DNA of 64,000 bases from Anaerovibrio sp. JC8 (GTDB lineage: Bacteria; Bacillota; Negativicutes; Selenomonadales; Selenomonadaceae), in NCBI RefSeq assembly GCF_002100115.1, contig NZ_ANBM01000001.1:124001-188000 (forward strand), written 5' to 3'. Positions 1 through 64,000 of the stretch are shown here, one piece after another (within the stretch, counting starts at the first letter, position 1; every line of letters starts with the position of its first letter). A program made the translations under genes and the position numbers. The notes under the pieces are model-generated. The model was not told the origin of the DNA. It saw only the letters and a list, made by a program, of their open reading frames with translations, and ran no database searches.

Positions 1-1256
1 GGACAGGCCATAAATTCAATGAACTGCCACTTGCTGCTTCCAGCTGCCTTGATGCCATCAAGAAGCTGACGAACATTTTCCAGACCATGACAAACTGCAA
101 TATTAACAGAGCCAACACCAGGAATACTTGCCGTAGCTTCCTTCACAGCCTGCATTCCACGAACCGGCTTCCAGTCCAGCAGGCCTGCCGGCGGATTGGA
201 GCCAGTAGCCAAATAATAAGCGGTACGAACTGCCGCCTCAGTAACACCGCCGGTAGCACCGAAGATACGGCCTGCACCGGTGGATTCACCCATAACAGAA
301 TCATAGTCCGACTCTGGTACAGTATTAAGGTCAATGCCCTTGTGCTTTAACAGAACCGCCAGCTCTCTGGTGGTCAGAACATAATCCATATCCCGCTGGT
401 TGTCCACCTGAAGCTCCTCACGGGCCACCTCAAATTTCTTGGCGGTACAAGGCATAATGGACACATTCACAATGTTATCCGGATTAATTCCCATCTTCTG
501 GGCGAAGAAGGACTTAATGGTAGCTCCCATCATATTCTGCGGAGATTTGCAGGTTGACAGGTTGTGCATCAGTTCCGGATAGAAATACTCACAGTATTTC
601 ACCCAGCCCGGACAGCAGGAAGTGAGATGAGGAATCTCATCCTTCTTCTTGGTAAGACGATGCACAAACTCCGAGGCCTCTTCCATAATAGTGAGATCTG
701 CGGCAAAGCAGGTATCAAATACAGAATCAAAGCCGGCAGCCTTTAATGCTCCTGCCATTTTCCTGCCCACACCAGTCCCCTGAGGCATACCAAACTCCTC
801 ACCCAGGGAAACCTTGGTGGCTGGTGCAGTCTGCACCACTACATACTTGCTGTCATCATCCAGGGCATCCAAAACCTTACGGACATGACTCTTTTCCGTG
901 ATGGCTCCGGATGGACACTGCATAACGCACTGGCCACAGCCAACACAGGCTATCTCCTGCTTTAATGGCAATGGGTAATTGCCGTATACCCCCATTACAT
1001 TTTTGCAGGCATCTACGCACTGGCCACACAAAATACACTTCTCATCATCACGCTCGATGGACGGATTGGCAGCGCTAATGGCCACGCGCCCCTTTAATTG
1101 TACAGGGAAATCGCCTTTCCCTTCATACTGGCTGGACACCCAGCCGTCGCCCCCGGAGGGTTTGCCCTTGCAACCGGCAGCCATTACCCCGAATCCCAGG
1201 ACGCCTGAGCCGGCCACAACCTTTAAAAACTTGCGCCGAGACATCTTGTTACTCAT
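1..1256 (-). CDS. hydA: [FeFe] hydrogenase, Tat-exported (3' end cut by window)
   Basis: Catalyses reversible H2 formation or oxidation at the H-cluster. The start is the ATG at 1254-1256, preceded by AGGGGAG at 1264-1270. The N-terminus MSNKMSRRKFLK followed by a hydrophobic stretch and AAGC is a Tat signal, possibly with a lipid-attachment cysteine, so the enzyme probably acts outside the cytoplasmic membrane. Two [4Fe-4S] motifs follow (CILCGQCVDAC and CVGCGQCVMQC, about residues 60-105). The H-cluster motifs TSCCPGW (L1) and MPCTAKK (L2) are present. The reading frame leaves the window at FMACP, the start of the third H-cluster motif, so only the C-terminal end is missing. No extra N-terminal ferredoxin domains are present. 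It lies downstream of hydEGF on the same strand, behind a terminator-like hairpin and about 190 bases of AT-rich DNA, so it probably has its own promoter. Confidence 0.95.
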   Translation of the reverse strand, partial: MSNKMSRRKFLKVVAGSGVLGFGVMAAGCKGKPSGGDGWVSSQYEGKGDFPVQLKGRVAISAANPSIERDDEKCILCGQCVDACKNVMGVYGNYPLPLKQEIACVGCGQCVMQCPSGAITEKSHVRKVLDALDDDSKYVVVQTAPATKVSLGEEFGMPQGTGVGRKMAGALKAAGFDSVFDTCFAADLTIMEEASEFVHRLTKKKDEIPHLTSCCPGWVKYCEYFYPELMHNLSTCKSPQNMMGATIKSFFAQKMGINPDNIVNVSIMPCTAKKFEVAREELQVDNQRDMDYVLTTRELAVLLKHKGIDLNTVPESDYDSVMGESTGAGRIFGATGGVTEAAVRTAYYLATGSNPPAGLLDWKPVRGMQAVKEATASIPGVGSVNIAVCHGLENVRQLLDGIKAAGSSKWQFIEFMAC

Positions 1257-1404
1257 ACATATACTCCCCTAACGTCTACTACACAACACCATTTACACAA
1301 TTGACACAAAATTCGTACAATAATACCTATTTATTATTTTACCACGGATTAATAAATATAGAAATATTTAGTTTTTATGCAATTATTAAATATAACTATA
1401 GATA

Positions 1405-1436
1405 AATTAAGGGATGGTCCCTACCATCCCTTTTAT
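1405..1436 (-). terminator. hairpin between hydF and the hydrogenase
   Basis: Arms GGGATGG (1411-1417) and CCATCCC (1424-1430) form a 7-bp stem just past the hydF stop. The minus-strand tail is only moderately T-rich, so read-through into the hydrogenase gene is possible. Confidence 0.6.
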
Positions 1437-1453
1437 ATTTAATATGTTATAGT

Positions 1454-2680
1454 TCACATAACAATTTTGTCCAAAATTCCCGTCAAGTGGGCAATGGTAA
1501 CCCCATAATTTGTCATTGGCACGGCCATCTCCCTGGCCCGTTCGATTCTGGACAATACATAGCGGCGGTTAAACATACAGCCACCACATTGAATAATCAA
1601 ATCATACTTAGTGAGCTCCTGCGGAAAATCCGTGCCACTAACCACATCGACCTGCAGCCCCTCCCCGAAGCGCTGCCGCAACAGCCGTGGTATTTTAACA
1701 CGTCCAATATCCTCAGCCAAAGGAGCGTGGGTACAGCATTCTGCTATGAGCACCCGGGATTTTTCTGTGAGGCTGTCAATATGATGTGCACCCTCCACGT
1801 AATATTTTAAATCCCCCTTATAAGCTGCAAACAACACGGAAAAGGAGGTCAGCCTGCTTGCCGCCGGCTTATGCTCAAACACCAGCTTAAAGGCCTGGGA
1901 ATCAGTAATAATAAGCTGCGGTGCTTCCTTCAGCCGGCTCAGGGTGAGCTCCAGCTTATCAGTGGTGGTTGATACCACTGTACATTTCCTGTCCAGCAGT
2001 TCCCGAATGGTCTGAACCTGAGGCAGGATAAGACGCCGCTTTGGAGCCTGAATATCCTGAGGCATAACCAGCAGCACCACATCATCTTCCTTGACCAGCT
2101 GGCCAGTGATAAATGCCTCGTCATAATCCTCGGGCATAACCTTGGACAGGGCCACCACAACCTTGTCCCGCTGCGTCTTTCTATCGGCTTTGTCACCATC
2201 ACAGTCAACTGTCAGCAGGACGTCCTTGTTGGGATGTATTCTTCCCCCTATTTCCTTGTTCAAAGCATCGGTTGGTTCCTCTTCGCCAAAGGAATTAATC
2301 AAACACAATACTGCTATATTCTTGCCATGAAAATAATCCAACAGCTTGTATTCTTCAGAAAAATCCTTCTGCCCATTACCAGGAAATACCAACACTGCTA
2401 TATCAGTCTTTTCCATGGCCAGCCTGGTCTTTTCCAGACGCTGGGCCCCCAGCACGCTATGGTCCTCAATGCCGGGGGTATCAATAATGACACAGGCTCC
2501 CAAGGGATGGATTTCCATGGCCTTATACACCGGATCCGTAGTGGTTCCGGCCACATCCGACACAATAGATGTGTTCTGACCGCTTATTAAATTAATCAGC
2601 GATGATTTGCCGCTGTTGGTCCGGCCAAAAATCCCGATATGGAGCCGATTGGCGTTTGGTGTTGAATTCAATTCTGCCAT
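1454..2680 (-). CDS. hydF: [FeFe]-hydrogenase maturation GTPase HydF
   Basis: HydF is the scaffold on which the 2Fe subcluster is completed before transfer to the hydrogenase. The 408-residue protein starts with a TrmE/Era-type GTPase domain: P-loop GRTNSGKSS (about residues 19-27) and DTPG (about residues 67-70). The C-terminal cluster-binding region has CTH (about residue 317) and CGGC (about residue 366). The residue before CGGC is Gln, where many HydF proteins have His (family pattern CxH...HCxxC); that His is known not to be a universal ligand. Two bases separate it from the hydG stop, so it is cotranscribed with hydE and hydG. Confidence 0.95.
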   Translation of the reverse strand: MAELNSTPNANRLHIGIFGRTNSGKSSLINLISGQNTSIVSDVAGTTTDPVYKAMEIHPLGACVIIDTPGIEDHSVLGAQRLEKTRLAMEKTDIAVLVFPGNGQKDFSEEYKLLDYFHGKNIAVLCLINSFGEEEPTDALNKEIGGRIHPNKDVLLTVDCDGDKADRKTQRDKVVVALSKVMPEDYDEAFITGQLVKEDDVVLLVMPQDIQAPKRRLILPQVQTIRELLDRKCTVVSTTTDKLELTLSRLKEAPQLIITDSQAFKLVFEHKPAASRLTSFSVLFAAYKGDLKYYVEGAHHIDSLTEKSRVLIAECCTHAPLAEDIGRVKIPRLLRQRFGEGLQVDVVSGTDFPQELTKYDLIIQCGGCMFNRRYVLSRIERAREMAVPMTNYGVTIAHLTGILDKIVM

Positions 2681-2682
2681 AA

Positions 2683-4107
2683 TTAAAACCTAAAATCCCT
2701 CTGTCCATTACTAATATCGGCCAAGTGCTCTGCGGCAATTTTCCGCACCTTCTCGTTTGGAATTTTCTCCAGCTCCTTTTCAATCATGGCCAAGCCCTTT
2801 GACTTGGTATCGTCGCTGGCATAATCCTCCAGATACTCCTTCAGGGTCATGAGGGCATTTGGATGACAGCAATTGAGAATCTGCTTGTTCTTGCACAAAG
2901 TCATGAATCTGTCCCCGGTGCGGCCTTCACGATAGCAGGCGGTGCAGAAGCTAGGCACATAGCCCAGGGTAATCAGCCAATTTATAACCTCATCCAATGT
3001 CCGACGGTCACTGACATCAAACTGGGCAGAGTTGTCATCCTCAGGCTCCTCCTCATAATAACCGCCTACGCTGGTACGGGAGGCCCCGCTTATCTGGGAA
3101 ACGCCCATAGCCAGAGCCTTTTCGCGGACAGCCTTTCCCTCACGGGTAGAGATAATCATACCGGTATAAGGCACGGCCACCCGAATAAGGGCAATGATCT
3201 TCTCAAACATTTCATCGCTGATACCATTATCAAAGGCCGATGGGTCAATATCATCCGCCTTTTTTACCCGTGGTACGCTGATGGTATGCGGACCGACTCC
3301 ATGAGCCGCCTCCAGATGCTCTGCATGCATCAACAAAGCCGCAAACTCATAGCGATAGCTCTCCAAGCCAAAGAGTACCCCCAGACCCACATCGTCGATA
3401 CCGCCTTCCATGGCCCGGTCCATGGCCTCGGTATGGTAGGCATAATCATGCTTTGGCCCCGTTGGATGAAGCTGCTCATAGGATTCCTTGTTGTAGGTTT
3501 CCTGGAACAATATATAAGTGCCGATGCCGGCTTCCTTCAGCTTGCGGTAGTTTTCCACCGTGGTAGCGGCAATATTTACATTTACCCGACGGATAGCACC
3601 GTTCTTGTGCTTGATGTTATATATGGTATTGATGGAATCCAGCACATATTCAATTGGATTATTAACCGGATCCTCACCCAGCTCAATAGCCAGACGCTTA
3701 TGTCCCATATCCTGCAGGGCGATTACTTCCCGGCGGATTTCGTCCTGGGTCAGCTTTTTCCGGCTGATATGCTTATTTTTCATGTGATATGGACAGTACA
3801 GACAGCCATTAACACAATAATTGGACAGATATAAAGGGGCAAACAGCACGATACGGTTGCCATAATAATCCTCTTTGATCTGCTTGGCCAGCTCGTATAC
3901 CTCCTGCAGCTTTTCCTCATTGTCACAGGCCAACAAGACCGATGCTTCCCGGTGGCTCAGCCCCTTGCCCAGCCTTGCCTTGGCAATAATGGCATCCACT
4001 ACCTCCATATTGTCCTTGTTGTCGTCGGCATACTTCAGAGCAGCTCTGACCTCCTCATCAGCTATAAACTCCTCTGCCTTCATTGATTTAACGTCATACA
4101 TTCTCAT
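2683..4107 (-). CDS. hydG: [FeFe]-hydrogenase maturase HydG, tyrosine lyase
   Basis: Radical SAM enzyme that cleaves tyrosine to p-cresol and supplies the CO and CN- ligands of the H-cluster. The 474-residue length is normal for the family. The SAM-cluster motif CVNGCLYC (CX3CX2C) lies near residue 98. The second, C-terminal cluster motif is visible as CTAC followed by a further Cys in CHPN near residue 420, matching the family's CX2C...C arrangement. Its ATG overlaps the hydE stop (ATGA at 4104-4107), so the two are translationally coupled. Only the hydE-hydG-hydF set would explain this gene's presence beside an [FeFe] hydrogenase. Confidence 0.96.
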   Translation of the reverse strand: MRMYDVKSMKAEEFIADEEVRAALKYADDNKDNMEVVDAIIAKARLGKGLSHREASVLLACDNEEKLQEVYELAKQIKEDYYGNRIVLFAPLYLSNYCVNGCLYCPYHMKNKHISRKKLTQDEIRREVIALQDMGHKRLAIELGEDPVNNPIEYVLDSINTIYNIKHKNGAIRRVNVNIAATTVENYRKLKEAGIGTYILFQETYNKESYEQLHPTGPKHDYAYHTEAMDRAMEGGIDDVGLGVLFGLESYRYEFAALLMHAEHLEAAHGVGPHTISVPRVKKADDIDPSAFDNGISDEMFEKIIALIRVAVPYTGMIISTREGKAVREKALAMGVSQISGASRTSVGGYYEEEPEDDNSAQFDVSDRRTLDEVINWLITLGYVPSFCTACYREGRTGDRFMTLCKNKQILNCCHPNALMTLKEYLEDYASDDTKSKGLAMIEKELEKIPNEKVRKIAAEHLADISNGQRDFRF

Positions 4108-5135
4108 TCACCCACTTTATAATCTCCCCGGTCACAGACGATGCTGTAACCGATATTACCCACTCTCTTTTTCAGACACTCTATGCACTCAGCTGCTTCT
4201 TCCCCCGTGCAGATTTTCTTGTCATAAATTGCATATTTTTCACGAAACTCCCGTGGTGAAAGGTTTGGCATCACCACATTGGCACCGGCCTGCAAGCCCT
4301 TTTCCCGGCCTATAGGATCAATGGTTCCCAGGGCCGTAGTAGCCGGCAGCAAAACCCTTGGCAGCAAAAGTCGAATAATTGACAGTAAGGTAACCGTCAT
4401 ATCCACCGTCCCCGCTGCTTTATCACCCATAGGTGTGTCATGCTGAGGTATAAATGGACCAATCCCCACCATGTGAGGATTCAGCTCCCTTAAAAACTGC
4501 ATATCCTCATACAGGGTGGCCACGCTTTGCCCCGGCGAGCCTACCATAAAGCCGGCTCCCACCTGATAACCGATGTCCTTTAAATTATACAGACATTCCT
4601 TACGGTTAGTCAGCGACATTTCACGGGGATGCAAGGTTTTATAATGTCCAGCATCAGCGGTTTCATGCCGCAGCAAATAGCGGTCAGCCCCGGCCTTGAA
4701 ATAGGCTTCATAGCTCCCCCGGCTCTTTTCCCCTATGGACAAGGTAACAGCACAATCCGGATAGCTGGCTTTTATATCCCCTATGAGTTGACATATGCGG
4801 TCATCGGTATAGTATTCGTCCTCGCCCCCCTGAAGCACAAAGGTACGAAACCCCAATCTATATCCTTCTCCGCAGCACGCCAATATTCCTTCTTGACTTA
4901 GCCGATATCTTTCTATTATCTTGTTTCCACGGCGTATGCCACAATAATAACAGTTATTGCGGCAATAATTTGTAAACTCAATGAGCCCACGGATATACAC
5001 ATCCTTGCCGTAAATCCTTTCCCGCACAGCCACTGCCCGCTGCTTCAGATAATCAGCCTCATTTCCATCCAGAAGATATTGAAGCTGCTCAAGGGTAATA
5101 TTCTGTTTTGCCTCAATTTCATCAACGATAGAAAT
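4104..5135 (-). CDS. hydE: [FeFe]-hydrogenase maturase HydE; apparent ATT start
   Basis: Radical SAM maturase acting with HydG and HydF on the H-cluster 2Fe site. SAM motif CRNNCYYC is plain. The first conventional start in frame is a GTG at 5033, giving 309 residues, but it has no ribosome binding site and would remove about 34 residues that HydE proteins normally carry. The open frame continues upstream to a stop near 5159, and its extension (ending in YLKQRAVAVRERIYG) looks like a normal HydE N-terminus. A strong AGGGGGCGG site at 5141-5149 sits at ideal distance from an in-frame ATT at 5133-5135; no ATG, GTG or TTG occurs in frame between. I therefore place the start at ATT, giving 343 residues. 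A base error hiding a normal start is the alternative. Confidence 0.85.
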   Translation of the reverse strand: MSIVDEIEAKQNITLEQLQYLLDGNEADYLKQRAVAVRERIYGKDVYIRGLIEFTNYCRNNCYYCGIRRGNKIIERYRLSQEGILACCGEGYRLGFRTFVLQGGEDEYYTDDRICQLIGDIKASYPDCAVTLSIGEKSRGSYEAYFKAGADRYLLRHETADAGHYKTLHPREMSLTNRKECLYNLKDIGYQVGAGFMVGSPGQSVATLYEDMQFLRELNPHMVGIGPFIPQHDTPMGDKAAGTVDMTVTLLSIIRLLLPRVLLPATTALGTIDPIGREKGLQAGANVVMPNLSPREFREKYAIYDKKICTGEEAAECIECLKKRVGNIGYSIVCDRGDYKVGE

Positions 5136-5187
5136 AAAACCGCCCCCTAAATGTCGGAACTATCAGAAAAAGATATACACATTAAAA

Positions 5188-5216
5188 ATACTACTCCTTT
5201 TTGTGCATATAATCAA
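5188..5216 (-). promoter_or_regulatory. candidate sigma-A promoter of hydEGF
   Basis: TTGATT (5211-5216), 17-base spacer, TAGTAT (5188-5193) on the minus strand, about 50 bases before the hydE ribosome binding site. Confidence 0.5.
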
Positions 5217-5239
5217 CGTATCTGCGCATTTTATACAGT

Positions 5240-5275
5240 AAAAAAGAGCGTTGCCAATATATGCCGCAACGCTCC
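5240..5275 (-). terminator. Rho-independent terminator after the 162-residue exported protein gene
   Basis: Perfect 9-bp stem GAGCGTTGC (5246-5254) and GCAACGCTC (5266-5274), followed on the minus strand by a run of five or more T. Confidence 0.9.
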
Positions 5276-5282
5276 CGCAAAA

Positions 5283-5771
5283 TCAGTCCCAAACCTCAGC
5301 TATTTTTTCTGCCTGATATATGCCCCGTCTGTCACTATATGCCTTTATAGCTGTCCTATATTTTTCTTCACCTATGGACTCAGGGAAAACTACATTGAAA
5401 TCCGTATCCAATGGATTATCCGTTATAGTTTCACTTTCCTCATCATCCCCGACTCGATCATACTTAGCCACCGCCAACAGACAACCCTTGGCAGTACCGC
5501 GGGCCAGGTTGCCCTTGTACGCCCATTTCTCTATAGAATAAGTGCCATCCTCGTGCTCTATTTTCCACCAGGAAACCAAGGCTTTTCCAGAATTTGGAAA
5601 ATCCACGATGCTTGTACGGAAATTATCTATACTGTATACGTCACCCCTATGGGTAAACACCTTGCCCCAAATAGATGCCTCACCTGTATTTACACCAATA
5701 TTTTCCGCTATAAATAACATCATTACTGCAACAACAATTCTACATAGTGCTGACCACTGACATCTGTTCAT
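5283..5771 (-). CDS. exported protein of unknown function, 162 residues
   Basis: I do not recognise this family. The chosen ATG (5769-5771) is preceded by GGAGAG at suitable distance; the longer TTG-initiated reading is less likely. Residues 1-35 form a signal peptide: two positive residues, a hydrophobic core (IVVAVMMLFIA) and a likely cleavage site after GEAS. The mature part of about 125 residues is soluble-looking, rich in charged and aromatic residues, with no cysteine except one near the middle and no visible motif. It ends before a strong terminator and starts about 110 bases from the next unknown exported gene. Location and function are inferred only as envelope-associated. Confidence 0.75.
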   Translation of the reverse strand: MNRCQWSALCRIVVAVMMLFIAENIGVNTGEASIWGKVFTHRGDVYSIDNFRTSIVDFPNSGKALVSWWKIEHEDGTYSIEKWAYKGNLARGTAKGCLLAVAKYDRVGDDEESETITDNPLDTDFNVVFPESIGEEKYRTAIKAYSDRRGIYQAEKIAEVWD

Positions 5772-5819
5772 CACAATCACTCTCCGCAAATGTTTTTAAT
5801 TTACAAATCCTAAAAGCAT

Positions 5820-5853
5820 TATGAGGCTTTCACAAAAACGCAAAGCCTCATAA
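5820..5853 (-). terminator. hairpin after the 371-residue exported protein gene
   Basis: Arms ATGAGGCTTT (5821-5830) and AAAGCCTCAT (5842-5851) form a perfect 10-bp stem just past the stop at 5882; a short T-run follows on the minus strand. Confidence 0.75.
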
Positions 5854-5881
5854 TAAAATTCTTTTAATATATCATTCGCTA

Positions 5882-6997
5882 TTATTCTCGGGTATAAAGT
5901 GGGTCTTTCTCGTTGTTTACATAGGATGCCGGCAAATCAGCATCAATCTGGTAATCTACCATGTGGTCACCGCAGAAGGTCTTGTCATTACAGTGCTTTA
6001 CACAATGACGATAATTTTTACCAAAAACCTTCTCCATCCGTATTTCATCCTGACGTCTTGCACAGTATGGATTATCACAGACAGAATACTTACCAATTGG
6101 CATATTATCGAAGCTCTGAATCATAGCATCAATAATAGATCGACGCATAGCCTTACGCCAAGGAGGACCATCTCCAACAAATATTTTAATCGGCCAAGGC
6201 AATATATTATATTCTACACCACCAGAATATCCACGAGAATAATACTCGCCTCTTTCAATATATTTTCCAGTGTGTACATCAATTGCCCGCACCGAAAGCC
6301 TACAATCGGTCCAACGGCTTTGGCCAATAATCTTATCTTTCACCTGGGTTCTGATAGGCTTAATATTAAACATTATCAAATAATCATATCCACCTAACCC
6401 ATCTTCCTCCAACTCTCTCGCAAAATTTACATATTCCTCTTTAGGAAGAGTAGATAAATGTCCGGAAAAATCATAAGAATTGCCATGTACAGCTGAATCA
6501 GGTCCATATGAATCGACAACATGCTCTGGACCATTGCTTGAACGATTATCCGTATGTGAAGTTTGCTTTATATGATATAAATCTTCCAATTTTTCATATT
6601 CTCTGGCCAATACATCATGAGCTTCAGTCAAAATGTACGTATCACCTGTATTTCTACGGCCCTGATGGAAATGCCCACCAACATTCTCTATTCTTTCCAT
6701 AGGATAACGGGCACCAGGAAACTTAGTGTGAAGAATTCGACGGATATATCCCATAGTATCTTCATCCAACAATGCTTGATCATCACCAGTTACCAAATAA
6801 CCTACCCTAACGCCATATTGTGGCTCGTACTGAAAATCAAAGTTTCTGGATTTATTTTCCATCTCCCGATGATATGCCACATCATTCCGGTCAACATTTA
6901 CGGTGCTGGCGGCATCTGCCACATGAGACAGGCCCACCATCATCCCAGCACACATAAGAAAAGAAGCTATCCCTGCTGAAATATGATTTTTAAACAT
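5882..6997 (-). CDS. exported protein of unknown function, 371 residues
   Basis: Not recognised. GGAGG precedes the ATG at 6997. Residues 1-30 are a signal peptide ending in ADA-AS. The mature part has a middle section with repeated Tyr, Gly and His (residues 120-190), and a Cys-rich tail with pairs at CDNPYC and CVKHC..CNDKTFC (about residues 305-345) that could bind metal or form disulfides. The phrase RAIDVHTGKYIERGEYY suggests a lipoprotein-like or envelope-stress type beta fold, but this is only an impression. It is transcribed from its own promoter, divergent from the XRE regulator, with a palindrome next to the start of transcription. Confidence 0.75.
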   Translation of the reverse strand: MFKNHISAGIASFLMCAGMMVGLSHVADAASTVNVDRNDVAYHREMENKSRNFDFQYEPQYGVRVGYLVTGDDQALLDEDTMGYIRRILHTKFPGARYPMERIENVGGHFHQGRRNTGDTYILTEAHDVLAREYEKLEDLYHIKQTSHTDNRSSNGPEHVVDSYGPDSAVHGNSYDFSGHLSTLPKEEYVNFARELEEDGLGGYDYLIMFNIKPIRTQVKDKIIGQSRWTDCRLSVRAIDVHTGKYIERGEYYSRGYSGGVEYNILPWPIKIFVGDGPPWRKAMRRSIIDAMIQSFDNMPIGKYSVCDNPYCARRQDEIRMEKVFGKNYRHCVKHCNDKTFCGDHMVDYQIDADLPASYVNNEKDPLYTRE

Positions 6998-7090
6998 ATC
7001 CCATTTCCTCCCATCAACTAAAACGTTTTAATGGTAAACAACATTTTATACAAGACCTTTACAAAATAAAAAAAGGCCGACACAATCCCT

Positions 7091-7110
7091 ATGGGTATAT
7101 ATCTACCCAT
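7091..7110. promoter_or_regulatory. palindromic operator candidate
   Basis: ATGGGTA-TATATC-TACCCAT has perfect 7-base arms. It lies directly downstream of the -10 box of the minus-strand promoter, where a bound repressor would block initiation. The adjacent XRE protein is the obvious candidate to bind it. Confidence 0.55.
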
Positions 7111-7114
7111 ATAA

Positions 7115-7166
7115 ATATTACCATAATATATCACCCATTACAAATAACCCGTAAAAATAATACAAT
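7115..7166. promoter_or_regulatory. divergent promoters sharing one -35 hexamer
   Basis: Minus strand: TTGTAA (7138-7143), 17 bases, TAATAT (7115-7120), towards the 371-residue exported protein. Plus strand: TTACAA (the same six bases), 17 bases, TACAAT (7161-7166), towards the XRE regulator. The two promoters cannot both be occupied at once. Confidence 0.6.
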
Positions 7167-7204
7167 GTATGATGATATATTGTAGTTTAATTTGGGTGAT
7201 CGAC

Positions 7205-7438
7205 ATGAAAGAAATAGAATATGGGAGAATAAATATTAAACTGGGTGATATACTCCAAGAGCAAAATATCAGCATTAACAAGTTAGCATTCCGGGCCGAA
7301 TTACAAAGGTCCCAGGTGCGGGGATATTGCAAAAACACGATACAGCGTATTGACACTGGTGTGCTTGCCAGGCTGTGCCACGCCCTTGATTGTGATGTAT
7401 CCGACCTGATTGAATACATCCCCCCGGATAATGATTAA
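7205..7438 (+). CDS. small XRE-family (Cro/CI-type) transcriptional regulator
   Basis: A 77-residue DNA-binding protein consisting of a single helix-turn-helix domain. The pattern IKLGDILQEQNISINKLA..., then RSQVRGYCKN, then IDTGVLARLCHALDCDVSDLIEY is typical of YozG-like Cro/CI regulators. The ATG at 7205 is chosen because GGGTGAT stands just before it and the HTH starts close to the N-terminus; in-frame ATGs at 7169 and 7172 would add 12 or 11 residues. It is divergent from the 371-residue exported protein and has its own terminator. It may repress that gene and itself through the palindrome at 7091-7110. Confidence 0.85.
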   Translation: MKEIEYGRINIKLGDILQEQNISINKLAFRAELQRSQVRGYCKNTIQRIDTGVLARLCHALDCDVSDLIEYIPPDND

Positions 7439-7448
7439 ACATAATCGG

Positions 7449-7475
7449 CCAGCCGTATACAGGCTGGTTTTTTTA
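7449..7475 (+). terminator. terminator after the XRE regulator
   Basis: CCAGCC (7449-7454) and GGCTGG (7462-7467) followed by seven T. Confidence 0.9.
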
Positions 7476-7485
7476 TTGAAAAAAC

Positions 7486-7515
7486 TTGACGGGTGCCTCA
7501 CTTTAAGGGTACAAA
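7486..7515 (+). promoter_or_regulatory. candidate promoter of the metallophosphoesterase gene
   Basis: TTGACG (7486-7491), 18-base spacer, TACAAA (7510-7515), about 40 bases before the start codon. The -10 box is weak. Confidence 0.4.
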
Positions 7516-7556
7516 TTAGGAAACAGATTATTGTGTCTGAGACAGGATGAATTACT

Positions 7557-8870
7557 ATGAAAGCTACAGACAAGAACACATTATCACGACGCAATTTTAT
7601 AAAGCTGATGGCCGGAGCAGGAGTTATGCTGGCGGGCGGAGGTATCTTGGCCCTACGGAAAACCAGTATGGGACGAGACATAGAAAATCATGCCCGCAGT
7701 TTGCTGCATGATAAGCAGTCCCAATATCTCCGTCAGCTGATTACCACTGATAATGCCCACAGCCGCCGCATTATGTGGCAGGCGGCAGAGCCCATGAAGG
7801 AGCCGCTGATACGCCTGCGGCTAAAAAAGGACACAAAACGGGAAATGGTTTTCCCCGTACAGGATGATTCCTTCTTCGATGATGGTGAAAACCATATTCA
7901 GTATTCTGCCTTACTGGATAATCTTGCCCCGGACACAGCCTATGAATTTGCCATTGAAGACGGCAAGGAGCAAACCGATTGGTTCCCGGTGCAGACAGCC
8001 GATGCCACGAAAGACGATTTCACCATGCTGATTTTCACTGACTCCCAGTCCAGTGATTACAGTGACTGGCGCAATGTGGCCCAAAGTGCCATTAAACGCC
8101 ATCCCGAAGCAGAGCTTTTTACCGACTTGGGAGACCTGGTGGATAACGGCGAGGACAGCAGCCAGTGGCGGGCCTGGTTCGGCTCTATTGAGGGTCTTAT
8201 TGACAGAATTCCTTTTGTGCCGGTTATGGGCAATCATGAGTGCTACAACCGGGATTGGAAGGAACAGCTGCCCATGGCCTACCTCCATTACTTCAATGTG
8301 CCGGATAACCACAGCAACAGCTTTAACCGCTATTACTATTCCTTTGACTATGGGCAGGTGCATTTTACAGTTCTAAACACCATGGAGCGGGAGCTGAAAA
8401 ATTTCAAGGACGGTTTAATGGAGGAACAGGTGGAATGGCTTCACAAAGACCTCAGTAGCACCAAGAAACCGTGGAAAATCGTCCTTATGCACCGGGATGT
8501 GCTGCAATACCGCATTGCCCGCCGGCCGGAGCGCAAGGAAGGAATTTCCGAAGAGGGCCAGCTCTTTATGCCTATCTTTGAACAATATGGGGTGGATATT
8601 GTATTGACGGGCCATCTCCACACCTACAGAAATCGGGGGCATATAGTGGGAGAAAGCCACAACGACAAGGGACCCCTTTATCTTTTATGTGGCCTTTCCG
8701 GCAATGTCCGCTATGACCGCCTTTGGACCAGCCATAGCCTGGATAAGGTTGTGGCACCACAGCCGGAAACCGACAACTACCTCACCATGAGGGTTGCCGG
8801 CAACAGCATTACCATCCGCTGCTTCCTGCCTGATGGCACCCAGCTGGATGAAATAAGCGTAACAAAATAA
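7557..8870 (+). CDS. Tat-exported metallophosphoesterase (purple acid phosphatase-like)
   Basis: A 437-residue secreted or membrane-anchored phosphoesterase. The N-terminus has the Tat motif SRRNFIKLM followed by a Gly/Ala-rich hydrophobic stretch. Residues about 45-140 look like the fibronectin-III-like N-terminal domain of purple acid phosphatases (IMWQAAEP, PDTAYEFAIEDG). The calcineurin-type core follows: FTDSQ (about residue 161), LGDLVDNG (about 191), GNHE (about 224), MHRD (about 306) and GHLHTY (about 346). The first motif has Asp-Ser-Gln rather than Asp-x-His, which some PAP-like enzymes share. The substrate cannot be read from the sequence. The gene stands alone between two terminators. 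Confidence 0.88.
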   Translation: MKATDKNTLSRRNFIKLMAGAGVMLAGGGILALRKTSMGRDIENHARSLLHDKQSQYLRQLITTDNAHSRRIMWQAAEPMKEPLIRLRLKKDTKREMVFPVQDDSFFDDGENHIQYSALLDNLAPDTAYEFAIEDGKEQTDWFPVQTADATKDDFTMLIFTDSQSSDYSDWRNVAQSAIKRHPEAELFTDLGDLVDNGEDSSQWRAWFGSIEGLIDRIPFVPVMGNHECYNRDWKEQLPMAYLHYFNVPDNHSNSFNRYYYSFDYGQVHFTVLNTMERELKNFKDGLMEEQVEWLHKDLSSTKKPWKIVLMHRDVLQYRIARRPERKEGISEEGQLFMPIFEQYGVDIVLTGHLHTYRNRGHIVGESHNDKGPLYLLCGLSGNVRYDRLWTSHSLDKVVAPQPETDNYLTMRVAGNSITIRCFLPDGTQLDEISVTK

Positions 8871-8882
8871 ATCAGCACAAAT

Positions 8883-8918
8883 AAAAAGCCGACTGGATAA
8901 TAAACCAGTCGGCTTCAC
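8883..8918. terminator. bidirectional terminator between metallophosphoesterase and glcF
   Basis: Perfect 11-bp stem AAGCCGACTGG (8886-8896) and CCAGTCGGCTT (8905-8915) between convergent genes, with T-rich tails on both sides. Confidence 0.9.
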
Positions 8919-8928
8919 TTTTATCTGC

Positions 8929-10242
8929 TTATTTCTGCTTGCCCAGCTTGTAGGACTCTGCCAACAGCTGAATTGGGTGATATACCACCTGTGGCATCTT
9001 ATTCTGTACGATACCGTCAGTTATATGCATGCGGCAGCTTGGGCAGCTGGCACAAACATAGTCCGCATTGGTGGCCTTGATATTTTCACACTTCCTGTCA
9101 TTAATCTGACGGGACAGCTCGTAATGGGCCAGGCTGAAGGAACCACCGGAACCGCAGCAACGGTCATGCTCCTTCATTTCCACGAAATTCAGGCCAGGAA
9201 TGGACTTAAGAATTTCACGAGGCTGCTCTGTTACATGAATACCACGCACCATGTGACATGGGTCATGCATGGTAACAGTCTTGTTGATAGCCCCCAGATT
9301 ATCGGTCTTGTAGCCGGTTTCTACCAGGAACTGGCTGATTTCACGAACCTTGTCGGCAATAGCCTGAGCTCTGGCAGCCCAATCCGGCTCATCCTCCAGC
9401 CATTTTGGATAGTCAAGGAGTGCTTCCACACAGGAACCACAGGCACCTACAATATAGTCGCACTCATAACGCTCAAACACCTCAATATTGTGCTTGGCCA
9501 TTTCGTTGGCCAGCTCAAAGGCACCGGATACGTGAACCGGAGTGCCGCAGCAGTGCTGAGCCCCCGGCAGAATTACCTCATGGCCATTTTCCTTCAAAAC
9601 CTCAATAACTGCCTTGCCCATGTCAGTGTACATGAAGTTGATGGTACAGCCAGTAAAGAAAGCTACCTTGTACTTAGGATTGTCCACCTTGATTACCGGT
9701 GGGAACTCGGCCCGCAATGGAGTAGCAGCCAGTGGTGCCGTGGCCCGATTAGGGTCCATGCCCGGCATTGGCAGACGGGACAGAACTGCATTCTTATCCG
9801 GAATATCCTTAAAGGTCAGCCAGCCAAACATACCACCCATACGCAGTACTGTGTTAAACAGCGGACGGTTGGACAGGAGGCTGAATACAGTCTTCTTTAT
9901 AGGGTTAAGCCCCCGGGCCTTAATGGTGGCGTGACGGCCGCGAAGTATCAATTCATCAGCCTTTACACCGCAAGGACAGTTGGCAGCGCAGGTCTTACAG
10001 GTCAGACACTGGGCCATCATGCCATCAAATTCCTTGGTAATCTCCAGCTTGCCGCTGAGAATGGCCTGCATAAGGGAAATCTTGCCTCGGGCAACGGAGA
10101 ACTCCTTGCGGGTTTCCCGATAAATCGGACAGCCCGCCTGACAGTTACCGCATTTCATGCAGTTGGCCAGGGCATCGTCTATATCCTTCAGCAATGTGGC
10201 ATCATGCTTGTTAATTTCCTCTGCTGTGATTTCATTAGCCAT
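8929..10242 (-). CDS. glcF: glycolate/lactate oxidase iron-sulfur subunit, GlcF/CCG family
   Basis: Electron-transfer partner of the flavoprotein encoded just upstream. The 437-residue protein has two [4Fe-4S] motifs near the N-terminus (CMKCGNCQAGC about residue 28 and CLTCKTCAANC about residue 83), then two cysteine-rich CCG domains (CCGTPVH near 236 and CCGSGGS near 351, the latter after HDPCHMVRG). This order is that of GlcF, LutA-like and heterodisulfide-reductase-type subunits. One base separates it from the glcD-like stop, with AGGAG in the overlap, so the pair is cotranslated. Whether the substrate is D-lactate, L-lactate or glycolate cannot be decided; D-lactate fits a fermentative anaerobe. 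Confidence 0.88.
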   Translation of the reverse strand: MANEITAEEINKHDATLLKDIDDALANCMKCGNCQAGCPIYRETRKEFSVARGKISLMQAILSGKLEITKEFDGMMAQCLTCKTCAANCPCGVKADELILRGRHATIKARGLNPIKKTVFSLLSNRPLFNTVLRMGGMFGWLTFKDIPDKNAVLSRLPMPGMDPNRATAPLAATPLRAEFPPVIKVDNPKYKVAFFTGCTINFMYTDMGKAVIEVLKENGHEVILPGAQHCCGTPVHVSGAFELANEMAKHNIEVFERYECDYIVGACGSCVEALLDYPKWLEDEPDWAARAQAIADKVREISQFLVETGYKTDNLGAINKTVTMHDPCHMVRGIHVTEQPREILKSIPGLNFVEMKEHDRCCGSGGSFSLAHYELSRQINDRKCENIKATNADYVCASCPSCRMHITDGIVQNKMPQVVYHPIQLLAESYKLGKQK

Positions 10243-10243
10243 A

Positions 10244-11629
10244 TTAACACTCTCCTATCAGCTTGCCAGGGTTCAAAATCAGATTAGGATCAAGAGCCCG
10301 CTTGATAGCCTTCATGGCGTTCATACCTTCCTTGCCGTGCTGGAGTTCCATCCAAGGCAGCTTGCCCAGGCCGATACCATGCTCACCGGAAAGGGTACCG
10401 CCCAATTCAACTGCACCACGGAAAATCACATCCATAGCCTTGTGAACCCGCTCCATTTCCTCCTTGTCACGAAGATCACAAACAATAGTAGGATGCATAT
10501 TGCCATCACCGGCATGGCCGAAGGTACCAATAGTTACATTGTAATCCTTGGCAGCCTTTGTAACGATATTCAGGAAGGCCGTCAGCTTGCTTCTTGGCAC
10601 GGTGGCATCCTCCACGAAGGTAGTAGGGCGGAGCTTTGCCAGACAAGGCAAGGCCATACGGCGTGCAGTCCAAAGCTGCTCCTTGTGCTCCGGAGACTTG
10701 GCCAGAGTAACCTCAGCCGCATTGTTCTTCTTCAATACTTCCAGAACCTTTTCCTTTTCGTCGGCAACAATGACAGGATGACCATCAACCTCCAGAAGAA
10801 GAATAGCCGCTGCATCAGTTGGCAGACCTACATGCATAAAGTCTTCTACTGTACGGATGGAGGCATTATCCAAAATCTCCATGGTAGCCGGAATAATCTT
10901 GGCCGCAATAATATCAGATACGGCATTGCCCGCATCCTCCAGAGTGTTAAATACGGCAATCATGCTGGCCTGAGCCTCAGGCTTTGGTACCAGCTTCAGA
11001 TAAGCTTTCGTAACAATACCCAAAGTGCCCTCAGAGCCTGTGAACAGCTTGGTCATGTCATAGCCGGATACATCCTTTACGTTCTTGCCGCCGGTGTGAA
11101 TAATATCGCCGTTGGCCAGAACAACCTCCAGCCCCTGAACATAGTTCTTGGTGATGCCATACTTCAAGCCACGGAGACCGCCGGAATTTTCACAGATGGT
11201 GCCACCCAGACTGGCAGTCTTAACAGTACCAGGATCCGGTGGATAAATAAGACCATGTGGTGCCACATAATCATTAATATCCTGTACCACAACACCAACC
11301 TCAACCTCAGCAATAAGATTCTCCAAATCCAGATCAATAATCTTGTTGAAGCGAAGCATCAGCAGCACAATACCGCCCTTCAGCGGTGCAGTCCCTGCAG
11401 ACAGATTGGTGCCGGAGCCTCTAGGATAAACCGGAATCTTGTGCTCGTTGGCAAACTTCATAATGGCGGAAACTTCCTGAACATTGCCAGGTGATACTAC
11501 TACATCAGGCATATAAATATGACCAGGTGTTGCATCATAAGAATACGCGTAAAGGGCTTCTTTAGAATGAAGAACATTTTCATCCCCAACAATCTTCTTC
11601 ATCTCGGCAATTAATTGATCCTTTTCCAT
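10244..11629 (-). CDS. glcD: FAD-linked 2-hydroxyacid dehydrogenase, GlcD/D-lactate dehydrogenase type
   Basis: Flavoprotein of 461 residues that oxidises a 2-hydroxyacid and passes electrons to the iron-sulfur subunit and probably to an electron-transfer flavoprotein or quinone. The PCMH FAD-binding domain shows YPRGSGTNLSAG (about residue 68) and ICENSGGLRGLKYG (about 140); the C-terminal FAD-oxidase domain ends with GTLSGEHGIGLGK (about 405). AAGGAGAG precedes the ATG. Upstream lie a palindrome fitting the GntR/FadR operator pattern and a leader with alternative hairpins, so expression is likely substrate-controlled. No permease or etf genes are adjacent. Confidence 0.88.
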   Translation of the reverse strand: MEKDQLIAEMKKIVGDENVLHSKEALYAYSYDATPGHIYMPDVVVSPGNVQEVSAIMKFANEHKIPVYPRGSGTNLSAGTAPLKGGIVLLMLRFNKIIDLDLENLIAEVEVGVVVQDINDYVAPHGLIYPPDPGTVKTASLGGTICENSGGLRGLKYGITKNYVQGLEVVLANGDIIHTGGKNVKDVSGYDMTKLFTGSEGTLGIVTKAYLKLVPKPEAQASMIAVFNTLEDAGNAVSDIIAAKIIPATMEILDNASIRTVEDFMHVGLPTDAAAILLLEVDGHPVIVADEKEKVLEVLKKNNAAEVTLAKSPEHKEQLWTARRMALPCLAKLRPTTFVEDATVPRSKLTAFLNIVTKAAKDYNVTIGTFGHAGDGNMHPTIVCDLRDKEEMERVHKAMDVIFRGAVELGGTLSGEHGIGLGKLPWMELQHGKEGMNAMKAIKRALDPNLILNPGKLIGEC

Positions 11630-11682
11630 ACTTACTCTCCTTTAATATAAATCAAAAATAAACCGATAATGTCCTACTTTAA

Positions 11683-11697
11683 ATTTGTTCGACAAAT
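11683..11697. promoter_or_regulatory. GntR/FadR-type operator candidate before glcD
   Basis: ATTTGT-TCG-ACAAAT is a perfect 6-base-arm palindrome with the GTnnnAC core of FadR-subfamily GntR operators (the family of LldR and LutR). It overlaps a possible -35 box (TTGTCG, 18 bases, CATTAT on the minus strand). Confidence 0.6.
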
Positions 11698-11723
11698 CTG
11701 AATATAATCCTTCTTTTGAAAAT

Positions 11724-11780
11724 AAAAAAAGAGCCCATATTTTTAATAAAGCCATAAATATACAGCAAAATAAAGGGCTC
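11724..11780 (-). terminator. second leader hairpin before glcD, with seven T
   Basis: Minus-strand GAGCCC (11775-11780) can pair with GGGCTC (11731-11736), directly followed by seven T (11724-11730). Its 5' arm is also the 3' arm of the hairpin at 11775-11811, so the two structures exclude each other. Confidence 0.6.
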
Positions 11781-11811
11781 ACGCCATAAAAAAATCTTAT
11801 GACGTGAACCC
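11775..11811 (-). terminator. long hairpin after the nucleoside phosphorylase gene
   Basis: Fifteen-bp stem (11775-11789 with 11797-11811, two G-U pairs) followed on the minus strand by TTTATTTT. It may end the upstream gene or act as antiterminator for the next hairpin. Confidence 0.75.
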
Positions 11812-11869
11812 AAAATTTTCAGATTATGTCTGACGATTAGATAATAAATTTTCCCACGAAAAATAATTA

Positions 11870-13210
11870 TTATCGCATAGTGACCCCATCCTTATCGACA
11901 ACGGCATACACCAGCTTCGATTTTTCCGGTGCCTGCTGACTATAGCTTAAAGCCTCATAATATCGTTTAACTGCCGGAGAAAGCAACTCTTCCCTGGAGG
12001 TATAGAATTTGGCCAATACATCTCCAATATTCACCTTGTCTCCGGTTTTTTTGCATATTGTTATGCCGGCCGTAGGGTCAATAATGCTGTCCAGGGTCTC
12101 CCTGCCAGCCCCCAGCATGGTGGATGCTATGCCAATGGACTCAGTATCCATTGCCGAAATATATCCCTCTCTGTCTGACTTGACCTCATAGCAAACTGCG
12201 GCTCTGGTAAATTCCTCAGGATTGTCAAATACGGAGATATCTCCTCCCTGTGCCTGTACCATTTCCTTAAATTTGTCCATGGCCTCGCCGTTCTCTATTG
12301 CTTTTCTTACCATGGCAATACATTCCGGCCTGTCTCCCTTGCCGGCCATCATCAGCAGGGTAGCAGATAATTCTTCACACTCCAGTGTCAAATCAGCCGG
12401 CCCCCTGCCATTTAATACATCTACTACTTCCTTGACCTCCAGGGCATTACCGATATTTTCCCCCAATGGTATATCCATATTGGTAACATAAGCCATGGTT
12501 CGTTTACCATTATGCTCACCGATCGCAACCATTTTTTGAGCCAAGGTAACTGCATCGGATACATTCTTCATAAATGCTCCACTGCCGCATTTTACATCAA
12601 GCAGAATGCAATCAGCCCCCGCAGCCAGCTTTTTGCTCATAATCGATGATGCAATAAGAGGAATACTTGGCACACTTCCCGTTACATCCCGCAGGGCATA
12701 AAGCTTTTTATCGGCCGGTGCCAAATTACCGCTCTGGCCAATGACGCTGACTCCTATCTTATTCACTTGATTAAAAAAGGACTCCTTGTCCAGTACGGTA
12801 TTATATCCCGGTATGGATTCCAGCTTGTCCACTGTTCCACCGGTATGCCCCAGTCCCCGGCCACTCATTTTGGCCATTTTCACACCACAGGAGGCCACAA
12901 TAGGCGCCACAGCCATAGTGGTTTTATCCCCAACGCCTCCCGTAGAGTGCTTGTCCACCTTTATGCCGTTAATAGGAGATAGATCAATCATGTCACCGGA
13001 ATGAGCCATGGCCATGGTGAAATCTGCCAACTCCCGGTCCTCCATCCCCTGAAAATAAATTGCCATCAAAAGGGCTGAGGTCTGATAATCCGGTATGGAA
13101 CCATCAACGCACCCATCAATAAAGTATTGTATTTCTTCCTTGCTTAAACTGGCGCCATCCCTTTTTTTACTTATAACATCAACCATTCGAAAATGCTTTA
13201 CATTTGGCAT
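11870..13210 (-). CDS. pdp: pyrimidine-nucleoside (thymidine) phosphorylase
   Basis: Splits thymidine, deoxyuridine or uridine with phosphate to base and (deoxy)ribose 1-phosphate in nucleoside salvage. The 446 residues match the family's 430-445. Visible motifs: KHSTGGVGDKTT (about residues 83-94), SGRGLGHTGGTVDKLE, and the family-3 glycosyltransferase helical domain at the N-terminus. I chose the ATG at 13208-13210, which has GAGAGGG about nine bases upstream; a TTG at 13228 would add six residues. Whether it is the uridine-accepting Pdp or strict DeoA type cannot be read here. It is followed by a strong hairpin; no other salvage gene is adjacent. Confidence 0.92.
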   Translation of the reverse strand: MPNVKHFRMVDVISKKRDGASLSKEEIQYFIDGCVDGSIPDYQTSALLMAIYFQGMEDRELADFTMAMAHSGDMIDLSPINGIKVDKHSTGGVGDKTTMAVAPIVASCGVKMAKMSGRGLGHTGGTVDKLESIPGYNTVLDKESFFNQVNKIGVSVIGQSGNLAPADKKLYALRDVTGSVPSIPLIASSIMSKKLAAGADCILLDVKCGSGAFMKNVSDAVTLAQKMVAIGEHNGKRTMAYVTNMDIPLGENIGNALEVKEVVDVLNGRGPADLTLECEELSATLLMMAGKGDRPECIAMVRKAIENGEAMDKFKEMVQAQGGDISVFDNPEEFTRAAVCYEVKSDREGYISAMDTESIGIASTMLGAGRETLDSIIDPTAGITICKKTGDKVNIGDVLAKFYTSREELLSPAVKRYYEALSYSQQAPEKSKLVYAVVDKDGVTMR

Positions 13211-13297
13211 ATAGCTTATCCCTCTCAAATCAGACTCATTACCTTTTTCCTGAAGTTCAGACGCCCCAGAACAAACAGCAGAAAGTGACGCAATATA

Positions 13298-14197
13298 TCA
13301 AAAGTCATCTAAAAAGGACCATTCAGCCTCCAGGGTCATATCACCGTCAGTAACTTCATAGGCAATTGCTATCATTTTGCCCGGCTCACGGGGATCCTTG
13401 ATAACCGGTTCAATAATATCACCCAAGCGTCTGGTAAACATTCCCTTGCTGATATTCAATTCGGTACCATCAGCCAAACGCCAGCCTGCTTCACCATTTT
13501 CACATTCAATCTTTTCAGCTCCCTCCGGGGCCAAAAAGCGGATTTCCGCCAGACTATCCCCTTCTCCGTAGGGCTTCATGCTGAAATAGCCGGTTTCTCC
13601 CCCCTGGAAATTGTAGCTGCCCACGTAGCTATTGATAACTGCCGGGTCAAGCGCCTTCTCAAACTTGTCTTCATCCAGGGTCTTGACCACCTTGGCCGGA
13701 TTGCCTACTACCAAACTATAATCCGGTACGTCCTTGGTTACCACGGAGCCCGCCCCTACAATGGCGTGCTTTCCCACGGTCACCCCCGGCAAAATAGTGG
13801 CCCCTGCCCCTATCCAGGCTGCTTTTTTAATCAGAACAGGCTTACAGGTCAGCACCTGCCGCTCATAAGGATCGTGATTATTTGACAAAATGGATACATT
13901 GCCGGCTATCTGGACGTCATCCTCAATGGTAATGCCGCCCCGGGCCATGGCCAGCAAATTGCTGTTGATATAAACATTCTTGCCGATAACCATATTCTCG
14001 GCGCACACTGCTGACAGAGGCGCCACAATGTAGCTTCCCTCACCAAAATGCTCACCAAATATATCCTTGATGGCCGCCATATATTCATCAGTACGTGGCA
14101 TGGTATGATTCAGGGCAAATAGCTTCTGCTCCAAGGTAACAGCCCGCTGCTTATCTGTATCCTTCAATTTACGTAAATCCACTACAAATTCTTCCAT
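13298..14197 (-). CDS. hexapeptide-repeat acyltransferase (Maa/LacA-like) with extra C-terminal domain
   Basis: Residues about 1-175 resemble sugar O-acetyltransferases: a left-handed beta-helix with repeats such as IGKNVYINS, IEDDVQIAGNV, WIGAGATILPGVTVG and IVGAGSVVTKDVP, and the active-site region SNNHDPY. It ends in GNPAKVVKTL, where ordinary family members of about 185-210 residues stop. Here about 120 further residues follow, with a beta-rich look (SYNFQGGETGYFSM, EIRFLAPEGAE, DGDMTLEAEWSF) and no family I recognise. The acceptor is unknown. GGGGATAAT precedes the ATG. Neighbours, nucleoside phosphorylase and ileS, give no clue. Confidence 0.8.
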   Translation of the reverse strand: MEEFVVDLRKLKDTDKQRAVTLEQKLFALNHTMPRTDEYMAAIKDIFGEHFGEGSYIVAPLSAVCAENMVIGKNVYINSNLLAMARGGITIEDDVQIAGNVSILSNNHDPYERQVLTCKPVLIKKAAWIGAGATILPGVTVGKHAIVGAGSVVTKDVPDYSLVVGNPAKVVKTLDEDKFEKALDPAVINSYVGSYNFQGGETGYFSMKPYGEGDSLAEIRFLAPEGAEKIECENGEAGWRLADGTELNISKGMFTRRLGDIIEPVIKDPREPGKMIAIAYEVTDGDMTLEAEWSFLDDF

Positions 14198-14285
14198 GTT
14201 ATTATCCCCAAACTCTCTTTTAAAATATAAAATCTACTTAAATTTTACACCAAGTTACAAAAAAATGTAAACTGCAAACAAAGCA

Positions 14286-14321
14286 AAGCCCCTGCCGCTT
14301 TAAAACAAACAGCAGGGGCCC
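14286..14321 (-). terminator. ileS terminator
   Basis: GCCCCTGC (14288-14295) and GCAGGGGC (14312-14319) form an 8-bp GC stem just after the ileS stop; the T-run is weak. Confidence 0.75.
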
Positions 14322-14346
14322 TGATTATTTACTTATATTGCTTGTA

Positions 14347-17300
14347 TTACTTTACAGCCAAAGTAATATTCTCACCATTGATATTCCATTCCTTCACGAA
14401 ACCGTCGGTGGAACCGTAGGTGATGCCGTCACAAAGAACGATTTTCTTGATCATGTCCTCATTGCGGCTCATGATATCAGTCAGCTTATCATTGCCGGCA
14501 GCAAATACATTGATGCGGTCGGTTACCTCAAAGCCATTTTCCTTACGCATGGTCTGAAGCTTGGAAATGATCTCACGTACAAAGCCTTCTTCAACCAGCT
14601 CAGGGGTAAGGGTGGTTTCCAAAGCAATGGTAACACTGCCATAACGCTGGGTAGCAAAGCCCTCAGTCTGGGACATGGTAATATCAATATCCTCAGGCTC
14701 CAGCTCAACCTCGCCGCTCTTTAAGGACAGCTTCAGCTTGCCGGTCTTGTCCAGCTCCTCCTTGGCGGCTGCGCCATCAAGAGTAGCCAGGGCAGCCTTA
14801 ACCTCGCCAATCTGCTTGCCAACCTTTGGACCAAGCACCTTGAACTGAGGCTTCAGGGTGTAGGAGAGATATTCCTCCATATCATCCTTGAACTCAACAT
14901 GCTTTACATTCAACTCGCCAGCCACGATTTCCTTGAAGAAGTCATTGAGCTCGCTGTCAGCCTTGACAAAGATATTGCCGATTGGCTGACGGTTCTTGAT
15001 ATTGGAAGCATTACGGGCTGCACGGCCAAGAACAACCACATCCAGTACCAGCTCCATGTTCTTTTCCAGCTCGGCATCAATAAATGCCTCGTTGGCTACA
15101 GGGAAGTCGGTCATGTGAACGGAAATTGGTGCCTTGTCGTCTACGCTGCAAACCAGATTGCGGTAAATGCTCTCAGTAATAAATGGAACCATAGGTGCTG
15201 CCAGCTTAATAACAGTAACCAGGGCAGTGTACAGAGTCATGTAAGCGTTAATCTTATCCTGGTTCATTTCCTTGCCCCAGAACCGCTCACGGCTGCGGCG
15301 TACATACCAGTTGGACAGCTCATCCACAAATTCCTGGAGAACCTTGGCAGTCTCGGTAACCTTGTAGTTGGCCAGATTGTTGTCCACAGTCTTAATAAGG
15401 GTATTCAGACGGGACAGTACCCACTTGTCCATTACGGACAGCTTGTCATAATCCAGCTCATACTTGGTCGCATCAAAATTATCAATATTGGCATAAAGCA
15501 CATAGAATGCATAGGTATTCCACAGGGTACCCATGAACTTGCGCTGGCCTTCCTGTACCGCATCATCATGGAAGCGGTTTGGCAGCCAAGGAGCACTGTT
15601 TTCGTAGAAATACCAGCGAATAGCATCTGCGCCATGCTTGTTAAGGGCATCCATTGGGTCAACGGCGTTGCCCTTGGACTTGCTCATCTTCTTGCCGTCC
15701 TTGTCCTGAACGTGACCGAGAACGATTACATTCTTGTAGGAGGAATCATCAAAGAGCAATGTGGAAATTGCCAGCAGTGAATAGAACCAGCCACGGGTCT
15801 GGTCCACGGCCTCGGAAATAAAGTCAGCCGGATAACGCTCCTCAAAGATTTCCTTGTTTTCAAACGGATAATGCCACTGGGCAAACGGCATGGAACCGGA
15901 ATCGAACCAGCAGTCAATAACCTCCGGTACACGCTTCATTTCCTTGCCACAGTCAGGGCACTTAATGGTTACTGCATCAATATATGGGCGGTGCAGCTCA
16001 ATATCCTCCGGGCAGTTGTCGGACATGGACTTCAGCTCCTCGATGGAACCAATGGAATGCTGACAGCCACAGGAGCACTCCCAGATATTCAGTGGAGTAC
16101 CCCAATAACGGTTACGGCTGATACCCCAATCCTGTACGTGCTCCAGCCACTCACCAAAACGGCCCTTGCCGATGGTATCTGGAAGCCAGTTAATGGTATT
16201 GTTGTTGGCAATGAGTCTTTCCTTTACATCAGTCATCTTGATGAACCAGGACTCACGGGCGTAGTAAATCAGTGGAGTATCGCAACGCCAGCAATGAGGA
16301 TAGCTGTGCTCGAACTTAGGTGCCTTGAAGAGCTTGCCGGAAGCCTTCAAATCATCCAGAATCATTGGGTCAGCATCCTTTACGAATACACCGGCCCACT
16401 TGGTTTCCTCGGTCATGTTGCCCTTGCTGTCAACGAACTGAACAAAGTCCATGTCATAGTTGCGGCAAACCCGGGCATCGTCCTCACCAAATGCAGGAGC
16501 AGTATGAACGATACCAGTACCATCGGAAGTAGTAACATAATCATCGCACATTACGAAGAAGCACTGCTTCTTGATCTTGCCCTCAGCAAATGAATAAAGT
16601 GGCTCATATTCCTTGCGCTCCAGAGTCTTGCCCTTGAACCGTTCAACGATTTCTACCTTGGCAGCTTCCTCCGGGTTGTCCTTGGACTTGATGCCGGAGA
16701 ATACGCTCTCCACCAGAGCCTCAGCCAAAATCAGATACTCGCCGTTGCAGCTTACCTTTACATAATCCACCTCCGGATTTACTACCAAACCCAGGTTGGA
16801 AGGCAGGGTCCAAGGTGTGGTGGTCCAGGCCAGGAAGGAAGTATTGTCCTCACCCTTTACCTTGAAGCGAACCATGGCGGAGCGTTCCTTGATATCCTTG
16901 TAGCCCTGGGCTACCTCGTGGGAGGACAGAGGGGTACCGCAACGAGGGCAGTAAGGAACTACCTTGTGGCCCTTGTAGAGCAGGCCCTTCTTCCAGATTT
17001 CGTTAAGAGCCCACCAAACGGACTCAATGTAATTATTTTCATAAGTAATGTAAGGATTATCCATATCAGCCCAGAAGCCAACAACATCGGAGAATTCCTC
17101 CCACATGCCCTTGTACTTCCAAACGGACTCACGGCATTCCTTGATAAATGGCTCAATACCGTACTTTTCAATCTGCTCCTTGCCATCCAGGCCCAGCTTC
17201 TTCTCCACTTCCAGCTCTACAGGCAGGCCATGGGTATCCCAACCGGCCTTGCGGAGAATCTTCTTGCCCTTCATGGACTGATAACGAGGCAGCATATCCT

Positions 17301-17493
17301 TGATAACACGGGTCAGTACATGACCGATATGAGGCTTGCCGTTAGCAGTTGGGGGGCCATCATAGAAGGTAAAGGTATCGCAGCCCTCGCGGATATCAAT
17401 ACACTTCCTGGCAATGTCATTTTCCTTCCAGAATTTCAGGATTTCTCTTTCGCGCTCAACGAAATTCAGGTTTGTGTCAACCTTGTTGTACAA
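14347..17493 (-). CDS. ileS: isoleucyl-tRNA synthetase, IleS2-type
   Basis: Charges tRNA-Ile. Class I motifs PHIGH (about residue 50) and KMSKS (in DGKKMSKSKGN) are present, with an editing domain between and a long C-terminal region. The 1048-residue length and the sequence style (FVEREREILKFWKENDI, RKAGWDTHGLPVELEVEK) match the eukaryote-like IleS2 type, a class often insensitive to mupirocin. The frame is open far upstream, but the start is the TTG at 17491-17493: it has AGGAGG eight bases before it, and the upstream codons fall in the T-box terminators. Controlled by the T-box at 17494-17833. Confidence 0.95.
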   Translation of the reverse strand: MYNKVDTNLNFVEREREILKFWKENDIARKCIDIREGCDTFTFYDGPPTANGKPHIGHVLTRVIKDMLPRYQSMKGKKILRKAGWDTHGLPVELEVEKKLGLDGKEQIEKYGIEPFIKECRESVWKYKGMWEEFSDVVGFWADMDNPYITYENNYIESVWWALNEIWKKGLLYKGHKVVPYCPRCGTPLSSHEVAQGYKDIKERSAMVRFKVKGEDNTSFLAWTTTPWTLPSNLGLVVNPEVDYVKVSCNGEYLILAEALVESVFSGIKSKDNPEEAAKVEIVERFKGKTLERKEYEPLYSFAEGKIKKQCFFVMCDDYVTTSDGTGIVHTAPAFGEDDARVCRNYDMDFVQFVDSKGNMTEETKWAGVFVKDADPMILDDLKASGKLFKAPKFEHSYPHCWRCDTPLIYYARESWFIKMTDVKERLIANNNTINWLPDTIGKGRFGEWLEHVQDWGISRNRYWGTPLNIWECSCGCQHSIGSIEELKSMSDNCPEDIELHRPYIDAVTIKCPDCGKEMKRVPEVIDCWFDSGSMPFAQWHYPFENKEIFEERYPADFISEAVDQTRGWFYSLLAISTLLFDDSSYKNVIVLGHVQDKDGKKMSKSKGNAVDPMDALNKHGADAIRWYFYENSAPWLPNRFHDDAVQEGQRKFMGTLWNTYAFYVLYANIDNFDATKYELDYDKLSVMDKWVLSRLNTLIKTVDNNLANYKVTETAKVLQEFVDELSNWYVRRSRERFWGKEMNQDKINAYMTLYTALVTVIKLAAPMVPFITESIYRNLVCSVDDKAPISVHMTDFPVANEAFIDAELEKNMELVLDVVVLGRAARNASNIKNRQPIGNIFVKADSELNDFFKEIVAGELNVKHVEFKDDMEEYLSYTLKPQFKVLGPKVGKQIGEVKAALATLDGAAAKEELDKTGKLKLSLKSGEVELEPEDIDITMSQTEGFATQRYGSVTIALETTLTPELVEEGFVREIISKLQTMRKENGFEVTDRINVFAAGNDKLTDIMSRNEDMIKKIVLCDGITYGSTDGFVKEWNINGENITLAVK

Positions 17494-17833
17494 ATTGATT
17501 ACCTCCTGTTTTGCTGTACTGGCAGCCTTTAATAATAAAAATACTCCCGCCCAAAATAGGACGGGAGCCATCATGCAAAAATAAAAGGCTCCACCCCAAA
17601 ACAGGATGAAGCCCAGCTTCACTATACCACCTATTTCGTATACCAGCATATACTATCTCTGTAACGGGAGATCCCGGCTCAGCCTACTTTGCCAGCTGTA
17701 TGGCATTTTGACCTGCTACTCCGAAGTGATTTTCCTCTGCCACTACTCCTGCAGGGCTTGCACCGTTTCCCTGCTCGCTGAAAGTTTCATCAGCAGAATA
17801 CTTTCTTCATCATCGTCTTTATATCTTAAACTG
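17494..17833 (-). promoter_or_regulatory. T-box leader of ileS with tandem terminators
   Basis: The transcript begins near 17833 with the typical stem I opening (GATGATGAAGAAAGTA). The T-box core AAATAGGTGGTATAGTG is at 17620-17636; its TGGT fits the ACCA end of tRNA-Ile. A candidate specifier ATC (Ile) is at 17728-17730, within AAAATCACT. Two terminator hairpins follow: 17587-17613 with tail TTTTATTTTT, and 17544-17567 with tail TATTTTTATTATT. Uncharged tRNA-Ile should favour the antiterminator and ileS expression. Confidence 0.9.
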
Positions 17834-17839
17834 CTTGAA

Positions 17840-17868
17840 ATTGTACCATATATGGGATTTTTCTGCAA
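17840..17868 (-). promoter_or_regulatory. promoter of the ileS T-box transcript
   Basis: TTGCAG (17863-17868), 17-base spacer, TACAAT (17840-17845) on the minus strand. Confidence 0.75.
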
Positions 17869-17897
17869 TAAGAAGAATGAATTTTTATACTATACCA

Positions 17898-18236
17898 TCA
17901 AATGGCAAACTTCTTTACAACAGAAGGCTCCTCATGCAGGGAAAACAGCTCAGAGGATGGGTCAATAACATTAAGCTGTCTGTCAGCATCCTCGCCACAA
18001 ATCTTCTGGAAAATAAAATCAAACTGCTTTGCCACATCCATGAAGGAGGCAATCTCCTGGTCGCTGTCGTCCCAGTCAATATCATCAAAGAAAATAGTAA
18101 TGGTCTTGTCTGTCTCCTTGTACTCGGTCAGACGGGCCAGCATATTTCTTACATTGGTAATAACCTTCTTAGGGTTAATGCCGTTCAAATAATCCTCAAT
18201 GGAAAAAGTTATTGCTACATCACTTGTCTTGCTCAT
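17898..18236 (-). CDS. small acidic protein of unknown function, 112 residues
   Basis: Not recognised. Strongly acidic, with the central stretch IFFDDIDWDDSDQEIASFMDVAKQ and no signal peptide or membrane segment, so probably cytoplasmic. Predicted mixed alpha/beta from alternating hydrophobic runs. The ATG at 18236 follows AAGGAAGGG at a rather long distance. It has its own promoter (18324-18352) and no clear terminator before the ileS leader promoter starts 30 bases downstream. Function cannot be inferred from the neighbours. Confidence 0.65.
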   Translation of the reverse strand: MSKTSDVAITFSIEDYLNGINPKKVITNVRNMLARLTEYKETDKTITIFFDDIDWDDSDQEIASFMDVAKQFDFIFQKICGEDADRQLNVIDPSSELFSLHEEPSVVKKFAI

Positions 18237-18323
18237 TTCTTACTTCGTACCCTTCCTTAATAATTTGTTATTCTGTGTTTTTAGTAATAAATATCCACAT
18301 CACGCTACTAAAAATACGGAGAT

Positions 18324-18352
18324 ATATTATCATAGATATACTGATTTGTAAA
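18324..18352 (-). promoter_or_regulatory. promoter candidate for the 112-residue protein
   Basis: TTTACA (18347-18352), 17 bases, TAATAT (18324-18329). The gene-free stretch 18237-18537 otherwise holds the exonuclease terminator and an AT-rich stem-loop with GTAGTCC/GGACTAC arms (18371-18410). Confidence 0.55.
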
Positions 18353-18455
18353 TAATTTTAGTCTATTTATGTAGTCCAATATATATTATTAATATATCCT
18401 CAGGGACTACAGTCCTAAAGGTAACATAATTTATCACAATATATGCCATAAAATA

Positions 18456-18496
18456 CGGCCGTAAAATCAAAATATTAAATCCGATTTTTACGACCG
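18456..18496 (-). terminator. terminator after the DEDDh exonuclease gene
   Basis: Imperfect stem of about 13 bp (18456-18468 with 18483-18496), followed on the minus strand by TATTTTAT. Confidence 0.65.
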
Positions 18497-18537
18497 ATAA
18501 AATCAAATTATATTTATGCCATCAAACAGCAACAGCA

Positions 18538-19107
18538 TCAGAACATGGGCATACAGCCCTTGTTCATAATCAGCCCCAGCTGTTCATACACCTGCTGGTT
18601 CATGTGGCAGTCATTTAAGGCACGGTGGGCTCCCTCGGTGGAAATGCCATAGTACTCAGCCAATACGGTCAGATTGTGCCGCTTTAACTGAGGCAAGTAT
18701 TTTCTGGCCAATCTCAGGGTATCCACATAATCATTCCCCGGAATACCCCCATAATACCGCTCACTGTCCCGATAAATAAACTTCAAATCAAAGCTGTGGA
18801 TATTGTGCCCTACCAGGGTCAGCCCCTCAGTAAAGTCTATAAACTCCGACAAAACCTTGTCGAAAAGCGGTGCATTGGCCACCATGGCATCTGTAATGCC
18901 ATTTACCCTGGAAGCATCGTAGGGAATACTCCGCCGGGGATTAACCAGGCTGGAAAACTCATCCTCCACCCGGCCCCCAATAACCTTGACAGCAGAAATC
19001 TCCACCACGCTATCCTTAAAGCAGTTAACCCCCGTGGTCTCCAGATCAAATACCACATAATCCGGCACATATTCAACTAACTGCTTCCCCTTGCTCTTGC
19101 CTAACAT
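18538..19107 (-). CDS. DnaQ-like 3'-5' exonuclease (DEDDh)
   Basis: A 189-residue exonuclease of the DNA polymerase III epsilon / PolC-exonuclease type. The DEDDh residues are visible: FDLETTG (about residues 20-26), GHNIHSFDLKF (about 100-110) and HRALNDC (about 155-161). It consists of the nuclease domain only, so it is not PolC and is likely a stand-alone proofreading or repair nuclease. GAGGA precedes the ATG. It sits 21 bases downstream of exonuclease III on the same strand, so the two nucleases probably form an operon with uppP. Confidence 0.88.
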   Translation of the reverse strand: MLGKSKGKQLVEYVPDYVVFDLETTGVNCFKDSVVEISAVKVIGGRVEDEFSSLVNPRRSIPYDASRVNGITDAMVANAPLFDKVLSEFIDFTEGLTLVGHNIHSFDLKFIYRDSERYYGGIPGNDYVDTLRLARKYLPQLKRHNLTVLAEYYGISTEGAHRALNDCHMNQQVYEQLGLIMNKGCMPMF

Positions 19108-19128
19108 ATACTTCCTCTTTCCAAGCTG

Positions 19129-19881
19129 TTATTTCAGTTCCAACCCTACCGGGCAGTGGTCACTGCCGAAAATCTCATTGTAGATAGTGGCAGACTCGAT
19201 TTTGGTGTCCAGACGGTTGGATACCAGGAAGTAGTCAATACGCCAACCGGCGTTGTTGGCTCTGGCCTTTCTGAGATAGGACCACCAAGTATAGGCCCCT
19301 GTTACATCAGGGTATACCTTGCGGAAGGTATCGGTAAAGCCGGCCTGCAGCAGCTCCGTAAATTTCTGACGTTCATCGTCAGTGAAGCCAGCGTTTTTAT
19401 GATTGGTCTTTGGATTTTTCAAGTCGATTTCCTTGTGGGCCACGTTAAGGTCGCCGCAGATAATCACCGGCTTTTTCTTATCCAGACCACACACATAATC
19501 CTTAAAGGCATCCTCCCAGGTCATGCGATACTCCAGCCGAGCCAGCTCCTTCTGGGAATTAGGAGTATACACAGTCACCAGATAGTAGTCCTCAAACTCC
19601 ATGGTAATAACCCGACCCTCATGGTCATGCTCTTCAATACCAAGACCATAGGTAACATCAATTGGCTCAACTCTGGTAAAAATTGCAGTTCCGGAATAGC
19701 CCTTCTTTTCCGCACTGTTCCAATACTGCTTATACCCCGGCAGATCCAAAATAGCCTGTTCTGGCTGCATTTTGGTTTCCTGCAGGCAAAACACATCTGC
19801 GTCCATATCCCGGAAGGACTCCATAAAGCCCTTGGTCAGACAGGCCCTGAGGCCATTAACATTCCACGAAACAAAACGCAT
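19129..19881 (-). CDS. exoA: exodeoxyribonuclease III (AP endonuclease)
   Basis: Base-excision repair enzyme cutting at abasic sites. The 250-residue protein shows the family pattern: SWNVNGLRA (start), LQETKM (metal-binding Glu, about residue 36), [12 protein letters not shown] (about residues 144-155), and [11 protein letters not shown] at the C-terminus with the catalytic Asp-His. GAGGGGG precedes the ATG. Located between uppP and the DEDDh exonuclease with short gaps. Confidence 0.96.
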
Positions 19882-19896
19882 ATAAATTCCCCCTCA

Positions 19897-20745
19897 TCAT
19901 CCATTCTGAGTTGGGTCACCAACCATCAGGAGATACGCAATTACAATTATGCCAAGCACTATACGATAGTAGCCAAATGGCTTGAAATCGTTGTTTTTAA
20001 TATATCTTAGCAGGAACTTAATGGAAATAACAGATACCACGAAGGCAGTAGCCATGCCGATAACCATAATCAGCATCTCCGGACCGGTGAAGTGAATACC
20101 AAACTTGACGATCTTCAGCAGGCTGGCACCAAACATTACCGGAATGGCCAAAAAGAAGGTAAACTCTGCCGCCACGTAACGGGACGCACCAAAAAGAATA
20201 CCACCCAGAATGGTGGAGCCGGAGCGGGAAGTACCAGGCACAAGGGAAAGCACCTGGAACATGCCGATAATAAAGGCTGTCTTGTAGCTCAGCTCATTGA
20301 GATTGCTGACCTTCGGAGTCTTACCCTTGTTGTAATTCTCCACCACAATGAACATGATACCATAAAAAATCAGGGTAAAGGCCACCACTGGTGCAGTCAT
20401 GAAGTGCTCCTCCATGTACTTGTTGAACATGAGACCAATAATAGCTGCCGGCAGGCAGGCAAAGATTACCTTGTACCACAGCTGATAGGTTTCCTTCTTC
20501 TCCATGCTGGACTTGTGGCTGGAAAATGGGTTCAGCCGGTCAAAATTCAACACCACAACAGCCAAAATAGCTCCCAGCTGAATAACCACAAGGAACATAT
20601 CCATAAAGGACTTGGACACATCCAGCTTGATAAATTCATCCACCAATATCATGTGACCGGTACTGCTGATAGGAAGCCACTCTGTCAGGCCCTCCACAAT
20701 ACCCAGTATCACGGTCTTAATTAATTCCATAAAGCTTAAATCCAT
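19897..20745 (-). CDS. uppP: undecaprenyl-diphosphatase UppP (BacA)
   Basis: Integral membrane enzyme that recycles the lipid carrier of cell-wall synthesis by removing one phosphate from undecaprenyl diphosphate; its excess gives bacitracin resistance. Eight or so hydrophobic segments over 282 residues. The catalytic motifs are clear: [16 protein letters not shown] (about residues 16-31) and [11 protein letters not shown] (about 160-170). I chose the ATG at 20743-20745, which has AGGAGAG upstream; an ATG six codons earlier overlaps that site. Confidence 0.95.
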
Positions 20746-20832
20746 TTTAATATCTCTCCTCATTTCTATTCAAACAGAGATATTATAATACAATTATTCT
20801 TTTTTTCCATTAATTGGGAAATATTCCATACA

Positions 20833-20866
20833 CAAAAATGAGGTGGAAAACAGATCCCACCTCATT
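20833..20866 (-). terminator. terminator after the TPM-domain gene
   Basis: ATGAGGTGG (20838-20846) with CCACCTCAT (20857-20865), followed by TTTTTG on the minus strand. Confidence 0.9.
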
Positions 20867-20879
20867 CATCAACATGATA

Positions 20880-21758
20880 TTAATAGCTGCCGCTGCCGCC
20901 GCCATTGCTGCTACTGCCACCAGAACTGCTGGAGCTTCTGCTTTCGCTCCTTTCCCGCTTGGTCCTGCTTACTGTAGTACGCAGGAAGGTATCGGACTGG
21001 TGAGTAATATTCACTGAGTTTCTGTCCAAATAATCATCTGCCTGGCTCACATGCTGTACATTGCTCATCCTACTCCGCAAATAGCAGACAAAGAGATACC
21101 CCAAGCCAAAGGAGCACAGGGCTCCAAGGATTAATCCCATAATGCTGAACTCATTGGCCGGATCCCAAGGCTCCCCTTCGTTCTCATAGTAGACCAAAAG
21201 TTCATCCACCTTGTCGGCATAATTGTTAAAGGCCGCATTATAGTCATCCTTATGGTCCTTTATCTCATCCAGGAATACTTCCTTTATGGCCGGGAAACCA
21301 TTTTCATCGGTGATGCGCTGGCGCATATTATTGTCCGTGGTAACAGCCCATTTTCTGGCACTCGGGCAAATCACCAGCATAATACTGCCGTTGTTGTGGG
21401 CTTCATCACGATAATACTTGTTGAGGACATCATCAGCAAATGCCTTAATCCCCTTCTCAGTTCCCGTGTTTGAATCCTTTGGTACGGTCATTACAGCCAC
21501 CCGAACATTGTGCTTCTGTTCGATTCCATTGAGTTTTTTCTCCAAAGCCGCCGACTGTTCAGGTGTTATTAAGCCTTCCATATCATGGACGCTGGTTGCT
21601 GCCAGATTGGTCGGCAGTCCCGTGTTGACATTGGCCTGTTTATCCGTTTGAGTTACAGTATTCGTAACCTTTTTCACCTTGGTAGTCTCTGCCATAACCG
21701 GCATGGAAAATGCCAGCAGAAGCAACAGGGACATAAAAATCGTAAATATCTTTTTCAT
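20880..21758 (-). CDS. TPM-domain membrane protein (YdjH-like)
   Basis: A 292-residue envelope protein. Residues 1-23 form a signal peptide or anchor. The TPM domain covers about residues 60-185 (LITPEQSAALEKKLNGIE, IMLVICPSARKWAVTT). A transmembrane helix follows (FSIMGLILGALCSFGLGYLFVCYL, about residues 203-226), then a basic stretch and a tail very rich in Ser and Gly. In Bacillus, YdjH sits with YdjG and YdjI and helps place the phage-shock protein PspA at the membrane; the same three-gene set is seen here without a pspA gene. A stress-related role is an inference from that context. Confidence 0.82.
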   Translation of the reverse strand: MKKIFTIFMSLLLLLAFSMPVMAETTKVKKVTNTVTQTDKQANVNTGLPTNLAATSVHDMEGLITPEQSAALEKKLNGIEQKHNVRVAVMTVPKDSNTGTEKGIKAFADDVLNKYYRDEAHNNGSIMLVICPSARKWAVTTDNNMRQRITDENGFPAIKEVFLDEIKDHKDDYNAAFNNYADKVDELLVYYENEGEPWDPANEFSIMGLILGALCSFGLGYLFVCYLRSRMSNVQHVSQADDYLDRNSVNITHQSDTFLRTTVSRTKRERSESRSSSSSGGSSSNGGGSGSY

Positions 21759-21774
21759 TTCTCTGCCCCCTGTC

Positions 21775-22920
21775 CTAATCCGCCATAGCTTCCATCAGAA
21801 TTAACACTATCCACTTGCAGATGAAATAGGTTATAGGCAATGTAATGAGACTTGCCAACCCCCAGTACATCTTGGCCTTATTTTCATCCACTGGCAGCTC
21901 GCCTACCAGCTTGCCGGTCTGGCCGTTCATAACGAAGGTATAAGGCTTATCCTCATACTTGGTGGTCAGAATCCATACAGGTGCCATAGCATATTGCTCC
22001 TTGCCATCGGTTCTGAAAACACTCAAATGCTCCGTAGTACAGGAATCATAGCCATCCACTGTGTAACGCAACACCCCATCTGCCGACTCTTTAATACGCA
22101 CCTCAGCATTTGGCAAGGCCGCCTTGGCATCAACATCATATTTGTCAGCCAAAAAGCCTGCCATATAGGAAGTATTAAAAGGAACCAGCTGATTATAATC
22201 AAATGGCTCAATGCTTTCCATCCATGTGTCGTCCATTTTCACACTGCCATCCACAGGCACATTGTAAAAATTCATAGTACCGGCCCGATGAACCTTATAA
22301 TAGTCGGTTTCTGTAACATCATAGTCCCCATCAGTATAGCAACGGGTCTTGGTGGCACTGTACTCAGCCTCGGCCTCAACAGATTCATTAAATAGCCAAT
22401 ATGGCACATACATACCCTGAATGGCCTCTACTCTGGCTTTGGAAGCAAAATTGCTTGGAAGGAGCCATTTACCCCTGTGATATGCCGCAAAGGCTATCTT
22501 GGCATCCTGCTTGTTCTTTTGGAAAGGAATGACCATATCAGGGCGAAGCTGCTTTTCATAACGGCCCGGAACCATGGTAGGATTGCCGCAATAAACACAC
22601 TCCGTGGCCATTGTATTGTTATCACAAACTATTTCAGCACCGCAGGAGGAACAGGTCATGGCCTTTAGGATAGCAATTTCTTCCGCATCCCAGGCTCCCC
22701 CTGCCGCCTCCATCTCAAACTGCTTTTTCTCTATTTTCTCATCCTTGGCCTTATTGGCCTGAGCTGCCGCTGCTTCCTGTTCTGCGTACAGTCTTTCCAG
22801 TTCCTCTACAGTAAATTCTGCCTCGCAGTATTCACATTTTATCTTACTGCCACTGCCAGGAGTATAGGCAAGAGGCGCACTACAGCTAGGACACTTATAG
22901 TTTACCGAGGTATCTGCCAT
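21775..22920 (-). CDS. TFIIB-type zinc-ribbon membrane protein (YdjG-like)
   Basis: A 381-residue protein with two N-terminal zinc ribbons (CPSC...CEYC, about residues 9-30; CSSC...CVYC, about 90-112), an Ala/Glu/Lys-rich coiled stretch between them, a soluble beta-rich middle section and one or two hydrophobic segments at the very C-terminus (GLASLITLPITYFICKWIVLIL). The start ATG at 22918-22920 follows GGGGGG at eight bases. Middle gene of the SPFH, zinc-ribbon, TPM cluster; in Bacillus, YdjG and YdjH together recruit the SPFH partner YdjI. Confidence 0.82.
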   Translation of the reverse strand: MADTSVNYKCPSCSAPLAYTPGSGSKIKCEYCEAEFTVEELERLYAEQEAAAAQANKAKDEKIEKKQFEMEAAGGAWDAEEIAILKAMTCSSCGAEIVCDNNTMATECVYCGNPTMVPGRYEKQLRPDMVIPFQKNKQDAKIAFAAYHRGKWLLPSNFASKARVEAIQGMYVPYWLFNESVEAEAEYSATKTRCYTDGDYDVTETDYYKVHRAGTMNFYNVPVDGSVKMDDTWMESIEPFDYNQLVPFNTSYMAGFLADKYDVDAKAALPNAEVRIKESADGVLRYTVDGYDSCTTEHLSVFRTDGKEQYAMAPVWILTTKYEDKPYTFVMNGQTGKLVGELPVDENKAKMYWGLASLITLPITYFICKWIVLILMEAMAD

Positions 22921-22968
22921 ATTCATCCCCCCTATCATGTCATTAAGTCAAAATCCCAAAAACACCAT

Positions 22969-24339
22969 TCACTGAATGTCGTTATCATCAAATACATCAC
23001 CACATTCAGGACAGAATTTAGGTGGATGATGTGGGTCCTCCGGCTGCCAGCCGCACTTGTCACACTTATAAAGAGGCGCATCAGCCGGTTTCTTGGCACC
23101 ACAATTTGGACAGAACTTGCCCTGGTTTACACTACCACAGCTGCAGGTCCAGCCCTGAGGCTCTGGCTTCTTTGCACCGCACTGAGTACAGAACTTGCCA
23201 GTATTTTCATTACCACAAGAGCACTTCCAGCTATTTCCTGCTGGAGCCGCTGCAGCTGGTGGTGGAGTCTGAGGTGGCTGCTGTTGTGCTTGCTGAGCCT
23301 GCTGGGCTTGCTGTTGCTGCATTGCACCCATCTGCATCATCTGGGCTGCCTGACCGCCGCCAATACCACCGGCCATGCCCATGCCCATAAAGGCACCCAT
23401 GGCCCCGGCACCTCCTTCATTGGAGGCTGCCATCTTTACACCATCAGCGGTAGCGCCGGCCATCTGAAGACCGGCCATATGGGCATTGCCCATGCTGGCA
23501 TAACGCTGATAATCCTTAATCTTTTCTTCGTCTTCGTCGCTGGCCTTTACGCTGCTGACACCGAAGGAAACTATCTCAATACCTCTCAGCTCACCCCATT
23601 TCTGGCTGAGCAAATTATTTAAGGTATCTGCCAGCTCGTCTACGTGGGCCGGAATGCTGCTGTATTTGATTTCCTGCTCTGACAGCTTGGCCATAGCCGG
23701 CTGCAGCTTGGTCATCAGCTCACTCTTAAGCTGGCTGTCAATTTCCTCTCTGGAATAGGAGTCAGTTATATTGCCGCATACGTTGGTGTAGAACAACACC
23801 GGATTGGTAATCCGATAACTGTACTCGCCAAAGCACCGCAGGGACACAGTCATGCTAAGGCCGCTGCGCTTGTCAAAGGTATCAAAAGGAATTGGGCTTG
23901 GAGTACCGTATTTATTGCCAATGATTTCCTTGGTGTTGACAAAGTATACCCTCTGATCCTTCCCCGGATCGCCGCCGAAGGTAAATCTCTTGCCGATTTC
24001 ACCGAAAATTGCCTTTACGTTGTCTGCCAGACCACCGGTAAATACAGATGGCTGCAAAGTGGTATCATACCGATATTCCCCAGGCTCGGAGCAAATATCC
24101 ACTACCTTGCCCTGCTCCACTATAATCATGCACTGGCCGGTATTGACCGCCACAATGGAGCCATTGGAGATTACATTGTCCTCTGCACTGGTATTGGAGC
24201 TGCGCCCCTGACTGCTGAGACGTTTTTGCCCCTTTACCACCAAGAGGTCCGCCGGAATGCTTTCACAATAAATAAATTCCTTCCACTGGTCCGCCAGAGT
24301 ACCGCCTGCAGCACCCATGGCTGCTTTAATAAGGCCCAT
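22969..24339 (-). CDS. SPFH-domain protein with three C-terminal zinc ribbons (YdjI-like)
   Basis: A 456-residue protein of the virion-core/SPFH family. The SPFH part covers about residues 20-290 (IVEQGKVVDICSEPGEY, ISNGSIVAVNTGQ). Then comes a Gly/Met/Ala and Gln-rich linker (runs of QQ and AQ, then PP, about residues 305-370). Three zinc ribbons follow: CSCGNENTGKFCTQCG, CSCGSVNQGKFCPNCG and CDKCGWQP...CPECG. GGGGGG stands seven bases before the ATG. First gene of the trio. By comparison with Bacillus YdjI it may scaffold membrane-stress proteins. Confidence 0.85.
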   Translation of the reverse strand: MGLIKAAMGAAGGTLADQWKEFIYCESIPADLLVVKGQKRLSSQGRSSNTSAEDNVISNGSIVAVNTGQCMIIVEQGKVVDICSEPGEYRYDTTLQPSVFTGGLADNVKAIFGEIGKRFTFGGDPGKDQRVYFVNTKEIIGNKYGTPSPIPFDTFDKRSGLSMTVSLRCFGEYSYRITNPVLFYTNVCGNITDSYSREEIDSQLKSELMTKLQPAMAKLSEQEIKYSSIPAHVDELADTLNNLLSQKWGELRGIEIVSFGVSSVKASDEDEEKIKDYQRYASMGNAHMAGLQMAGATADGVKMAASNEGGAGAMGAFMGMGMAGGIGGGQAAQMMQMGAMQQQQAQQAQQAQQQPPQTPPPAAAAPAGNSWKCSCGNENTGKFCTQCGAKKPEPQGWTCSCGSVNQGKFCPNCGAKKPADAPLYKCDKCGWQPEDPHHPPKFCPECGDVFDDNDIQ

Positions 24340-24460
24340 AGTTTTTACCCCCCATATAAAATAAACAACGCGTAAATAACATAATACTACATGTTCATTA
24401 TTCTATATTAATTGGCAAAAACCTTTTATGGTTTATAAATGTGACTATAGTTTTATAAAA

Positions 24461-24508
24461 TAAAAAAATACTGCCCATAGCTTTCCGCAGAAAACCATAA
24501 GCAGTATT
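24461..24508 (-). terminator. terminator after the GerMN lipoprotein gene
   Basis: ATACTGC (24468-24474) with GCAGTAT (24501-24507), plus inner pairing, then seven T on the minus strand. Confidence 0.9.
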
Positions 24509-24519
24509 CCAGTACGTAT

Positions 24520-25074
24520 TTATTTCAGTAATTCATCCATGCGGGGCAATGGCTTGCTGGTGTCCATATGTCCTTTAATAGACTCCACATTCCGGCCCTC
24601 AATGGTAATCTGAACCTTCTTTATCTCCGGGAATTCCGTGAGGGTATTGACGATGGAGCCCACCAGAAATTCCTCGCCAGTGGACCCACCATTAAAGTTT
24701 TTCACCAGGGCCTTGTCAAAATCAACCTTGGCAGTGTCGCCGCTTACAGAAACCCCCAACAGCTTGGCCTGCTTTGGCATCACAACAGAGAGCTTACTGT
24801 CATTTGTCCCCTCCATCAGTGCCTCCATGACCGCCTTATACTTATTGGTTCCAGAAGTCTTGACCGTCTTCTCCACAGCCACCAGCCTGGTAGCATCGTT
24901 ATTAGGGAAGTAAACCTTTACCTTGATTTTCTCATCAGCTGTTTTTTCAGTCTTGTTCTCCACCACAGTATTGGTATTTTTATTGGTCTGTGGGTTATTA
25001 TCTTTATCGCAGCCGGCCACCACCAGGGTCATGAGCACAATCATCAGTACTGCGATAATTTTTGTTATTTTCAT
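24520..25074 (-). CDS. GerMN-domain lipoprotein
   Basis: A 184-residue lipoprotein: signal with lipobox LVVAGC (Cys at about residue 22), an Asn/Thr/Lys linker, then a GerMN domain (about residues 50-165; VKVYFPNNDATRLVAVEKTV, GVSVSGDTAKVDFDKAL, TLTEFPEIKKVQITIEG). GerMN domains are found in cell-wall and germination lipoproteins and are often near AMIN-type amidases, as here: the amidase gene ends 15 bases upstream. A role in cell-envelope maintenance is likely. AAGGAGG precedes the ATG. Confidence 0.87.
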   Translation of the reverse strand: MKITKIIAVLMIVLMTLVVAGCDKDNNPQTNKNTNTVVENKTEKTADEKIKVKVYFPNNDATRLVAVEKTVKTSGTNKYKAVMEALMEGTNDSKLSVVMPKQAKLLGVSVSGDTAKVDFDKALVKNFNGGSTGEEFLVGSIVNTLTEFPEIKKVQITIEGRNVESIKGHMDTSKPLPRMDELLK

Positions 25075-25089
25075 TATGGATAATCCTCC

Positions 25090-26166
25090 TTATCTTCCAA
25101 TACTCTGGAAGTAATTGCTTATTCCCTTGCAGATTGCCAAGGCCATGGTATGCTGCATTTCAGCACTGGCCAGCATATTTTCCTCATAAGGATTGGATAT
25201 AAATGCCGTTTCAACCAATGTCGCCGGAATCCAGGAATTTCTAAGTACATAAAATCTGGCCTGGTTAATGCCACGGTCACGCAGTCCGGTGGCTGCCACC
25301 ATTTCATCCTGAATTTGCTGTGCCAGCAGTGAATCCCTGTAGCCATGGGCATAATAATAGGTTCCGGTTCCCCGGGCAGAGGAATTGGTAAAGGCATTGC
25401 AATGAATGCTGACGAAGATATCCGCCTCAGGATGACGACGGCTCACATTGACACGGGCCTGCAGCTCCTGCTTATCCGTGGCATTAGGACCGTATACATC
25501 AACGTCCGTCGTGCGGGTCATTACCACATTGACACCGTTGGCTTCCAAAATGCGGGCCACATCCAGAGCAATATTAAGAGTTACATCCTTTTCCCTCACA
25601 TAGCTTGGACCAATGGCTCCCGTATCACTGCCACCATGTCCGGCATCCACCACAACGGTGAAGCCCTCAACGCCTTCGAGGCTTTCATCCCCCAGGGCTT
25701 TATGTTGAGCCCCCTTGTCAGCGGCAACCTCTATCACCAGACGATATGGTTTTTTGGCCTTGCGGTCAGCCTCAGCCGTATATACCTTATATTCATGGTC
25801 CGACAATGAATCTGTCACCGCCAAGGTAACCACCATATCCCGATGGTCATTTTTCAAAGTCATATAGCGGGCTATTTTTCGGTCAAGACCTATATTTTTC
25901 TTGACGTCACCACGGTTGGTATTCTTCAGTGTCAATATCAGATGGTATGGCCGATCAGGATTTTCGCTTACCTCATATTCCAGCTCACCTTTATTCATAC
26001 CCATTTCAATGCGGACCCAATTTCGGCCATCGTCATCCTTAAAGGTATTGTAGTGGAAATAATTTAACGTGTGGTTTACTGCTGCCTGAGCCGGCACAGA
26101 GCCAAGCCCAATGAATCCCATTATGCAGCAAATCACTATGAGCAATCTACACCATATTTTCTTCAA
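25090..26166 (-). CDS. N-acetylmuramoyl-L-alanine amidase with AMIN domain
   Basis: Cell-wall hydrolase removing stem peptides from peptidoglycan. Signal peptide at residues 1-28 (ends AQAA). An AMIN-like beta domain covers about residues 35-150. Amidase_3 follows from about residue 168: VVVDAGHGGSDTGAIG (zinc His), REKDVTLNIAL (zinc Glu), SIHCNAF (zinc His) and ETAFISNPYEE (catalytic Glu). The start is a TTG (26164-26166) with AAGGAG nine bases upstream. It lies in an operon-like run with the GerMN lipoprotein downstream and DUF3006 upstream. Confidence 0.93.
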   Translation of the reverse strand: MKKIWCRLLIVICCIMGFIGLGSVPAQAAVNHTLNYFHYNTFKDDDGRNWVRIEMGMNKGELEYEVSENPDRPYHLILTLKNTNRGDVKKNIGLDRKIARYMTLKNDHRDMVVTLAVTDSLSDHEYKVYTAEADRKAKKPYRLVIEVAADKGAQHKALGDESLEGVEGFTVVVDAGHGGSDTGAIGPSYVREKDVTLNIALDVARILEANGVNVVMTRTTDVDVYGPNATDKQELQARVNVSRRHPEADIFVSIHCNAFTNSSARGTGTYYYAHGYRDSLLAQQIQDEMVAATGLRDRGINQARFYVLRNSWIPATLVETAFISNPYEENMLASAEMQHTMALAICKGISNYFQSIGR

Positions 26167-26182
26167 TGATATTCGCTCCTTA

Positions 26183-26383
26183 TCAGTCTTCCATAAGCTC
26201 CATGGCTTCCTTCAACGCCGCCTGGGTTGATTCCTTATCCTTTTTGATATCCAGCTTTATATAATTGCCTTCATTGATATTATCAGGCAACAGACTGCAG
26301 GGAATCTCAATCTGAAACTCCTCTTCTCCTAGCAGGATTACGGCCAAATCTTCTTCAATACGGTCAACATAGCCTGAAATCAT
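26183..26383 (-). CDS. DUF3006 small protein
   Basis: A 66-residue protein with the DUF3006 look: MISGYVDRIEEDLAVILLG, then FQIEIPCSLLP, then an acidic helical tail. Function unknown. Members are commonly encoded beside ComEC-like metallo-hydrolases, as here: it begins one base after that gene's stop and is surely cotranslated with it. Confidence 0.8.
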   Translation of the reverse strand: MISGYVDRIEEDLAVILLGEEEFQIEIPCSLLPDNINEGNYIKLDIKKDKESTQAALKEAMELMED

Positions 26384-26384
26384 C

Positions 26385-27347
26385 TTATTTCTCTCCCTTT
26401 ACCGAATAAGTCTTTCCATCAGTTATTACGGTTACAGTACCGCTCTTGTCGGTTTCCAGTACATTAACATTCAGCTTCTTAAGGGTCTGCATGGTTTCCT
26501 TGTGGGGATGCCCATATCGGTTATTGGTGCCACAGGAAATAATGGCATATTCCGGCTGCACGGTCTTCACATAATTAAAGGTGGAAGACGTGTGACTGCC
26601 ATGATGCGGTGCCTTGTACACCTTGCATTTCAGGCTGTTGCCGTAGGCTGCCAGCAAATCCTTTTCTATCTCTTTTTCCGCATCCCCGGTAAGGAGCATG
26701 GAAAAATCGCCAAAAGTCAGAATTCCCACGATGGATTCATTGTTGACGTTGACCTTCTTATCTGCCTGCAAATCCCGGGTATCATTTTCAATAATCTGCG
26801 TTGTTGGGCTCAGCACCTTAAAGGAAACACCATTGCCAAAATCCAGCACATCCCCGGCCTTAACCTTCACCTGCTTTGTGCCCTGGGCCTTGGCCGCCTT
26901 TAAGGCATTGCGGAAGGCTCCACTGGCAGACGGAATACCGTTGTGAACCAGCTCGGTTACCCCATACTTTTTGATGACCTTGGCTGCCTTGCCAATGTGA
27001 TCTGCATGGGCATGGGTCATTATCAGCTTGTCAATATGCTTAATACCTTCCTTGTCCAGAGCGGCAAAGAGCTGATTATTGTCCTCGTCCTTGCGGTTGT
27101 CCTCCCGATACTTGTCATCACCGGTGTCAATGAGAATCACCTGCTCGCCCGTATTGATGAGAATGGCGTCCCCCTGGCCCACATCCAGCACTTTTACAGT
27201 AAGCTGTCCCTTGGCCTCCGCCGTAGCTGCCGTATTATTGGAATCCGCTTCTGAAGCATTGTCAGAATTGCCATTGCCACAGCCTGAAATCAGCACCGCC
27301 ATTGTAAGAAGCATTACAGCAAGATATTTATATATTCCCCTTATCAC
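26385..27347 (-). CDS. ComEC/Rec2-like metallo-beta-lactamase-fold lipoprotein
   Basis: A 320-residue exported hydrolase. The N-terminus has a lipobox (LISGC, Cys at about residue 23), then an Asn/Ala/Asp-rich linker. The hydrolase fold shows the zinc motif THAHADHIG (about residues 110-118), DTGDD before it, LLTGDAE (about 218-224) and KAPHHGSH (about 245). It corresponds to the hydrolase part of ComEC without the membrane channel; such stand-alone forms are widespread and their substrate (phosphodiester or nucleic acid) is not established. Start taken as the GTG at 27345-27347, with weak ribosome binding site. Confidence 0.87.
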   Translation of the reverse strand: MIRGIYKYLAVMLLTMAVLISGCGNGNSDNASEADSNNTAATAEAKGQLTVKVLDVGQGDAILINTGEQVILIDTGDDKYREDNRKDEDNNQLFAALDKEGIKHIDKLIMTHAHADHIGKAAKVIKKYGVTELVHNGIPSASGAFRNALKAAKAQGTKQVKVKAGDVLDFGNGVSFKVLSPTTQIIENDTRDLQADKKVNVNNESIVGILTFGDFSMLLTGDAEKEIEKDLLAAYGNSLKCKVYKAPHHGSHTSSTFNYVKTVQPEYAIISCGTNNRYGHPHKETMQTLKKLNVNVLETDKSGTVTVITDGKTYSVKGEK

Positions 27348-27360
27348 GTTGTCACCAGCC

Positions 27361-27543
27361 TTACTGTTTGTTCTTCACATTAATAACATACAGCCTGATG
27401 CCAAGCATAATCAGCCAGGCCACCACACTGACCAGCAGCACATAATCAATGGTCTGCAGATCGCTGAAATTGGTCATGGCCAGCACCACCACAATAAGCA
27501 CCAGCATCAGCCAGTCAGATTTATTCATTCCTTCTATCTTCAT
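27361..27543 (-). CDS. small membrane protein, 60 residues
   Basis: Not recognised. GAGGAGG stands five bases before the ATG at 27541-27543. Two hydrophobic helices (LMLVLIVVVLAMT and IDYVLLVSVVAWLIMLGIRLYVI) separated by a short polar turn, with a basic C-terminus. First gene of the run leading to the ComEC-like lipoprotein, 13 bases upstream of it. Confidence 0.7.
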   Translation of the reverse strand: MKIEGMNKSDWLMLVLIVVVLAMTNFSDLQTIDYVLLVSVVAWLIMLGIRLYVINVKNKQ

Positions 27544-27616
27544 GAGAACCTCCTCATATTGCACAGTACCTTAGTACGAACTTACATACTATTCAATTAT
27601 AACGCAGATGTTCAAA

Positions 27617-27684
27617 TTTTTCCATTTCAATGGAAAAATATTCCTTATAGCGTTTCAACAAGGCCATTTTTTATAAGCCTTGTT
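27617..27684. repeat. two inverted repeats between argH terminator and the small membrane protein
   Basis: TTTTTCCA/TGGAAAAA (27617-27638) and AACAAGGC/GCCTTGTT (27657-27684) are perfect 8-bp palindromes within 70 bases. They may be operators of the 27543 operon or remnants of a terminator; neither has a clear T-run. Confidence 0.4.
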
Positions 27685-27712
27685 ATACACCAGTTGTTCG
27701 TTATTTTCCACC

Positions 27713-27743
27713 TAAAAAGCCCCCGCACAAGGCGGGAGCTTTC
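27713..27743 (-). terminator. argH terminator
   Basis: AAAGC-CCCCGC with GCGGGAGCTTT, followed by five T on the minus strand; just past the argH stop. Confidence 0.9.
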
Positions 27744-27753
27744 ATTCAGATAA

Positions 27754-29184
27754 TTATGGAGTTACAGTAATCTGCTTGTTGTTCTTGTCCTCTACAACAG
27801 CGTTTTCCAGATTCATGATTTCATGAGCCTGCTTCAGCTGCATATCCACCTGAGTATAGGAGGTACCGCCGTAGGAGTTGCGGTTCTTTACGCAGGTTTC
27901 AGGACTAATGGCATCATAAATATCTTCCTCAAAGAGGTCGGACAATGCCTTAAATTCATCCATGGACATATCCGCCAACCATTTGTTGGCTTCAATGCAA
28001 TGGTGAACGGCCTTGCCGGATACGGCATGGGCCTGTCTGAATGGCATGCCCTTCTTCACCAGATAATCTGCCAGATCTGTTGCATTGGAGAAGTCCTCTG
28101 CTACAGCCCGGCGCATTACCTCCGCCCGAACCTTCATGCCACGGATAATACGGGCATAAACTGCCAGACTGAATTTAATGGTGTCAATAGTGTCAAAAAT
28201 ACCTTCCTTATCCTCCTGCAAATCCTTATTATAAGCCAATGGCAGCCCTTTTACGGTGCTGAGCATGGCCATAAGGTGACCTACCACCCGGCCGGTTTTG
28301 CCCCGAACCAATTCTGAAACATCAGGATTTTTCTTCTGAGGCATCATGGAGGAGCCAGTACAATGAGCATCGTCTAATTCGATGAAGAAAAACTCACGGG
28401 AGCACCACAGTATGGTTTCTTCGCTAAGTCGGGAGAGGTGAACCATCAAAATAGACGCAGCAGATAAAAATTCCATGATATAATCCCGGTCTGACACAGC
28501 ATCCAGGCTGTTGGAATAAATATTGGCAAAGTTCAGCTGCTCTGCCACATATTCCCGGTCAATAGGGAAGGTGGTACCAGCCAAAGCACCGGCACCCAGC
28601 GGCATAATATCACAGCGCTCATAAACGCCATTGAAGCGGTCAAAATCCCGCTTCAGCATGGAGAAATACGCCAGCATATGATGGGAGAACAGAACAGGCT
28701 GGGCCCGCTGAAGGTGAGTGTATCCCGGCATAATTACATCACTGTATTTTTCTGCCGTTTCCACCAGGGCCTGCTGCATATCCAAAATCAGCTGCTGGAC
28801 CTCCACCACCTGACGACGGATAAACATGTGGGTATCAAGAGCCACCTGATCATTCCGGCTACGGGCCGTGTGGAGCCGCCCCCCAGCCTCACCGATAGCA
28901 TCCGTCAGACGCTTCTCGATGTTCATGTGAATATCTTCCAGAGCCACCTCAAAGGAGAACTGCCCCTCTTCAATTTTCTTAAAGATGTCCTTCAGTCCGG
29001 CAATGATAGCGTCACGGTCTGCCTCAGAAATAATGCCTGCCTTGGCCAGCATGGTGGCATGGGCAATGGAGCCGGCAATATCCTCGTTATACATGCGCTT
29101 ATCAAAGTCTATAGAGGCCTGAAAGTCATTTATCATTTCATCGGTGGACTTGGAAAAACGGCCACCCCACAGCTGTTCAGCCAT
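27754..29184 (-). CDS. argH: argininosuccinate lyase
   Basis: Last step of arginine synthesis: argininosuccinate to arginine and fumarate. The 476-residue protein carries the fumarase/aspartase signature GSSMMPQKKNPDVSE (about residues 281-295) and typical starts LWGGRFSKSTDEMINDFQAS and HTARSRNDQVALD. It begins one base after the argG stop and ends the arg cluster with a terminator. Confidence 0.97.
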   Translation of the reverse strand: MAEQLWGGRFSKSTDEMINDFQASIDFDKRMYNEDIAGSIAHATMLAKAGIISEADRDAIIAGLKDIFKKIEEGQFSFEVALEDIHMNIEKRLTDAIGEAGGRLHTARSRNDQVALDTHMFIRRQVVEVQQLILDMQQALVETAEKYSDVIMPGYTHLQRAQPVLFSHHMLAYFSMLKRDFDRFNGVYERCDIMPLGAGALAGTTFPIDREYVAEQLNFANIYSNSLDAVSDRDYIMEFLSAASILMVHLSRLSEETILWCSREFFFIELDDAHCTGSSMMPQKKNPDVSELVRGKTGRVVGHLMAMLSTVKGLPLAYNKDLQEDKEGIFDTIDTIKFSLAVYARIIRGMKVRAEVMRRAVAEDFSNATDLADYLVKKGMPFRQAHAVSGKAVHHCIEANKWLADMSMDEFKALSDLFEEDIYDAISPETCVKNRNSYGGTSYTQVDMQLKQAHEIMNLENAVVEDKNNKQITVTP

Positions 29185-29185
29185 A

Positions 29186-30397
29186 TTATTTACCTGCCTT
29201 TTCCTGCATAAGTGCGCGAACCTTCAATGGAAGGCCAAAGAGATTGATGAAGCCCTCTGCATCAGCCTGATTATATACATGGTCTTCCTCAAAGGTTACA
29301 TATTCCTGATTGTACAGGGAGTATGGAGATTTTGCACCGGCACTCATGATATTGCCCTTGTAGAGCTTCAGCTTAACAGTACCAGTAACGGTCTCCTGAG
29401 TGCTGTCCACGAAAGCAGACAGTGCTTCACGAAGCTGGCAGAACCACATACCATCATATACCAGCTCACCAAAACGGATGGCCGCACCTTCCTTATAGTG
29501 GTAGGTAGCACGGTCAAGGCAGAGATATTCCAGCTCGCGGTGAGCATAGTACAGAATAGCACCGCCCGGGTTCTCATAAACGCCACGGGACTTCATGCCA
29601 ACGAGACGGTTCTCACAGATATCAACGATACCGATACCATTGCGGGCACCGATTTCATTCAGCTTGTTCAGAAGCTCTACTGCACCCATGCGCTCGCCGT
29701 TAACAGCCACCGGAATACCCTTTTCGAAGCATACAGTAACTTCCTCAGGCTTGTCAGCAGCATCCTCCGGAGCCTTGGATACCAGATACATCTCATTCTG
29801 AGGTGCATTCCAAGGATCCTCCAGATCGGAGCCCTCATGGGACAGATGCCAAATATTCTTGTCCATGGAATATTTCTTGTTATCAGTAGGGATATCAATA
29901 TTATGAGCCTTGGCATACTCAATTTCCTGGGTACGGGACAGTAGCTCCCACTCACGCCATGGAGCAATAATGCCCATATTAGGAGCCAAAGCCTTTACAG
30001 TCAGCTCAAAACGAACCTGATCATTGCCCTTGCCGGTTGCACCATGGGCAATAGCATCAGCGCCCTCCTCCTTGGCAATCTCCACCAGCTTCTTGGCAAT
30101 CAGCGGACGTGCAAAGGAAGTACCCAGAAGGTATTTGCCCTCGTATACAGCACCAGCCTTAAGAGTAGGCCATACATAATCAGTAAGGAATTCCTCGGTC
30201 AAATCTGCAATATAGCACTTGGAGGCACCGGAACGCAGAGCCTTGTCATGAATAGCCTGCATATCATCACCCTGGCCAATATCAGCACAGCAGGCGATAA
30301 CCTCACAGCCACCATAGTTCTCCTTGAGCCAAGGAATAATAACGGAAGTATCCAAACCACCGGAATATGCCAATACAACTTTCTTAAAATCTGCCAT
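29186..30397 (-). CDS. argG: argininosuccinate synthase
   Basis: ATP-dependent joining of citrulline and aspartate. The 403 residues show the N-type ATP pyrophosphatase loop [10 protein letters not shown] (about residues 9-18), [13 protein letters not shown], and the typical [17 protein letters not shown]-terminal part. The ATG at 30395-30397 follows AGGAG; the GTG/ATG two codons earlier is less likely. 31 bases downstream of argF. Confidence 0.97.
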
Positions 30398-30428
30398 AAT
30401 CATTATCTCCTTTATGAAATATTATTTA

Positions 30429-31361
30429 TTAGTCGCCCATAAGAAGTGCCATGATGGCCTTCTGGGTGTGAAGTCTGTTTTCTGCCTCATCAAAAATTAC
30501 ATCAGCATAGGCTTCCATAATTTCATCGGTGATTTCCTCACCACGGTAAGCCGGCAGACAGTGCATTACGATAACCCGCTTGTCAGCCACCTTAAGCAGC
30601 TCCTCATTCACCTGATAATCCTTGAAAATCTTCTTGCGCTCATCATGCTCCGCCTCCTGACCCATGCTGGCCCAGGTGTCAGTTACCACAATGTCCGCAT
30701 CCTTGGCGGCCTCATAAGGGTCAGTTACCAGCTGAATGGATGCACCAGTTTCCTTGGCATCCTCCACAGCATTTTTATAGACCTGCTCATTAGGCTCAAA
30801 GCCCTTTGGAGTAGCTGCCATAAAGTTGATGCCCGCCTTGGCACAGCCATACATGTAGGAATTGGTCATATTGTTGCCATCTCCCACATAAGCCATTTTC
30901 AGGCCCTTCATGTTCTTGCCTTTGTGTTCCTGAATGGTCAGGAGATCCGTCAGCACCTGACATGGATGCAAAAGGTCTGTAAGAGCATTGATAACCGGTA
31001 CATCGGACCACTGGGCAAACTCCTCCACCCGGTCATGGCCGAAGGTACGGATCATAATGCCGTCCAAATATCGGGACATTACCCGGGCCGTATCCTTTAT
31101 TGGCTCACCGCGTCCTAACTGCAGATCACGGTTGGACAGGAACAAGGCCTGACCGCCCAACTGGTACATACCAGTTTCAAAGGACAAACGGGTGCGGGTA
31201 GAAGACTTCTCAAAAATCATGCCCAGAGTCTTGCCCTTCAGCAGATGATGTTCAATGCCCGCCTTCTGTTTGGCTTTCAGCTCATGGGCCAACGTCAAAA
31301 TCTCGTTGACCTCATCCACGGACAAATCGTGGATTGATAGCAAATCCTTGCCTTTCAACAT
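30429..31361 (-). CDS. argF: ornithine carbamoyltransferase
   Basis: Makes citrulline from ornithine and carbamoyl phosphate. The 310-residue protein has the carbamoyl-phosphate site SSTRTR (about residues 53-58), the DxxxSM-equivalent region and the ornithine-site HCLPAYRG (about residues 269-276). GGGAGG precedes the ATG. It is separated from argD by a 293-base gap that carries a MITE-like repeat, so it may have its own promoter. Confidence 0.97.
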   Translation of the reverse strand: MLKGKDLLSIHDLSVDEVNEILTLAHELKAKQKAGIEHHLLKGKTLGMIFEKSSTRTRLSFETGMYQLGGQALFLSNRDLQLGRGEPIKDTARVMSRYLDGIMIRTFGHDRVEEFAQWSDVPVINALTDLLHPCQVLTDLLTIQEHKGKNMKGLKMAYVGDGNNMTNSYMYGCAKAGINFMAATPKGFEPNEQVYKNAVEDAKETGASIQLVTDPYEAAKDADIVVTDTWASMGQEAEHDERKKIFKDYQVNEELLKVADKRVIVMHCLPAYRGEEITDEIMEAYADVIFDEAENRLHTQKAIMALLMGD

Positions 31362-31459
31362 CTATCTAACCTCCCAACCGTTGAAATACTTTTGTACACC
31401 AACGGTATATATTATACTACAGTTTTCGGATATTTTCATCCAATTGTATATTCTTAAGC

Positions 31460-31637
31460 TGGGAATGTTACCTTTCACGACGACTTCGTCACTAAAACCA
31501 TTTTTTTCGTTATTGAAATAGCAGGAAAAATCATAACTCGCTTCGCTCAAACAAATGATTTTTCCAGCTAATGCAGGTATGAAAAAAAATAGTTTCTTAA
31601 CGCTCCTCAGTCTAAGTGTTCAAGGTAACTATTCCCA
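31460..31637. mobile_element. MITE-like element between argD and argF
   Basis: Terminal inverted repeats TGGGAAT-GTTACCTT (from 31460) and its near copy ending in ATTCCCA at 31637 enclose 178 bases with no gene. Inside is a perfect 11-bp hairpin GGAAAAATCAT/ATGATTTTTCC (31524-31534, 31555-31565). Beside the right end is a further AGTCTAAG/CTTAGACT pair (31609-31647). No clear target duplication; possibly TCTTA. Gene-free stretch 31362-31654 holds nothing else I can name. Confidence 0.45.
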
Positions 31638-31654
31638 ATCTTAGACTAAGACTA

Positions 31655-32848
31655 TTACTTAAACTTTGGTAAAACTTCCTCTAAAATATCACATACTTCA
31701 TCAATATGTGCCTTATTTACAATAAGTGGTGGTACAAATCTCAGTACATTTCCCGCGGTGCAGTTGATAATTGCCCCCTTCTCCAGGCAGGCATTAACAA
31801 TATCCCGTCCTGGCTTGGTCAGCTCCATGCCCAGGATAAGCCCCATGCCCCGGACCTCTTTAATAAGAGCCGGATACTGGGCCTGGATTTTCTCCAAACG
31901 GGACTTCATATAATCCCCCATGGTCTCCACATTGGCCAGGAACTCATCATTTCCAACCACATCAAGTACCACATTAGCCGCGGCACAAGCCAGTGGATTA
32001 CCACCGAAGGTAGAACCGTGGTCTCCTGCGTGGAAAACCGCTGCTACCTTGTCAGTGGCAATAAAGGCACCAATTGGCACACCACCGGCCAGGCCCTTGG
32101 CCAAGGTTACTATATCCGGCTTAACGCCAAATTTATCATAAGTGAAGAATTTACCGCTGCGACCGATACCCGTCTGGATTTCATCAAATATCAGCAGGGC
32201 GTTGTACTTATTGCAAAGCTCACGGACTTTGGTTAAATAAGCACCCTCTGGCACATGCACGCCGCCTTCGCCTTGAATAGGCTCCAGCATAACTGCTGCG
32301 GTCTTATCACTCATTATCTTTTCAAGGGCTTCTATATCGTTGTACGGTACATAATCGAAGCCCGCCGGCAATGGGCCGAAGCCCTCCTGATACTTAGGCT
32401 GTCCGGTTGCCGTCAAGGTGGCAATGGTACGGCCATGGAAGCTATGCTCCGCCGTAATAATCTGGGATTTATCCGCCGCAATGCTATGAGCATATTTGCG
32501 GGCCAGCTTGATGGCTCCCTCGTTGGCCTCAGCCCCAGAATTGCCGAAAAACACCTTATTAAGTCCACTTAAACTGGTGAGCTTTTCCGCCGCATCAGCC
32601 TGCACCTGGGTATAGTACAGATTGGAGCAATGAATCATCTTGCCGGCCTGATCAGCTACTGCCTTTACCAGCTCCGGATGATTATGGCCCAATACATTTA
32701 CTGCTATACCACCCAAAAAATCGATATATTTCTTGCCCTGGGTATCATAAACATAGACCCCATCGCCATGATCCAACACTATCTTATAGCGGGCAAATAC
32801 CGGCAGGTAATCCCTGGCGTCCTTGGCATAAATCTGTTCATCCGTCAC
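31655..32848 (-). CDS. argD: acetylornithine aminotransferase
   Basis: PLP enzyme converting N-acetylglutamate semialdehyde to N-acetylornithine. The 397-residue class-III aminotransferase shows GNSGAEANEGAIKLAR (about residues 102-117), the PLP Asp in FDEIQTGIGRSG (about 219-230) and the lysine in TLAKGLAGGVPIGA (about 247-260). GTG start with AAAGGG upstream. 16 bases after argB. Confidence 0.95.
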   Translation of the reverse strand: MTDEQIYAKDARDYLPVFARYKIVLDHGDGVYVYDTQGKKYIDFLGGIAVNVLGHNHPELVKAVADQAGKMIHCSNLYYTQVQADAAEKLTSLSGLNKVFFGNSGAEANEGAIKLARKYAHSIAADKSQIITAEHSFHGRTIATLTATGQPKYQEGFGPLPAGFDYVPYNDIEALEKIMSDKTAAVMLEPIQGEGGVHVPEGAYLTKVRELCNKYNALLIFDEIQTGIGRSGKFFTYDKFGVKPDIVTLAKGLAGGVPIGAFIATDKVAAVFHAGDHGSTFGGNPLACAAANVVLDVVGNDEFLANVETMGDYMKSRLEKIQAQYPALIKEVRGMGLILGMELTKPGRDIVNACLEKGAIINCTAGNVLRFVPPLIVNKAHIDEVCDILEEVLPKFK

Positions 32849-32864
32849 GTTTATACACCCTTTC

Positions 32865-33761
32865 TTACTTAATCACCTGGGTACCAATACCACTGGAGGT
32901 CAGCAGCTCCAAAATTATGGAATGCGGCTGACGTCCGTCAATAATGTGAACCTTGTTGGTACCGCTTTCAATGGACTTGAGACAGGCCTCTATCTTAGGA
33001 ATCATGCCCCCGGAAATAATGCCGGACTTGATGTACTCCTTGGCCTCAGCCACCGTCAAGGTGGAAATAAAGGTATCCTTGTCCTCAAAATCCTTATATA
33101 CACCCTCAGTATCAGTCAAAAGCAGCAGCTTTTCCGCCTTGAGGGCCCCGGCGATTTCTGCCGCCACATAATCAGCATTGATATTGTAGCTTTCGCCATC
33201 CTCGCCTACGCCAATAGGGGCAATGACCGGAATGTAGCCGTTATTCAGCAGGGTATCCAGGATAGAGGTATCAATGGAGGCCACCTGCCCCACATAGCCA
33301 ATATCCACATTTTCCTGCTGACCGGCTTCATCATAAACGGTAGCCAGCTTTTTCTGGGCCTTAATAAGTCCCGCATCCTTGCCGCTAAGACCAACTGCCT
33401 TGACTCCCCGATGGTTCAGCATATTGACGATGTCGGAATTGACCTTGCCATCAAGCACCATCTCAGCTATTTCAACGGTCTCCTCATCAGTGACTCTAAG
33501 ACCGCTGACAAAAGCAGACTGCTTACCAACCTTCTTTAGAAACTGGGTAATATCCGGGCCGCCACCATGAACAATGACCGGCCGCATACCCACATATTTC
33601 AGGAGGCTTACGTCCTCCATAACCTTCTGCTTCAGATCCTCATTTATCATGGCATTCCCGCCGTACTTTATTACGATGGTCTTGCCATAAAATTCCTGTA
33701 TGTAGGGCAGGGCTTCAATAAGAGTCCCCGCCTTTTTCTCTGCGTGTTTCATCACTGCCAT
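32865..33761 (-). CDS. argB: N-acetylglutamate kinase
   Basis: Second enzyme of the acetylated arginine route and, in many organisms, the arginine feedback point. The 298 residues show IKYGGNAM (about residue 34), HGGGPDITQFL (about 66), and the N-terminal helix typical of arginine-sensitive hexameric forms (MKHAEKKAGTLIEALPYIQEFYGK). The ATG at 33759-33761 is eight bases after GGAG; an earlier GTG at 33770 is also in frame. A two-hairpin repeat element sits in the gap to argJ. Confidence 0.95.
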   Translation of the reverse strand: MAVMKHAEKKAGTLIEALPYIQEFYGKTIVIKYGGNAMINEDLKQKVMEDVSLLKYVGMRPVIVHGGGPDITQFLKKVGKQSAFVSGLRVTDEETVEIAEMVLDGKVNSDIVNMLNHRGVKAVGLSGKDAGLIKAQKKLATVYDEAGQQENVDIGYVGQVASIDTSILDTLLNNGYIPVIAPIGVGEDGESYNINADYVAAEIAGALKAEKLLLLTDTEGVYKDFEDKDTFISTLTVAEAKEYIKSGIISGGMIPKIEACLKSIESGTNKVHIIDGRQPHSIILELLTSSGIGTQVIK

Positions 33762-33784
33762 ATCATTCACTCCATAAAATGAAG

Positions 33785-33890
33785 ACTTATTCAGGTGGAG
33801 TTTTAAACTCCATCTGAATTTAGTCGAATTTTACCCATTGCTTTACTGGCACTTAACTCCCACCTAAGATGAAGGAGTCTTAGTGCCAGT
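33785..33890. repeat. two-hairpin repeat element, copy A (argJ-argB gap)
   Basis: 33785-33833 is a 49-base unit with stem TTCAGGTGGAGTTT/AAACTCCATCTGAA; 33845-33890 is a second hairpin with ACTGGCACT/AGTGCCAGT arms. The whole, read on the other strand, corresponds to 43598-43697. The 49-base unit recurs with three differences at 43737-43785. Confidence 0.75.
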
Positions 33891-33900
33891 TAACATCGGA

Positions 33901-35112
33901 TCAGGTATGATATTCTCCGTTAATCTTTACGTACTCATAGGAGAAATCACAGCTCCAAACAGTGGCGGATGCATCGCCCATGCCCATCTCCACATCAATG
34001 ACAATATCGTGCTCAGCCATAACCTTGGCCAACTCATCCATGTTGAAGTCAGCTCCCAGGCCATTGGCATAAACCGGAATATCACCAAACTTAATCACTG
34101 TCTTTTCCGGAACCATTGGCACTCCGGCATAACCTACTGCACAGATTACCCGGCCCCAGTTAGGATCCTCACCAAAAAAGGCGGTCTTAACCAGTGGTGA
34201 CTTGGCAATGCTCATGGCCACAGTCTTGGCATCCTCAAAGGTCTTGGTGCCATGTACATCAATGGTCAGGAACTTGGTAGCACCCTCGCCGTCAGCGGCA
34301 ATACGCTTGGACAGCTCCTGGCAGATGGTCTTCAAGGCATCATAGAACTTCTTATAATCCTCAGTGCCTTCCTTGATTTCCTCGTTGCCGGCCTCACCAT
34401 TTGCCAGTACCAGCACCGTATCATTGGTACTCATATCACCATCAACGGAAATCATATTGAAGGAAATCTCCACGATGTCAGACAAGGTCTTTTGCAGGAG
34501 AGGTGCACCAATGTTGGCATCAGTGGAGATATAGCACAGCATGGTGGCCATATTTGGCTGAATCATGCCGGAACCCTTGGCAATAGCTCCGAAGCGAACC
34601 TCCTTGCCGCCGATTTCCACGGCAAAGGAGCAGGCCTTGGAGTAAGTATCAGTTGTAATAATGGCATTGCCCGCATTAACACTGCCATCCTCAGAGAGCT
34701 CAGCAGCAGCCGCCTTAATACCGGCTGCCAGCTTGTCCATTGGCAGATTTACACCAATGATACCAGTGGAACCCACCAGCACATCATGAGGGTCACAGCC
34801 CAGCTCGGCTGCGGCCAGCTTGGCCATCTCCTGGGCATTCTTCAGGCCAACCTCACCGGTGCAGGCATTGGCACAGCCGGCATTAGCTACAACAGCGTGA
34901 GCCTTGCCGTTTTTAATATGCTCTCTATCTACGATAACCGGCGCTGCAGCTACTGCATTCTTGGTGAAAACACCAGCTACTGCCGCTTCTTTTTCTGTAT
35001 AAATCAGGGCCAAATCCAGATTGCCGCTCTTTTTAATACCGGCCTTAACACCGGCAGCCTTAAAGCCCTTCGGGAAGGTCACGCCAGCCTTTGCACTTTT
35101 TTCAGAAAACAT
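33901..35112 (-). CDS. argJ: bifunctional ornithine acetyltransferase / N-acetylglutamate synthase
   Basis: Recycles the acetyl group from N-acetylornithine to glutamate, and may also start the pathway from acetyl-CoA. The 403-residue precursor has the self-cleavage site in KGSGMIQPNMATML (Thr about residue 190), which splits it into alpha and beta chains. Whether it is mono- or bifunctional cannot be told; no separate argA or argE is in the window, which favours bifunctional. GAGGAGG precedes the ATG. Confidence 0.95.
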   Translation of the reverse strand: MFSEKSAKAGVTFPKGFKAAGVKAGIKKSGNLDLALIYTEKEAAVAGVFTKNAVAAAPVIVDREHIKNGKAHAVVANAGCANACTGEVGLKNAQEMAKLAAAELGCDPHDVLVGSTGIIGVNLPMDKLAAGIKAAAAELSEDGSVNAGNAIITTDTYSKACSFAVEIGGKEVRFGAIAKGSGMIQPNMATMLCYISTDANIGAPLLQKTLSDIVEISFNMISVDGDMSTNDTVLVLANGEAGNEEIKEGTEDYKKFYDALKTICQELSKRIAADGEGATKFLTIDVHGTKTFEDAKTVAMSIAKSPLVKTAFFGEDPNWGRVICAVGYAGVPMVPEKTVIKFGDIPVYANGLGADFNMDELAKVMAEHDIVIDVEMGMGDASATVWSCDFSYEYVKINGEYHT

Positions 35113-35159
35113 CAAAATTCCTCCTCTATATCAAACCATAAAACTGTAGTATTTCATCA

Positions 35160-36197
35160 TCAAGGGTACATTGGCACAACATCCAGCCCCAGCTTTTCCT
35201 CAAAGCCACAGGCAATGTTGAAATTCTGCACTGCCTGCCCAGCCGCTCCCTTTACCAAATTATCAATGACGGAAAGAACAATTACCCGGTTGGTTCGTGG
35301 ATCAATATGCCAGCCCAGCTCACAGTAGTTGGAGCCCCGGACATTCTTGGTGGCAGGGTATCCATTACGCCCCAGAAGTCTGATAAAGAACTCTTTACCA
35401 TACATATCCTCATAAGCCTTATCTACCTGCTCCGGTGTAACCCCTGCCTTAAGTGTTGCATAGCAGGTGCTCAGAATACCTCTGGACATTGGCACCAAAT
35501 GAGGTGTAAAGTTTAGCACCGTAGATTCCCCGGACAAATCAGCCAGGGCCTGCTCAATTTCCGGTGTATGACGGTGAGTAGCTACCCCATAGGCCTTGAA
35601 GCTGTCATAAAGCTCCGGAAAATGGTTAGGCAGCTTGGCTCCCCGGCCAGCCCCGGAAACCCCGGACTTGGCATCCACCACGATGGTGGATACATCTATC
35701 AGCTTATTCTTGGCCAATGGAGCCAAAGCCAATATGCTGGCGGTGGTATAGCAGCCTGCATTGCCAATAATCTTGGCATCCTTCACCTGGTCACGATACA
35801 GCTCAGCCAGACCATATACCCTTGGAGCCTCCTTGTGGGTATGCTCCACCTTGTACCAGGCCTCATAAATATCCGTATCATCAAAGCGGTAATCCGCCCC
35901 CAAATCGATAATGCGGGTTGGCATATTCTCCAGTGCCTTCCCCACCTTCATGGCATGACCATGAGGCAGGCAGATAAACACGAAATCGCTGTCCTTGCCA
36001 ATTTTGTCCATTTCCTTCATGCTGATAAGCTTCTGATTATAAATTCCTCGCAGATGAGGATATAAATCATCAATATATTCACCTGCATGGCTTTCAGAGG
36101 TTATATGCACCACCTGGGCCTCAGGATGATTATGCAAAATTCTCAACAATTCGGCACCGGCATAACCGGTAGCACCAATAACACTGACTTTCTTCAT
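35160..36197 (-). CDS. argC: N-acetyl-gamma-glutamyl-phosphate reductase
   Basis: NADPH-dependent third step of arginine synthesis. The 345-residue protein has the Rossmann start SVIGATGYAGAELLRIL, the catalytic Cys in GNAGCYTTAS (about residue 147) and PHLVPMSRGIL. AGGAGG precedes the ATG at 36195-36197. First gene of the arg cluster. Confidence 0.96.
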   Translation of the reverse strand: MKKVSVIGATGYAGAELLRILHNHPEAQVVHITSESHAGEYIDDLYPHLRGIYNQKLISMKEMDKIGKDSDFVFICLPHGHAMKVGKALENMPTRIIDLGADYRFDDTDIYEAWYKVEHTHKEAPRVYGLAELYRDQVKDAKIIGNAGCYTTASILALAPLAKNKLIDVSTIVVDAKSGVSGAGRGAKLPNHFPELYDSFKAYGVATHRHTPEIEQALADLSGESTVLNFTPHLVPMSRGILSTCYATLKAGVTPEQVDKAYEDMYGKEFFIRLLGRNGYPATKNVRGSNYCELGWHIDPRTNRVIVLSVIDNLVKGAAGQAVQNFNIACGFEEKLGLDVVPMYP

Positions 36198-36223
36198 GGT
36201 CATTCCTCCTTGTCAATGAGTAG

Positions 36224-36273
36224 AGTATACACCTTTTATTCATAAAATGCAACTTTTAATTAATATTTATGCA
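36224..36273 (-). promoter_or_regulatory. arg promoter with ArgR/AhrC-like box
   Basis: TTGCAT (36247-36252), 17-base spacer containing TGAATAAAA, TATACT (36224-36229). A further ARG-box-like TGCATAAATATTAATTA lies upstream at 36257-36273. Two such sites around a promoter fit control by an ArgR-family repressor. Confidence 0.6.
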
Positions 36274-36383
36274 TCAATATACATATTTTCTATGTCATTT
36301 AGCTTATAAAATGGAAAAGCTCGAACAACTGTGTTACAATAAATAGCGTTATTTAGAATGATTTTGGGAGAAGGATTTTATAT

Positions 36384-37127
36384 ATGAATTTTATATTTAG
36401 ACTGCTTAAACGCCTGTTGCTGCTGGGGCTATTATTCATTATCATGTTCTGCGGCTCCTATTATTTATCCGGTGGAACCCTGTATTTTGATGAGCCTACC
36501 ACGCAACGCATAAACCGGGTTGTGTTTCTGGATCGGGAAGTAAATAAAGTACTGGATAAGGACAATTACGTAACCATTGACGAAATCCCCGAATCCCTGA
36601 CCCAGGCCGTAGTGGCTGTAGAAGACAGCCGCTTTTACACCCATCACGGCTTTGATCCGGAGGGTATAGGCAGGGCAACTCTGGTTAATCTTCAGTATGG
36701 CGAGGTAAAGGAGGGTGCCAGCACCATCACCCAGCAGCTGGTAAAAAATATGTTTCTGTCCCAGGACCAGACCTACGGCCGCAAAGCCGAGGAGCTTATC
36801 CTGGCCCTCGACATGGAACTTCACTACTCCAAGGAGCAGATTTTGGAAATGTACCTCAATACCATTTACTTTGGCTCCGGCTTTTACGGAATCAAGGATG
36901 CCACAAAGGGCTATTTTGACAAAACTCCTGATCAGCTGGCCCTGCCGGAGGCGGCCATGCTGGCCGGCATCCCAAATGCCCCATCTGTTTACTCCCCTTA
37001 TGAAAACTATATGCTGGCAAAAAAACGCCAGTTTATTGTATTGGATGCCATGGTAAGGGCCGGATATCTTCGGGAAAGCATTGCCGAGGATGCCAAAATC
37101 AAGCCCTTATATCTGGCCCGACAATAG
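36384..37127 (+). CDS. mtgA: monofunctional peptidoglycan glycosyltransferase
   Basis: Polymerises glycan strands from lipid II outside the membrane. The 247-residue protein has one N-terminal membrane anchor (LLLLGLLFIIMFCGSYYL) and a GT51 domain only: VAVEDSRFYTHHGFD (catalytic Glu about residue 78), EGASTITQQLVKNMFL, RKAEELILALDMEL and EQILEMYLNTIYFG. No transpeptidase domain, so not a class A PBP. GGGAGAAGG precedes the ATG. It is the only wall-synthesis gene in this part and stands alone, divergent from the arg cluster. Confidence 0.94.
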   Translation: MNFIFRLLKRLLLLGLLFIIMFCGSYYLSGGTLYFDEPTTQRINRVVFLDREVNKVLDKDNYVTIDEIPESLTQAVVAVEDSRFYTHHGFDPEGIGRATLVNLQYGEVKEGASTITQQLVKNMFLSQDQTYGRKAEELILALDMELHYSKEQILEMYLNTIYFGSGFYGIKDATKGYFDKTPDQLALPEAAMLAGIPNAPSVYSPYENYMLAKKRQFIVLDAMVRAGYLRESIAEDAKIKPLYLARQ

Positions 37128-37150
37128 CTTAATAGCCTGTAAATATGCAA

Positions 37151-37194
37151 AAAGAAGCATTTACGGAATGGCAACATTCCATAAATGCTTCTTT
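37151..37194. terminator. bidirectional terminator
   Basis: Long stem AAGAAGCATTTA-GGAATG with CATTCC-TAAATGCTTCTT between the convergent mtgA and exported-protein genes, with A/T-runs on both sides. Confidence 0.92.
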
Positions 37195-37203
37195 TATTGT
37201 AAA

Positions 37204-37932
37204 TTATTCGTTACCCCAGCCACGACCTACTCTGTGATCAGGTCTAAGGTATCTGTCCAAATCATTTTCTTCAATTTCCTGTGCCTTCTGCTTGGCCAGC
37301 TTTTCCTTCTTGTACTTCTCGTAGTTTTCCTTGCCCATCTTCATGATAAGCTCATCCTCTTCCTTCTTCTCTTTGGCAACAACCTTAAGCTTGTCGCTGT
37401 AAGCATTGAAGAAATCACGGCAGATTTCGGTATAAAGCTTTTCATCACGAGGAGCGGTCTTTGGTGCCAGCTTTCTGTAGGAATACAGTACCTCATGGGA
37501 CTTGGAATCAACTACATCAAAGAACACATTGAGGCGGGTATCATTGGAAACGGTGCATACAATGTAAGCATCACCATAATCCTTTACTCTCTCCTTAAAG
37601 AGCTCCAAAGCCTTATGACGGCCAAGGCGATAAATATCAATATGCTCCTTCTGGTTGACGGTTCTGCAGAAATCCTGATAGGACATATAGCTGAACTGCT
37701 GCTTCTTGTTAGCCTTTACAGCCTGGTCGTAAATCATCTTGGTAAGCTCTTCCACTGTTGGCTCCTCATCATTTGGGGAGAACTGCGGATTGCCAATTAC
37801 AAAAGACTTGGCATTCAACATGTCATAGCTGTATACAGTTTCCTTGGAACTACCAACTTCCCAGGCAAACGCAAACTGAGTGCCCATTACCATAACGCAC
37901 AGAACAGTCAGCAGCTGCATTATTTTCTTCAT
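37204..37932 (-). CDS. exported protein of unknown function, 242 residues
   Basis: Not recognised. Signal peptide at residues 1-23 (ends FAFA). The middle (residues 95-170) reads like a small alpha/beta domain (HIDIYRLGRHKALELF, YIVCTVSNDTRLNVFFDVVD), which recalls the way proteins with a vitamin-like or DUF4136-type fold describe envelope lipoproteins. Residues 175-225 are a highly charged Lys/Glu helix. In general build (signal, alpha/beta domain, charged tail) it resembles the 5882-6997 protein but I cannot show homology. GGAGG precedes the ATG. Confidence 0.75.
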   Translation of the reverse strand: MKKIMQLLTVLCVMVMGTQFAFAWEVGSSKETVYSYDMLNAKSFVIGNPQFSPNDEEPTVEELTKMIYDQAVKANKKQQFSYMSYQDFCRTVNQKEHIDIYRLGRHKALELFKERVKDYGDAYIVCTVSNDTRLNVFFDVVDSKSHEVLYSYRKLAPKTAPRDEKLYTEICRDFFNAYSDKLKVVAKEKKEEDELIMKMGKENYEKYKKEKLAKQKAQEIEENDLDRYLRPDHRVGRGWGNE

Positions 37933-38044
37933 TATAAATTACCTCCAAATGTCTAGTTTTAATCCTTAGTAAAGTTTAATATAAACAGCCATGTTTGTCC
38001 ATTAAAAGATTATTAAACCCACAGAACAACGAAAAAAGAACTGC

Positions 38045-38914
38045 TTATCCAAATACCCGCTTGGAGATTTCTTTACCTGTCCTGGTAAGCGCCAATCCGC
38101 CCTCGGCAGTTTCCTTTACGGTGCGAGGCAGGCTTCGGCCAATACGGTCCATGGCATCAATAACCTCATCCACCGGAATAACAGACTCTACTCCGGCCAG
38201 GGCCATATCTGCCGCCACCATGGAATGAACCGATACAAAGCCGTTTCTCTTTACACAAGGTACCTCTACCAGCCCTGCCACCGGGTCACAGGCCAAGCCC
38301 AGCAGATTCTTTATGGCCAAGGCCACTGCATGGCCCACCTGGTCAGGAGTACCACCGGCCAGCTGCACCATGGCCCCAGCCGCCATACCAGCCGCCGTAC
38401 CGCACTCAGCCTGACAACCACCATAGGCACCGGCAATAGATGCATTGGCTTCAATTACCAGACCAATTCCAGCTGCAGTAAACAATGCATCCAAAATCTC
38501 TTCCTCCGTGTTGTGGTTCTTTTCCGCCGCAGTTTTTATAGCCGCCGGCACAATACCACAGGAGCCTGCTGTTGGACAGGCCACAATCCGGCCCATTACC
38601 GCGTTAACCTCGCTGACACCAACAGCGCTGGCTGCCGCCGTCATTACTGTTCGTCCCGTATAGCTGTCATCCCTATGGGCATATATTTTTACAGCGTCAC
38701 CACCGGTGAGTCCACTAAGGGATTTATCCTTATTGGCAATACCCCGCTCAATGGATTCCTGCATTACATGCCAGTTATCCTGCATGGACTTAAGCATATG
38801 CTCCTCACTTTCAAAGGAATGCTCCTGCTCATATTCCATGGTGATTTTACCAATGGTGGTTTTTCTTTCTTTTGCCAGCTCAATGAGCTCTTTTATTGAA
38901 TTAAAATTTACCAT
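38045..38914 (-). CDS. sdaAA: L-serine dehydratase, alpha subunit
   Basis: Iron-sulfur-dependent deamination of serine to pyruvate. The 289-residue subunit carries the cluster cysteines: CPTAGSCG (about residues 112-119), and ACDPVAGLVEVPC (about 212-224). AGGAGAGG precedes the ATG. It follows the beta subunit by 11 bases. In an amino-acid-fermenting anaerobe this feeds pyruvate into fermentation. Confidence 0.95.
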   Translation of the reverse strand: MVNFNSIKELIELAKERKTTIGKITMEYEQEHSFESEEHMLKSMQDNWHVMQESIERGIANKDKSLSGLTGGDAVKIYAHRDDSYTGRTVMTAAASAVGVSEVNAVMGRIVACPTAGSCGIVPAAIKTAAEKNHNTEEEILDALFTAAGIGLVIEANASIAGAYGGCQAECGTAAGMAAGAMVQLAGGTPDQVGHAVALAIKNLLGLACDPVAGLVEVPCVKRNGFVSVHSMVAADMALAGVESVIPVDEVIDAMDRIGRSLPRTVKETAEGGLALTRTGKEISKRVFG

Positions 38915-38925
38915 GGGTTCCTCTC

Positions 38926-39588
38926 CTATATAGCTGGTACTGCAAAGGCATTTTCAATAACACCGGTGCTGCGGCAATCCTGAATAATATCCTCTGTCAG
39001 CTCTTCATCCGTCTCAATAATCATCATGGCCTGCTGGCCGCGGTTACGCCGGAAAACCCGCATAAAGGCGATATTTACATGATGCTTGGCCAATACATCG
39101 GATATTTCCCGAATAACACCCGGTTTGTCCGTATGTACAATAATCAGGGACGGATATTGGCCAGTAAGGGCAATCTGGAAGGTATCTATATTGCGTACCT
39201 CAATATTGCCGCCTCCAACAGAAGCACCACCAACCGTGATTTGACGGCCGTTTACCCCTGTCATGACAAATACAGCCGTATTCGGATGGGCGTCACCCAG
39301 ATCAATTGGAGCAAAGGAATATTCCAAGCCCCGCTCCCTGGCAATTTCCAACGCATCCCGAATACGCTCATCCTCCGGTGAAAAGCCCAGCAAGCCGCCT
39401 ATCAGGGCCTTATCCGTACCATGCCCCCGATAGGTTCTGGCAAAGGATCCGTGCAGCAGTATCTCCGCCTTTGCCACCGGCTCCCCCAAAATTTTTCCTG
39501 CCATCAGGCCCAGACGGGCCGCACCAGCTGTATGGGAGCTGGACGGACCTATCATAATAGGGCCTACAATGTCAAACACACCTCTCAT
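38926..39588 (-). CDS. sdaAB: L-serine dehydratase, beta subunit
   Basis: Partner of sdaAA. The 220 residues open with DIVGPIMIGPSSSHTAGAARLG, the typical start of the beta chain, and end with an ACT domain (about residues 145-215: YPSLIIVHTDKPGVIREISDVLA), a likely ligand-sensing module. TAGGAGG precedes the ATG. Confidence 0.95.
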   Translation of the reverse strand: MRGVFDIVGPIMIGPSSSHTAGAARLGLMAGKILGEPVAKAEILLHGSFARTYRGHGTDKALIGGLLGFSPEDERIRDALEIARERGLEYSFAPIDLGDAHPNTAVFVMTGVNGRQITVGGASVGGGNIEVRNIDTFQIALTGQYPSLIIVHTDKPGVIREISDVLAKHHVNIAFMRVFRRNRGQQAMMIIETDEELTEDIIQDCRSTGVIENAFAVPAI

Positions 39589-39603
39589 AGTAACCTCCTA
39601 AAT

Positions 39604-39637
39604 AAAAAAGGGACTGCAAAACTCAGTTGCAGCCCCT
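39604..39637 (-). terminator. dapA terminator
   Basis: GGGACTGCAA (39610-39619) with TTGCAGCCCC (39627-39636), followed by six T on the minus strand. It separates dapA from sdaAB. Confidence 0.9.
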
Positions 39638-39645
39638 AAATATGA

Positions 39646-40530
39646 CTAAAGCAGATTATGTGCCTCCAGGCACTTCTCCAGCATAACCTCGTGCTCCGGC
39701 TCCATCTCTGTCAATGGCAGGCGCAATGGTCCGGCATTGTAGCCCTTCATACGCATAGCAACCTTGACAGGGATAGGATTTACCTCACAGAACAAGGCAC
39801 TGATGAGGTCAATAAACTCAATCTGCAGCCTGGATGCTTCCTGAACCTTGCCATCAAAGAACAACTGGCATATATCATGGGTTTCCTTTGGTGCCACATT
39901 GGACAGGACGGAAATAACCCCCTGGCCTCCCAAGGACAGGATAGGAACAATCTGGTCATCATTGCCGGAATAAACAGCCAGATCATCACCGCATGCATGA
40001 CGGATTTTGGCAATCTGGGACAAATCGCCACTGGCTTCCTTAACTGCCACAATCCGTGGATGCCTGGACAGCTCCTTATAAGTGGACAGCTGAATATTTA
40101 CCCCGGTACGGGACGGAACATTGTACATAATAATAGGAATGTTCACGGAATCAGCAATGGCTGTATAATGCTTAATCAAGCCCTTCTGGGTACATTTATT
40201 GTAGTATGGAGTAACCACCAGCAGGGCATTGGCCCCAACCTTTTCAGCGTACTGGGACAGCTGAATGGCATAAGCAGTCTCATTGGAGCCGGTACCGGCA
40301 ACCACCGGAATACGGCCGGCAACCTTTTCCACTGCATATTTAATAGCGGCTTTGTGTTCTTCATCAGACATTGTAGCGGACTCGCCAGTAGTACCAGTAA
40401 TCACGATGGCATCCGTACCACCGGCAATCTGGTCCTCAATAACACGACCCAGCTCTTCGAAATTGATCCCATCTTCGGTAAACGGTGTAATAACGGCTAC
40501 ACCCGCACCTCTAAAAACAACATCCTTCAC
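39646..40530 (-). CDS. dapA: 4-hydroxy-tetrahydrodipicolinate synthase
   Basis: First committed step of lysine and diaminopimelate synthesis. The 294 residues show GTTGESATM (about residues 44-52), YNVPSRTG (Tyr about 133) and the Schiff-base Lys in VAVKEASGD (about residue 162). I chose the GTG at 40528-40530, seven bases after GGAGG, because it gives the usual length; a longer reading starting at 40554 lacks a site. Confidence 0.95.
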   Translation of the reverse strand: MKDVVFRGAGVAVITPFTEDGINFEELGRVIEDQIAGGTDAIVITGTTGESATMSDEEHKAAIKYAVEKVAGRIPVVAGTGSNETAYAIQLSQYAEKVGANALLVVTPYYNKCTQKGLIKHYTAIADSVNIPIIMYNVPSRTGVNIQLSTYKELSRHPRIVAVKEASGDLSQIAKIRHACGDDLAVYSGNDDQIVPILSLGGQGVISVLSNVAPKETHDICQLFFDGKVQEASRLQIEFIDLISALFCEVNPIPVKVAMRMKGYNAGPLRLPLTEMEPEHEVMLEKCLEAHNLL

Positions 40531-40628
40531 AAAAAAACCTCCAAACATCGTCATGCTACATAACTAAGATAATTATCACATGGGGAGTGAACAAAGTCAA
40601 TCAATGTCCACAAAAACCGCCACAATTA

Positions 40629-43559
40629 TTAATCCATTACCCGGGTCAGCTTATCAAAGACATCCTTATTGTTTTCAAGAACAGTTTCATTACCGAAAAC
40701 ACAGATATTATCGGCTGCCATGGCTGCCTCAATAGCCGGAGCCAGGTTTCTTATATCTGCCGGAGTGGTGGAAAGGATCTCATCCCTTACCTTCTGACGT
40801 TGCTCCTGGCTGTACTTTCTGAAATACAGGCTCTGGGCAAAGCTACCGGTCATTTTTGGAGTCAATGGCATATCAGCATTGCTGATGGTACCAATAATAT
40901 ATTTAGTCATTTCCCGTTCATCTGAATCAAAATTCTTCAGGAAATCAGCAGTACCATCAAACACCTGCAGGGTTTCCTTCAGCTTAGGGTCACGATAGGA
41001 CAGGAACATTACATTGCCATTGCTGTTAATGCTGGTCATGGCTCCATAAGCGCCACCCTGAACCCTTATCTTAATCCAGAAGTATTCGTATTTAAGCATA
41101 ACCTCCATAACCCGGAGATAGCCCGGCACATCGTAGCCCAGCTTTATGAGGTTGCCGCCCTTTCCTACATACTGCACCTGGCTGGAGGACAGCAGGGCTT
41201 CCTTCCGGCTTTCCACCGGCAGATTATAGGCTACCCTAGGGGCAGCGTCCGCCTCCTTATTATTCTTCAAGGCTGCAATAAGCCGTTTTATTTCCCCTTC
41301 AAACTTGCCATAATCTGCCTTTGGCATGGTTACACCAATGGTAAGACGCTGACTGCTAAATAAAAGCTTTTTAATCTGCTGGAGCTTGGCCTTGAAATCC
41401 GCAAAGCGCTCATCAAAGTTATCCGCCAAATCCTTCAAAATTGGATAAAGGGACAGCTCACCCATTTCCTCAAAGACACCATCCTTGGAAATAAAGGAGG
41501 CCAAACGGCTGCGGGCCACGGCTACGGAAGAATTCAGCATTTCCATTTCCATGCCCACCTTGGACTGGACAATCAGTTCCTTTAAGCGGGTATCATTGTC
41601 AAAGAGAGTCTCATTGATAATCTCCTCCATCAAGTCCACGGCAATTGGCAGATTGCGGTAGAAAACCTTGGAGGTGAGCCTAAACATTGGACGGAACTCA
41701 TCAGGCTGGCCGGCAATCGGGAACACATCAATATCGCCCCCCATACCGCCGGTATAGAAGGTAACCTTCTTGCTGAGCTCAACATAATCATTGGAGCTGG
41801 TATCTACCCGGCCCATAAGGTCATTGAACAGGAAGGCATAAGGAATCAGCTCCTGTGGAACAACGTCCATGTCAAAATACAGTGAATAATATACTATCCC
41901 CTTGGTATCAACGTCAGAGAACAATACCTTTACACCATCAATTTCCTTTTCCTCAAGCGGGAAAACCCGGGCCTTAGGATTAATATCGGAAATTTTAAGC
42001 AACGGTATGGAAGACAGGGCCTCCGGGCTGTCCGGAGTCTGCTGACGTAGCTTCAGCTTGGCGGCTGCATCAATGAGTCCCTGGATTTCCTCCTGACTCA
42101 TGCCGGCCTTGACCTTGGCCAGCTTTTCTTCCATTTTCCTGGTATTATCCGCCGCCATGGTAACATTTGGCTTCAATACTACCAAAGCACCAAATTTATT
42201 ATCCAGAAGCTTGGTCTGAATAAGTTCCTCATAGTAACGGGTGGACAGCTTCTCCCTAAGGGATACCAGCAATTCCTCATAACGAAGCATAATCAACGGA
42301 TCCCGGTCATAGAGCCAGCTGTTCATCATGGTCAGATTATAAATGAGGCCCTTCGGTGCAGTACCAAAATCAGACTCCCGCAGACGGAATTCCATGCGGT
42401 TCAGGGTACCCTCCAACAGATTACGGTCAATGCCCTCTTCCACGATTTTCGCCAAGGTAGTGCGGATAACCTCCACAAACTTATCAGCATGCTGTGGCTC
42501 AGAGCCGTTCATTTCAATGCTGAAGAATGGCTGCAGCATTGCCCCGTCAAAGCTGGAGGACACATCCTGACCTATGCCGGCCTCAATAAGGGCCATACGC
42601 AAAGGTGACGCATGATTCTTTAAAAGAGCATCCTCCAAAATGGACATGGCCATCAAATCTTCAACTTCATCAGTATCACCGGCCACCACGGAATAGGACA
42701 GGAAGGTCTTGGCCTCGGTGGTTTCGGCCTCACCAATAGGGTAATCGGCTACCACCTGCTTAATCTCATTAAAGGCCTTCTGTGGCTCAATGGTGGAATT
42801 CACGTCCACAATATCAAAATGGCTGAGGTATTCCTCATCAATAAACTTCAGCTGCTCCTCGATATTCATATCTCCGTAAAGATAGATATAGCTGTTGGCC
42901 GGAGAATAATACTTCCGATGGAATTCCTTAAACTGTTCGTAAGTCAGATTTGGAATTGCCACCGGATTACCGCCGGACTCATTGGAATAGGTTGTATCAG
43001 GATACAGGGCCCGCATGATTTCATTGGCCAACAAATCCTCCGGAGAAGACAGGGCACCCTTCATTTCATTATAAACGACACCACTGTACTGCAATGGCTC
43101 CTCAGGCTTTTCGATTTCGTAATGCCACCCCTCCTGCATAAGAATCTCAGGATTTTCCAGCATTACCGGATAGAATACCGCATCAAGATAAACATCCATC
43201 AGATTATGGAAATCCTTGTCATTGCAGCTGGCCACCGGATATACGGTCTTATCCGGATAGGTCATTGCATTGAGGAAGGTATTCAGAGAACCCTTAACCA
43301 GCTCCACAAAAGGCTCCTTTAACGGGAACTTGCGGGAGCCGCACAGAGTTGAATGCTCAATAATATGAGGCACGCCAGTATCATCTGTGGGCGGAGTACG
43401 GAAGGCAATGGAAAATACCTTATTATCATCCTTGTTTTTCAGATACATCAGGCGGGCGCCACTCTTAATATGTTTAAACTCAAAGGTGTCGGAAGCAACC
43501 TCCGGCACATTGTCAATTTTTATCAGCTTAAAGCCATGGATAACGTCATTTACATTCAT
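40629..43559 (-). CDS. M16C-family zinc metallopeptidase (presequence-protease type)
   Basis: A 976-residue pitrilysin/insulinase-family protease with two M16 halves and no signal peptide, so probably cytoplasmic. The inverted zinc motif HIIEH (about residues 62-66) is followed by STLCGSRKFPLKEPFVEL, characteristic of the M16C (PreP/CymI-like) group; the further zinc Glu lies downstream in the first domain. The second half (from about residue 520) lacks the zinc motif, as usual. It likely degrades peptides. Preceded by AAGGAGG. 75 bases separate it from dapA. Confidence 0.92.
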   Translation of the reverse strand: MNVNDVIHGFKLIKIDNVPEVASDTFEFKHIKSGARLMYLKNKDDNKVFSIAFRTPPTDDTGVPHIIEHSTLCGSRKFPLKEPFVELVKGSLNTFLNAMTYPDKTVYPVASCNDKDFHNLMDVYLDAVFYPVMLENPEILMQEGWHYEIEKPEEPLQYSGVVYNEMKGALSSPEDLLANEIMRALYPDTTYSNESGGNPVAIPNLTYEQFKEFHRKYYSPANSYIYLYGDMNIEEQLKFIDEEYLSHFDIVDVNSTIEPQKAFNEIKQVVADYPIGEAETTEAKTFLSYSVVAGDTDEVEDLMAMSILEDALLKNHASPLRMALIEAGIGQDVSSSFDGAMLQPFFSIEMNGSEPQHADKFVEVIRTTLAKIVEEGIDRNLLEGTLNRMEFRLRESDFGTAPKGLIYNLTMMNSWLYDRDPLIMLRYEELLVSLREKLSTRYYEELIQTKLLDNKFGALVVLKPNVTMAADNTRKMEEKLAKVKAGMSQEEIQGLIDAAAKLKLRQQTPDSPEALSSIPLLKISDINPKARVFPLEEKEIDGVKVLFSDVDTKGIVYYSLYFDMDVVPQELIPYAFLFNDLMGRVDTSSNDYVELSKKVTFYTGGMGGDIDVFPIAGQPDEFRPMFRLTSKVFYRNLPIAVDLMEEIINETLFDNDTRLKELIVQSKVGMEMEMLNSSVAVARSRLASFISKDGVFEEMGELSLYPILKDLADNFDERFADFKAKLQQIKKLLFSSQRLTIGVTMPKADYGKFEGEIKRLIAALKNNKEADAAPRVAYNLPVESRKEALLSSSQVQYVGKGGNLIKLGYDVPGYLRVMEVMLKYEYFWIKIRVQGGAYGAMTSINSNGNVMFLSYRDPKLKETLQVFDGTADFLKNFDSDEREMTKYIIGTISNADMPLTPKMTGSFAQSLYFRKYSQEQRQKVRDEILSTTPADIRNLAPAIEAAMAADNICVFGNETVLENNKDVFDKLTRVMD

Positions 43560-43597
43560 AAAAAATGACCTCCTTCAATTTTCATCCCACGCTAACA

Positions 43598-43697
43598 GGT
43601 GCTAAGTCTCCCACCTCTTAGGTGGGGGATAAGCACCCATAAGCTCTGGATCAATTCGACTGAATTCAGTGGGAGTATAAATCTCCCGCTGAATAGT
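43598..43697. repeat. two-hairpin repeat element, copy B
   Basis: 43598-43637 is a hairpin GGTGCTTATCCCCCACCT / AGGTGGGAGACTTAGCACC (written on either strand), similar to the reverse complement of 33845-33890; 43652-43697 is an inverted copy of the 49-base hairpin unit (TTCAG-TGGGAG...CTCCC-CTGAA). Confidence 0.7.
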
Positions 43698-43736
43698 CTC
43701 ATTGAACTAACGATATTAGTATAGCATAAAATGATA

Positions 43737-43785
43737 ACTTATTCAGATGGAGTTTTAAACTCCACCTGAATTTAGTTGAATTTTA
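43737..43785. repeat. 49-base hairpin unit, extra copy
   Basis: Differs from 33785-33833 at three of 49 bases, and is in direct orientation with it. Two of the differences are transitions in opposite arms at the same base pair, each derivable from a G-C pair. The stretch 43560-43853 contains only these repeats and the terminator at its end. Confidence 0.75.
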
Positions 43786-43808
43786 TTGTCAATGAAAATA
43801 AAGCAATT

Positions 43809-43841
43809 TAAAACTGCCCCATGAAAACTCACAGGGCAGTC
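43809..43841 (-). terminator. terminator after the 87-residue protein gene
   Basis: ACTGCCC (43813-43819) with GGGCAGT (43834-43840), then TTTTAAAT on the minus strand. Confidence 0.85.
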
Positions 43842-43853
43842 AAAAAGCAATTA

Positions 43854-44117
43854 TTAATTTGCATCCTTGGAAATGGTCTGCTCACTCTTGCCCAGCACCC
43901 AGCCAAGAACCTTCAATTCTGCATATACCATAACCTTCTGCTCACGAAATTCAGCCTTTGCAGACTTCAGCTCCTTATACTTCTTGCAGGAAAGATTGTA
44001 TCTGGCAGTAATCTCTGCCGTACTTCTCATCTTTTCAGGCCTGTTGACAGCATGGTCCTTCACCAATTTATTAACGTTCTCATTAACGTTCTCATTAACA
44101 TTTTCATTAACGACCAT
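43854..44117 (-). CDS. small basic protein with NENV repeats, 87 residues
   Basis: Not recognised. The start ATG at 44115-44117 follows GGAG at eight bases. The N-terminus is a threefold NENV repeat, encoded by a 12-bp DNA tandem repeat, after which comes a Lys/Arg-rich part (MRSTAEITARYNLSCKKYKELKSAK) that could hold a short helix-turn-helix-like segment (STAEITARYNLSCKKYKEL), and a hydrophobic helix (VMVYAELKVLGWVLG). It lies 49 bases past the purD stop on the same strand and may be the last gene of that transcript. Confidence 0.6.
   Translation of the reverse strand: MVVNENVNENVNENVNKLVKDHAVNRPEKMRSTAEITARYNLSCKKYKELKSAKAEFREQKVMVYAELKVLGWVLGKSEQTISKDAN
44070..44112. repeat. 12-bp tandem repeat, about 3.6 copies
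   Basis: ATTAACGTTCTC repeated at 44070, 44082, then ATTAACATTTTC at 44094 and a partial ATTAACG. In frame, it encodes NENV units. Confidence 0.9.
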
Positions 44118-44166
44118 AGAGCTCACTCCGTTCATTAGATTATGCTTCAAGTATACAGCAGATTTA

Positions 44167-45447
44167 TCACTTCTTCAAGCGTTCCAAAGCCCAATGAGCT
44201 ATATCATGGCGGAAGTGGGCATCCTTGAAATGGATTTTATCAACGGAGGCATAAGCAGAATCCACTGCGTCCTTGATACCAGCTGCCTTGGCCACTACCC
44301 CCAGCACACGGCCGCCATTGGTGTAGATGTGACCATCCTTTTCAGAAGTACCGGCATGGAACACGATGTTGCCGCCCACCTCTGCTTCCTTAAGTCCGGT
44401 AATCTCGTCACCCTTGTTGTATTTCTTTGGATAACCGCCGGCTGCCATAACAATGCACACAGCAGCTCCCTGACTCCACCTAACCTCAGTTTCAGCCAAG
44501 GTGCCATCAATGCAGGCCAGCATAACATCCACCAGATCACTTTCCAAAAGTGGCAGCACCACCTGGGTCTCCGGATCACCAAAACGGGCATTGAATTCCA
44601 CTACCCGTGGGCCCTGGTCAGTAACCATGAGACCGGCATACAGACAGCCCTTATAAAGGCGGCCTTCCTTTTCCATGGCCTTGATAACCGGGTCCAAAAT
44701 AAGCTTCTGGGTTTCTGCCAAAAGCTCAGGAGTACCAACCGGAGCCGGTGCATAGGCACCCATGCCACCAGTATTCGGTCCCTCATCGTTATCATTAACC
44801 CGCTTGTGGTCCTGGGAAGGCACCATGGGAATAATGGTCTTGCCATCAGTAAAGCACAGTACGGAAACTTCCTCACCGGCCATAAATTCCTCTACCACCA
44901 CACGGCTGCCGGCACTGCCGAAAGCACCGTCACCCATGATTTCGTCAATAGCCCCCAATGCTTCATCAAGGGTCATGGCCACAATAACGCCCTTACCGGC
45001 AGCCAGGCCATCAGCCTTAATTACAATTGGGGCCCCTTCAGCCTTGATGTATTCCTTGGCTGCTGCCGCATCAGTAAACACCTCATACTTGGCAGTAGGG
45101 ATATTGTACTTCTTCATCAAGCCCTTGGAGAAGGCTTTGGAGCCTTCGATTTCAGCCGCAGCCTGCACCGGACCAAAGGCCTTGATGCCAGCCTTATTGA
45201 AGGCATCTACCGCACCATTGGTCAATGGAACCTCCGGGCCCACTACAGCCAATTCCACATCATGCTCCTTGGCAAACTTTACCATGGAATCATTATCTGT
45301 AATGGAAATCTCCGGAACACACTCCGCCAGGGATGCCATGCCAGGATTGCCAGGAATAGCATACAGCTTGTCAGCCTTGGCACTCTGAGCCAGCTTCCAT
45401 ACCAAAGTATGCTCTCTGGCGCCACTGCCGATTACTAAAATATTCAT
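44167..45447 (-). CDS. purD: phosphoribosylamine-glycine ligase
   Basis: Second step of purine synthesis, ATP-grasp enzyme of 426 residues. Typical parts: LVIGSGAREHTLVWKL (start), VGPEVPLTNG, VIKADGLAAGKGVIVA and VEFNARFGDPETQ. The start overlaps the purH stop (TAATG). Last biosynthetic gene of the pur cluster. Confidence 0.97.
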   Translation of the reverse strand: MNILVIGSGAREHTLVWKLAQSAKADKLYAIPGNPGMASLAECVPEISITDNDSMVKFAKEHDVELAVVGPEVPLTNGAVDAFNKAGIKAFGPVQAAAEIEGSKAFSKGLMKKYNIPTAKYEVFTDAAAAKEYIKAEGAPIVIKADGLAAGKGVIVAMTLDEALGAIDEIMGDGAFGSAGSRVVVEEFMAGEEVSVLCFTDGKTIIPMVPSQDHKRVNDNDEGPNTGGMGAYAPAPVGTPELLAETQKLILDPVIKAMEKEGRLYKGCLYAGLMVTDQGPRVVEFNARFGDPETQVVLPLLESDLVDVMLACIDGTLAETEVRWSQGAAVCIVMAAGGYPKKYNKGDEITGLKEAEVGGNIVFHAGTSEKDGHIYTNGGRVLGVVAKAAGIKDAVDSAYASVDKIHFKDAHFRHDIAHWALERLKK

Positions 45448-46040
45448 TACTTATTCACCTGCTCCATAAGATAGTTCTGAATGCAATCATCATACTCAGA
45501 AGTATGCCTGAAAGCCTCCTGAGCCAGCTCCATACGGAGCATACCGCTTACACAGCCGTTCTTTTCAATCTGCTCTGCCACCTCGGCATAACGGCCCGGA
45601 TTGGTAATAACGGTAACATACTTGAAGTTCTTGGCTGCAGCACGAATCATTGCCGGTCCACCAATATCAATGTTTTCAATTGCCTCAGCCAAAGCCACAT
45701 CCGGACGGGAAATGGTTTCCTTAAATGGATAGAGATTTACTACTACCATGTCAATACCGGTAATCTTGTGCTCCTTCATGGCCTGCACATGATTAGGATT
45801 ATCACGGACTGCCAGAATACCACCATGAATCATTGGATTCAGGGTCTTTACACGGCCATCCATAATCTCAGGAAAACCAGTAACATCACTGACATAGATA
45901 ACAGGAATACCCGCTTCCTTGATAGCCTTCATAGTACCGCCGGTAGAAACAATCTCTACTCCTGCTGCATGAAGTCGCTTTGCCAGCTCAACCACACCTG
46001 TTTTGTCAGATACACTGATTAATGCGCGTTTGATTTTCAT
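45447..46040 (-). CDS. purH: IMP cyclohydrolase domain of PurH, stand-alone
   Basis: Usually PurH is about 510 residues with an N-terminal IMP cyclohydrolase (MGS-like) and a C-terminal AICAR formyltransferase. Here the protein is 197 residues and contains only the first part: [39 protein letters not shown] and [18 protein letters not shown]. It ends with a proper stop that overlaps the purD start, and no remnant of the second domain follows, so it is a real short form and not a frameshift in this window. A separate formyltransferase must be encoded elsewhere if the pathway is complete. Confidence 0.92.
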
Positions 46041-46065
46041 AGTAAAGTCTCCTTTATTAGTAAAG

Positions 46066-46677
46066 TTATTGTTTTATGCGTACATGACGGTCGTCAATAA
46101 GCTCCAGCTTCCCGTCAACATATAGCTCAATAGCCTTTGGATAAAGAACATGCTCCTTGGTCAGCACCCTGGCCGCCAGAGTGTCCTCCGTGTCATCATC
46201 CATAACCGGCACCGTATCCTGCAGGATAATCGGACCGTGGTCCATCCCCTCATCCACAAAATGGATAGTGCAGCCGGATACCTTTGTACCATAAGCCAGC
46301 ACATCCCTATGGGCATGAGCCCCACCGAAGGATGGCAACAGGGATGGATGAATATTTAAAATCTGATGGCGGTATTCCCCTACAAAATATGGACTTAAAA
46401 TACGCATAAAGCCTGCCAGAATAACCAGGGTAACCCCGGCCTTTCTGAGCTCAGCCACCAGCTGCTCCTCAAAGTCCTGCTGGTCCTTGCACTCCTTACG
46501 GTTTATGCAGACACTTTTAATCCCATTTTCCCTGGCTACAGCAAGGGCTCTGGCCTCCGGCTTATCGGTAAGCACTATTCCTACCTCAGCCTTGATCTGG
46601 CCGGACTCAATAGCAGCCAGAATAGACTGCATATTGGAACCCCGGCCGGAGCAGAGAATACCTAATATATGCTTACT
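46066..46677 (-). CDS. purN: phosphoribosylglycinamide formyltransferase
   Basis: Folate-dependent third step of purine synthesis. The 203 residues show [27 protein letters not shown], and [20 protein letters not shown] with the catalytic Asn-His. The ATG at 46675-46677 overlaps the purM stop by 5 bases; a GTG-type earlier start is unlikely. Confidence 0.95.
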
Positions 46678-47725
46678 CATTGAACACGCCGCCTTTGGTA
46701 ATAACCTCATGATTGCCTGTAGTTACATGGCCAATCTCAAATACCGGCTCATTCTTGGCCTTAAGGTCAGCCTTGATGGCCTCAGCATCCTCACGGGACA
46801 CAATAAGGACCATACCAATACCCATATTAAAGGTACGGTACATTTCCTTCCAGTCCACGTTGCCCCATTTCTGAAGGAGCTTAAAGACAGCCGGAACTTC
46901 CCAGGCGGTGGTATCCACTACGCAGCCCATATCATCAGGCAATGCCCGCGGAATATTCTCGTAGAAGCCACCACCGGTAATATGAACCATACCGTGAATA
47001 TCATATTTCTCAATCAGTGGCAGACAGGTTTTCGGATAAAGTCTGGTTGGCGTCAGCAGCTCCTCACCAATGGTCCTGCCCAGCTCCTCAATGAACTCGT
47101 CACCCTTGTAGACCATCTTCTCAAATACAATCTTGCGTACAAGGGAATAGCCATTGGAATGAACACCGGAGGACGGCAGCGCCAGAAGTACATCATCCGC
47201 CTTTACCTTTTCACTGGTAATGATTTTGGATTTGTCCACAACCCCCACAGCAAAACCAGCAATATCATATTCCCCAACAGGATAGAAACCGCTCATTTCC
47301 GCAGTTTCGCCGCCAATGAGAGCACAACCGGATTCCTTGCAGGCATTGGCAACACCCTTTACAACAGCTGCAACCTGCTCAGGATCCAGCTTGCCAACTG
47401 CCAGATAATCCAAGAAGTAAAGTGGCTCAGCCCCCTGTACCAGAATATCATTTACGCACATGGCCACTGCATCCTGACCAATGGTATCATGCTTGTCCAG
47501 CATAAATGCCAGACGAAGCTTGGTACCAACACCATCAGTACCGGAAACCAGCACTGGCTCCTTGTACTTTCCGGTGTTCAGGGCAAAGAGACCGCCAAAA
47601 CCACCTAAATCACCCAAAACCTCAGGACGATAGGTAGCCTTTACGCTATCCTTGATAAGCTTTACAGAGTAATTACCGGCATCAATGTCAACACCGGCGT
47701 CACGGTAGGTCAGCTTTTCTTCCAT
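46673..47725 (-). CDS. purM: phosphoribosylformylglycinamidine cyclo-ligase
   Basis: Fifth step of purine synthesis (AIR synthetase). The 350-residue protein begins [13 protein letters not shown], has [15 protein letters not shown], and [21 protein letters not shown] precedes the ATG; 12 bases after purF. Confidence 0.97.
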
Positions 47726-47737
47726 TTATATCCCCCA

Positions 47738-49180
47738 TTAACAATCTTTCTTTTTCTTTCTGGTTTCAAAAATATACTTATCTGCCTCAGCAGGAGACTG
47801 GGTCTTCTGCTGAATTGGATAACCGCCATTGAAGCATGCAAAACACATATTTTTTGGATTAAGCTGCGGTACACACTTTTTCAGGTCCTCCAGCTCCATA
47901 TAAAGCAGTGAATCAGCACCTATATACTCACGGATTTCCTCCACCGACTTGGTGGCAGCAATAAGCTCCTTGCGGGCTGAGGTATCGATTCCATAGAAGC
48001 AAGGGAAGCCAATCGGTGGTGAGCTGATAACCATATGCACCTCTTTGGCTCCGGCATCCCGCAGCATTTTTACAATTTTGCCGCTGGTGGTACCACGAAC
48101 AATGGAATCATCCACCACGATAACAGACTTACCGGCTACCACGGATTTAACCAGGTTCAGCTTCAGCTTTACCGCAGTATCGCGCTGCTTCTGGCTTGGC
48201 TGAATAAAGGTTCTTCCAATGTAACGGTTCTTGATAAGACCGCTGACATAAGGCAGTCCTGCCTCGTAGGCATATCCGGAGGCCGCCACATTGCCGGAAT
48301 CAGGAACAGATATTACGATATCACCCTTGCATTTTGCCTTCTTTGCCAAAATGCGTCCCATCTCAAAGCGTGACTCATGAACACTCTGACCGTCAATGAT
48401 GGAATCAGGCCGGGCAAAATAAATAAACTCAAATACGCACATGGATGGCTTAGGCTTGGCAAAATGGTGAGACTCAATACCATGCTCGTCAATTACCACC
48501 ATTTCACCCGGCTCCACATCACGGATGAACTCTGCCCCCACCACGTCAAGACCGCAGCTTTCGGAGCTGAGCACATAGCCACCATCCTCCAGCCTTCCAA
48601 TGCAAAGCGGACGGAAGCCCTGAGGATCCCTGGCTCCAATGAGCTTGTCCTCAGTCATTATTGTGAGACAGTATGCACCCTTGATTTTCTTCAGGCTATC
48701 AATGATTTTCTCCTCAATGGTAACCTTTCTCGAACGGGCAATAAGATTTACAAAAACCTCAGAATCAATGGTAGTCTGGAAAATAGTGCCACTTTCCTCC
48801 AGCTTTTTGCGGATTTCACCGGCATTGGTAAGATTACCATTATGAGCCAATGCAATCTTGCCACCGGAATAGGAAACCATTAATGGCTGAGTATTGGCCA
48901 ACAGGCTGGAGCCAGTGGTGGAATAACGCACATGGCCGATGGCAATATACTGATTTTCCATCTGAGGTATCTGATGGCGGAACACCTCACGGACAAGGCC
49001 CATACCACGGCTCACGTCCATCCAGGCTCCGTCAGTGACAGCAATACCTGTACTTTCCTGGCCGCGATGCTGCAGGGCAATAAGTCCATAGTAAGTCAAT
49101 TCGGAGACATTGAATTCCCGGGAGTAAACGCCAAAGACGCCACACTCCTCCTTCATCTTGTCTTCTTCTAAATCAATCAC
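47738..49180 (-). CDS. purF: amidophosphoribosyltransferase
   Basis: First step of purine synthesis. The 480-residue Ntn-type enzyme has a 12-residue propeptide ahead of the catalytic Cys in EECGVFGVYS (Cys 13), as in the Bacillus enzyme, and Cys residues near the C-terminus (CACFNGG, preceded by NMCFACF) that fit the [4Fe-4S] cluster of oxygen-sensitive forms. PRPP site IVVDDSIVRGTTSG is about residues 355-368. Start is a GTG (49178-49180) with AGGATGG seven bases upstream. Confidence 0.96.
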   Translation of the reverse strand: MIDLEEDKMKEECGVFGVYSREFNVSELTYYGLIALQHRGQESTGIAVTDGAWMDVSRGMGLVREVFRHQIPQMENQYIAIGHVRYSTTGSSLLANTQPLMVSYSGGKIALAHNGNLTNAGEIRKKLEESGTIFQTTIDSEVFVNLIARSRKVTIEEKIIDSLKKIKGAYCLTIMTEDKLIGARDPQGFRPLCIGRLEDGGYVLSSESCGLDVVGAEFIRDVEPGEMVVIDEHGIESHHFAKPKPSMCVFEFIYFARPDSIIDGQSVHESRFEMGRILAKKAKCKGDIVISVPDSGNVAASGYAYEAGLPYVSGLIKNRYIGRTFIQPSQKQRDTAVKLKLNLVKSVVAGKSVIVVDDSIVRGTTSGKIVKMLRDAGAKEVHMVISSPPIGFPCFYGIDTSARKELIAATKSVEEIREYIGADSLLYMELEDLKKCVPQLNPKNMCFACFNGGYPIQQKTQSPAEADKYIFETRKKKKDC

Positions 49181-49218
49181 TCTAAAACCATCCTATCTAA
49201 ATATTCAATAATCGTGAA

Positions 49219-49935
49219 TTAGCGAACTTCGCCGGTCAATCTCTTTAAGATTTCCTTGTAAGCGTCCTCAACATTGCCAAGGTCACGACGGAAGCGATCC
49301 TTGTCCAGCTTCTCCTTGGTTACGGAATCCCAGAAGCGGCAGTTGTCAGGAGAAATCTCATCAGCCAGGACAATCTTGCCATTCTTGTCACGGCCGAACT
49401 CCAGCTTAAAGTCAATGAGATCAATGTTCTTGGTCTTGAGGTAATCCACCATAATCTTGTTGATCTTCAGGGACTGAGCCTCAATCTCGTCCAGCTCCTC
49501 AGCAGAAGCCAGCTTGCAGGCCAGTACATGATAGCGGTTTACCATTGGATCACCCAAATCATCATTCTTGTAGCACAGCTCAATAACAGGCATGGACATA
49601 GGAGTACCCTCCTCCAGGCCAAGACGCTTTGCCAGGGAACCGGCGGCCACATTGCGGATAATAACCTCCAAAGGAACGATGTCCAGCTTCTTAATCAAAA
49701 CATTGCGGTCATCAATAACCTCAACAACATGGTTCTCGATGCCCTCTTTTGCCAACAAATCAAAGAAGAACATGGTAATCTTGTTATTCATGATACCCTT
49801 ATCCACAATTGTACCCTTCTTAGCACCATTACCAGCGGTAGCATCATCCTTGTAGTAGCAAATCAGCTGGTCAGGGTTCTCAGTTGCGTACAAAATCTTT
49901 GCCTTGCCTTCGTAGATTGCGTTCTTCTTTTCCAT
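49219..49935 (-). CDS. purC: phosphoribosylaminoimidazole-succinocarboxamide synthase
   Basis: Seventh step of purine synthesis, adding aspartate to CAIR. The 238 residues show YEGKAKILYATENPDQ, LEVIIRNVAAGSL, DFKLEFG and DEISPDNCRFWD. GGAGG precedes the ATG. Between purE and purF. Confidence 0.97.
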   Translation of the reverse strand: MEKKNAIYEGKAKILYATENPDQLICYYKDDATAGNGAKKGTIVDKGIMNNKITMFFFDLLAKEGIENHVVEVIDDRNVLIKKLDIVPLEVIIRNVAAGSLAKRLGLEEGTPMSMPVIELCYKNDDLGDPMVNRYHVLACKLASAEELDEIEAQSLKINKIMVDYLKTKNIDLIDFKLEFGRDKNGKIVLADEISPDNCRFWDSVTKEKLDKDRFRRDLGNVEDAYKEILKRLTGEVR

Positions 49936-49995
49936 TGTTTAAATAACCTCCATTAAATAAACCTAAAAAATAAATCTATATGTAAAAACAAAAGC

Positions 49996-50490
49996 TTAGT
50001 CCTTGTTAAGTGACTGCTCAACCCGCTTAGCCTTTGCTTCAACATCGGAAACCATCTTTTCCCTATACTTAACAAGCTTATCAGCAATATCCTTGTTGGA
50101 CAGAGCGAAAATTTCTGCAATAAAAATGGCGGCGTTTTTTGCTCCGTTAATTGCCATAGTAGCTACAGGTATGCCTGAAGGCATCTGAACTGTACTAAGC
50201 AATGCATCCATGCCGTTTAAGGAAGTAGCATTTATAGGTACTCCAATAACCGGCAGGGTGGTATAACTCGCAATAACGCCACCTAAGTGTGCTGCAGCAC
50301 CAGCTGCTGCTATGAATGCTCCTACACCTCGCTCCGGTGCAGTAGACACTATTTCTTTAACCTTGCCAGGGGTACGGTGTGCCGAAGCTACAACAACCTC
50401 TGACTCTATGCCAAACTGCTTTAAAAGCTCATATGCCGGCTTTAAGATTGGCCAATCTGAATCGCTACCCATAATAATGGCTGCTTTCAT
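49996..50490 (-). CDS. purE: 5-(carboxyamino)imidazole ribonucleotide mutase
   Basis: Sixth step of purine synthesis (CAIR formation). The 164 residues have the class I motifs MGSDSDWP (about residue 9), ASAHRTP (about 40) and AAGAAAHLGGVIAS. Class I PurE normally needs PurK, which is not in the window. The ATG at 50488-50490 is preferred to a GTG four codons upstream that directly abuts the GAGGAG site. First gene of the pur cluster. Confidence 0.95.
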   Translation of the reverse strand: MKAAIIMGSDSDWPILKPAYELLKQFGIESEVVVASAHRTPGKVKEIVSTAPERGVGAFIAAAGAAAHLGGVIASYTTLPVIGVPINATSLNGMDALLSTVQMPSGIPVATMAINGAKNAAIFIAEIFALSNKDIADKLVKYREKMVSDVEAKAKRVEQSLNKD

Positions 50491-50548
50491 TTCCTTCTTC
50501 ACTCCTCTGTTAAAAATTGAATCTTACCAGACGATAACTTACCCATAC

Positions 50549-50578
50549 AATATAACATCAAAAATAAAACACTGTCAA
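50549..50578 (-). promoter_or_regulatory. pur cluster promoter
   Basis: TTGACA (50573-50578), 18-base spacer, TATATT (50549-50554) on the minus strand. The -35 box lies in the 3' arm of the terminator hairpin of the upstream gene. I found no clear purine riboswitch or PurR-type pair of boxes. Confidence 0.7.
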
Positions 50579-50614
50579 CGAAAAGGAGCCCTTTACCTCC
50601 CCTGTCAACAGTGT
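50560..50614 (-). terminator. terminator after the DapF-like gene
   Basis: ACACTGT/ACAGTGT arms (50569-50575, 50608-50614) extended by several inner pairs, followed by TTTTATTTTT on the minus strand. Confidence 0.75.
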
Positions 50615-50639
50615 CTATATTACTTCAGCTTGATTGCTA

Positions 50640-50966
50640 TTAACATGCAGTCTTTATCATCGGTTTTTCGACCACAATTGTACTTAAATAATAATCAGTT
50701 ACATGATATTCACGGTCAAAGCTGCCGGCAGAAATTGCTTTTGCTGCCTTAAAATCATCCATGTCAGGAACTACGTTATGACCCTCTGCGTTGTAGATGG
50801 CAATAACAGTATCATTAACCATGTCCATGAATACCACCTTGTCAGCCCCAATACCATTTCTGAAAGCTGCCAGCTTCTGAACAGTCCGGCCGTTCATGAG
50901 GGATTCATTGTAGTCAAGTACCAGATATTTAATGTTGTTTATGTCTAAGCCATATACGATTTGCAT
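50640..50966 (-). CDS. small protein resembling the N-terminal part of diaminopimelate epimerase
   Basis: The 108-residue product begins MQIVYGLDINNIKYLVLDY, with GIGADKVVFM (about residues 40-49) and IAIYNAEGHNV (about 57-67). This order matches the first about 70 residues of DapF (pattern GLGNDFIVVD, GIGADGL, RIFNADG). DapF is about 275 residues and has a catalytic Cys in each of two similar halves; neither catalytic Cys region nor the second half is here, and the last 40 residues are unlike DapF. It may be a relict or a small protein using half of the fold. AAGGAGG precedes the ATG. It has its own terminator and is divergent from the AraC regulator. Confidence 0.65.
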   Translation of the reverse strand: MQIVYGLDINNIKYLVLDYNESLMNGRTVQKLAAFRNGIGADKVVFMDMVNDTVIAIYNAEGHNVVPDMDDFKAAKAISAGSFDREYHVTDYYLSTIVVEKPMIKTAC

Positions 50967-50996
50967 GGTCAAAACCTCCTTACCTTTGATGGTTTT

Positions 50997-51064
50997 ATTA
51001 TAGCAGGCATATTTTACACAAAATATGAAAATATTGCTATTTATATTGCAAAAAGTGCTATAAT
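50997..51064. promoter_or_regulatory. divergent promoters of the DapF-like protein and AraC regulator
   Basis: Minus strand: extended -10 TGCTATAAT (-10 at 50997-51002). Plus strand: TTGCTA (51034-51039), 19 bases, TATAAT preceded by GTGC (51059-51064). The -35 boxes are weak. Confidence 0.5.
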
Positions 51065-51094
51065 AGGGTCATAAAGGTAATATTAGTGGTAGAG

Positions 51095-51146
51095 ACAGTT
51101 ATCCAGAACACAGCCACAGTGCTAAAACGCCCTGTGTCTTAACTGT
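51095..51146 (+). promoter_or_regulatory. stem-loop in the leader of the AraC regulator
   Basis: ACAGTTA...AGAACACAG pairs with CTGTGTCT-TAACTGT, leaving a loop of about 18 bases. It lies in a 145-base leader between promoter and gene. I do not recognise a known riboswitch class. Confidence 0.4.
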
Positions 51147-51208
51147 TCTATGTAACCGCCCCCTACCCCCATGAGCTCTGCAACTGCTTAACTACGGGAG
51201 ATACTACT

Positions 51209-52063
51209 ATGTCTGAATATTTTAAGAGAGGATACCTGCACCAGCACTTTCGCATCTTTCATTTGAAGGATGTTTCCATGAAGGAAGTACCCTTTCACTA
51301 CCATGACTTCCATAAAATAATTCTTTTTATTGCCGGTGAAGGACAATACATTATTGAAGGAAAAAACTATCCTTTGAAGCCCCGGGATATTCTTTTTGTC
51401 AGTGCCGGAGAAATTCATCGTCCGGTCACCTATCCCGGCAAGCTTTATGAGCGTATCGTTATCTATGTGTCCCAGGAGTTTCTTACCCACTGGAAGAACA
51501 ACACCTGGGGAGAAAATAAAAACGATCTTTCCCAGTGCTTCAAGCTGGCCCGGGAAACCTCCAGCGTTATGCACATGCCCAAGGGGCCGGAGCATGATCT
51601 GCTATACCACATGAATAAGCTGGAACGGGTGGACCATGAGCAGGGCTTTGCCAACCAGCTATATACCGAAATTCTCTTTATCGAGTTTATGATACTGCTA
51701 AACCGGGCCCTGCAGGACAACCAGCTGCAGCAGCTTCATGATGCCTCCTACGACCCAAAGGTCCAACTGGTTCTGGAATATATAAATTCTCACTTAGAGG
51801 AGGACCTGACCGTGGATCAGCTTGCCGATACTGCCTTTGTCAGCAAGTACCACCTCATGCGAAAATTCAAGGCCGAAACCGGCTACAGCGTCCACCAGTA
51901 CATCACCAGCAAGCGGCTTCTCCTGGCCAAGGAGCTTCTAAACACCACCGCTTCCCCTATTACGGATATCTGCTTCCAGTGCGGTTTCCGTGACTACTCT
52001 GCTTTCTCCCGGGAGTTTAAAAAGCAGTTCAAAGTCTCTGCCAGAGAATACCGAAAAGGCTAA
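51209..52063 (+). CDS. AraC-family transcriptional regulator with cupin sensor
   Basis: A 284-residue regulator. N-terminal cupin domain (about residues 20-150): PFHYHDFHKIILFIAGEGQY and GDILF-like RDILFVSAGEIHRPV, with His residues that could bind a small ligand or metal. C-terminal two HTH motifs (about residues 185-282): DLTVDQLADTAFVSKYHLMRKFKAETG and ITDICFQCGFRDYSAFSREFKKQF. Such proteins often control sugar or amino-acid uptake; the target here cannot be inferred. ATG follows GGGAG at nine bases. Confidence 0.9.
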   Translation: MSEYFKRGYLHQHFRIFHLKDVSMKEVPFHYHDFHKIILFIAGEGQYIIEGKNYPLKPRDILFVSAGEIHRPVTYPGKLYERIVIYVSQEFLTHWKNNTWGENKNDLSQCFKLARETSSVMHMPKGPEHDLLYHMNKLERVDHEQGFANQLYTEILFIEFMILLNRALQDNQLQQLHDASYDPKVQLVLEYINSHLEEDLTVDQLADTAFVSKYHLMRKFKAETGYSVHQYITSKRLLLAKELLNTTASPITDICFQCGFRDYSAFSREFKKQFKVSAREYRKG

Positions 52064-52076
52064 AAAGCAACAACAC

Positions 52077-52132
52077 AAAAAGTCCCATGACTTTTGCAGC
52101 TACTCCTGCATTAGTCATAGGACTTTTTTATT
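52077..52132. terminator. bidirectional terminator between the AraC regulator and htpG
   Basis: AAAAGTCC-ATGACT-TGCAG with CTGCA-AGTCAT-GGACTTTT, six T following on the plus strand and A-run before it. Confidence 0.9.
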
Positions 52133-52157
52133 TTATAGCTTTATTCTATTTGAGAAC

Positions 52158-54116
52158 TTATTTTGCCATCAGCTCTGCAATCTTGTTGGCGAAGTCAACA
52201 GGATTTTCCGGCATAATACCCTCGATAATAAGGGCCTGAGTGTAGAGCAGGTCGCAATAATCCTTGAAATCCTGATTATCCTTGCCGGCGGAGTGCAAGC
52301 CCTGGAGACGGGTAAAGAGGGCGTGATGTGGATTAATCTCCAAAATACGCTTAGCCTTGAACATAGGGTTATCCATGGCTGCGAAGGTATGCTCCATGGA
52401 CAGGGACGGGCCCTGAGCATCAGCCACCAGGCATACAGCACTGGACTTCAGGCGGGCGCTGATTTTAACCTCAGCTACCTTGTCAGACAAGGCCTCCTTA
52501 ATGTCCTTGATAAGGTCATCGTTGGTCTTTGCCAGCTCCTCAGTTTCCTTCTTAACCTCCTGGGACTCAGCATCGTCCAAATCCAGGTCGCCACGGCTGA
52601 TGGATTGGAACTCCTTGTCCGCATAGGTGCGGATAGCTTCAATGGCAAACTCATCCACTGGATCAAGAAGGTAGAGAACCTCAATACCCTTTTCCTTCAA
52701 AAGCTCCATCTGTGGCAGCTTCTCGATGGTAGCCTGATCCACACCAGTTGCATAATAAATCTTCTTCTGGCTCTCAGGCATACGCTCCACGTATTCCTTC
52801 AGGGATACGTTCTTGCCCTCCTTGGAGGATACGAACAGCAGCAGCTCCTTCAGCTTGTTGATGATATCATTGCCGGTGAACATGCTGTTATAGATACCGA
52901 TTTTCAGGGACTTGCCGAACTCAGCCCAGAACTTCTCATAACCCTCACGGTCCTTGCTGAGCTTTCTCTCCAAGGATTTCAGGATGGTCTTTTCCATGTT
53001 CTTGCCGATGGTCTTCAGCTCGCGGCTCTGCTGCAGCAGCTCACGGGAAATATTCAGGGAAAGGTCAGGAGAATCAACCAGACCCTTTACGAAGCCCAAG
53101 TAATCCGGCAGCAAATCCTTGCACTTGTCCATGATAAATACGTGACGGGAATAGAGCTGAATACCTGGCTCATAGTCAGTATGATAAAGGTTAAATGGTG
53201 CCTTGGCAGGAATGTACAGGAGAGATGTGTACTCTACGGTACCCTCAGCCTTGTTGTGGAATACCTCCATTGGTTCTTCCCATTCATGGAACTGAGTCTT
53301 CAGGAACTTGCTGTATTCCTCCTGGGTAATATCGGACTTATTCTTGGTCCACAATGGCTGCATGGAGTTAAGGGTGCGAACCTCAGTCTTCTTAATCTTT
53401 TCTGCACCTTCAATTTCCTTGCCCTCTTCGTCCCGAGGAGTTTCCTCAGTTTCAAAATTCATCTTGATAGGATAACGAACATAGTCAGAATACTTCTTTA
53501 CCAGGCTCTGGATATTCCAATTGTCAGCAAAGTTTTCCTCGGCATTGTCACCATAGAAATCCTTGCCCAATGTAATGGTAATGGTAGTTCCTCTGGTTTC
53601 CTTATCGCACTCCTCCATGGTGTAAGAGCCGTCACCGGTGGACTCCCAGCGTACAGCGTTCTTTTCACCGGCCTTGCGGGTCACTACAGTAACCTTTTCT
53701 GCAACCATAAATGCAGAATAAAAGCCTACGCCGAACTGACCAATCAGATTATCACTGATTTCCATATTGCCGGCATTTTCCTTTTCCTTCTTCAGCTGCT
53801 CCAGGAAAGCCTTGGTACCGGACTTGGCAATGGTACCAAGATTCTCCACTACCTCTTCCCTGTTCATGCCAATACCGTTATCAGAAATGGTAAGGGTATG
53901 GCTTTCCTTGTCAGGAATGAGGAAAATCTCATAATCCTCGTTGCCCTCCAAAATTTCCTTGTTGGTCAGGGATTCAAAATGCAGCTTGTCGATTGCATCG
54001 GAAGCGTTGGAAATCAGTTCCCGCAGGAAGATTTCGTGGTTTGTATAAATGCTGTGAATCATGAGATTCAGCAGCTGTTTCGTTTCCGCCTGAAATTCAT
54101 GGGTTTCTTTTGCCAT
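52158..54116 (-). CDS. htpG: molecular chaperone HtpG (Hsp90)
   Basis: ATP-dependent chaperone of 652 residues. GHKL ATPase motifs: LRELISNASDAIDKL (about residue 35), DNGIGM (about 80) and GQFGVGFYSAFMV (about 120); middle and C-terminal domains complete. The ATG at 54114-54116 follows AAGGAG; an upstream in-frame ATG at 54170 lies inside the CIRCE element and cannot be used. Regulated by the promoter at 54197-54225 and the CIRCE element at 54158-54184. Confidence 0.97.
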   Translation of the reverse strand: MAKETHEFQAETKQLLNLMIHSIYTNHEIFLRELISNASDAIDKLHFESLTNKEILEGNEDYEIFLIPDKESHTLTISDNGIGMNREEVVENLGTIAKSGTKAFLEQLKKEKENAGNMEISDNLIGQFGVGFYSAFMVAEKVTVVTRKAGEKNAVRWESTGDGSYTMEECDKETRGTTITITLGKDFYGDNAEENFADNWNIQSLVKKYSDYVRYPIKMNFETEETPRDEEGKEIEGAEKIKKTEVRTLNSMQPLWTKNKSDITQEEYSKFLKTQFHEWEEPMEVFHNKAEGTVEYTSLLYIPAKAPFNLYHTDYEPGIQLYSRHVFIMDKCKDLLPDYLGFVKGLVDSPDLSLNISRELLQQSRELKTIGKNMEKTILKSLERKLSKDREGYEKFWAEFGKSLKIGIYNSMFTGNDIINKLKELLLFVSSKEGKNVSLKEYVERMPESQKKIYYATGVDQATIEKLPQMELLKEKGIEVLYLLDPVDEFAIEAIRTYADKEFQSISRGDLDLDDAESQEVKKETEELAKTNDDLIKDIKEALSDKVAEVKISARLKSSAVCLVADAQGPSLSMEHTFAAMDNPMFKAKRILEINPHHALFTRLQGLHSAGKDNQDFKDYCDLLYTQALIIEGIMPENPVDFANKIAELMAK

Positions 54117-54157
54117 TTTTAAAGACTCCTTTATATAAATGATGTTTTTGATAATTT

Positions 54158-54184
54158 TTAGCACTCCCATAGTCTGAGTGCTAA
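54158..54184. promoter_or_regulatory. CIRCE element (HrcA operator)
   Basis: TTAGCACTC-N9-GAGTGCTAA, identical to the CIRCE consensus. It lies between the htpG promoter and the start codon, the usual position for HrcA repression. Confidence 0.97.
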
Positions 54185-54196
54185 CTCACAATTGAT

Positions 54197-54225
54197 ATAA
54201 TACATCAAAAAGTCAAAAATGTCAA
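54197..54225 (-). promoter_or_regulatory. htpG sigma-A promoter
   Basis: TTGACA (54220-54225), 17-base spacer, TATTAT (54197-54202). Confidence 0.85.
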
Positions 54226-54235
54226 AGTGTCGCAA

Positions 54236-54269
54236 AAGAAAAGAACCCGTACTTTTGTACAGGTTCTTG
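54236..54269 (-). terminator. terminator after the 245-residue exported protein gene
   Basis: AAGAACC-GTAC with GTAC-GGTTCTT, followed by TTTTCTTTT on the minus strand. Confidence 0.85.
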
Positions 54270-54285
54270 GAAATTCACTTCTTAA

Positions 54286-55023
54286 TTATTTTTTCTTCTT
54301 TTTTGGCAGCTTGGAAAGCTCCAGGAATTCCTGATACTCAGAGGTTGGCCACTGCTTGAAGGTGGTCAGACCAGCATTGTAGGTTGCTACACCAGGCACT
54401 GAGATTTCCGGACTGTCAATTAAGGAAATCATGAAATGACCGCCGAACTCTCCTGGCAAATAGGTCTGTACCATCTGGCTTTCTGCTGTAATAGTATCAT
54501 CAAAGGTACCATCACCGTTGGTATCAACCTGCAGCTCCTTCGGAGTAACACCATAAATGCCATAAACATTTTCTGCTACCTCTACCACCCGGGTATTGGT
54601 CAAAACATGCTTGTTGGCAAAGTTGTCCAGAATGGTCTTGCGCTCATCATCGGAAACACTGCCGGCATTGGCCGGAATCTCTCCCTCATCATAAGCATTG
54701 ATAAGCACTATCCAGGCCTTCTTTACATCATCCACATTCCCCTCGAAAATAAGGATATCACCCTTGGCGGTTTCGTCAAACAGGCTGGCCGGTACCACGT
54801 TAGGCTGGGTTGGGCACATAATGCTGTAGCCGTAGCGGGTGCTGGTGTACTTGTATGGCAGTGAAACATCAATCGTAACATCTCCATTGGCATCAGCATT
54901 TGCAGTAGCAGCTGCCGGTGCTGCTGCCTCCTCGGCAGATACAGAGGACATGGCAGGCACCATGAGAAAAGCTCCCATCATGATGGCCATTAAGCTCTTT
55001 GATAACACGTTTTTAATCTTCAT
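54286..55023 (-). CDS. exported protein of unknown function, 245 residues
   Basis: Signal peptide at residues 1-30 (ends SVSAEE), then an Ala-rich linker. The middle carries a single DTNGDGTFDDT (about residues 173-183), a DxNxDGxxD calcium-binding loop pattern. The C-terminus is LPKKKKK. I do not recognise the family; the beta-rich middle resembles uncharacterised secreted proteins of Negativicutes only in composition. GGGGG precedes the ATG at 55021-55023. Own terminator; a separate transcript from cinA upstream is likely. Confidence 0.75.
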   Translation of the reverse strand: MKIKNVLSKSLMAIMMGAFLMVPAMSSVSAEEAAAPAAATANADANGDVTIDVSLPYKYTSTRYGYSIMCPTQPNVVPASLFDETAKGDILIFEGNVDDVKKAWIVLINAYDEGEIPANAGSVSDDERKTILDNFANKHVLTNTRVVEVAENVYGIYGVTPKELQVDTNGDGTFDDTITAESQMVQTYLPGEFGGHFMISLIDSPEISVPGVATYNAGLTTFKQWPTSEYQEFLELSKLPKKKKK

Positions 55024-55119
55024 TATTATTCCCCCACAATTCAATTTAAGTTGAATTTCTCTAATGGTTATTCTAGTTACCAATTTTGAAAATCTAGTGA
55101 AAGTTGTATTAAATAAGCA

Positions 55120-55599
55120 TTAAAACTTACCTATATATTCTATCAGCATTGTCAAGGCCTTGTCAGTAGTTTGCCGCTTTATTTCAGTACGGGTACCGGA
55201 AAATAGGTTTTTAGTCACAACCACGCCTTTAGGTCCGGCAACGGAAATATACACCAAGCCCACCGGTTTCTCCACGCTGCCACCACCGGGACCCGCAATT
55301 CCGGTAATTCCTACTCCAATATCGGCACCAATTCGCCCCTTGATCCCACTGGACATTTCCTTTGCAGTCTGTTCACTTACTGCACCAAATTCCTTTAATG
55401 TGGCTTCCTTTACCCCCAAATGTGACATTTTCACTTCATTGGTATAGGACACAATTGATCCCAGAACATAAGCGGAGCTGCCTGCCACATCCGTAAGGCG
55501 GCTGGTCAACAGTCCCCCGGTGCAGGATTCAGCACAGGCGATGGTCTGGTGGGTATCAAGCAGTGCCTGTCCCGCCTGTTCTTCTAATGTTTTTTCCAT
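55120..55599 (-). CDS. pncC: nicotinamide-nucleotide amidase PncC (CinA C-terminal domain)
   Basis: Stand-alone CinA C-terminal domain of 159 residues that in other bacteria deamidates NMN in pyridine-nucleotide recycling. Family motifs: IACAESCTGGLLTSRLTDV (about residues 20-38), GSIVSYTNEVK and VGITGIAGPGGGS. Full CinA would have a further N-terminal molybdopterin-binding-like domain, absent here. Begins right after the rimO stop. Confidence 0.92.
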   Translation of the reverse strand: MEKTLEEQAGQALLDTHQTIACAESCTGGLLTSRLTDVAGSSAYVLGSIVSYTNEVKMSHLGVKEATLKEFGAVSEQTAKEMSSGIKGRIGADIGVGITGIAGPGGGSVEKPVGLVYISVAGPKGVVVTKNLFSGTRTEIKRQTTDKALTMLIEYIGKF

Positions 55600-55601
55600 A
55601 A

Positions 55602-56930
55602 TTAATCAACCAGCTCTCCTACCAGGTCCTCAGTAAAGCCCTGGAGAATTCGTACCTTGACCACATCTCCCACCTGACTGGTTTCATCATCTTCGATATA
55701 AACCAAATCATCCACATCATCAGCCTGACGATAGGAACGGCCATAAGGCATGCCTTCATCAGTATGCCCCTCCACAATAACCTCCAGCACCTGTCCCGTG
55801 AGAGATTCGTTAATCTCCTGGGAAATGAGGCTCTGCACAGCCTTGATTTCGTGATAGCGGTCCTGCATAACTTCCTCCGGAACCTGATCCTCCATATCCG
55901 CAGCAGGAGTATCCTCCTCCTTGGAATAGGTGAAGAACCCCGCATGGTCAAACCGCTGCTCCTCCACAAAGGCCTTCAGCTCCTGGAACTGCTGATCAGT
56001 TTCCCCAGGGAAGCCCACTATAAAGGTGGAACGAATAACTACTCCAGGCACCCGATCCCGCAGCTTCTGCAGCAGCTCCGTAATCTGCTCCTTGGTATCC
56101 GGACGGCGCATCCTTCTCAGCACCTCATTGCTGGCATGCTGCAATGGAATATCCACGTATTTAACGATTTTTTCTTCCTGGGCCATGAGATCAATGAGCT
56201 CATCGTTGAAGAAGCGTGGATAGCTGTAAAGGGTTCTGATCCACTTAATCCCCTCCACCTGACACAGCTCCTTTAACAGTTGGGCCAGCCTTGGCTCGCC
56301 ATAAATATCATGGCCATAATTGGTGGTGTCCTGGGCAATAAGGACAATTTCCTTAACCCCGTTCTCTGCCAGCTGCTTCACCTCTGCTACAATGTCCTCC
56401 AGCTTACGACTGCGGAACTTTCCCCTGATAAGAGGAATTGCACAAAAGGCACAACGGTTATTGCAGCCCTCGGCAATTTTCACATAGGCGGTATATTTAG
56501 GAGTAGTAGGAATTCTGGGAACCGACGCATCATAGATAATTTCATCCTCGCCCTTCACCACAACCCGGTTGCCCTTTAAGGTTTCATCAATAACCTCGGT
56601 TATACGGTCCCAGGCCTCAGTTCCAATGATGCCATCTGCTTCCGGCAGCTCATCCAAAAGCTCCTGGCCATAACGCTGTCCCAGACAGCCAGCAATAATC
56701 AGGGACCTGCAATGGCCCTTATCCGGCTGTTTATACTCAGCCATATTCAAAATTGTATTTATGGATTCCTCCTTTGCAGACTGAATAAAGGCACATGTAT
56801 TTACAATGAGAATGTCTGCATCCGAAGGGGCATTTACCAGTTCAATATTCCGTTCCTTAATCAGGCCCAGCATTACCTCTGTGTCTACCAAATTCTTGGA
56901 ACAGCCAAGACTTACAAATCCTGCTTTCAA
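55602..56930 (-). CDS. rimO: ribosomal protein S12 methylthiotransferase RimO
   Basis: Radical SAM methylthiotransferase that modifies an Asp of ribosomal protein S12. The 442-residue protein has three N-terminal cluster Cys (SLGCSKN, NTCAFI, AGCLGQR), the SAM motif CNNRCAFCAIP (about residue 155) and a C-terminal TRAM domain (about residues 375-440). TTG start, AGGAGG seven bases before it. Confidence 0.96.
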   Translation of the reverse strand: MKAGFVSLGCSKNLVDTEVMLGLIKERNIELVNAPSDADILIVNTCAFIQSAKEESINTILNMAEYKQPDKGHCRSLIIAGCLGQRYGQELLDELPEADGIIGTEAWDRITEVIDETLKGNRVVVKGEDEIIYDASVPRIPTTPKYTAYVKIAEGCNNRCAFCAIPLIRGKFRSRKLEDIVAEVKQLAENGVKEIVLIAQDTTNYGHDIYGEPRLAQLLKELCQVEGIKWIRTLYSYPRFFNDELIDLMAQEEKIVKYVDIPLQHASNEVLRRMRRPDTKEQITELLQKLRDRVPGVVIRSTFIVGFPGETDQQFQELKAFVEEQRFDHAGFFTYSKEEDTPAADMEDQVPEEVMQDRYHEIKAVQSLISQEINESLTGQVLEVIVEGHTDEGMPYGRSYRQADDVDDLVYIEDDETSQVGDVVKVRILQGFTEDLVGELVD

Positions 56931-56954
56931 GCTTTACCTCCTAAAATATCCGTT

Positions 56955-57980
56955 TTATCTGCCAAATCTTACTTCCTTCAGCCAGCGGTCCAACAACTGT
57001 TTCCGTTCCTTTTCGGGATAATCCGCCAACTGCTCGTACAAAATCACATTCTTGCCCGAAAAATGCTTGGCCGCCATAAGAGAACCATTGGCTGGAATAA
57101 AATAAAAGCCGTTATTCATCATGACAAGCTGTGGCTCATCCGTAAGCATCCAATTAATAAATTCCCGGGCCTTATCACTGTTGGGACTGTTAATAAGCTG
57201 TCCTACTCCCGTAAGAGTGTAAGCCGTACCCTCCTCCGGGTAAATAAGCTTCAAAGGGTAACCCTCACCTATATAGCGCAACGCCTCACTCTGCACCACA
57301 ATGGAAATATCCGCCTCTCCCATTCCGGTCATACGGGCCGGAGTGGACAGATACTTGGCGTACTGCACCACATGGGGGTGAAGCTGCCTCATATACCCCA
57401 GGGAATTATCCTCGCCATTTTGGGCCACCATAAACATGTATATGTTGGCAGCATTATCAGCAGCCATAAAATCAGTAATGCCCAGACGATAATTCTGCAG
57501 TTGTCCCAGCTCCCGCCAGGATGCAGGAATATGTGGCAAACGCTGCATATAATCAGTATTTATACAAAATACCACCGGGTCATACCAAAGTCCAATCCAA
57601 AAGCCCCTGTCATCCTTAAAACGGTCGCTGACCACATCACCATGCTCGGAAATATAAGGCTGGAGCCAGCCATCAATGGCAGTCCTTCTGAGCACGCGGC
57701 TGTCGGTCATTATCAGATCTGCCTTCCCGGTATCCTTTATCTTATTCACAAGCTCAGCCTCGGTCATGGGAACGAAGGTCACACGAATCCTGTAGCTCTT
57801 TTCATAGGCTTCTGCCACCGGCTTGACATTTTCCGCCGGCAGGGTAGTATAGACAACAATATTTCCCTGCAGCCGGCTGTCATCATAGCCAATACCACCA
57901 TTGGTGAAATACAGGGCACAGAATATGGAGGCTGCAATCATAAGAAACGAGGTTATCAGCAGCATTGAATATCTTTTCAT
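56955..57980 (-). CDS. periplasmic solute-binding protein, ABC type (iron or spermidine/thiamine-like)
   Basis: A 341-residue family-1/2-type extracellular solute-binding protein. Signal-anchor at residues 1-28. The pattern GNIVVYTTLPAENVKPVAEAYEK, then MTEAELVNKIKDTGKADLIMTD, then FWIGLWYDPVVFCINTDYM and FINWMLTDEPQLVMMNNGFYFIPAN is typical of the AfuA/FutA-like group that binds ferric iron or small anions. Ligand cannot be fixed. No permease or ATPase is adjacent, so the transporter is elsewhere. Ribosome binding site weak. Confidence 0.85.
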   Translation of the reverse strand: MKRYSMLLITSFLMIAASIFCALYFTNGGIGYDDSRLQGNIVVYTTLPAENVKPVAEAYEKSYRIRVTFVPMTEAELVNKIKDTGKADLIMTDSRVLRRTAIDGWLQPYISEHGDVVSDRFKDDRGFWIGLWYDPVVFCINTDYMQRLPHIPASWRELGQLQNYRLGITDFMAADNAANIYMFMVAQNGEDNSLGYMRQLHPHVVQYAKYLSTPARMTGMGEADISIVVQSEALRYIGEGYPLKLIYPEEGTAYTLTGVGQLINSPNSDKAREFINWMLTDEPQLVMMNNGFYFIPANGSLMAAKHFSGKNVILYEQLADYPEKERKQLLDRWLKEVRFGR

Positions 57981-58025
57981 ATACTATACACCATCGATTC
58001 AAAAACACGAAAAAATTAAAATTAA

Positions 58026-58063
58026 AGAAAATCCTGCAAGGAAATGAAACACCCTTGCAGGAC
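58026..58063 (-). terminator. ftsZ terminator
   Basis: Perfect 10-bp stem TCCTGCAAGG (58032-58041) and CCTTGCAGGA (58053-58062), then TTTTCTTTAATTTT on the minus strand. Confidence 0.92.
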
Positions 58064-58080
58064 TTGCAATTTAAACTGAA

Positions 58081-59238
58081 TTATTTGTTTGAGCGCATCC
58101 ACACCGGAATGTCAATTCCGTTGGCCTTGTAGAAGTCCTGTTTAGGCATGCCAATGTTGGCCGCATTCGCACCCTGGTTGCCAAATACCGGAACTCTCAT
58201 GCCATTTGGCCGAGCCTGCGGCTGTTGTGGCTGAGCCCCCACAGTGGCAGGTGCACCCACATTCTGACGACCCTGCTCGGACTCAAAATCTGTAGCCACT
58301 ACGGTAACACGAATGGTATCACCCATAGTATCATCTACAGATACACCCCAAATGATGTTGGCATCCGGATGTGCCTCTGCAGTAATGCTCTGGCTGGCCT
58401 CATTGAGCTCCATCATGTTCAGGTGTGATGTCTCACCAACGAAGTTAATGATGACGCCTCTGGCACCGCTTACAGATACCTCCAGCAACGGAGAATTAAC
58501 TGCCTCACGAAGTGCTGCCATAGGGGCATTGTCACCGCTGGCCTCACCGATACCCATGAGAGCCGGGCCTGCATTGCTCATTACAGCCTCAACATCAGCG
58601 AAGTCAAGGTTTACATAACCGGAATCATTAATGAGATCGGAAATGCTCTGTACACCCTGACGAAGAATATCATCTACTTCCTTAAAGGCATCAATGAAGG
58701 AAGTGGACTTGTCAATAATGCTCAAAACCTTTTCATTAGGAATGGTAATGATGGTATCAACACGCTGACGCAGTGCCTCTACACCAGCCTCAGCTCGCTT
58801 GGAGCGCATACGTCCCTCGTAGGAAAACGGACGGGTTACCACACCAACGGTAAGGGCACCAATCTGCTTGGCACACTCTGCTACCACAGGAGCCGCACCA
58901 GTTCCGGTACCGCCGCCCATACCGGCTGCGATAAATACCATATCAGCACCCTGAAGTGCTTCAAGAATTTCTTCACGGTTTTCCTCAGCTGCCTTGGCAC
59001 CAACCTCAGGACGGGCACCGGCACCCAAACCACGGGTAGCCTTGCCACCAATCTGAATACGGATGGAAGCCAAAGACTGGGATAATGCCTGGGCATCAGT
59101 ATTTACAGCTATAAACTCAACACCCTTAACACCGGCATTGACCATGCAATTTACTGCATTGCTGCCGCCACCGCCGACACCAACAACTTTAATTACGGCC
59201 TTGTCATCAAAATCAAAATCATCAAACTCTATTGGCAC
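58081..59238 (-). CDS. ftsZ: cell division protein FtsZ
   Basis: Tubulin-like GTPase of the Z-ring. The 385-residue protein has [29 protein letters not shown] (about residues 104-119), and the C-terminal conserved peptide DIPVWMR after a Gln/Pro-rich linker. Start is a GTG (59236-59238), eight bases after GTGGGGG; a GTG five codons upstream would lie inside that site. Extended -10 TGTTATAAT at 59302-59307 may be its promoter. Confidence 0.96.
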
Positions 59239-59301
59239 TCGAAAAACCCCCACATGTATTCTTTAATTCGTAAATATTGTCAATATACTCATACATTGAA
59301 T

Positions 59302-59307
59302 ATTATA
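59302..59307 (-). promoter_or_regulatory. extended -10 promoter candidate of ftsZ
   Basis: TATAAT with TGT before it; no good -35 box. About 65 bases upstream of the start. Confidence 0.5.
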
Positions 59308-59347
59308 ACATTTATCAATTTCAAAATCCATAGTTAGCGGACCCGAA

Positions 59348-59680
59348 TTATTGCTTTTTAAGCAGGTGCTGGCGAATAAAACCAAGGTTATTAAAAATTC
59401 TTAAGCCAAATGCTAATAGGGCTACATAATATAAATCAATTCCCAGTCTATCACCCACATATACCAGGAATGCCGCCATTAAAGAATTTGTAAAAAAACC
59501 GGAAATAAAAATCTTATCATCAAAGGTTCCACCGCAGGCTGCCTTTATACCGCCAAAAACTGAATCCAGACAGGCCATAAGAGCCACTGAAAACAGGCTG
59601 GAATACCCGGCCGGTATACCAAAGGGCACCAAAAAGCCCAAAACAGCACCGATGAGGAGACCTACTGCCGCATAAATCAT
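59348..59680 (-). CDS. sbp: small basic protein (Sbp/DUF1290)
   Basis: A 110-residue membrane protein with four hydrophobic segments, typical of the small basic protein family between DUF881 and ftsA/ftsZ in Firmicutes and Actinobacteria. It starts MIYAAVGLLIGAVLGFLVPFG and includes DSVFGGIKAACGGTFDDKIF, the family signature. Role unknown. Its ATG overlaps the DUF881 stop by four bases. Confidence 0.9.
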   Translation of the reverse strand: MIYAAVGLLIGAVLGFLVPFGIPAGYSSLFSVALMACLDSVFGGIKAACGGTFDDKIFISGFFTNSLMAAFLVYVGDRLGIDLYYVALLAFGLRIFNNLGFIRQHLLKKQ

Positions 59681-60372
59681 TTTGTCTCCTCCTCTTTTTT
59701 GGAAGTAGTTGCCAGCTTATATTTTGCTGTTGCCTTGTAAGCCGGAATCCAAACATTATCCATTGGCTGAATTGTCAGGCTGATACCCCATACCTTAAGG
59801 GAATCTGCCACGCCGCCACGCATATTAATGGAATTTACCAGATTGTCCTTGTCACCTATGGCACGAATCTCAAAAGGAGGTGCTGAACGAACATTATTAA
59901 CAGAAATAGTGGGGCCGGCACAGCGAATCTCAGAATTTGCCGTAAGCCGCTGTCCGTTAATTGACAAGGCCTCTGCCCCAGCTGCCCGCAGCTCGTTGAC
60001 TACCTTTAAAATATCTTCATCGTGAACCAGATACAGGTTGGGGTCATTTTCCATCTTGGCCTTTTTGGCACTATCATCAATGGTAATTATAACCCCTGGT
60101 CCCTCCAGCGGGGTCATGCCGGAAATCATCAGAATATCATCTGCCAGCTTTTCCGATTTGGCATCCCCGGACATTCCCTTCAAAACACGGTTTTCCTCTT
60201 CCAACTCTTTATTCTCTGCTTCTGCCTGATGAAGGCGGGCTGCCAGCTCCTCCACACGCTGGGATGGCTGGGAGGCCCGGATGTCCTCTGTACTCTTGAA
60301 CTGGATAACCAGCATAAAACCTAGAACCATGCAAACACAGGCAATAGACAATCGCCCTTTTTCCAACTGCAT
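59677..60372 (-). CDS. DUF881 family protein (YlxX/YlxW-type)
   Basis: A 231-residue protein with one N-terminal membrane segment (SIACVCMVLGFMLVIQF), a coiled-coil (EELAARLHQAEAENKELEEENRVLKG, about residues 42-67) and a DUF881 domain (about residues 85-225: PGVIITIDDS, LYLVHDEDILKVVNELRAAGAEALSINGQRL). Function unknown, always near division genes. Confidence 0.9.
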   Translation of the reverse strand: MQLEKGRLSIACVCMVLGFMLVIQFKSTEDIRASQPSQRVEELAARLHQAEAENKELEEENRVLKGMSGDAKSEKLADDILMISGMTPLEGPGVIITIDDSAKKAKMENDPNLYLVHDEDILKVVNELRAAGAEALSINGQRLTANSEIRCAGPTISVNNVRSAPPFEIRAIGDKDNLVNSINMRGGVADSLKVWGISLTIQPMDNVWIPAYKATAKYKLATTSKKEEETK

Positions 60373-60391
60373 TTTTCTCCTCCTATACCGA

Positions 60392-61318
60392 CTATTCCTT
60401 TAACTTAATAGAATAGGAACCATCAAATCTGGCATCCACATATTCGATAGGATGCTTGGCCTGCTTGACCTCACGGTTAACACTCTCCGTAATTTCCAGC
60501 TTTCTCTGCAGGCTGTCCAACGCCCCCATTTTCAGCTGAACTGAATGATTCATGTAAACAATCACATTATTGGGGTCTGTAATATTAATCTCGGCAATGC
60601 TGATGGCTGTATCATGGTTAAGCTTATCAAGGAAGTTTAGAACCTTATTAAGCTGTTCATTTTCCACAGTATCCCCTACAAAGAGGTTGGAAACCTCCAC
60701 TCCACTGACAATTGGCACCGGAATCTGGGCCAGGGTTCTGTGCGCGTCCAGAACAATACCTCCCCGGCCAACCTCAAGGTAACCATAATCACATTTTATA
60801 ATGGCCAGTGGAATACGCTCCACCACCTGAATATCCAAGGAATCAGGGAATTTCCGCCTTACAATGGCCTGCTCAATTCGAATATCCTTGGACATGGTCT
60901 GCATAATTTCATCAGTAGCCAGCTGAAAGAGATTTTCCCCCAGATTAATACCGGATATACGAACAATCTCCTCATCAGGAAGATAGGAGTTGCCGTGAAC
61001 ATTAACGTGCTTCAGCACAAACACAGGAGACAGGGCAATGGCTATAAAGGCCAAAAATGCCGCCAACACCCCCAGCACCCTTAAAATGCCGCGACGTGTT
61101 ATCATCTTGCGGGCAGGGCGTTCATGAGCAGCTTTATCAGCAGCCTCAGCTGCCTTTCTTGCTGATTTTGATACATTTCCATTGATGACCGTATCATCAA
61201 TGGATTCTGTGGAAGCAGCTTCCCTGGAAATAGGTTCCCCCGCAATAAGCGGCCTGTATTCCATCGTATTATCGACTATTTCTTTGTTTTCGACATTGTC
61301 AATGTCTTTATCCTTCAT
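60392..61318 (-). CDS. ftsQ: cell division protein FtsQ/DivIB
   Basis: Divisome membrane protein of 308 residues. An acidic cytoplasmic N-terminus (about 95 residues) precedes one membrane segment (ILRVLGVLAAFLAFIAIALSPVF). Then come the POTRA domain (VLKHVNVHGNSYLPDEEIVRISGI) and the FtsQ beta domain (VERIPLAIIKCDYGYLEV). GAGG before the ATG. Between ddl and DUF881. Confidence 0.94.
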   Translation of the reverse strand: MKDKDIDNVENKEIVDNTMEYRPLIAGEPISREAASTESIDDTVINGNVSKSARKAAEAADKAAHERPARKMITRRGILRVLGVLAAFLAFIAIALSPVFVLKHVNVHGNSYLPDEEIVRISGINLGENLFQLATDEIMQTMSKDIRIEQAIVRRKFPDSLDIQVVERIPLAIIKCDYGYLEVGRGGIVLDAHRTLAQIPVPIVSGVEVSNLFVGDTVENEQLNKVLNFLDKLNHDTAISIAEINITDPNNVIVYMNHSVQLKMGALDSLQRKLEITESVNREVKQAKHPIEYVDARFDGSYSIKLKE

Positions 61319-61323
61319 AATTA

Positions 61324-62262
61324 TCAGTCCTCAAAACCGGCCATATAAAGAATCTTCTGGCAAAGCTCAGGGAATTCCATGCCGGCGGCACGGCCAGCAT
61401 CAGGAACCAGAGAGGTTTCCGTCATGCCTGGTACTGTATTGACCTCAATAGCATACGGCTTATTATCCTCACTGAGCATAAAATCAACTCGGGCCACACC
61501 ACAGCAGCCGCAGACAGCAAAGGCTTTCTTGGCAATATTCTGGATTTCCCGGGTCAGCTCATCCCCCACAGGTGCCGGAATGATATGCTGGGAAGCACCA
61601 ACCTTATACTTGTTGACATAATCATACCAGCCCTCTGAGGTAGTAATCTCAATAATTGGCAGAGCCTCCTGCTTCTCCTCATTGCCATATACAGCAACAG
61701 TGAGCTCCCGCCCCTTGATAAATTCTTCCACCAGAACAGCATTATCATACTTAAAGGCCTCATTAAGGGCATCCTCAAGCTCCTTGGTCTCCTTTACAAT
61801 AACCACGCCAATGCTGGAGCCCTGGGCTGCCGCCTTAACTACTACCGGAATTGTGAATTCCTCCACAATTTCCTTGGCCAAATCCCGCTGCTTATGTTCA
61901 AAGCGGTAATATGTATGGGACCGTGGAGTTGGAATATCCCCAGCCTGGAAGAAACGCTTGGTAGCCACCTTGTCCATGGTAACCGCCGCAGCACAGACCC
62001 CGGAGCTGGTATATGGAATCCCCAGCATTTCCAGAGTCCCCTGAATAATGCCGTCCTCACCAAATTTGCCATGAAGGGCATTGAACACAAAATCCGCCTT
62101 CATCTCCCGAATCTGATCCACAAAGGTTTCCGGAACCAGCTCCAAGCCCACTGCATTATAATTCTTGGATTTTAAAGCATTTAGTATAGCCGTACCGCTG
62201 CGACGGGAAACTTCCCCTTCACTGGACGGCCCGCCCATTACAACAACAATCTTCTTACTCAT
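61324..62262 (-). CDS. ddl: D-alanine-D-alanine ligase
   Basis: Makes D-Ala-D-Ala for peptidoglycan. The 312-residue ATP-grasp protein shows VVMGGPSSEGEVSRRSG, HGKFGEDGIIQGTLEMLGIPYTSSG, and YAIEVNTVPGMTETSLVP. The Tyr in PYTSSG fits the D-Ala (vancomycin-sensitive) type rather than D-lactate ligase. The ATG at 62260-62262 has GGGAG upstream. It takes the place between murC and ftsQ where murB often stands. Confidence 0.95.
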   Translation of the reverse strand: MSKKIVVVMGGPSSEGEVSRRSGTAILNALKSKNYNAVGLELVPETFVDQIREMKADFVFNALHGKFGEDGIIQGTLEMLGIPYTSSGVCAAAVTMDKVATKRFFQAGDIPTPRSHTYYRFEHKQRDLAKEIVEEFTIPVVVKAAAQGSSIGVVIVKETKELEDALNEAFKYDNAVLVEEFIKGRELTVAVYGNEEKQEALPIIEITTSEGWYDYVNKYKVGASQHIIPAPVGDELTREIQNIAKKAFAVCGCCGVARVDFMLSEDNKPYAIEVNTVPGMTETSLVPDAGRAAGMEFPELCQKILYMAGFED

Positions 62263-62298
62263 GTATAAATAAACTCCCACGTATTTATTTTTATGAAA

Positions 62299-63666
62299 TT
62301 ACTTCAACAGCTCGACCAGCTCTTCACCGCATTTGACAATATCGCCGGCACCCATGGTCATAATAAGGTCCCCCTCCCGGGCGATGGACTTCAGATAAGC
62401 CGCAATTTCCTTTTTATCCTGGATGTAAACTGTCTCCTGACCAGTCTGCTGTGCCACTTCCCTTACCAACAGCTCACCGTCAACCCCCGGAATTGGATCC
62501 TCCCCGGCGGAATAAACATCCGTGAGCACCAGCAAATCTGCTTCAGCAAAGCAGCTGCCATATTCCTTCTGCAACAGCTGGGTACGGCTGTAACGATGTG
62601 GCTGGAACGCACACACCAGCCGCTTTGGCTGAGTCTGACGGGCTGCCTTCAGGGTGGTGGCAATCTCCGTTGGATGATGGGCATAGTCGTCTACAACCCA
62701 AATGCCCTGGGCCTTGCCCTTGGTCTGGAAACGGCGCTTGGCCCCGTTGAACATGGTAAGGCCCTCGGCCATCTGAGCCACGGTCTGTCCCATGGTTATA
62801 CCAGTTACCACACAGGCCATAGCGTTAAGCACGTTGTGACGGCCTGGCACGTTCAGCTTTACTGTGCCCAAATTCTCCCCATTATGCATTACATCAAAGG
62901 AAGTACCGCTGGCATCCGCCTTGATGTTGGCCGCCATATAGTCGGCCTCATGGTCAATGGCATAAGTCACGATCTTGCGATTGACGTTCTTTACAATATT
63001 TCTGATATTCTCGTTATCAAAGCAAACCACGCCCCAGCCATCTTCCCGAATCTGGTTAAGGAACTGGGTAAAGGCCTTGATAATATTTTCCATGGTACCA
63101 TAATGGTCCATGTGGTCGTTTTCCACATTGGTAACAATACCGATGTAAGGATAATATTTCAGGAAGGTACCATCGCTTTCATCAGCCTCGGAGACCAGAT
63201 AATCACTCTGTCCCAGCTTGGCATTACTGCCCAGATAATCCACTTCACCGCCGATAATAATGCTTGGTGATACCCCTTCATAATCCAGGGAAACACCCAG
63301 CATGGAAGTGGTAGTTGTTTTACCATGGGCGCCGGCTACAGCTATGCCCTTGGAGTTATTAATCAGAAAAGCATTGACATCGGAACGGTGCAGACGCTTT
63401 AAGCCCAGACGCTTGGCCTCCACCACCTCAGGATTCTCCTCCCGAATGGCACTGGATACCACAATGGCCTCGGTGTCCTGCACATTCTCTGCCCGCTGGC
63501 CAATATAAATCTTGGCACCTAAATCCAGCAGAATGCCGGTCATAACAGACTCCTTCACATCAGAGCCGGAAACCTTATATCCCTTTTCCACCAGAATCTT
63601 GGCCAGGGCACTCATGCCTGCACCGCCAATACCTACAAAATGAACCTTATTAATGCCTGTAAGCAC
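62299..63666 (-). CDS. murC: UDP-N-acetylmuramate-L-alanine ligase
   Basis: Adds the first amino acid to UDP-MurNAc. The 455-residue Mur ligase has FVGIGGAGMSALA (start), GAHGKTTTTSM (about residues 113-123), VENDHMDHYG and PHRYSRT. GTG start with GGAAGGG upstream. 24 bases after murG. Confidence 0.97.
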   Translation of the reverse strand: MLTGINKVHFVGIGGAGMSALAKILVEKGYKVSGSDVKESVMTGILLDLGAKIYIGQRAENVQDTEAIVVSSAIREENPEVVEAKRLGLKRLHRSDVNAFLINNSKGIAVAGAHGKTTTTSMLGVSLDYEGVSPSIIIGGEVDYLGSNAKLGQSDYLVSEADESDGTFLKYYPYIGIVTNVENDHMDHYGTMENIIKAFTQFLNQIREDGWGVVCFDNENIRNIVKNVNRKIVTYAIDHEADYMAANIKADASGTSFDVMHNGENLGTVKLNVPGRHNVLNAMACVVTGITMGQTVAQMAEGLTMFNGAKRRFQTKGKAQGIWVVDDYAHHPTEIATTLKAARQTQPKRLVCAFQPHRYSRTQLLQKEYGSCFAEADLLVLTDVYSAGEDPIPGVDGELLVREVAQQTGQETVYIQDKKEIAAYLKSIAREGDLIMTMGAGDIVKCGEELVELLK

Positions 63667-63689
63667 TATAATACTTCCCTTCCAGTAAT

Positions 63690-64000
63690 TTATTGTTTAT
63701 TGCGGGCCAACTCGATAATCATTTCCGCAATGGTAGCTGCCGCCTCAGGATGACCAAGGCTATGACTCCTGTCTGCCATATCCTGCAGCTTCTTGTCGTC
63801 AGCCAGCAGCTCTTCGATAGTAGAAATCAAAATATCCGCACTGATATCCTTGTTCAGAATAACCCTGGCGGCCCCGGCCTTCTCAATAGCCCGGGCGTTG
63901 AACTCCTGATGATTCTCCGCCGCATAAGGGTATGGAATCAACACCGCCGGAATCCCCTTGGCCGTAAGCTCTGCCAAGCCGGTAGCACCAGCCCGGAACA
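63690..64000 (-). CDS. murG: UDP-GlcNAc:lipid I glycosyltransferase, C-terminal part (5' end outside window)
   Basis: Only the last 103 residues are inside. They read FRAGATGLAELTAKGIPAVLIPYPYAAENHQEFNA in pieces typical of MurG's donor-binding site, then the C-terminal helix. It makes lipid II at the inner face of the membrane. Followed closely by murC. Confidence 0.93.
   Translation of the reverse strand, partial: FRAGATGLAELTAKGIPAVLIPYPYAAENHQEFNARAIEKAGAARVILNKDISADILISTIEELLADDKKLQDMADRSHSLGHPEAAATIAEMIIELARNKQ

Follow-up and report, generated by a model that had tools for sequence, protein, structure and literature searches.

The analysed window, a stretch of 64,000 nucleotides from contig NZ_ANBM01000001.1 of Anaerovibrio sp. 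JC8, carries on its minus strand the maturation genes hydE, hydG and hydF (Table 1). The hydE product matched the profile TIGR03956 with 565.7 bits (curated cut-off 254.6), and its nearest solved structures were HydE entries such as 3cix (Thermotoga maritima). The upstream stop TAG at 5162-5160 is followed directly by the open hydE frame, which runs from 5159 to the TGA at 4106-4104. Its first in-frame ATG, GTG or TTG (canonical codons in the following) is the GTG at 5033-5031, 34 codons below an ATT at 5135-5133, and reading from this ATT yields 343 residues. An earlier note on this DNA had described the frame as open for 34 codons above the GTG, without ATG, GTG or TTG in that part, and as giving 343 residues, all of which the sequence bears out.

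Table 1. Position, strand and characteristics of the features at the hydE locus (window numbering).
Feature	Position	Strand	Characteristics
Proposed -35 element TTGATT	5211..5216	-	TTGnnn, 17-nt spacer, TAnnAT in 13/15 (not L002, L015)
Proposed -10 element TAGTAT	5188..5193	-	same conserved pattern
11-codon ORF, ATG 5182 to TAG 5147, other frame	5147..5182	-	without counterpart in congeners
Shine-Dalgarno site AGGGGGCGG, start-proximal, extended	5140..5148	-	duplex -12.3 kcal/mol
Putative hydE ATT start codon	5133..5135	-	ATT at 14 of the 15 HydE loci of the genus, ATA at the remaining one; coding-type substitution begins here
hydE, [FeFe] hydrogenase H-cluster radical SAM maturase, 343 residues plus stop	4104..5135	-	TIGR03956; solved HydE structures such as 3cix
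hydG	2683..4107	-	TIGR03955, 923.9 bits; first ATG overlaps hydE stop
hydF, next gene, same strand	1454..2680	-	TIGR03918, 501.5 bits

The hydEGF cluster in Anaerovibrio

The genus set consisted of 16 Anaerovibrio genomes, JC8 included, and HydE was found in 15 of them, with proteins 68-82% identical to that of JC8. The cysteines C58, C62 and C65 of the CX3CX2C radical-SAM motif are invariant in all 15. A second radical-SAM match adjoins hydE at every one of these loci (HydG in JC8), an ATG overlaps the hydE stop or follows it within 20 nt at 14 of them (not in L015), and in 11 of them the same contig carries a hydrogenase match about 3 kb further down. Besides the ATG overlapping the hydE stop, hydG of JC8 has a second ATG at 4101, in the context ATGTATGA, and this is the one common to the congeners. 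The only genome of the 16 lacking a HydE match, G005 (81% complete), also lacked a hydrogenase match over the cut-off, through either loss or incomplete assembly; in G004, HydE was present and a hydrogenase match over the cut-off absent.

Downstream of hydF, an [FeFe] hydrogenase gene matching TIGR02512 occupies positions 1-1256 and continues past the window (L148 3766-5256), followed by a ferredoxin-like ORF. The N-terminus of this hydrogenase is twin-arginine-like (MSNKMSRRKFLKVV), which suggests an exported enzyme. Between hydF and the hydrogenase gene, a hairpin formed by GGGATGGT and ACCATCCC (1405-1431), judged by eye to be perhaps a terminator, may separate the hydrogenase gene from hydEGF.

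Leader and Shine-Dalgarno site of hydE

The promoter-like pattern listed in Table 1 ends 33-59 nt above the hydE start in the 13 loci that have it and occurred in 2.1% of shuffled leaders. From its conservation we infer that the hydE transcript would begin near 5181, with a leader of about 45 nt. The automatic promoter scan did not list this site, which has 8/12 consensus matches by count, below the scan threshold; the scan returned two sites, as compared to 1.4 on average in shuffles, namely TTGGCA-18-TAAAAT at 5257-5228 and another inside hydE. Transcription from 5257-5228 would place the 11-codon ORF upstream of hydE within the message. Since the AAGGAG of this ORF falls between the proposed -35 and -10 elements, the ORF is probably untranslated.

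The earlier note had placed a ribosome-binding site seven bases before the ATT, a distance that applies to the AGGGGG part of AGGGGGCGG, while the whole of AGGGGGCGG ends four bases before the codon. Duplexes computed with an assumed anti-SD sequence, not one taken from these genomes, ranged from -9.6 to -16.0 kcal/mol in front of the ATT or ATA in all 15 loci, with a median of -11.6 (JC8, -12.3). The 16S 3' end was not found in JC8, nor in the 16 genomes by pattern or by Rfam model. For 238 control genes of the JC8 contig, each taken at its best canonical start, the median was -10.05 and 13% had a duplex as strong as that of JC8 hydE, and the two weakest hydE duplexes of the congeners lay near this control median. 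The hydE site is therefore good, not extreme. A duplex as strong preceded 0.2% of random ATT triplets (n = 4000; 360 kb of the JC8 contig, plus strand, any frame). RNA structure around the hydE start followed no common pattern in the 15 loci, the probability of being unpaired ranging from 0.12 to 0.60 for the Shine-Dalgarno site and from 0.02 to 0.81 for the start codon.

Conservation of the start codon and competing readings

The codon at HydE residue 1 was ATT in 14 of the 15 Anaerovibrio loci, ATA in L015, whose HydE is the most divergent of the genus (68% protein identity to JC8), and ATG in none. The start at ATT put forward in the earlier note is thus supported by comparison, as congeners carry ATT (once ATA) at this position. 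Two observations had been named there as speaking against it, an ATG in relatives and a sequencing error; neither turned up, with ATG in 0/15 and ATT in 14 genomes. Since the relatives carry ATT (once ATA) and not ATG, the non-canonical start is not explained by a sequencing error or a frameshift in JC8. The upstream ATG that the earlier note had located at 5120 occupies 5122-5120, out of frame, and lies downstream of the ATT.

When mismatches to the JC8 sequence were counted by codon position in ungapped comparison, a flat distribution was seen in the eight codons preceding the ATT (46/55/57 of 112) and a coding-type one in codons 2-34 (87/41/187 of 462), and hence the coding region appears to begin at the ATT. 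The alignment of JC8 HydE with TIGR03956 starts at profile position 2, corresponding to residue 4 of the protein read from the ATT, and the alignment with the solved structures at residue 12. Judged by these comparisons, AUU (once AUA) together with a Shine-Dalgarno site is the conserved predicted start of hydE in Anaerovibrio. In JC8, translation of hydE very probably starts at the AUU at 5135-5133, and this start very likely goes together with a Shine-Dalgarno-dependent mechanism.

The start codon was further compared with the other isoleucine codons of the gene. The 15-row HydE alignment holds ten invariant Ile columns, column 1 (the start) included, and column 1 alone has a single codon in 14/15, whereas in each of the other nine two or three codons occur, the commonest in at most 12/15; overall, Ile codon usage in the 15 hydE genes is ATT 40%, ATA 34% and ATC 26%. 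On the gene tree, column 1 needs one change and the other nine need 1, 4, 4, 4, 4, 4, 5, 5 and 7, the single change belonging to column 52 (ATT 12, ATC 3). Among invariant columns other than Met and Trp, however, 17/167 hold one codon in at least 14/15, showing that a frozen codon by itself is not unique to the start position. Moreover, because the congeners are related and one change on the tree accounts for the column, the 14 ATT codons count for far less than 14 independent observations.

These counts bear directly on the strongest alternative, namely that the ATT is a real start of no regulatory meaning: an ancestral AUG would have drifted to AUU, which a good Shine-Dalgarno site made tolerable, and would then have been inherited. 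One change on the tree is enough for such a history, and all the ATT codons may descend from one event, yet a single point mutation restores ATG and none of the 15 loci has it. Likewise, the maturase may be required in small amount only, as we presume, and the Shine-Dalgarno site is not outstanding relative to the controls in every species, but the tree requires four to seven changes at eight of the other nine invariant Ile codons and one change at the ninth, and the sole change seen at the start led to ATA, which is also a weak codon. We regard neutral inheritance as possible and lean against it.

Outside the genus set, 95 further hydE loci were inspected, consisting of the best 80 of a longer match list and 15 others, two of which are Anaerovibrio (L062 and L063). 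With positions carried over ungapped and the presence of ATG scored irrespective of a Shine-Dalgarno site, an in-frame ATG stood within -12 to +8 codons in 82/95 loci, only GTG or TTG in 7 and none in 6. Without the two Anaerovibrio loci (L062 among the 82, L063 among the 6), a nearby in-frame ATG was present in 81/93 of the loci inspected. The 15 Anaerovibrio HydE proteins formed one group in a tree of 34 rows (100/99). Given the nearby ATG in 81 of these 93 loci and the single Anaerovibrio group, the ATT of hydE is probably derived and arose on the branch to the genus.

Five of the loci outside Anaerovibrio have none of the three codons nearby; four of these have an ATG further up, and among the matches listed only L105 has none. 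In L105 (2472-2500; RUG213, an uncultured Clostridiales), the frame has no ATG, GTG or TTG from its upstream stop down to a TTG that lies 12 codons beyond the position aligned with the ATT, and an ATC stands behind AGGAGGTATAAGT. This could be a second non-canonical hydE start, or else an assembly error, and hints that hydE may have taken a non-canonical route more than once.

The remaining alternatives place the start elsewhere. Each species could use another near-cognate codon, or a canonical codon lacking a Shine-Dalgarno site, close to the ATT, which would then be an internal Ile codon. Some in-frame canonical codon does lie upstream in 7/15 loci, and JC8 has an ATC at 5129; however, the nine upstream canonical codons of those seven loci vary in place from -3 to -13 codons and have duplexes of only -0.3 to -3.8 kcal/mol, and the other 8/15 loci have no canonical codon in the open frame above the ATT. 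Five congeners have their in-frame ATG 6-11 codons above the ATT, with almost no Shine-Dalgarno duplex. Together with the frozen identity of the ATT, as opposed to the other invariant Ile codons, this makes the use of such codons highly unlikely.

Still harder to credit is a start at the ATG at 5182, from which the HydE frame would be reached by a -1 shift or through a base missing from the assembly. This ATG has a fair Shine-Dalgarno duplex (-8.4 kcal/mol, AAGGAG), and 11 nt separate the end of its ORF from the ATT, but a corresponding ORF exists in no congener, the AAGGAG in the promoter spacer is probably outside the mRNA, the ATT with its Shine-Dalgarno site is present in 14 genomes, so that an error in JC8 is no explanation, and no slippery heptamer was seen by eye in the stretch 5161-5149, the only one in which the shift could take place. 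A frameshift, an assembly error and also an upstream ORF with reinitiation were accordingly rejected on the grounds of the congener ATT, the missing counterpart ORF and the promoter position.

The least probable reading, a canonical start downstream at the GTG at 5033 (residue 35) below a frame that is open by chance, has in its favour that this GTG is the first canonical in-frame codon and that L004 has a GTG at the same residue with a duplex of -8.8 kcal/mol, but it is contradicted by the mere -3.0 of the JC8 GTG, by the alignment with 3cix from residue 12 on, by the coding-type substitutions from codon 2 and by L003, L010, L012, L013 and L015, where the frame reaches its first downstream canonical codon only at residues 85-162, past the radical-SAM cysteines. 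When the first downstream canonical codon of each of the 15 loci is considered, fair sites are limited to that of L004 and the TTG at residue 18 of L002 (-7.5), both inside the conserved coding region. The close relatives L012 and L013 have no canonical codon upstream and the next one downstream only at residue 100, beyond C58, C62 and C65, and a non-canonical start is thus unavoidable there if active HydE is made. An annotation limited to ATG, GTG and TTG would shorten JC8 HydE by 34 residues and could start the L012 and L013 proteins only past the catalytic cysteines.

Possible translational control and comparison with known systems

With the start at the AUU at 5135-5133, initiator tRNA would place (formyl)methionine there, as it does at the infC start. 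The leader of about 45 nt, as deduced from the conserved promoter, would present the extended Shine-Dalgarno site at normal spacing and so let the 30S subunit bind despite the third-base mismatch, while the weak codon would hold initiation well under the AUG level. The close hydE/hydG junction may let hydE initiation set the output of the following genes, and given the ATG at the hydE stop in 14/15 and the radical-SAM match alongside in 15/15, the effect may spread downstream. By analogy with known systems, we consider a translational throttle on hydEGF through the weak start codon reasonably probable. The earlier note had likewise raised limited maturase translation and pointed to IF3, and both possibilities fit what has been published for AUU, AUA and GTC starts of other genes.

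Since IF3 discriminates against AUU, the supply of maturase would follow IF3 and the initiation state of the cell, as for infC and for sigR of Streptomyces. That such a response is of physiological use can be proposed only tentatively on this analogy. It is somewhat unlikely, although conceivable, that the whole hydEGF maturation operon is under initiation-factor control, with the synthesis of HydE and, through coupling, of HydG tied to IF3 and to the state of the initiation machinery, and H-cluster assembly thereby geared to translation capacity. In that case, the discrimination known from infC would have in hydE a metabolic target without autoregulation. Few bacterial genes are known to keep AUU or AUA across species, and hydE would add a metabolic enzyme heading a gene cluster; the phylogenetic setting of its ATT makes selection testable, and it bears on the question whether the ratio of maturase to hydrogenase is set by weak start codons.

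A close parallel lies in the same cells. In all 16 Anaerovibrio genomes, infC has ATT (8), ATC (2) or ATA (6) behind GGAGGTG or a similar site, with a median duplex of -14.2 kcal/mol, its start being placed by homology and the choice less sure in L057-L061, where an ATT stands two codons above the ATA. Both genes therefore combine a predicted AUH start with a Shine-Dalgarno site, of the strong GGAGGTG type in infC, and hydE looks like infC in this respect. The infC start codon appears to vary within the genus (L046-L061), and the open frame of L056 has the ATA as its first codon. The product of infC, IF3, discriminates against the start codon of its own gene, whereas HydE has no known part in translation, and no direct feedback loop would be expected. 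Another gene with such a start, pcnB of E. coli, codes for poly(A) polymerase and comes from another phylum than Anaerovibrio.

The statement in the earlier note that ATT starts are known mainly from infC proved too narrow, as AUU starts are reported for pcnB in E. coli (PMC4245954), cvfC1 in staphylococci (PMC13009471) and pncA in Borrelia (PMC13398362). The pcnB start resembles that of hydE as a rare AUU, named alongside infC (PMC4245954). The staphylococcal cvfC1 (AUU) and ccpN (AUA) have conserved starts with an extended Shine-Dalgarno site, like hydE, and cvfC1 is also first in its operon; unlike hydE, these starts were mapped by ribosome profiling and the genes do not encode metal-cofactor enzymes (PMC13009471). 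In pncA (bbe22) of Borrelia burgdorferi, as in hydE, a metabolic enzyme has an AUU start and is truncated in databases, and it differs in the genetic, biochemical and structural support reported for pncA (PMC13398362). Furthermore, sigR of Streptomyces has a non-canonical start and belongs to a pair of genes coupled in translation; a canonical codon in its place is reported to cause overproduction of the protein, and the GTC start is repressed by IF3 (PMC5472188). It differs from hydE in that the codon is GTC and not ATT, the product is a sigma factor, and IF3 repression was demonstrated for sigR and is a proposal for hydE (PMC5472188). As to the strength of such starts, AUU- and AUA-type codons gave about 10% of AUG in S. 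aureus reporters in poor medium (PMC13009471), and in vitro AUU paired with the anticodon CAU lost ground with rising IF3 (PMC10158994). Based on its sequence features, the putative hydE start joins the known conserved AUU and AUA starts of infC, cvfC1 and ccpN. Among the papers listed on hydE and hydG start codons, mainly open-access, no title dealt with an unusual hydE start.

A survey of 360 kb of the JC8 contig provided the background for this comparison. Of 1105 stop-to-stop ORFs, 264 were left once overlapping frames had been removed, and 255 of these had a match of at least 55% identity in at least one of the stretches compared, 400 kb from G013 and 280 kb from G015. The alignment extended at least 5 codons upstream of the first canonical codon in 154 ORF-genome pairs. 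The 22 ORFs in which this codon comes at least 17 codons into the frame were inspected, sixteen codon by codon and six by substitution counts and overlaps, a scope in which starts shortly before an internal ATG (5-16 codons) would be missed. Among these 22, only hydE had a coding pattern above its first canonical codon that was not explained by an overlapping gene, with ORF 204003-204552 left unassigned owing to a gapped alignment. This region (G000:C1:204003-204552, L152, outside the window) is alike in two congeners and has well-conserved frames overlapping on both strands, with most of its long open frame devoid of a start codon, and it is possibly an RNA gene.
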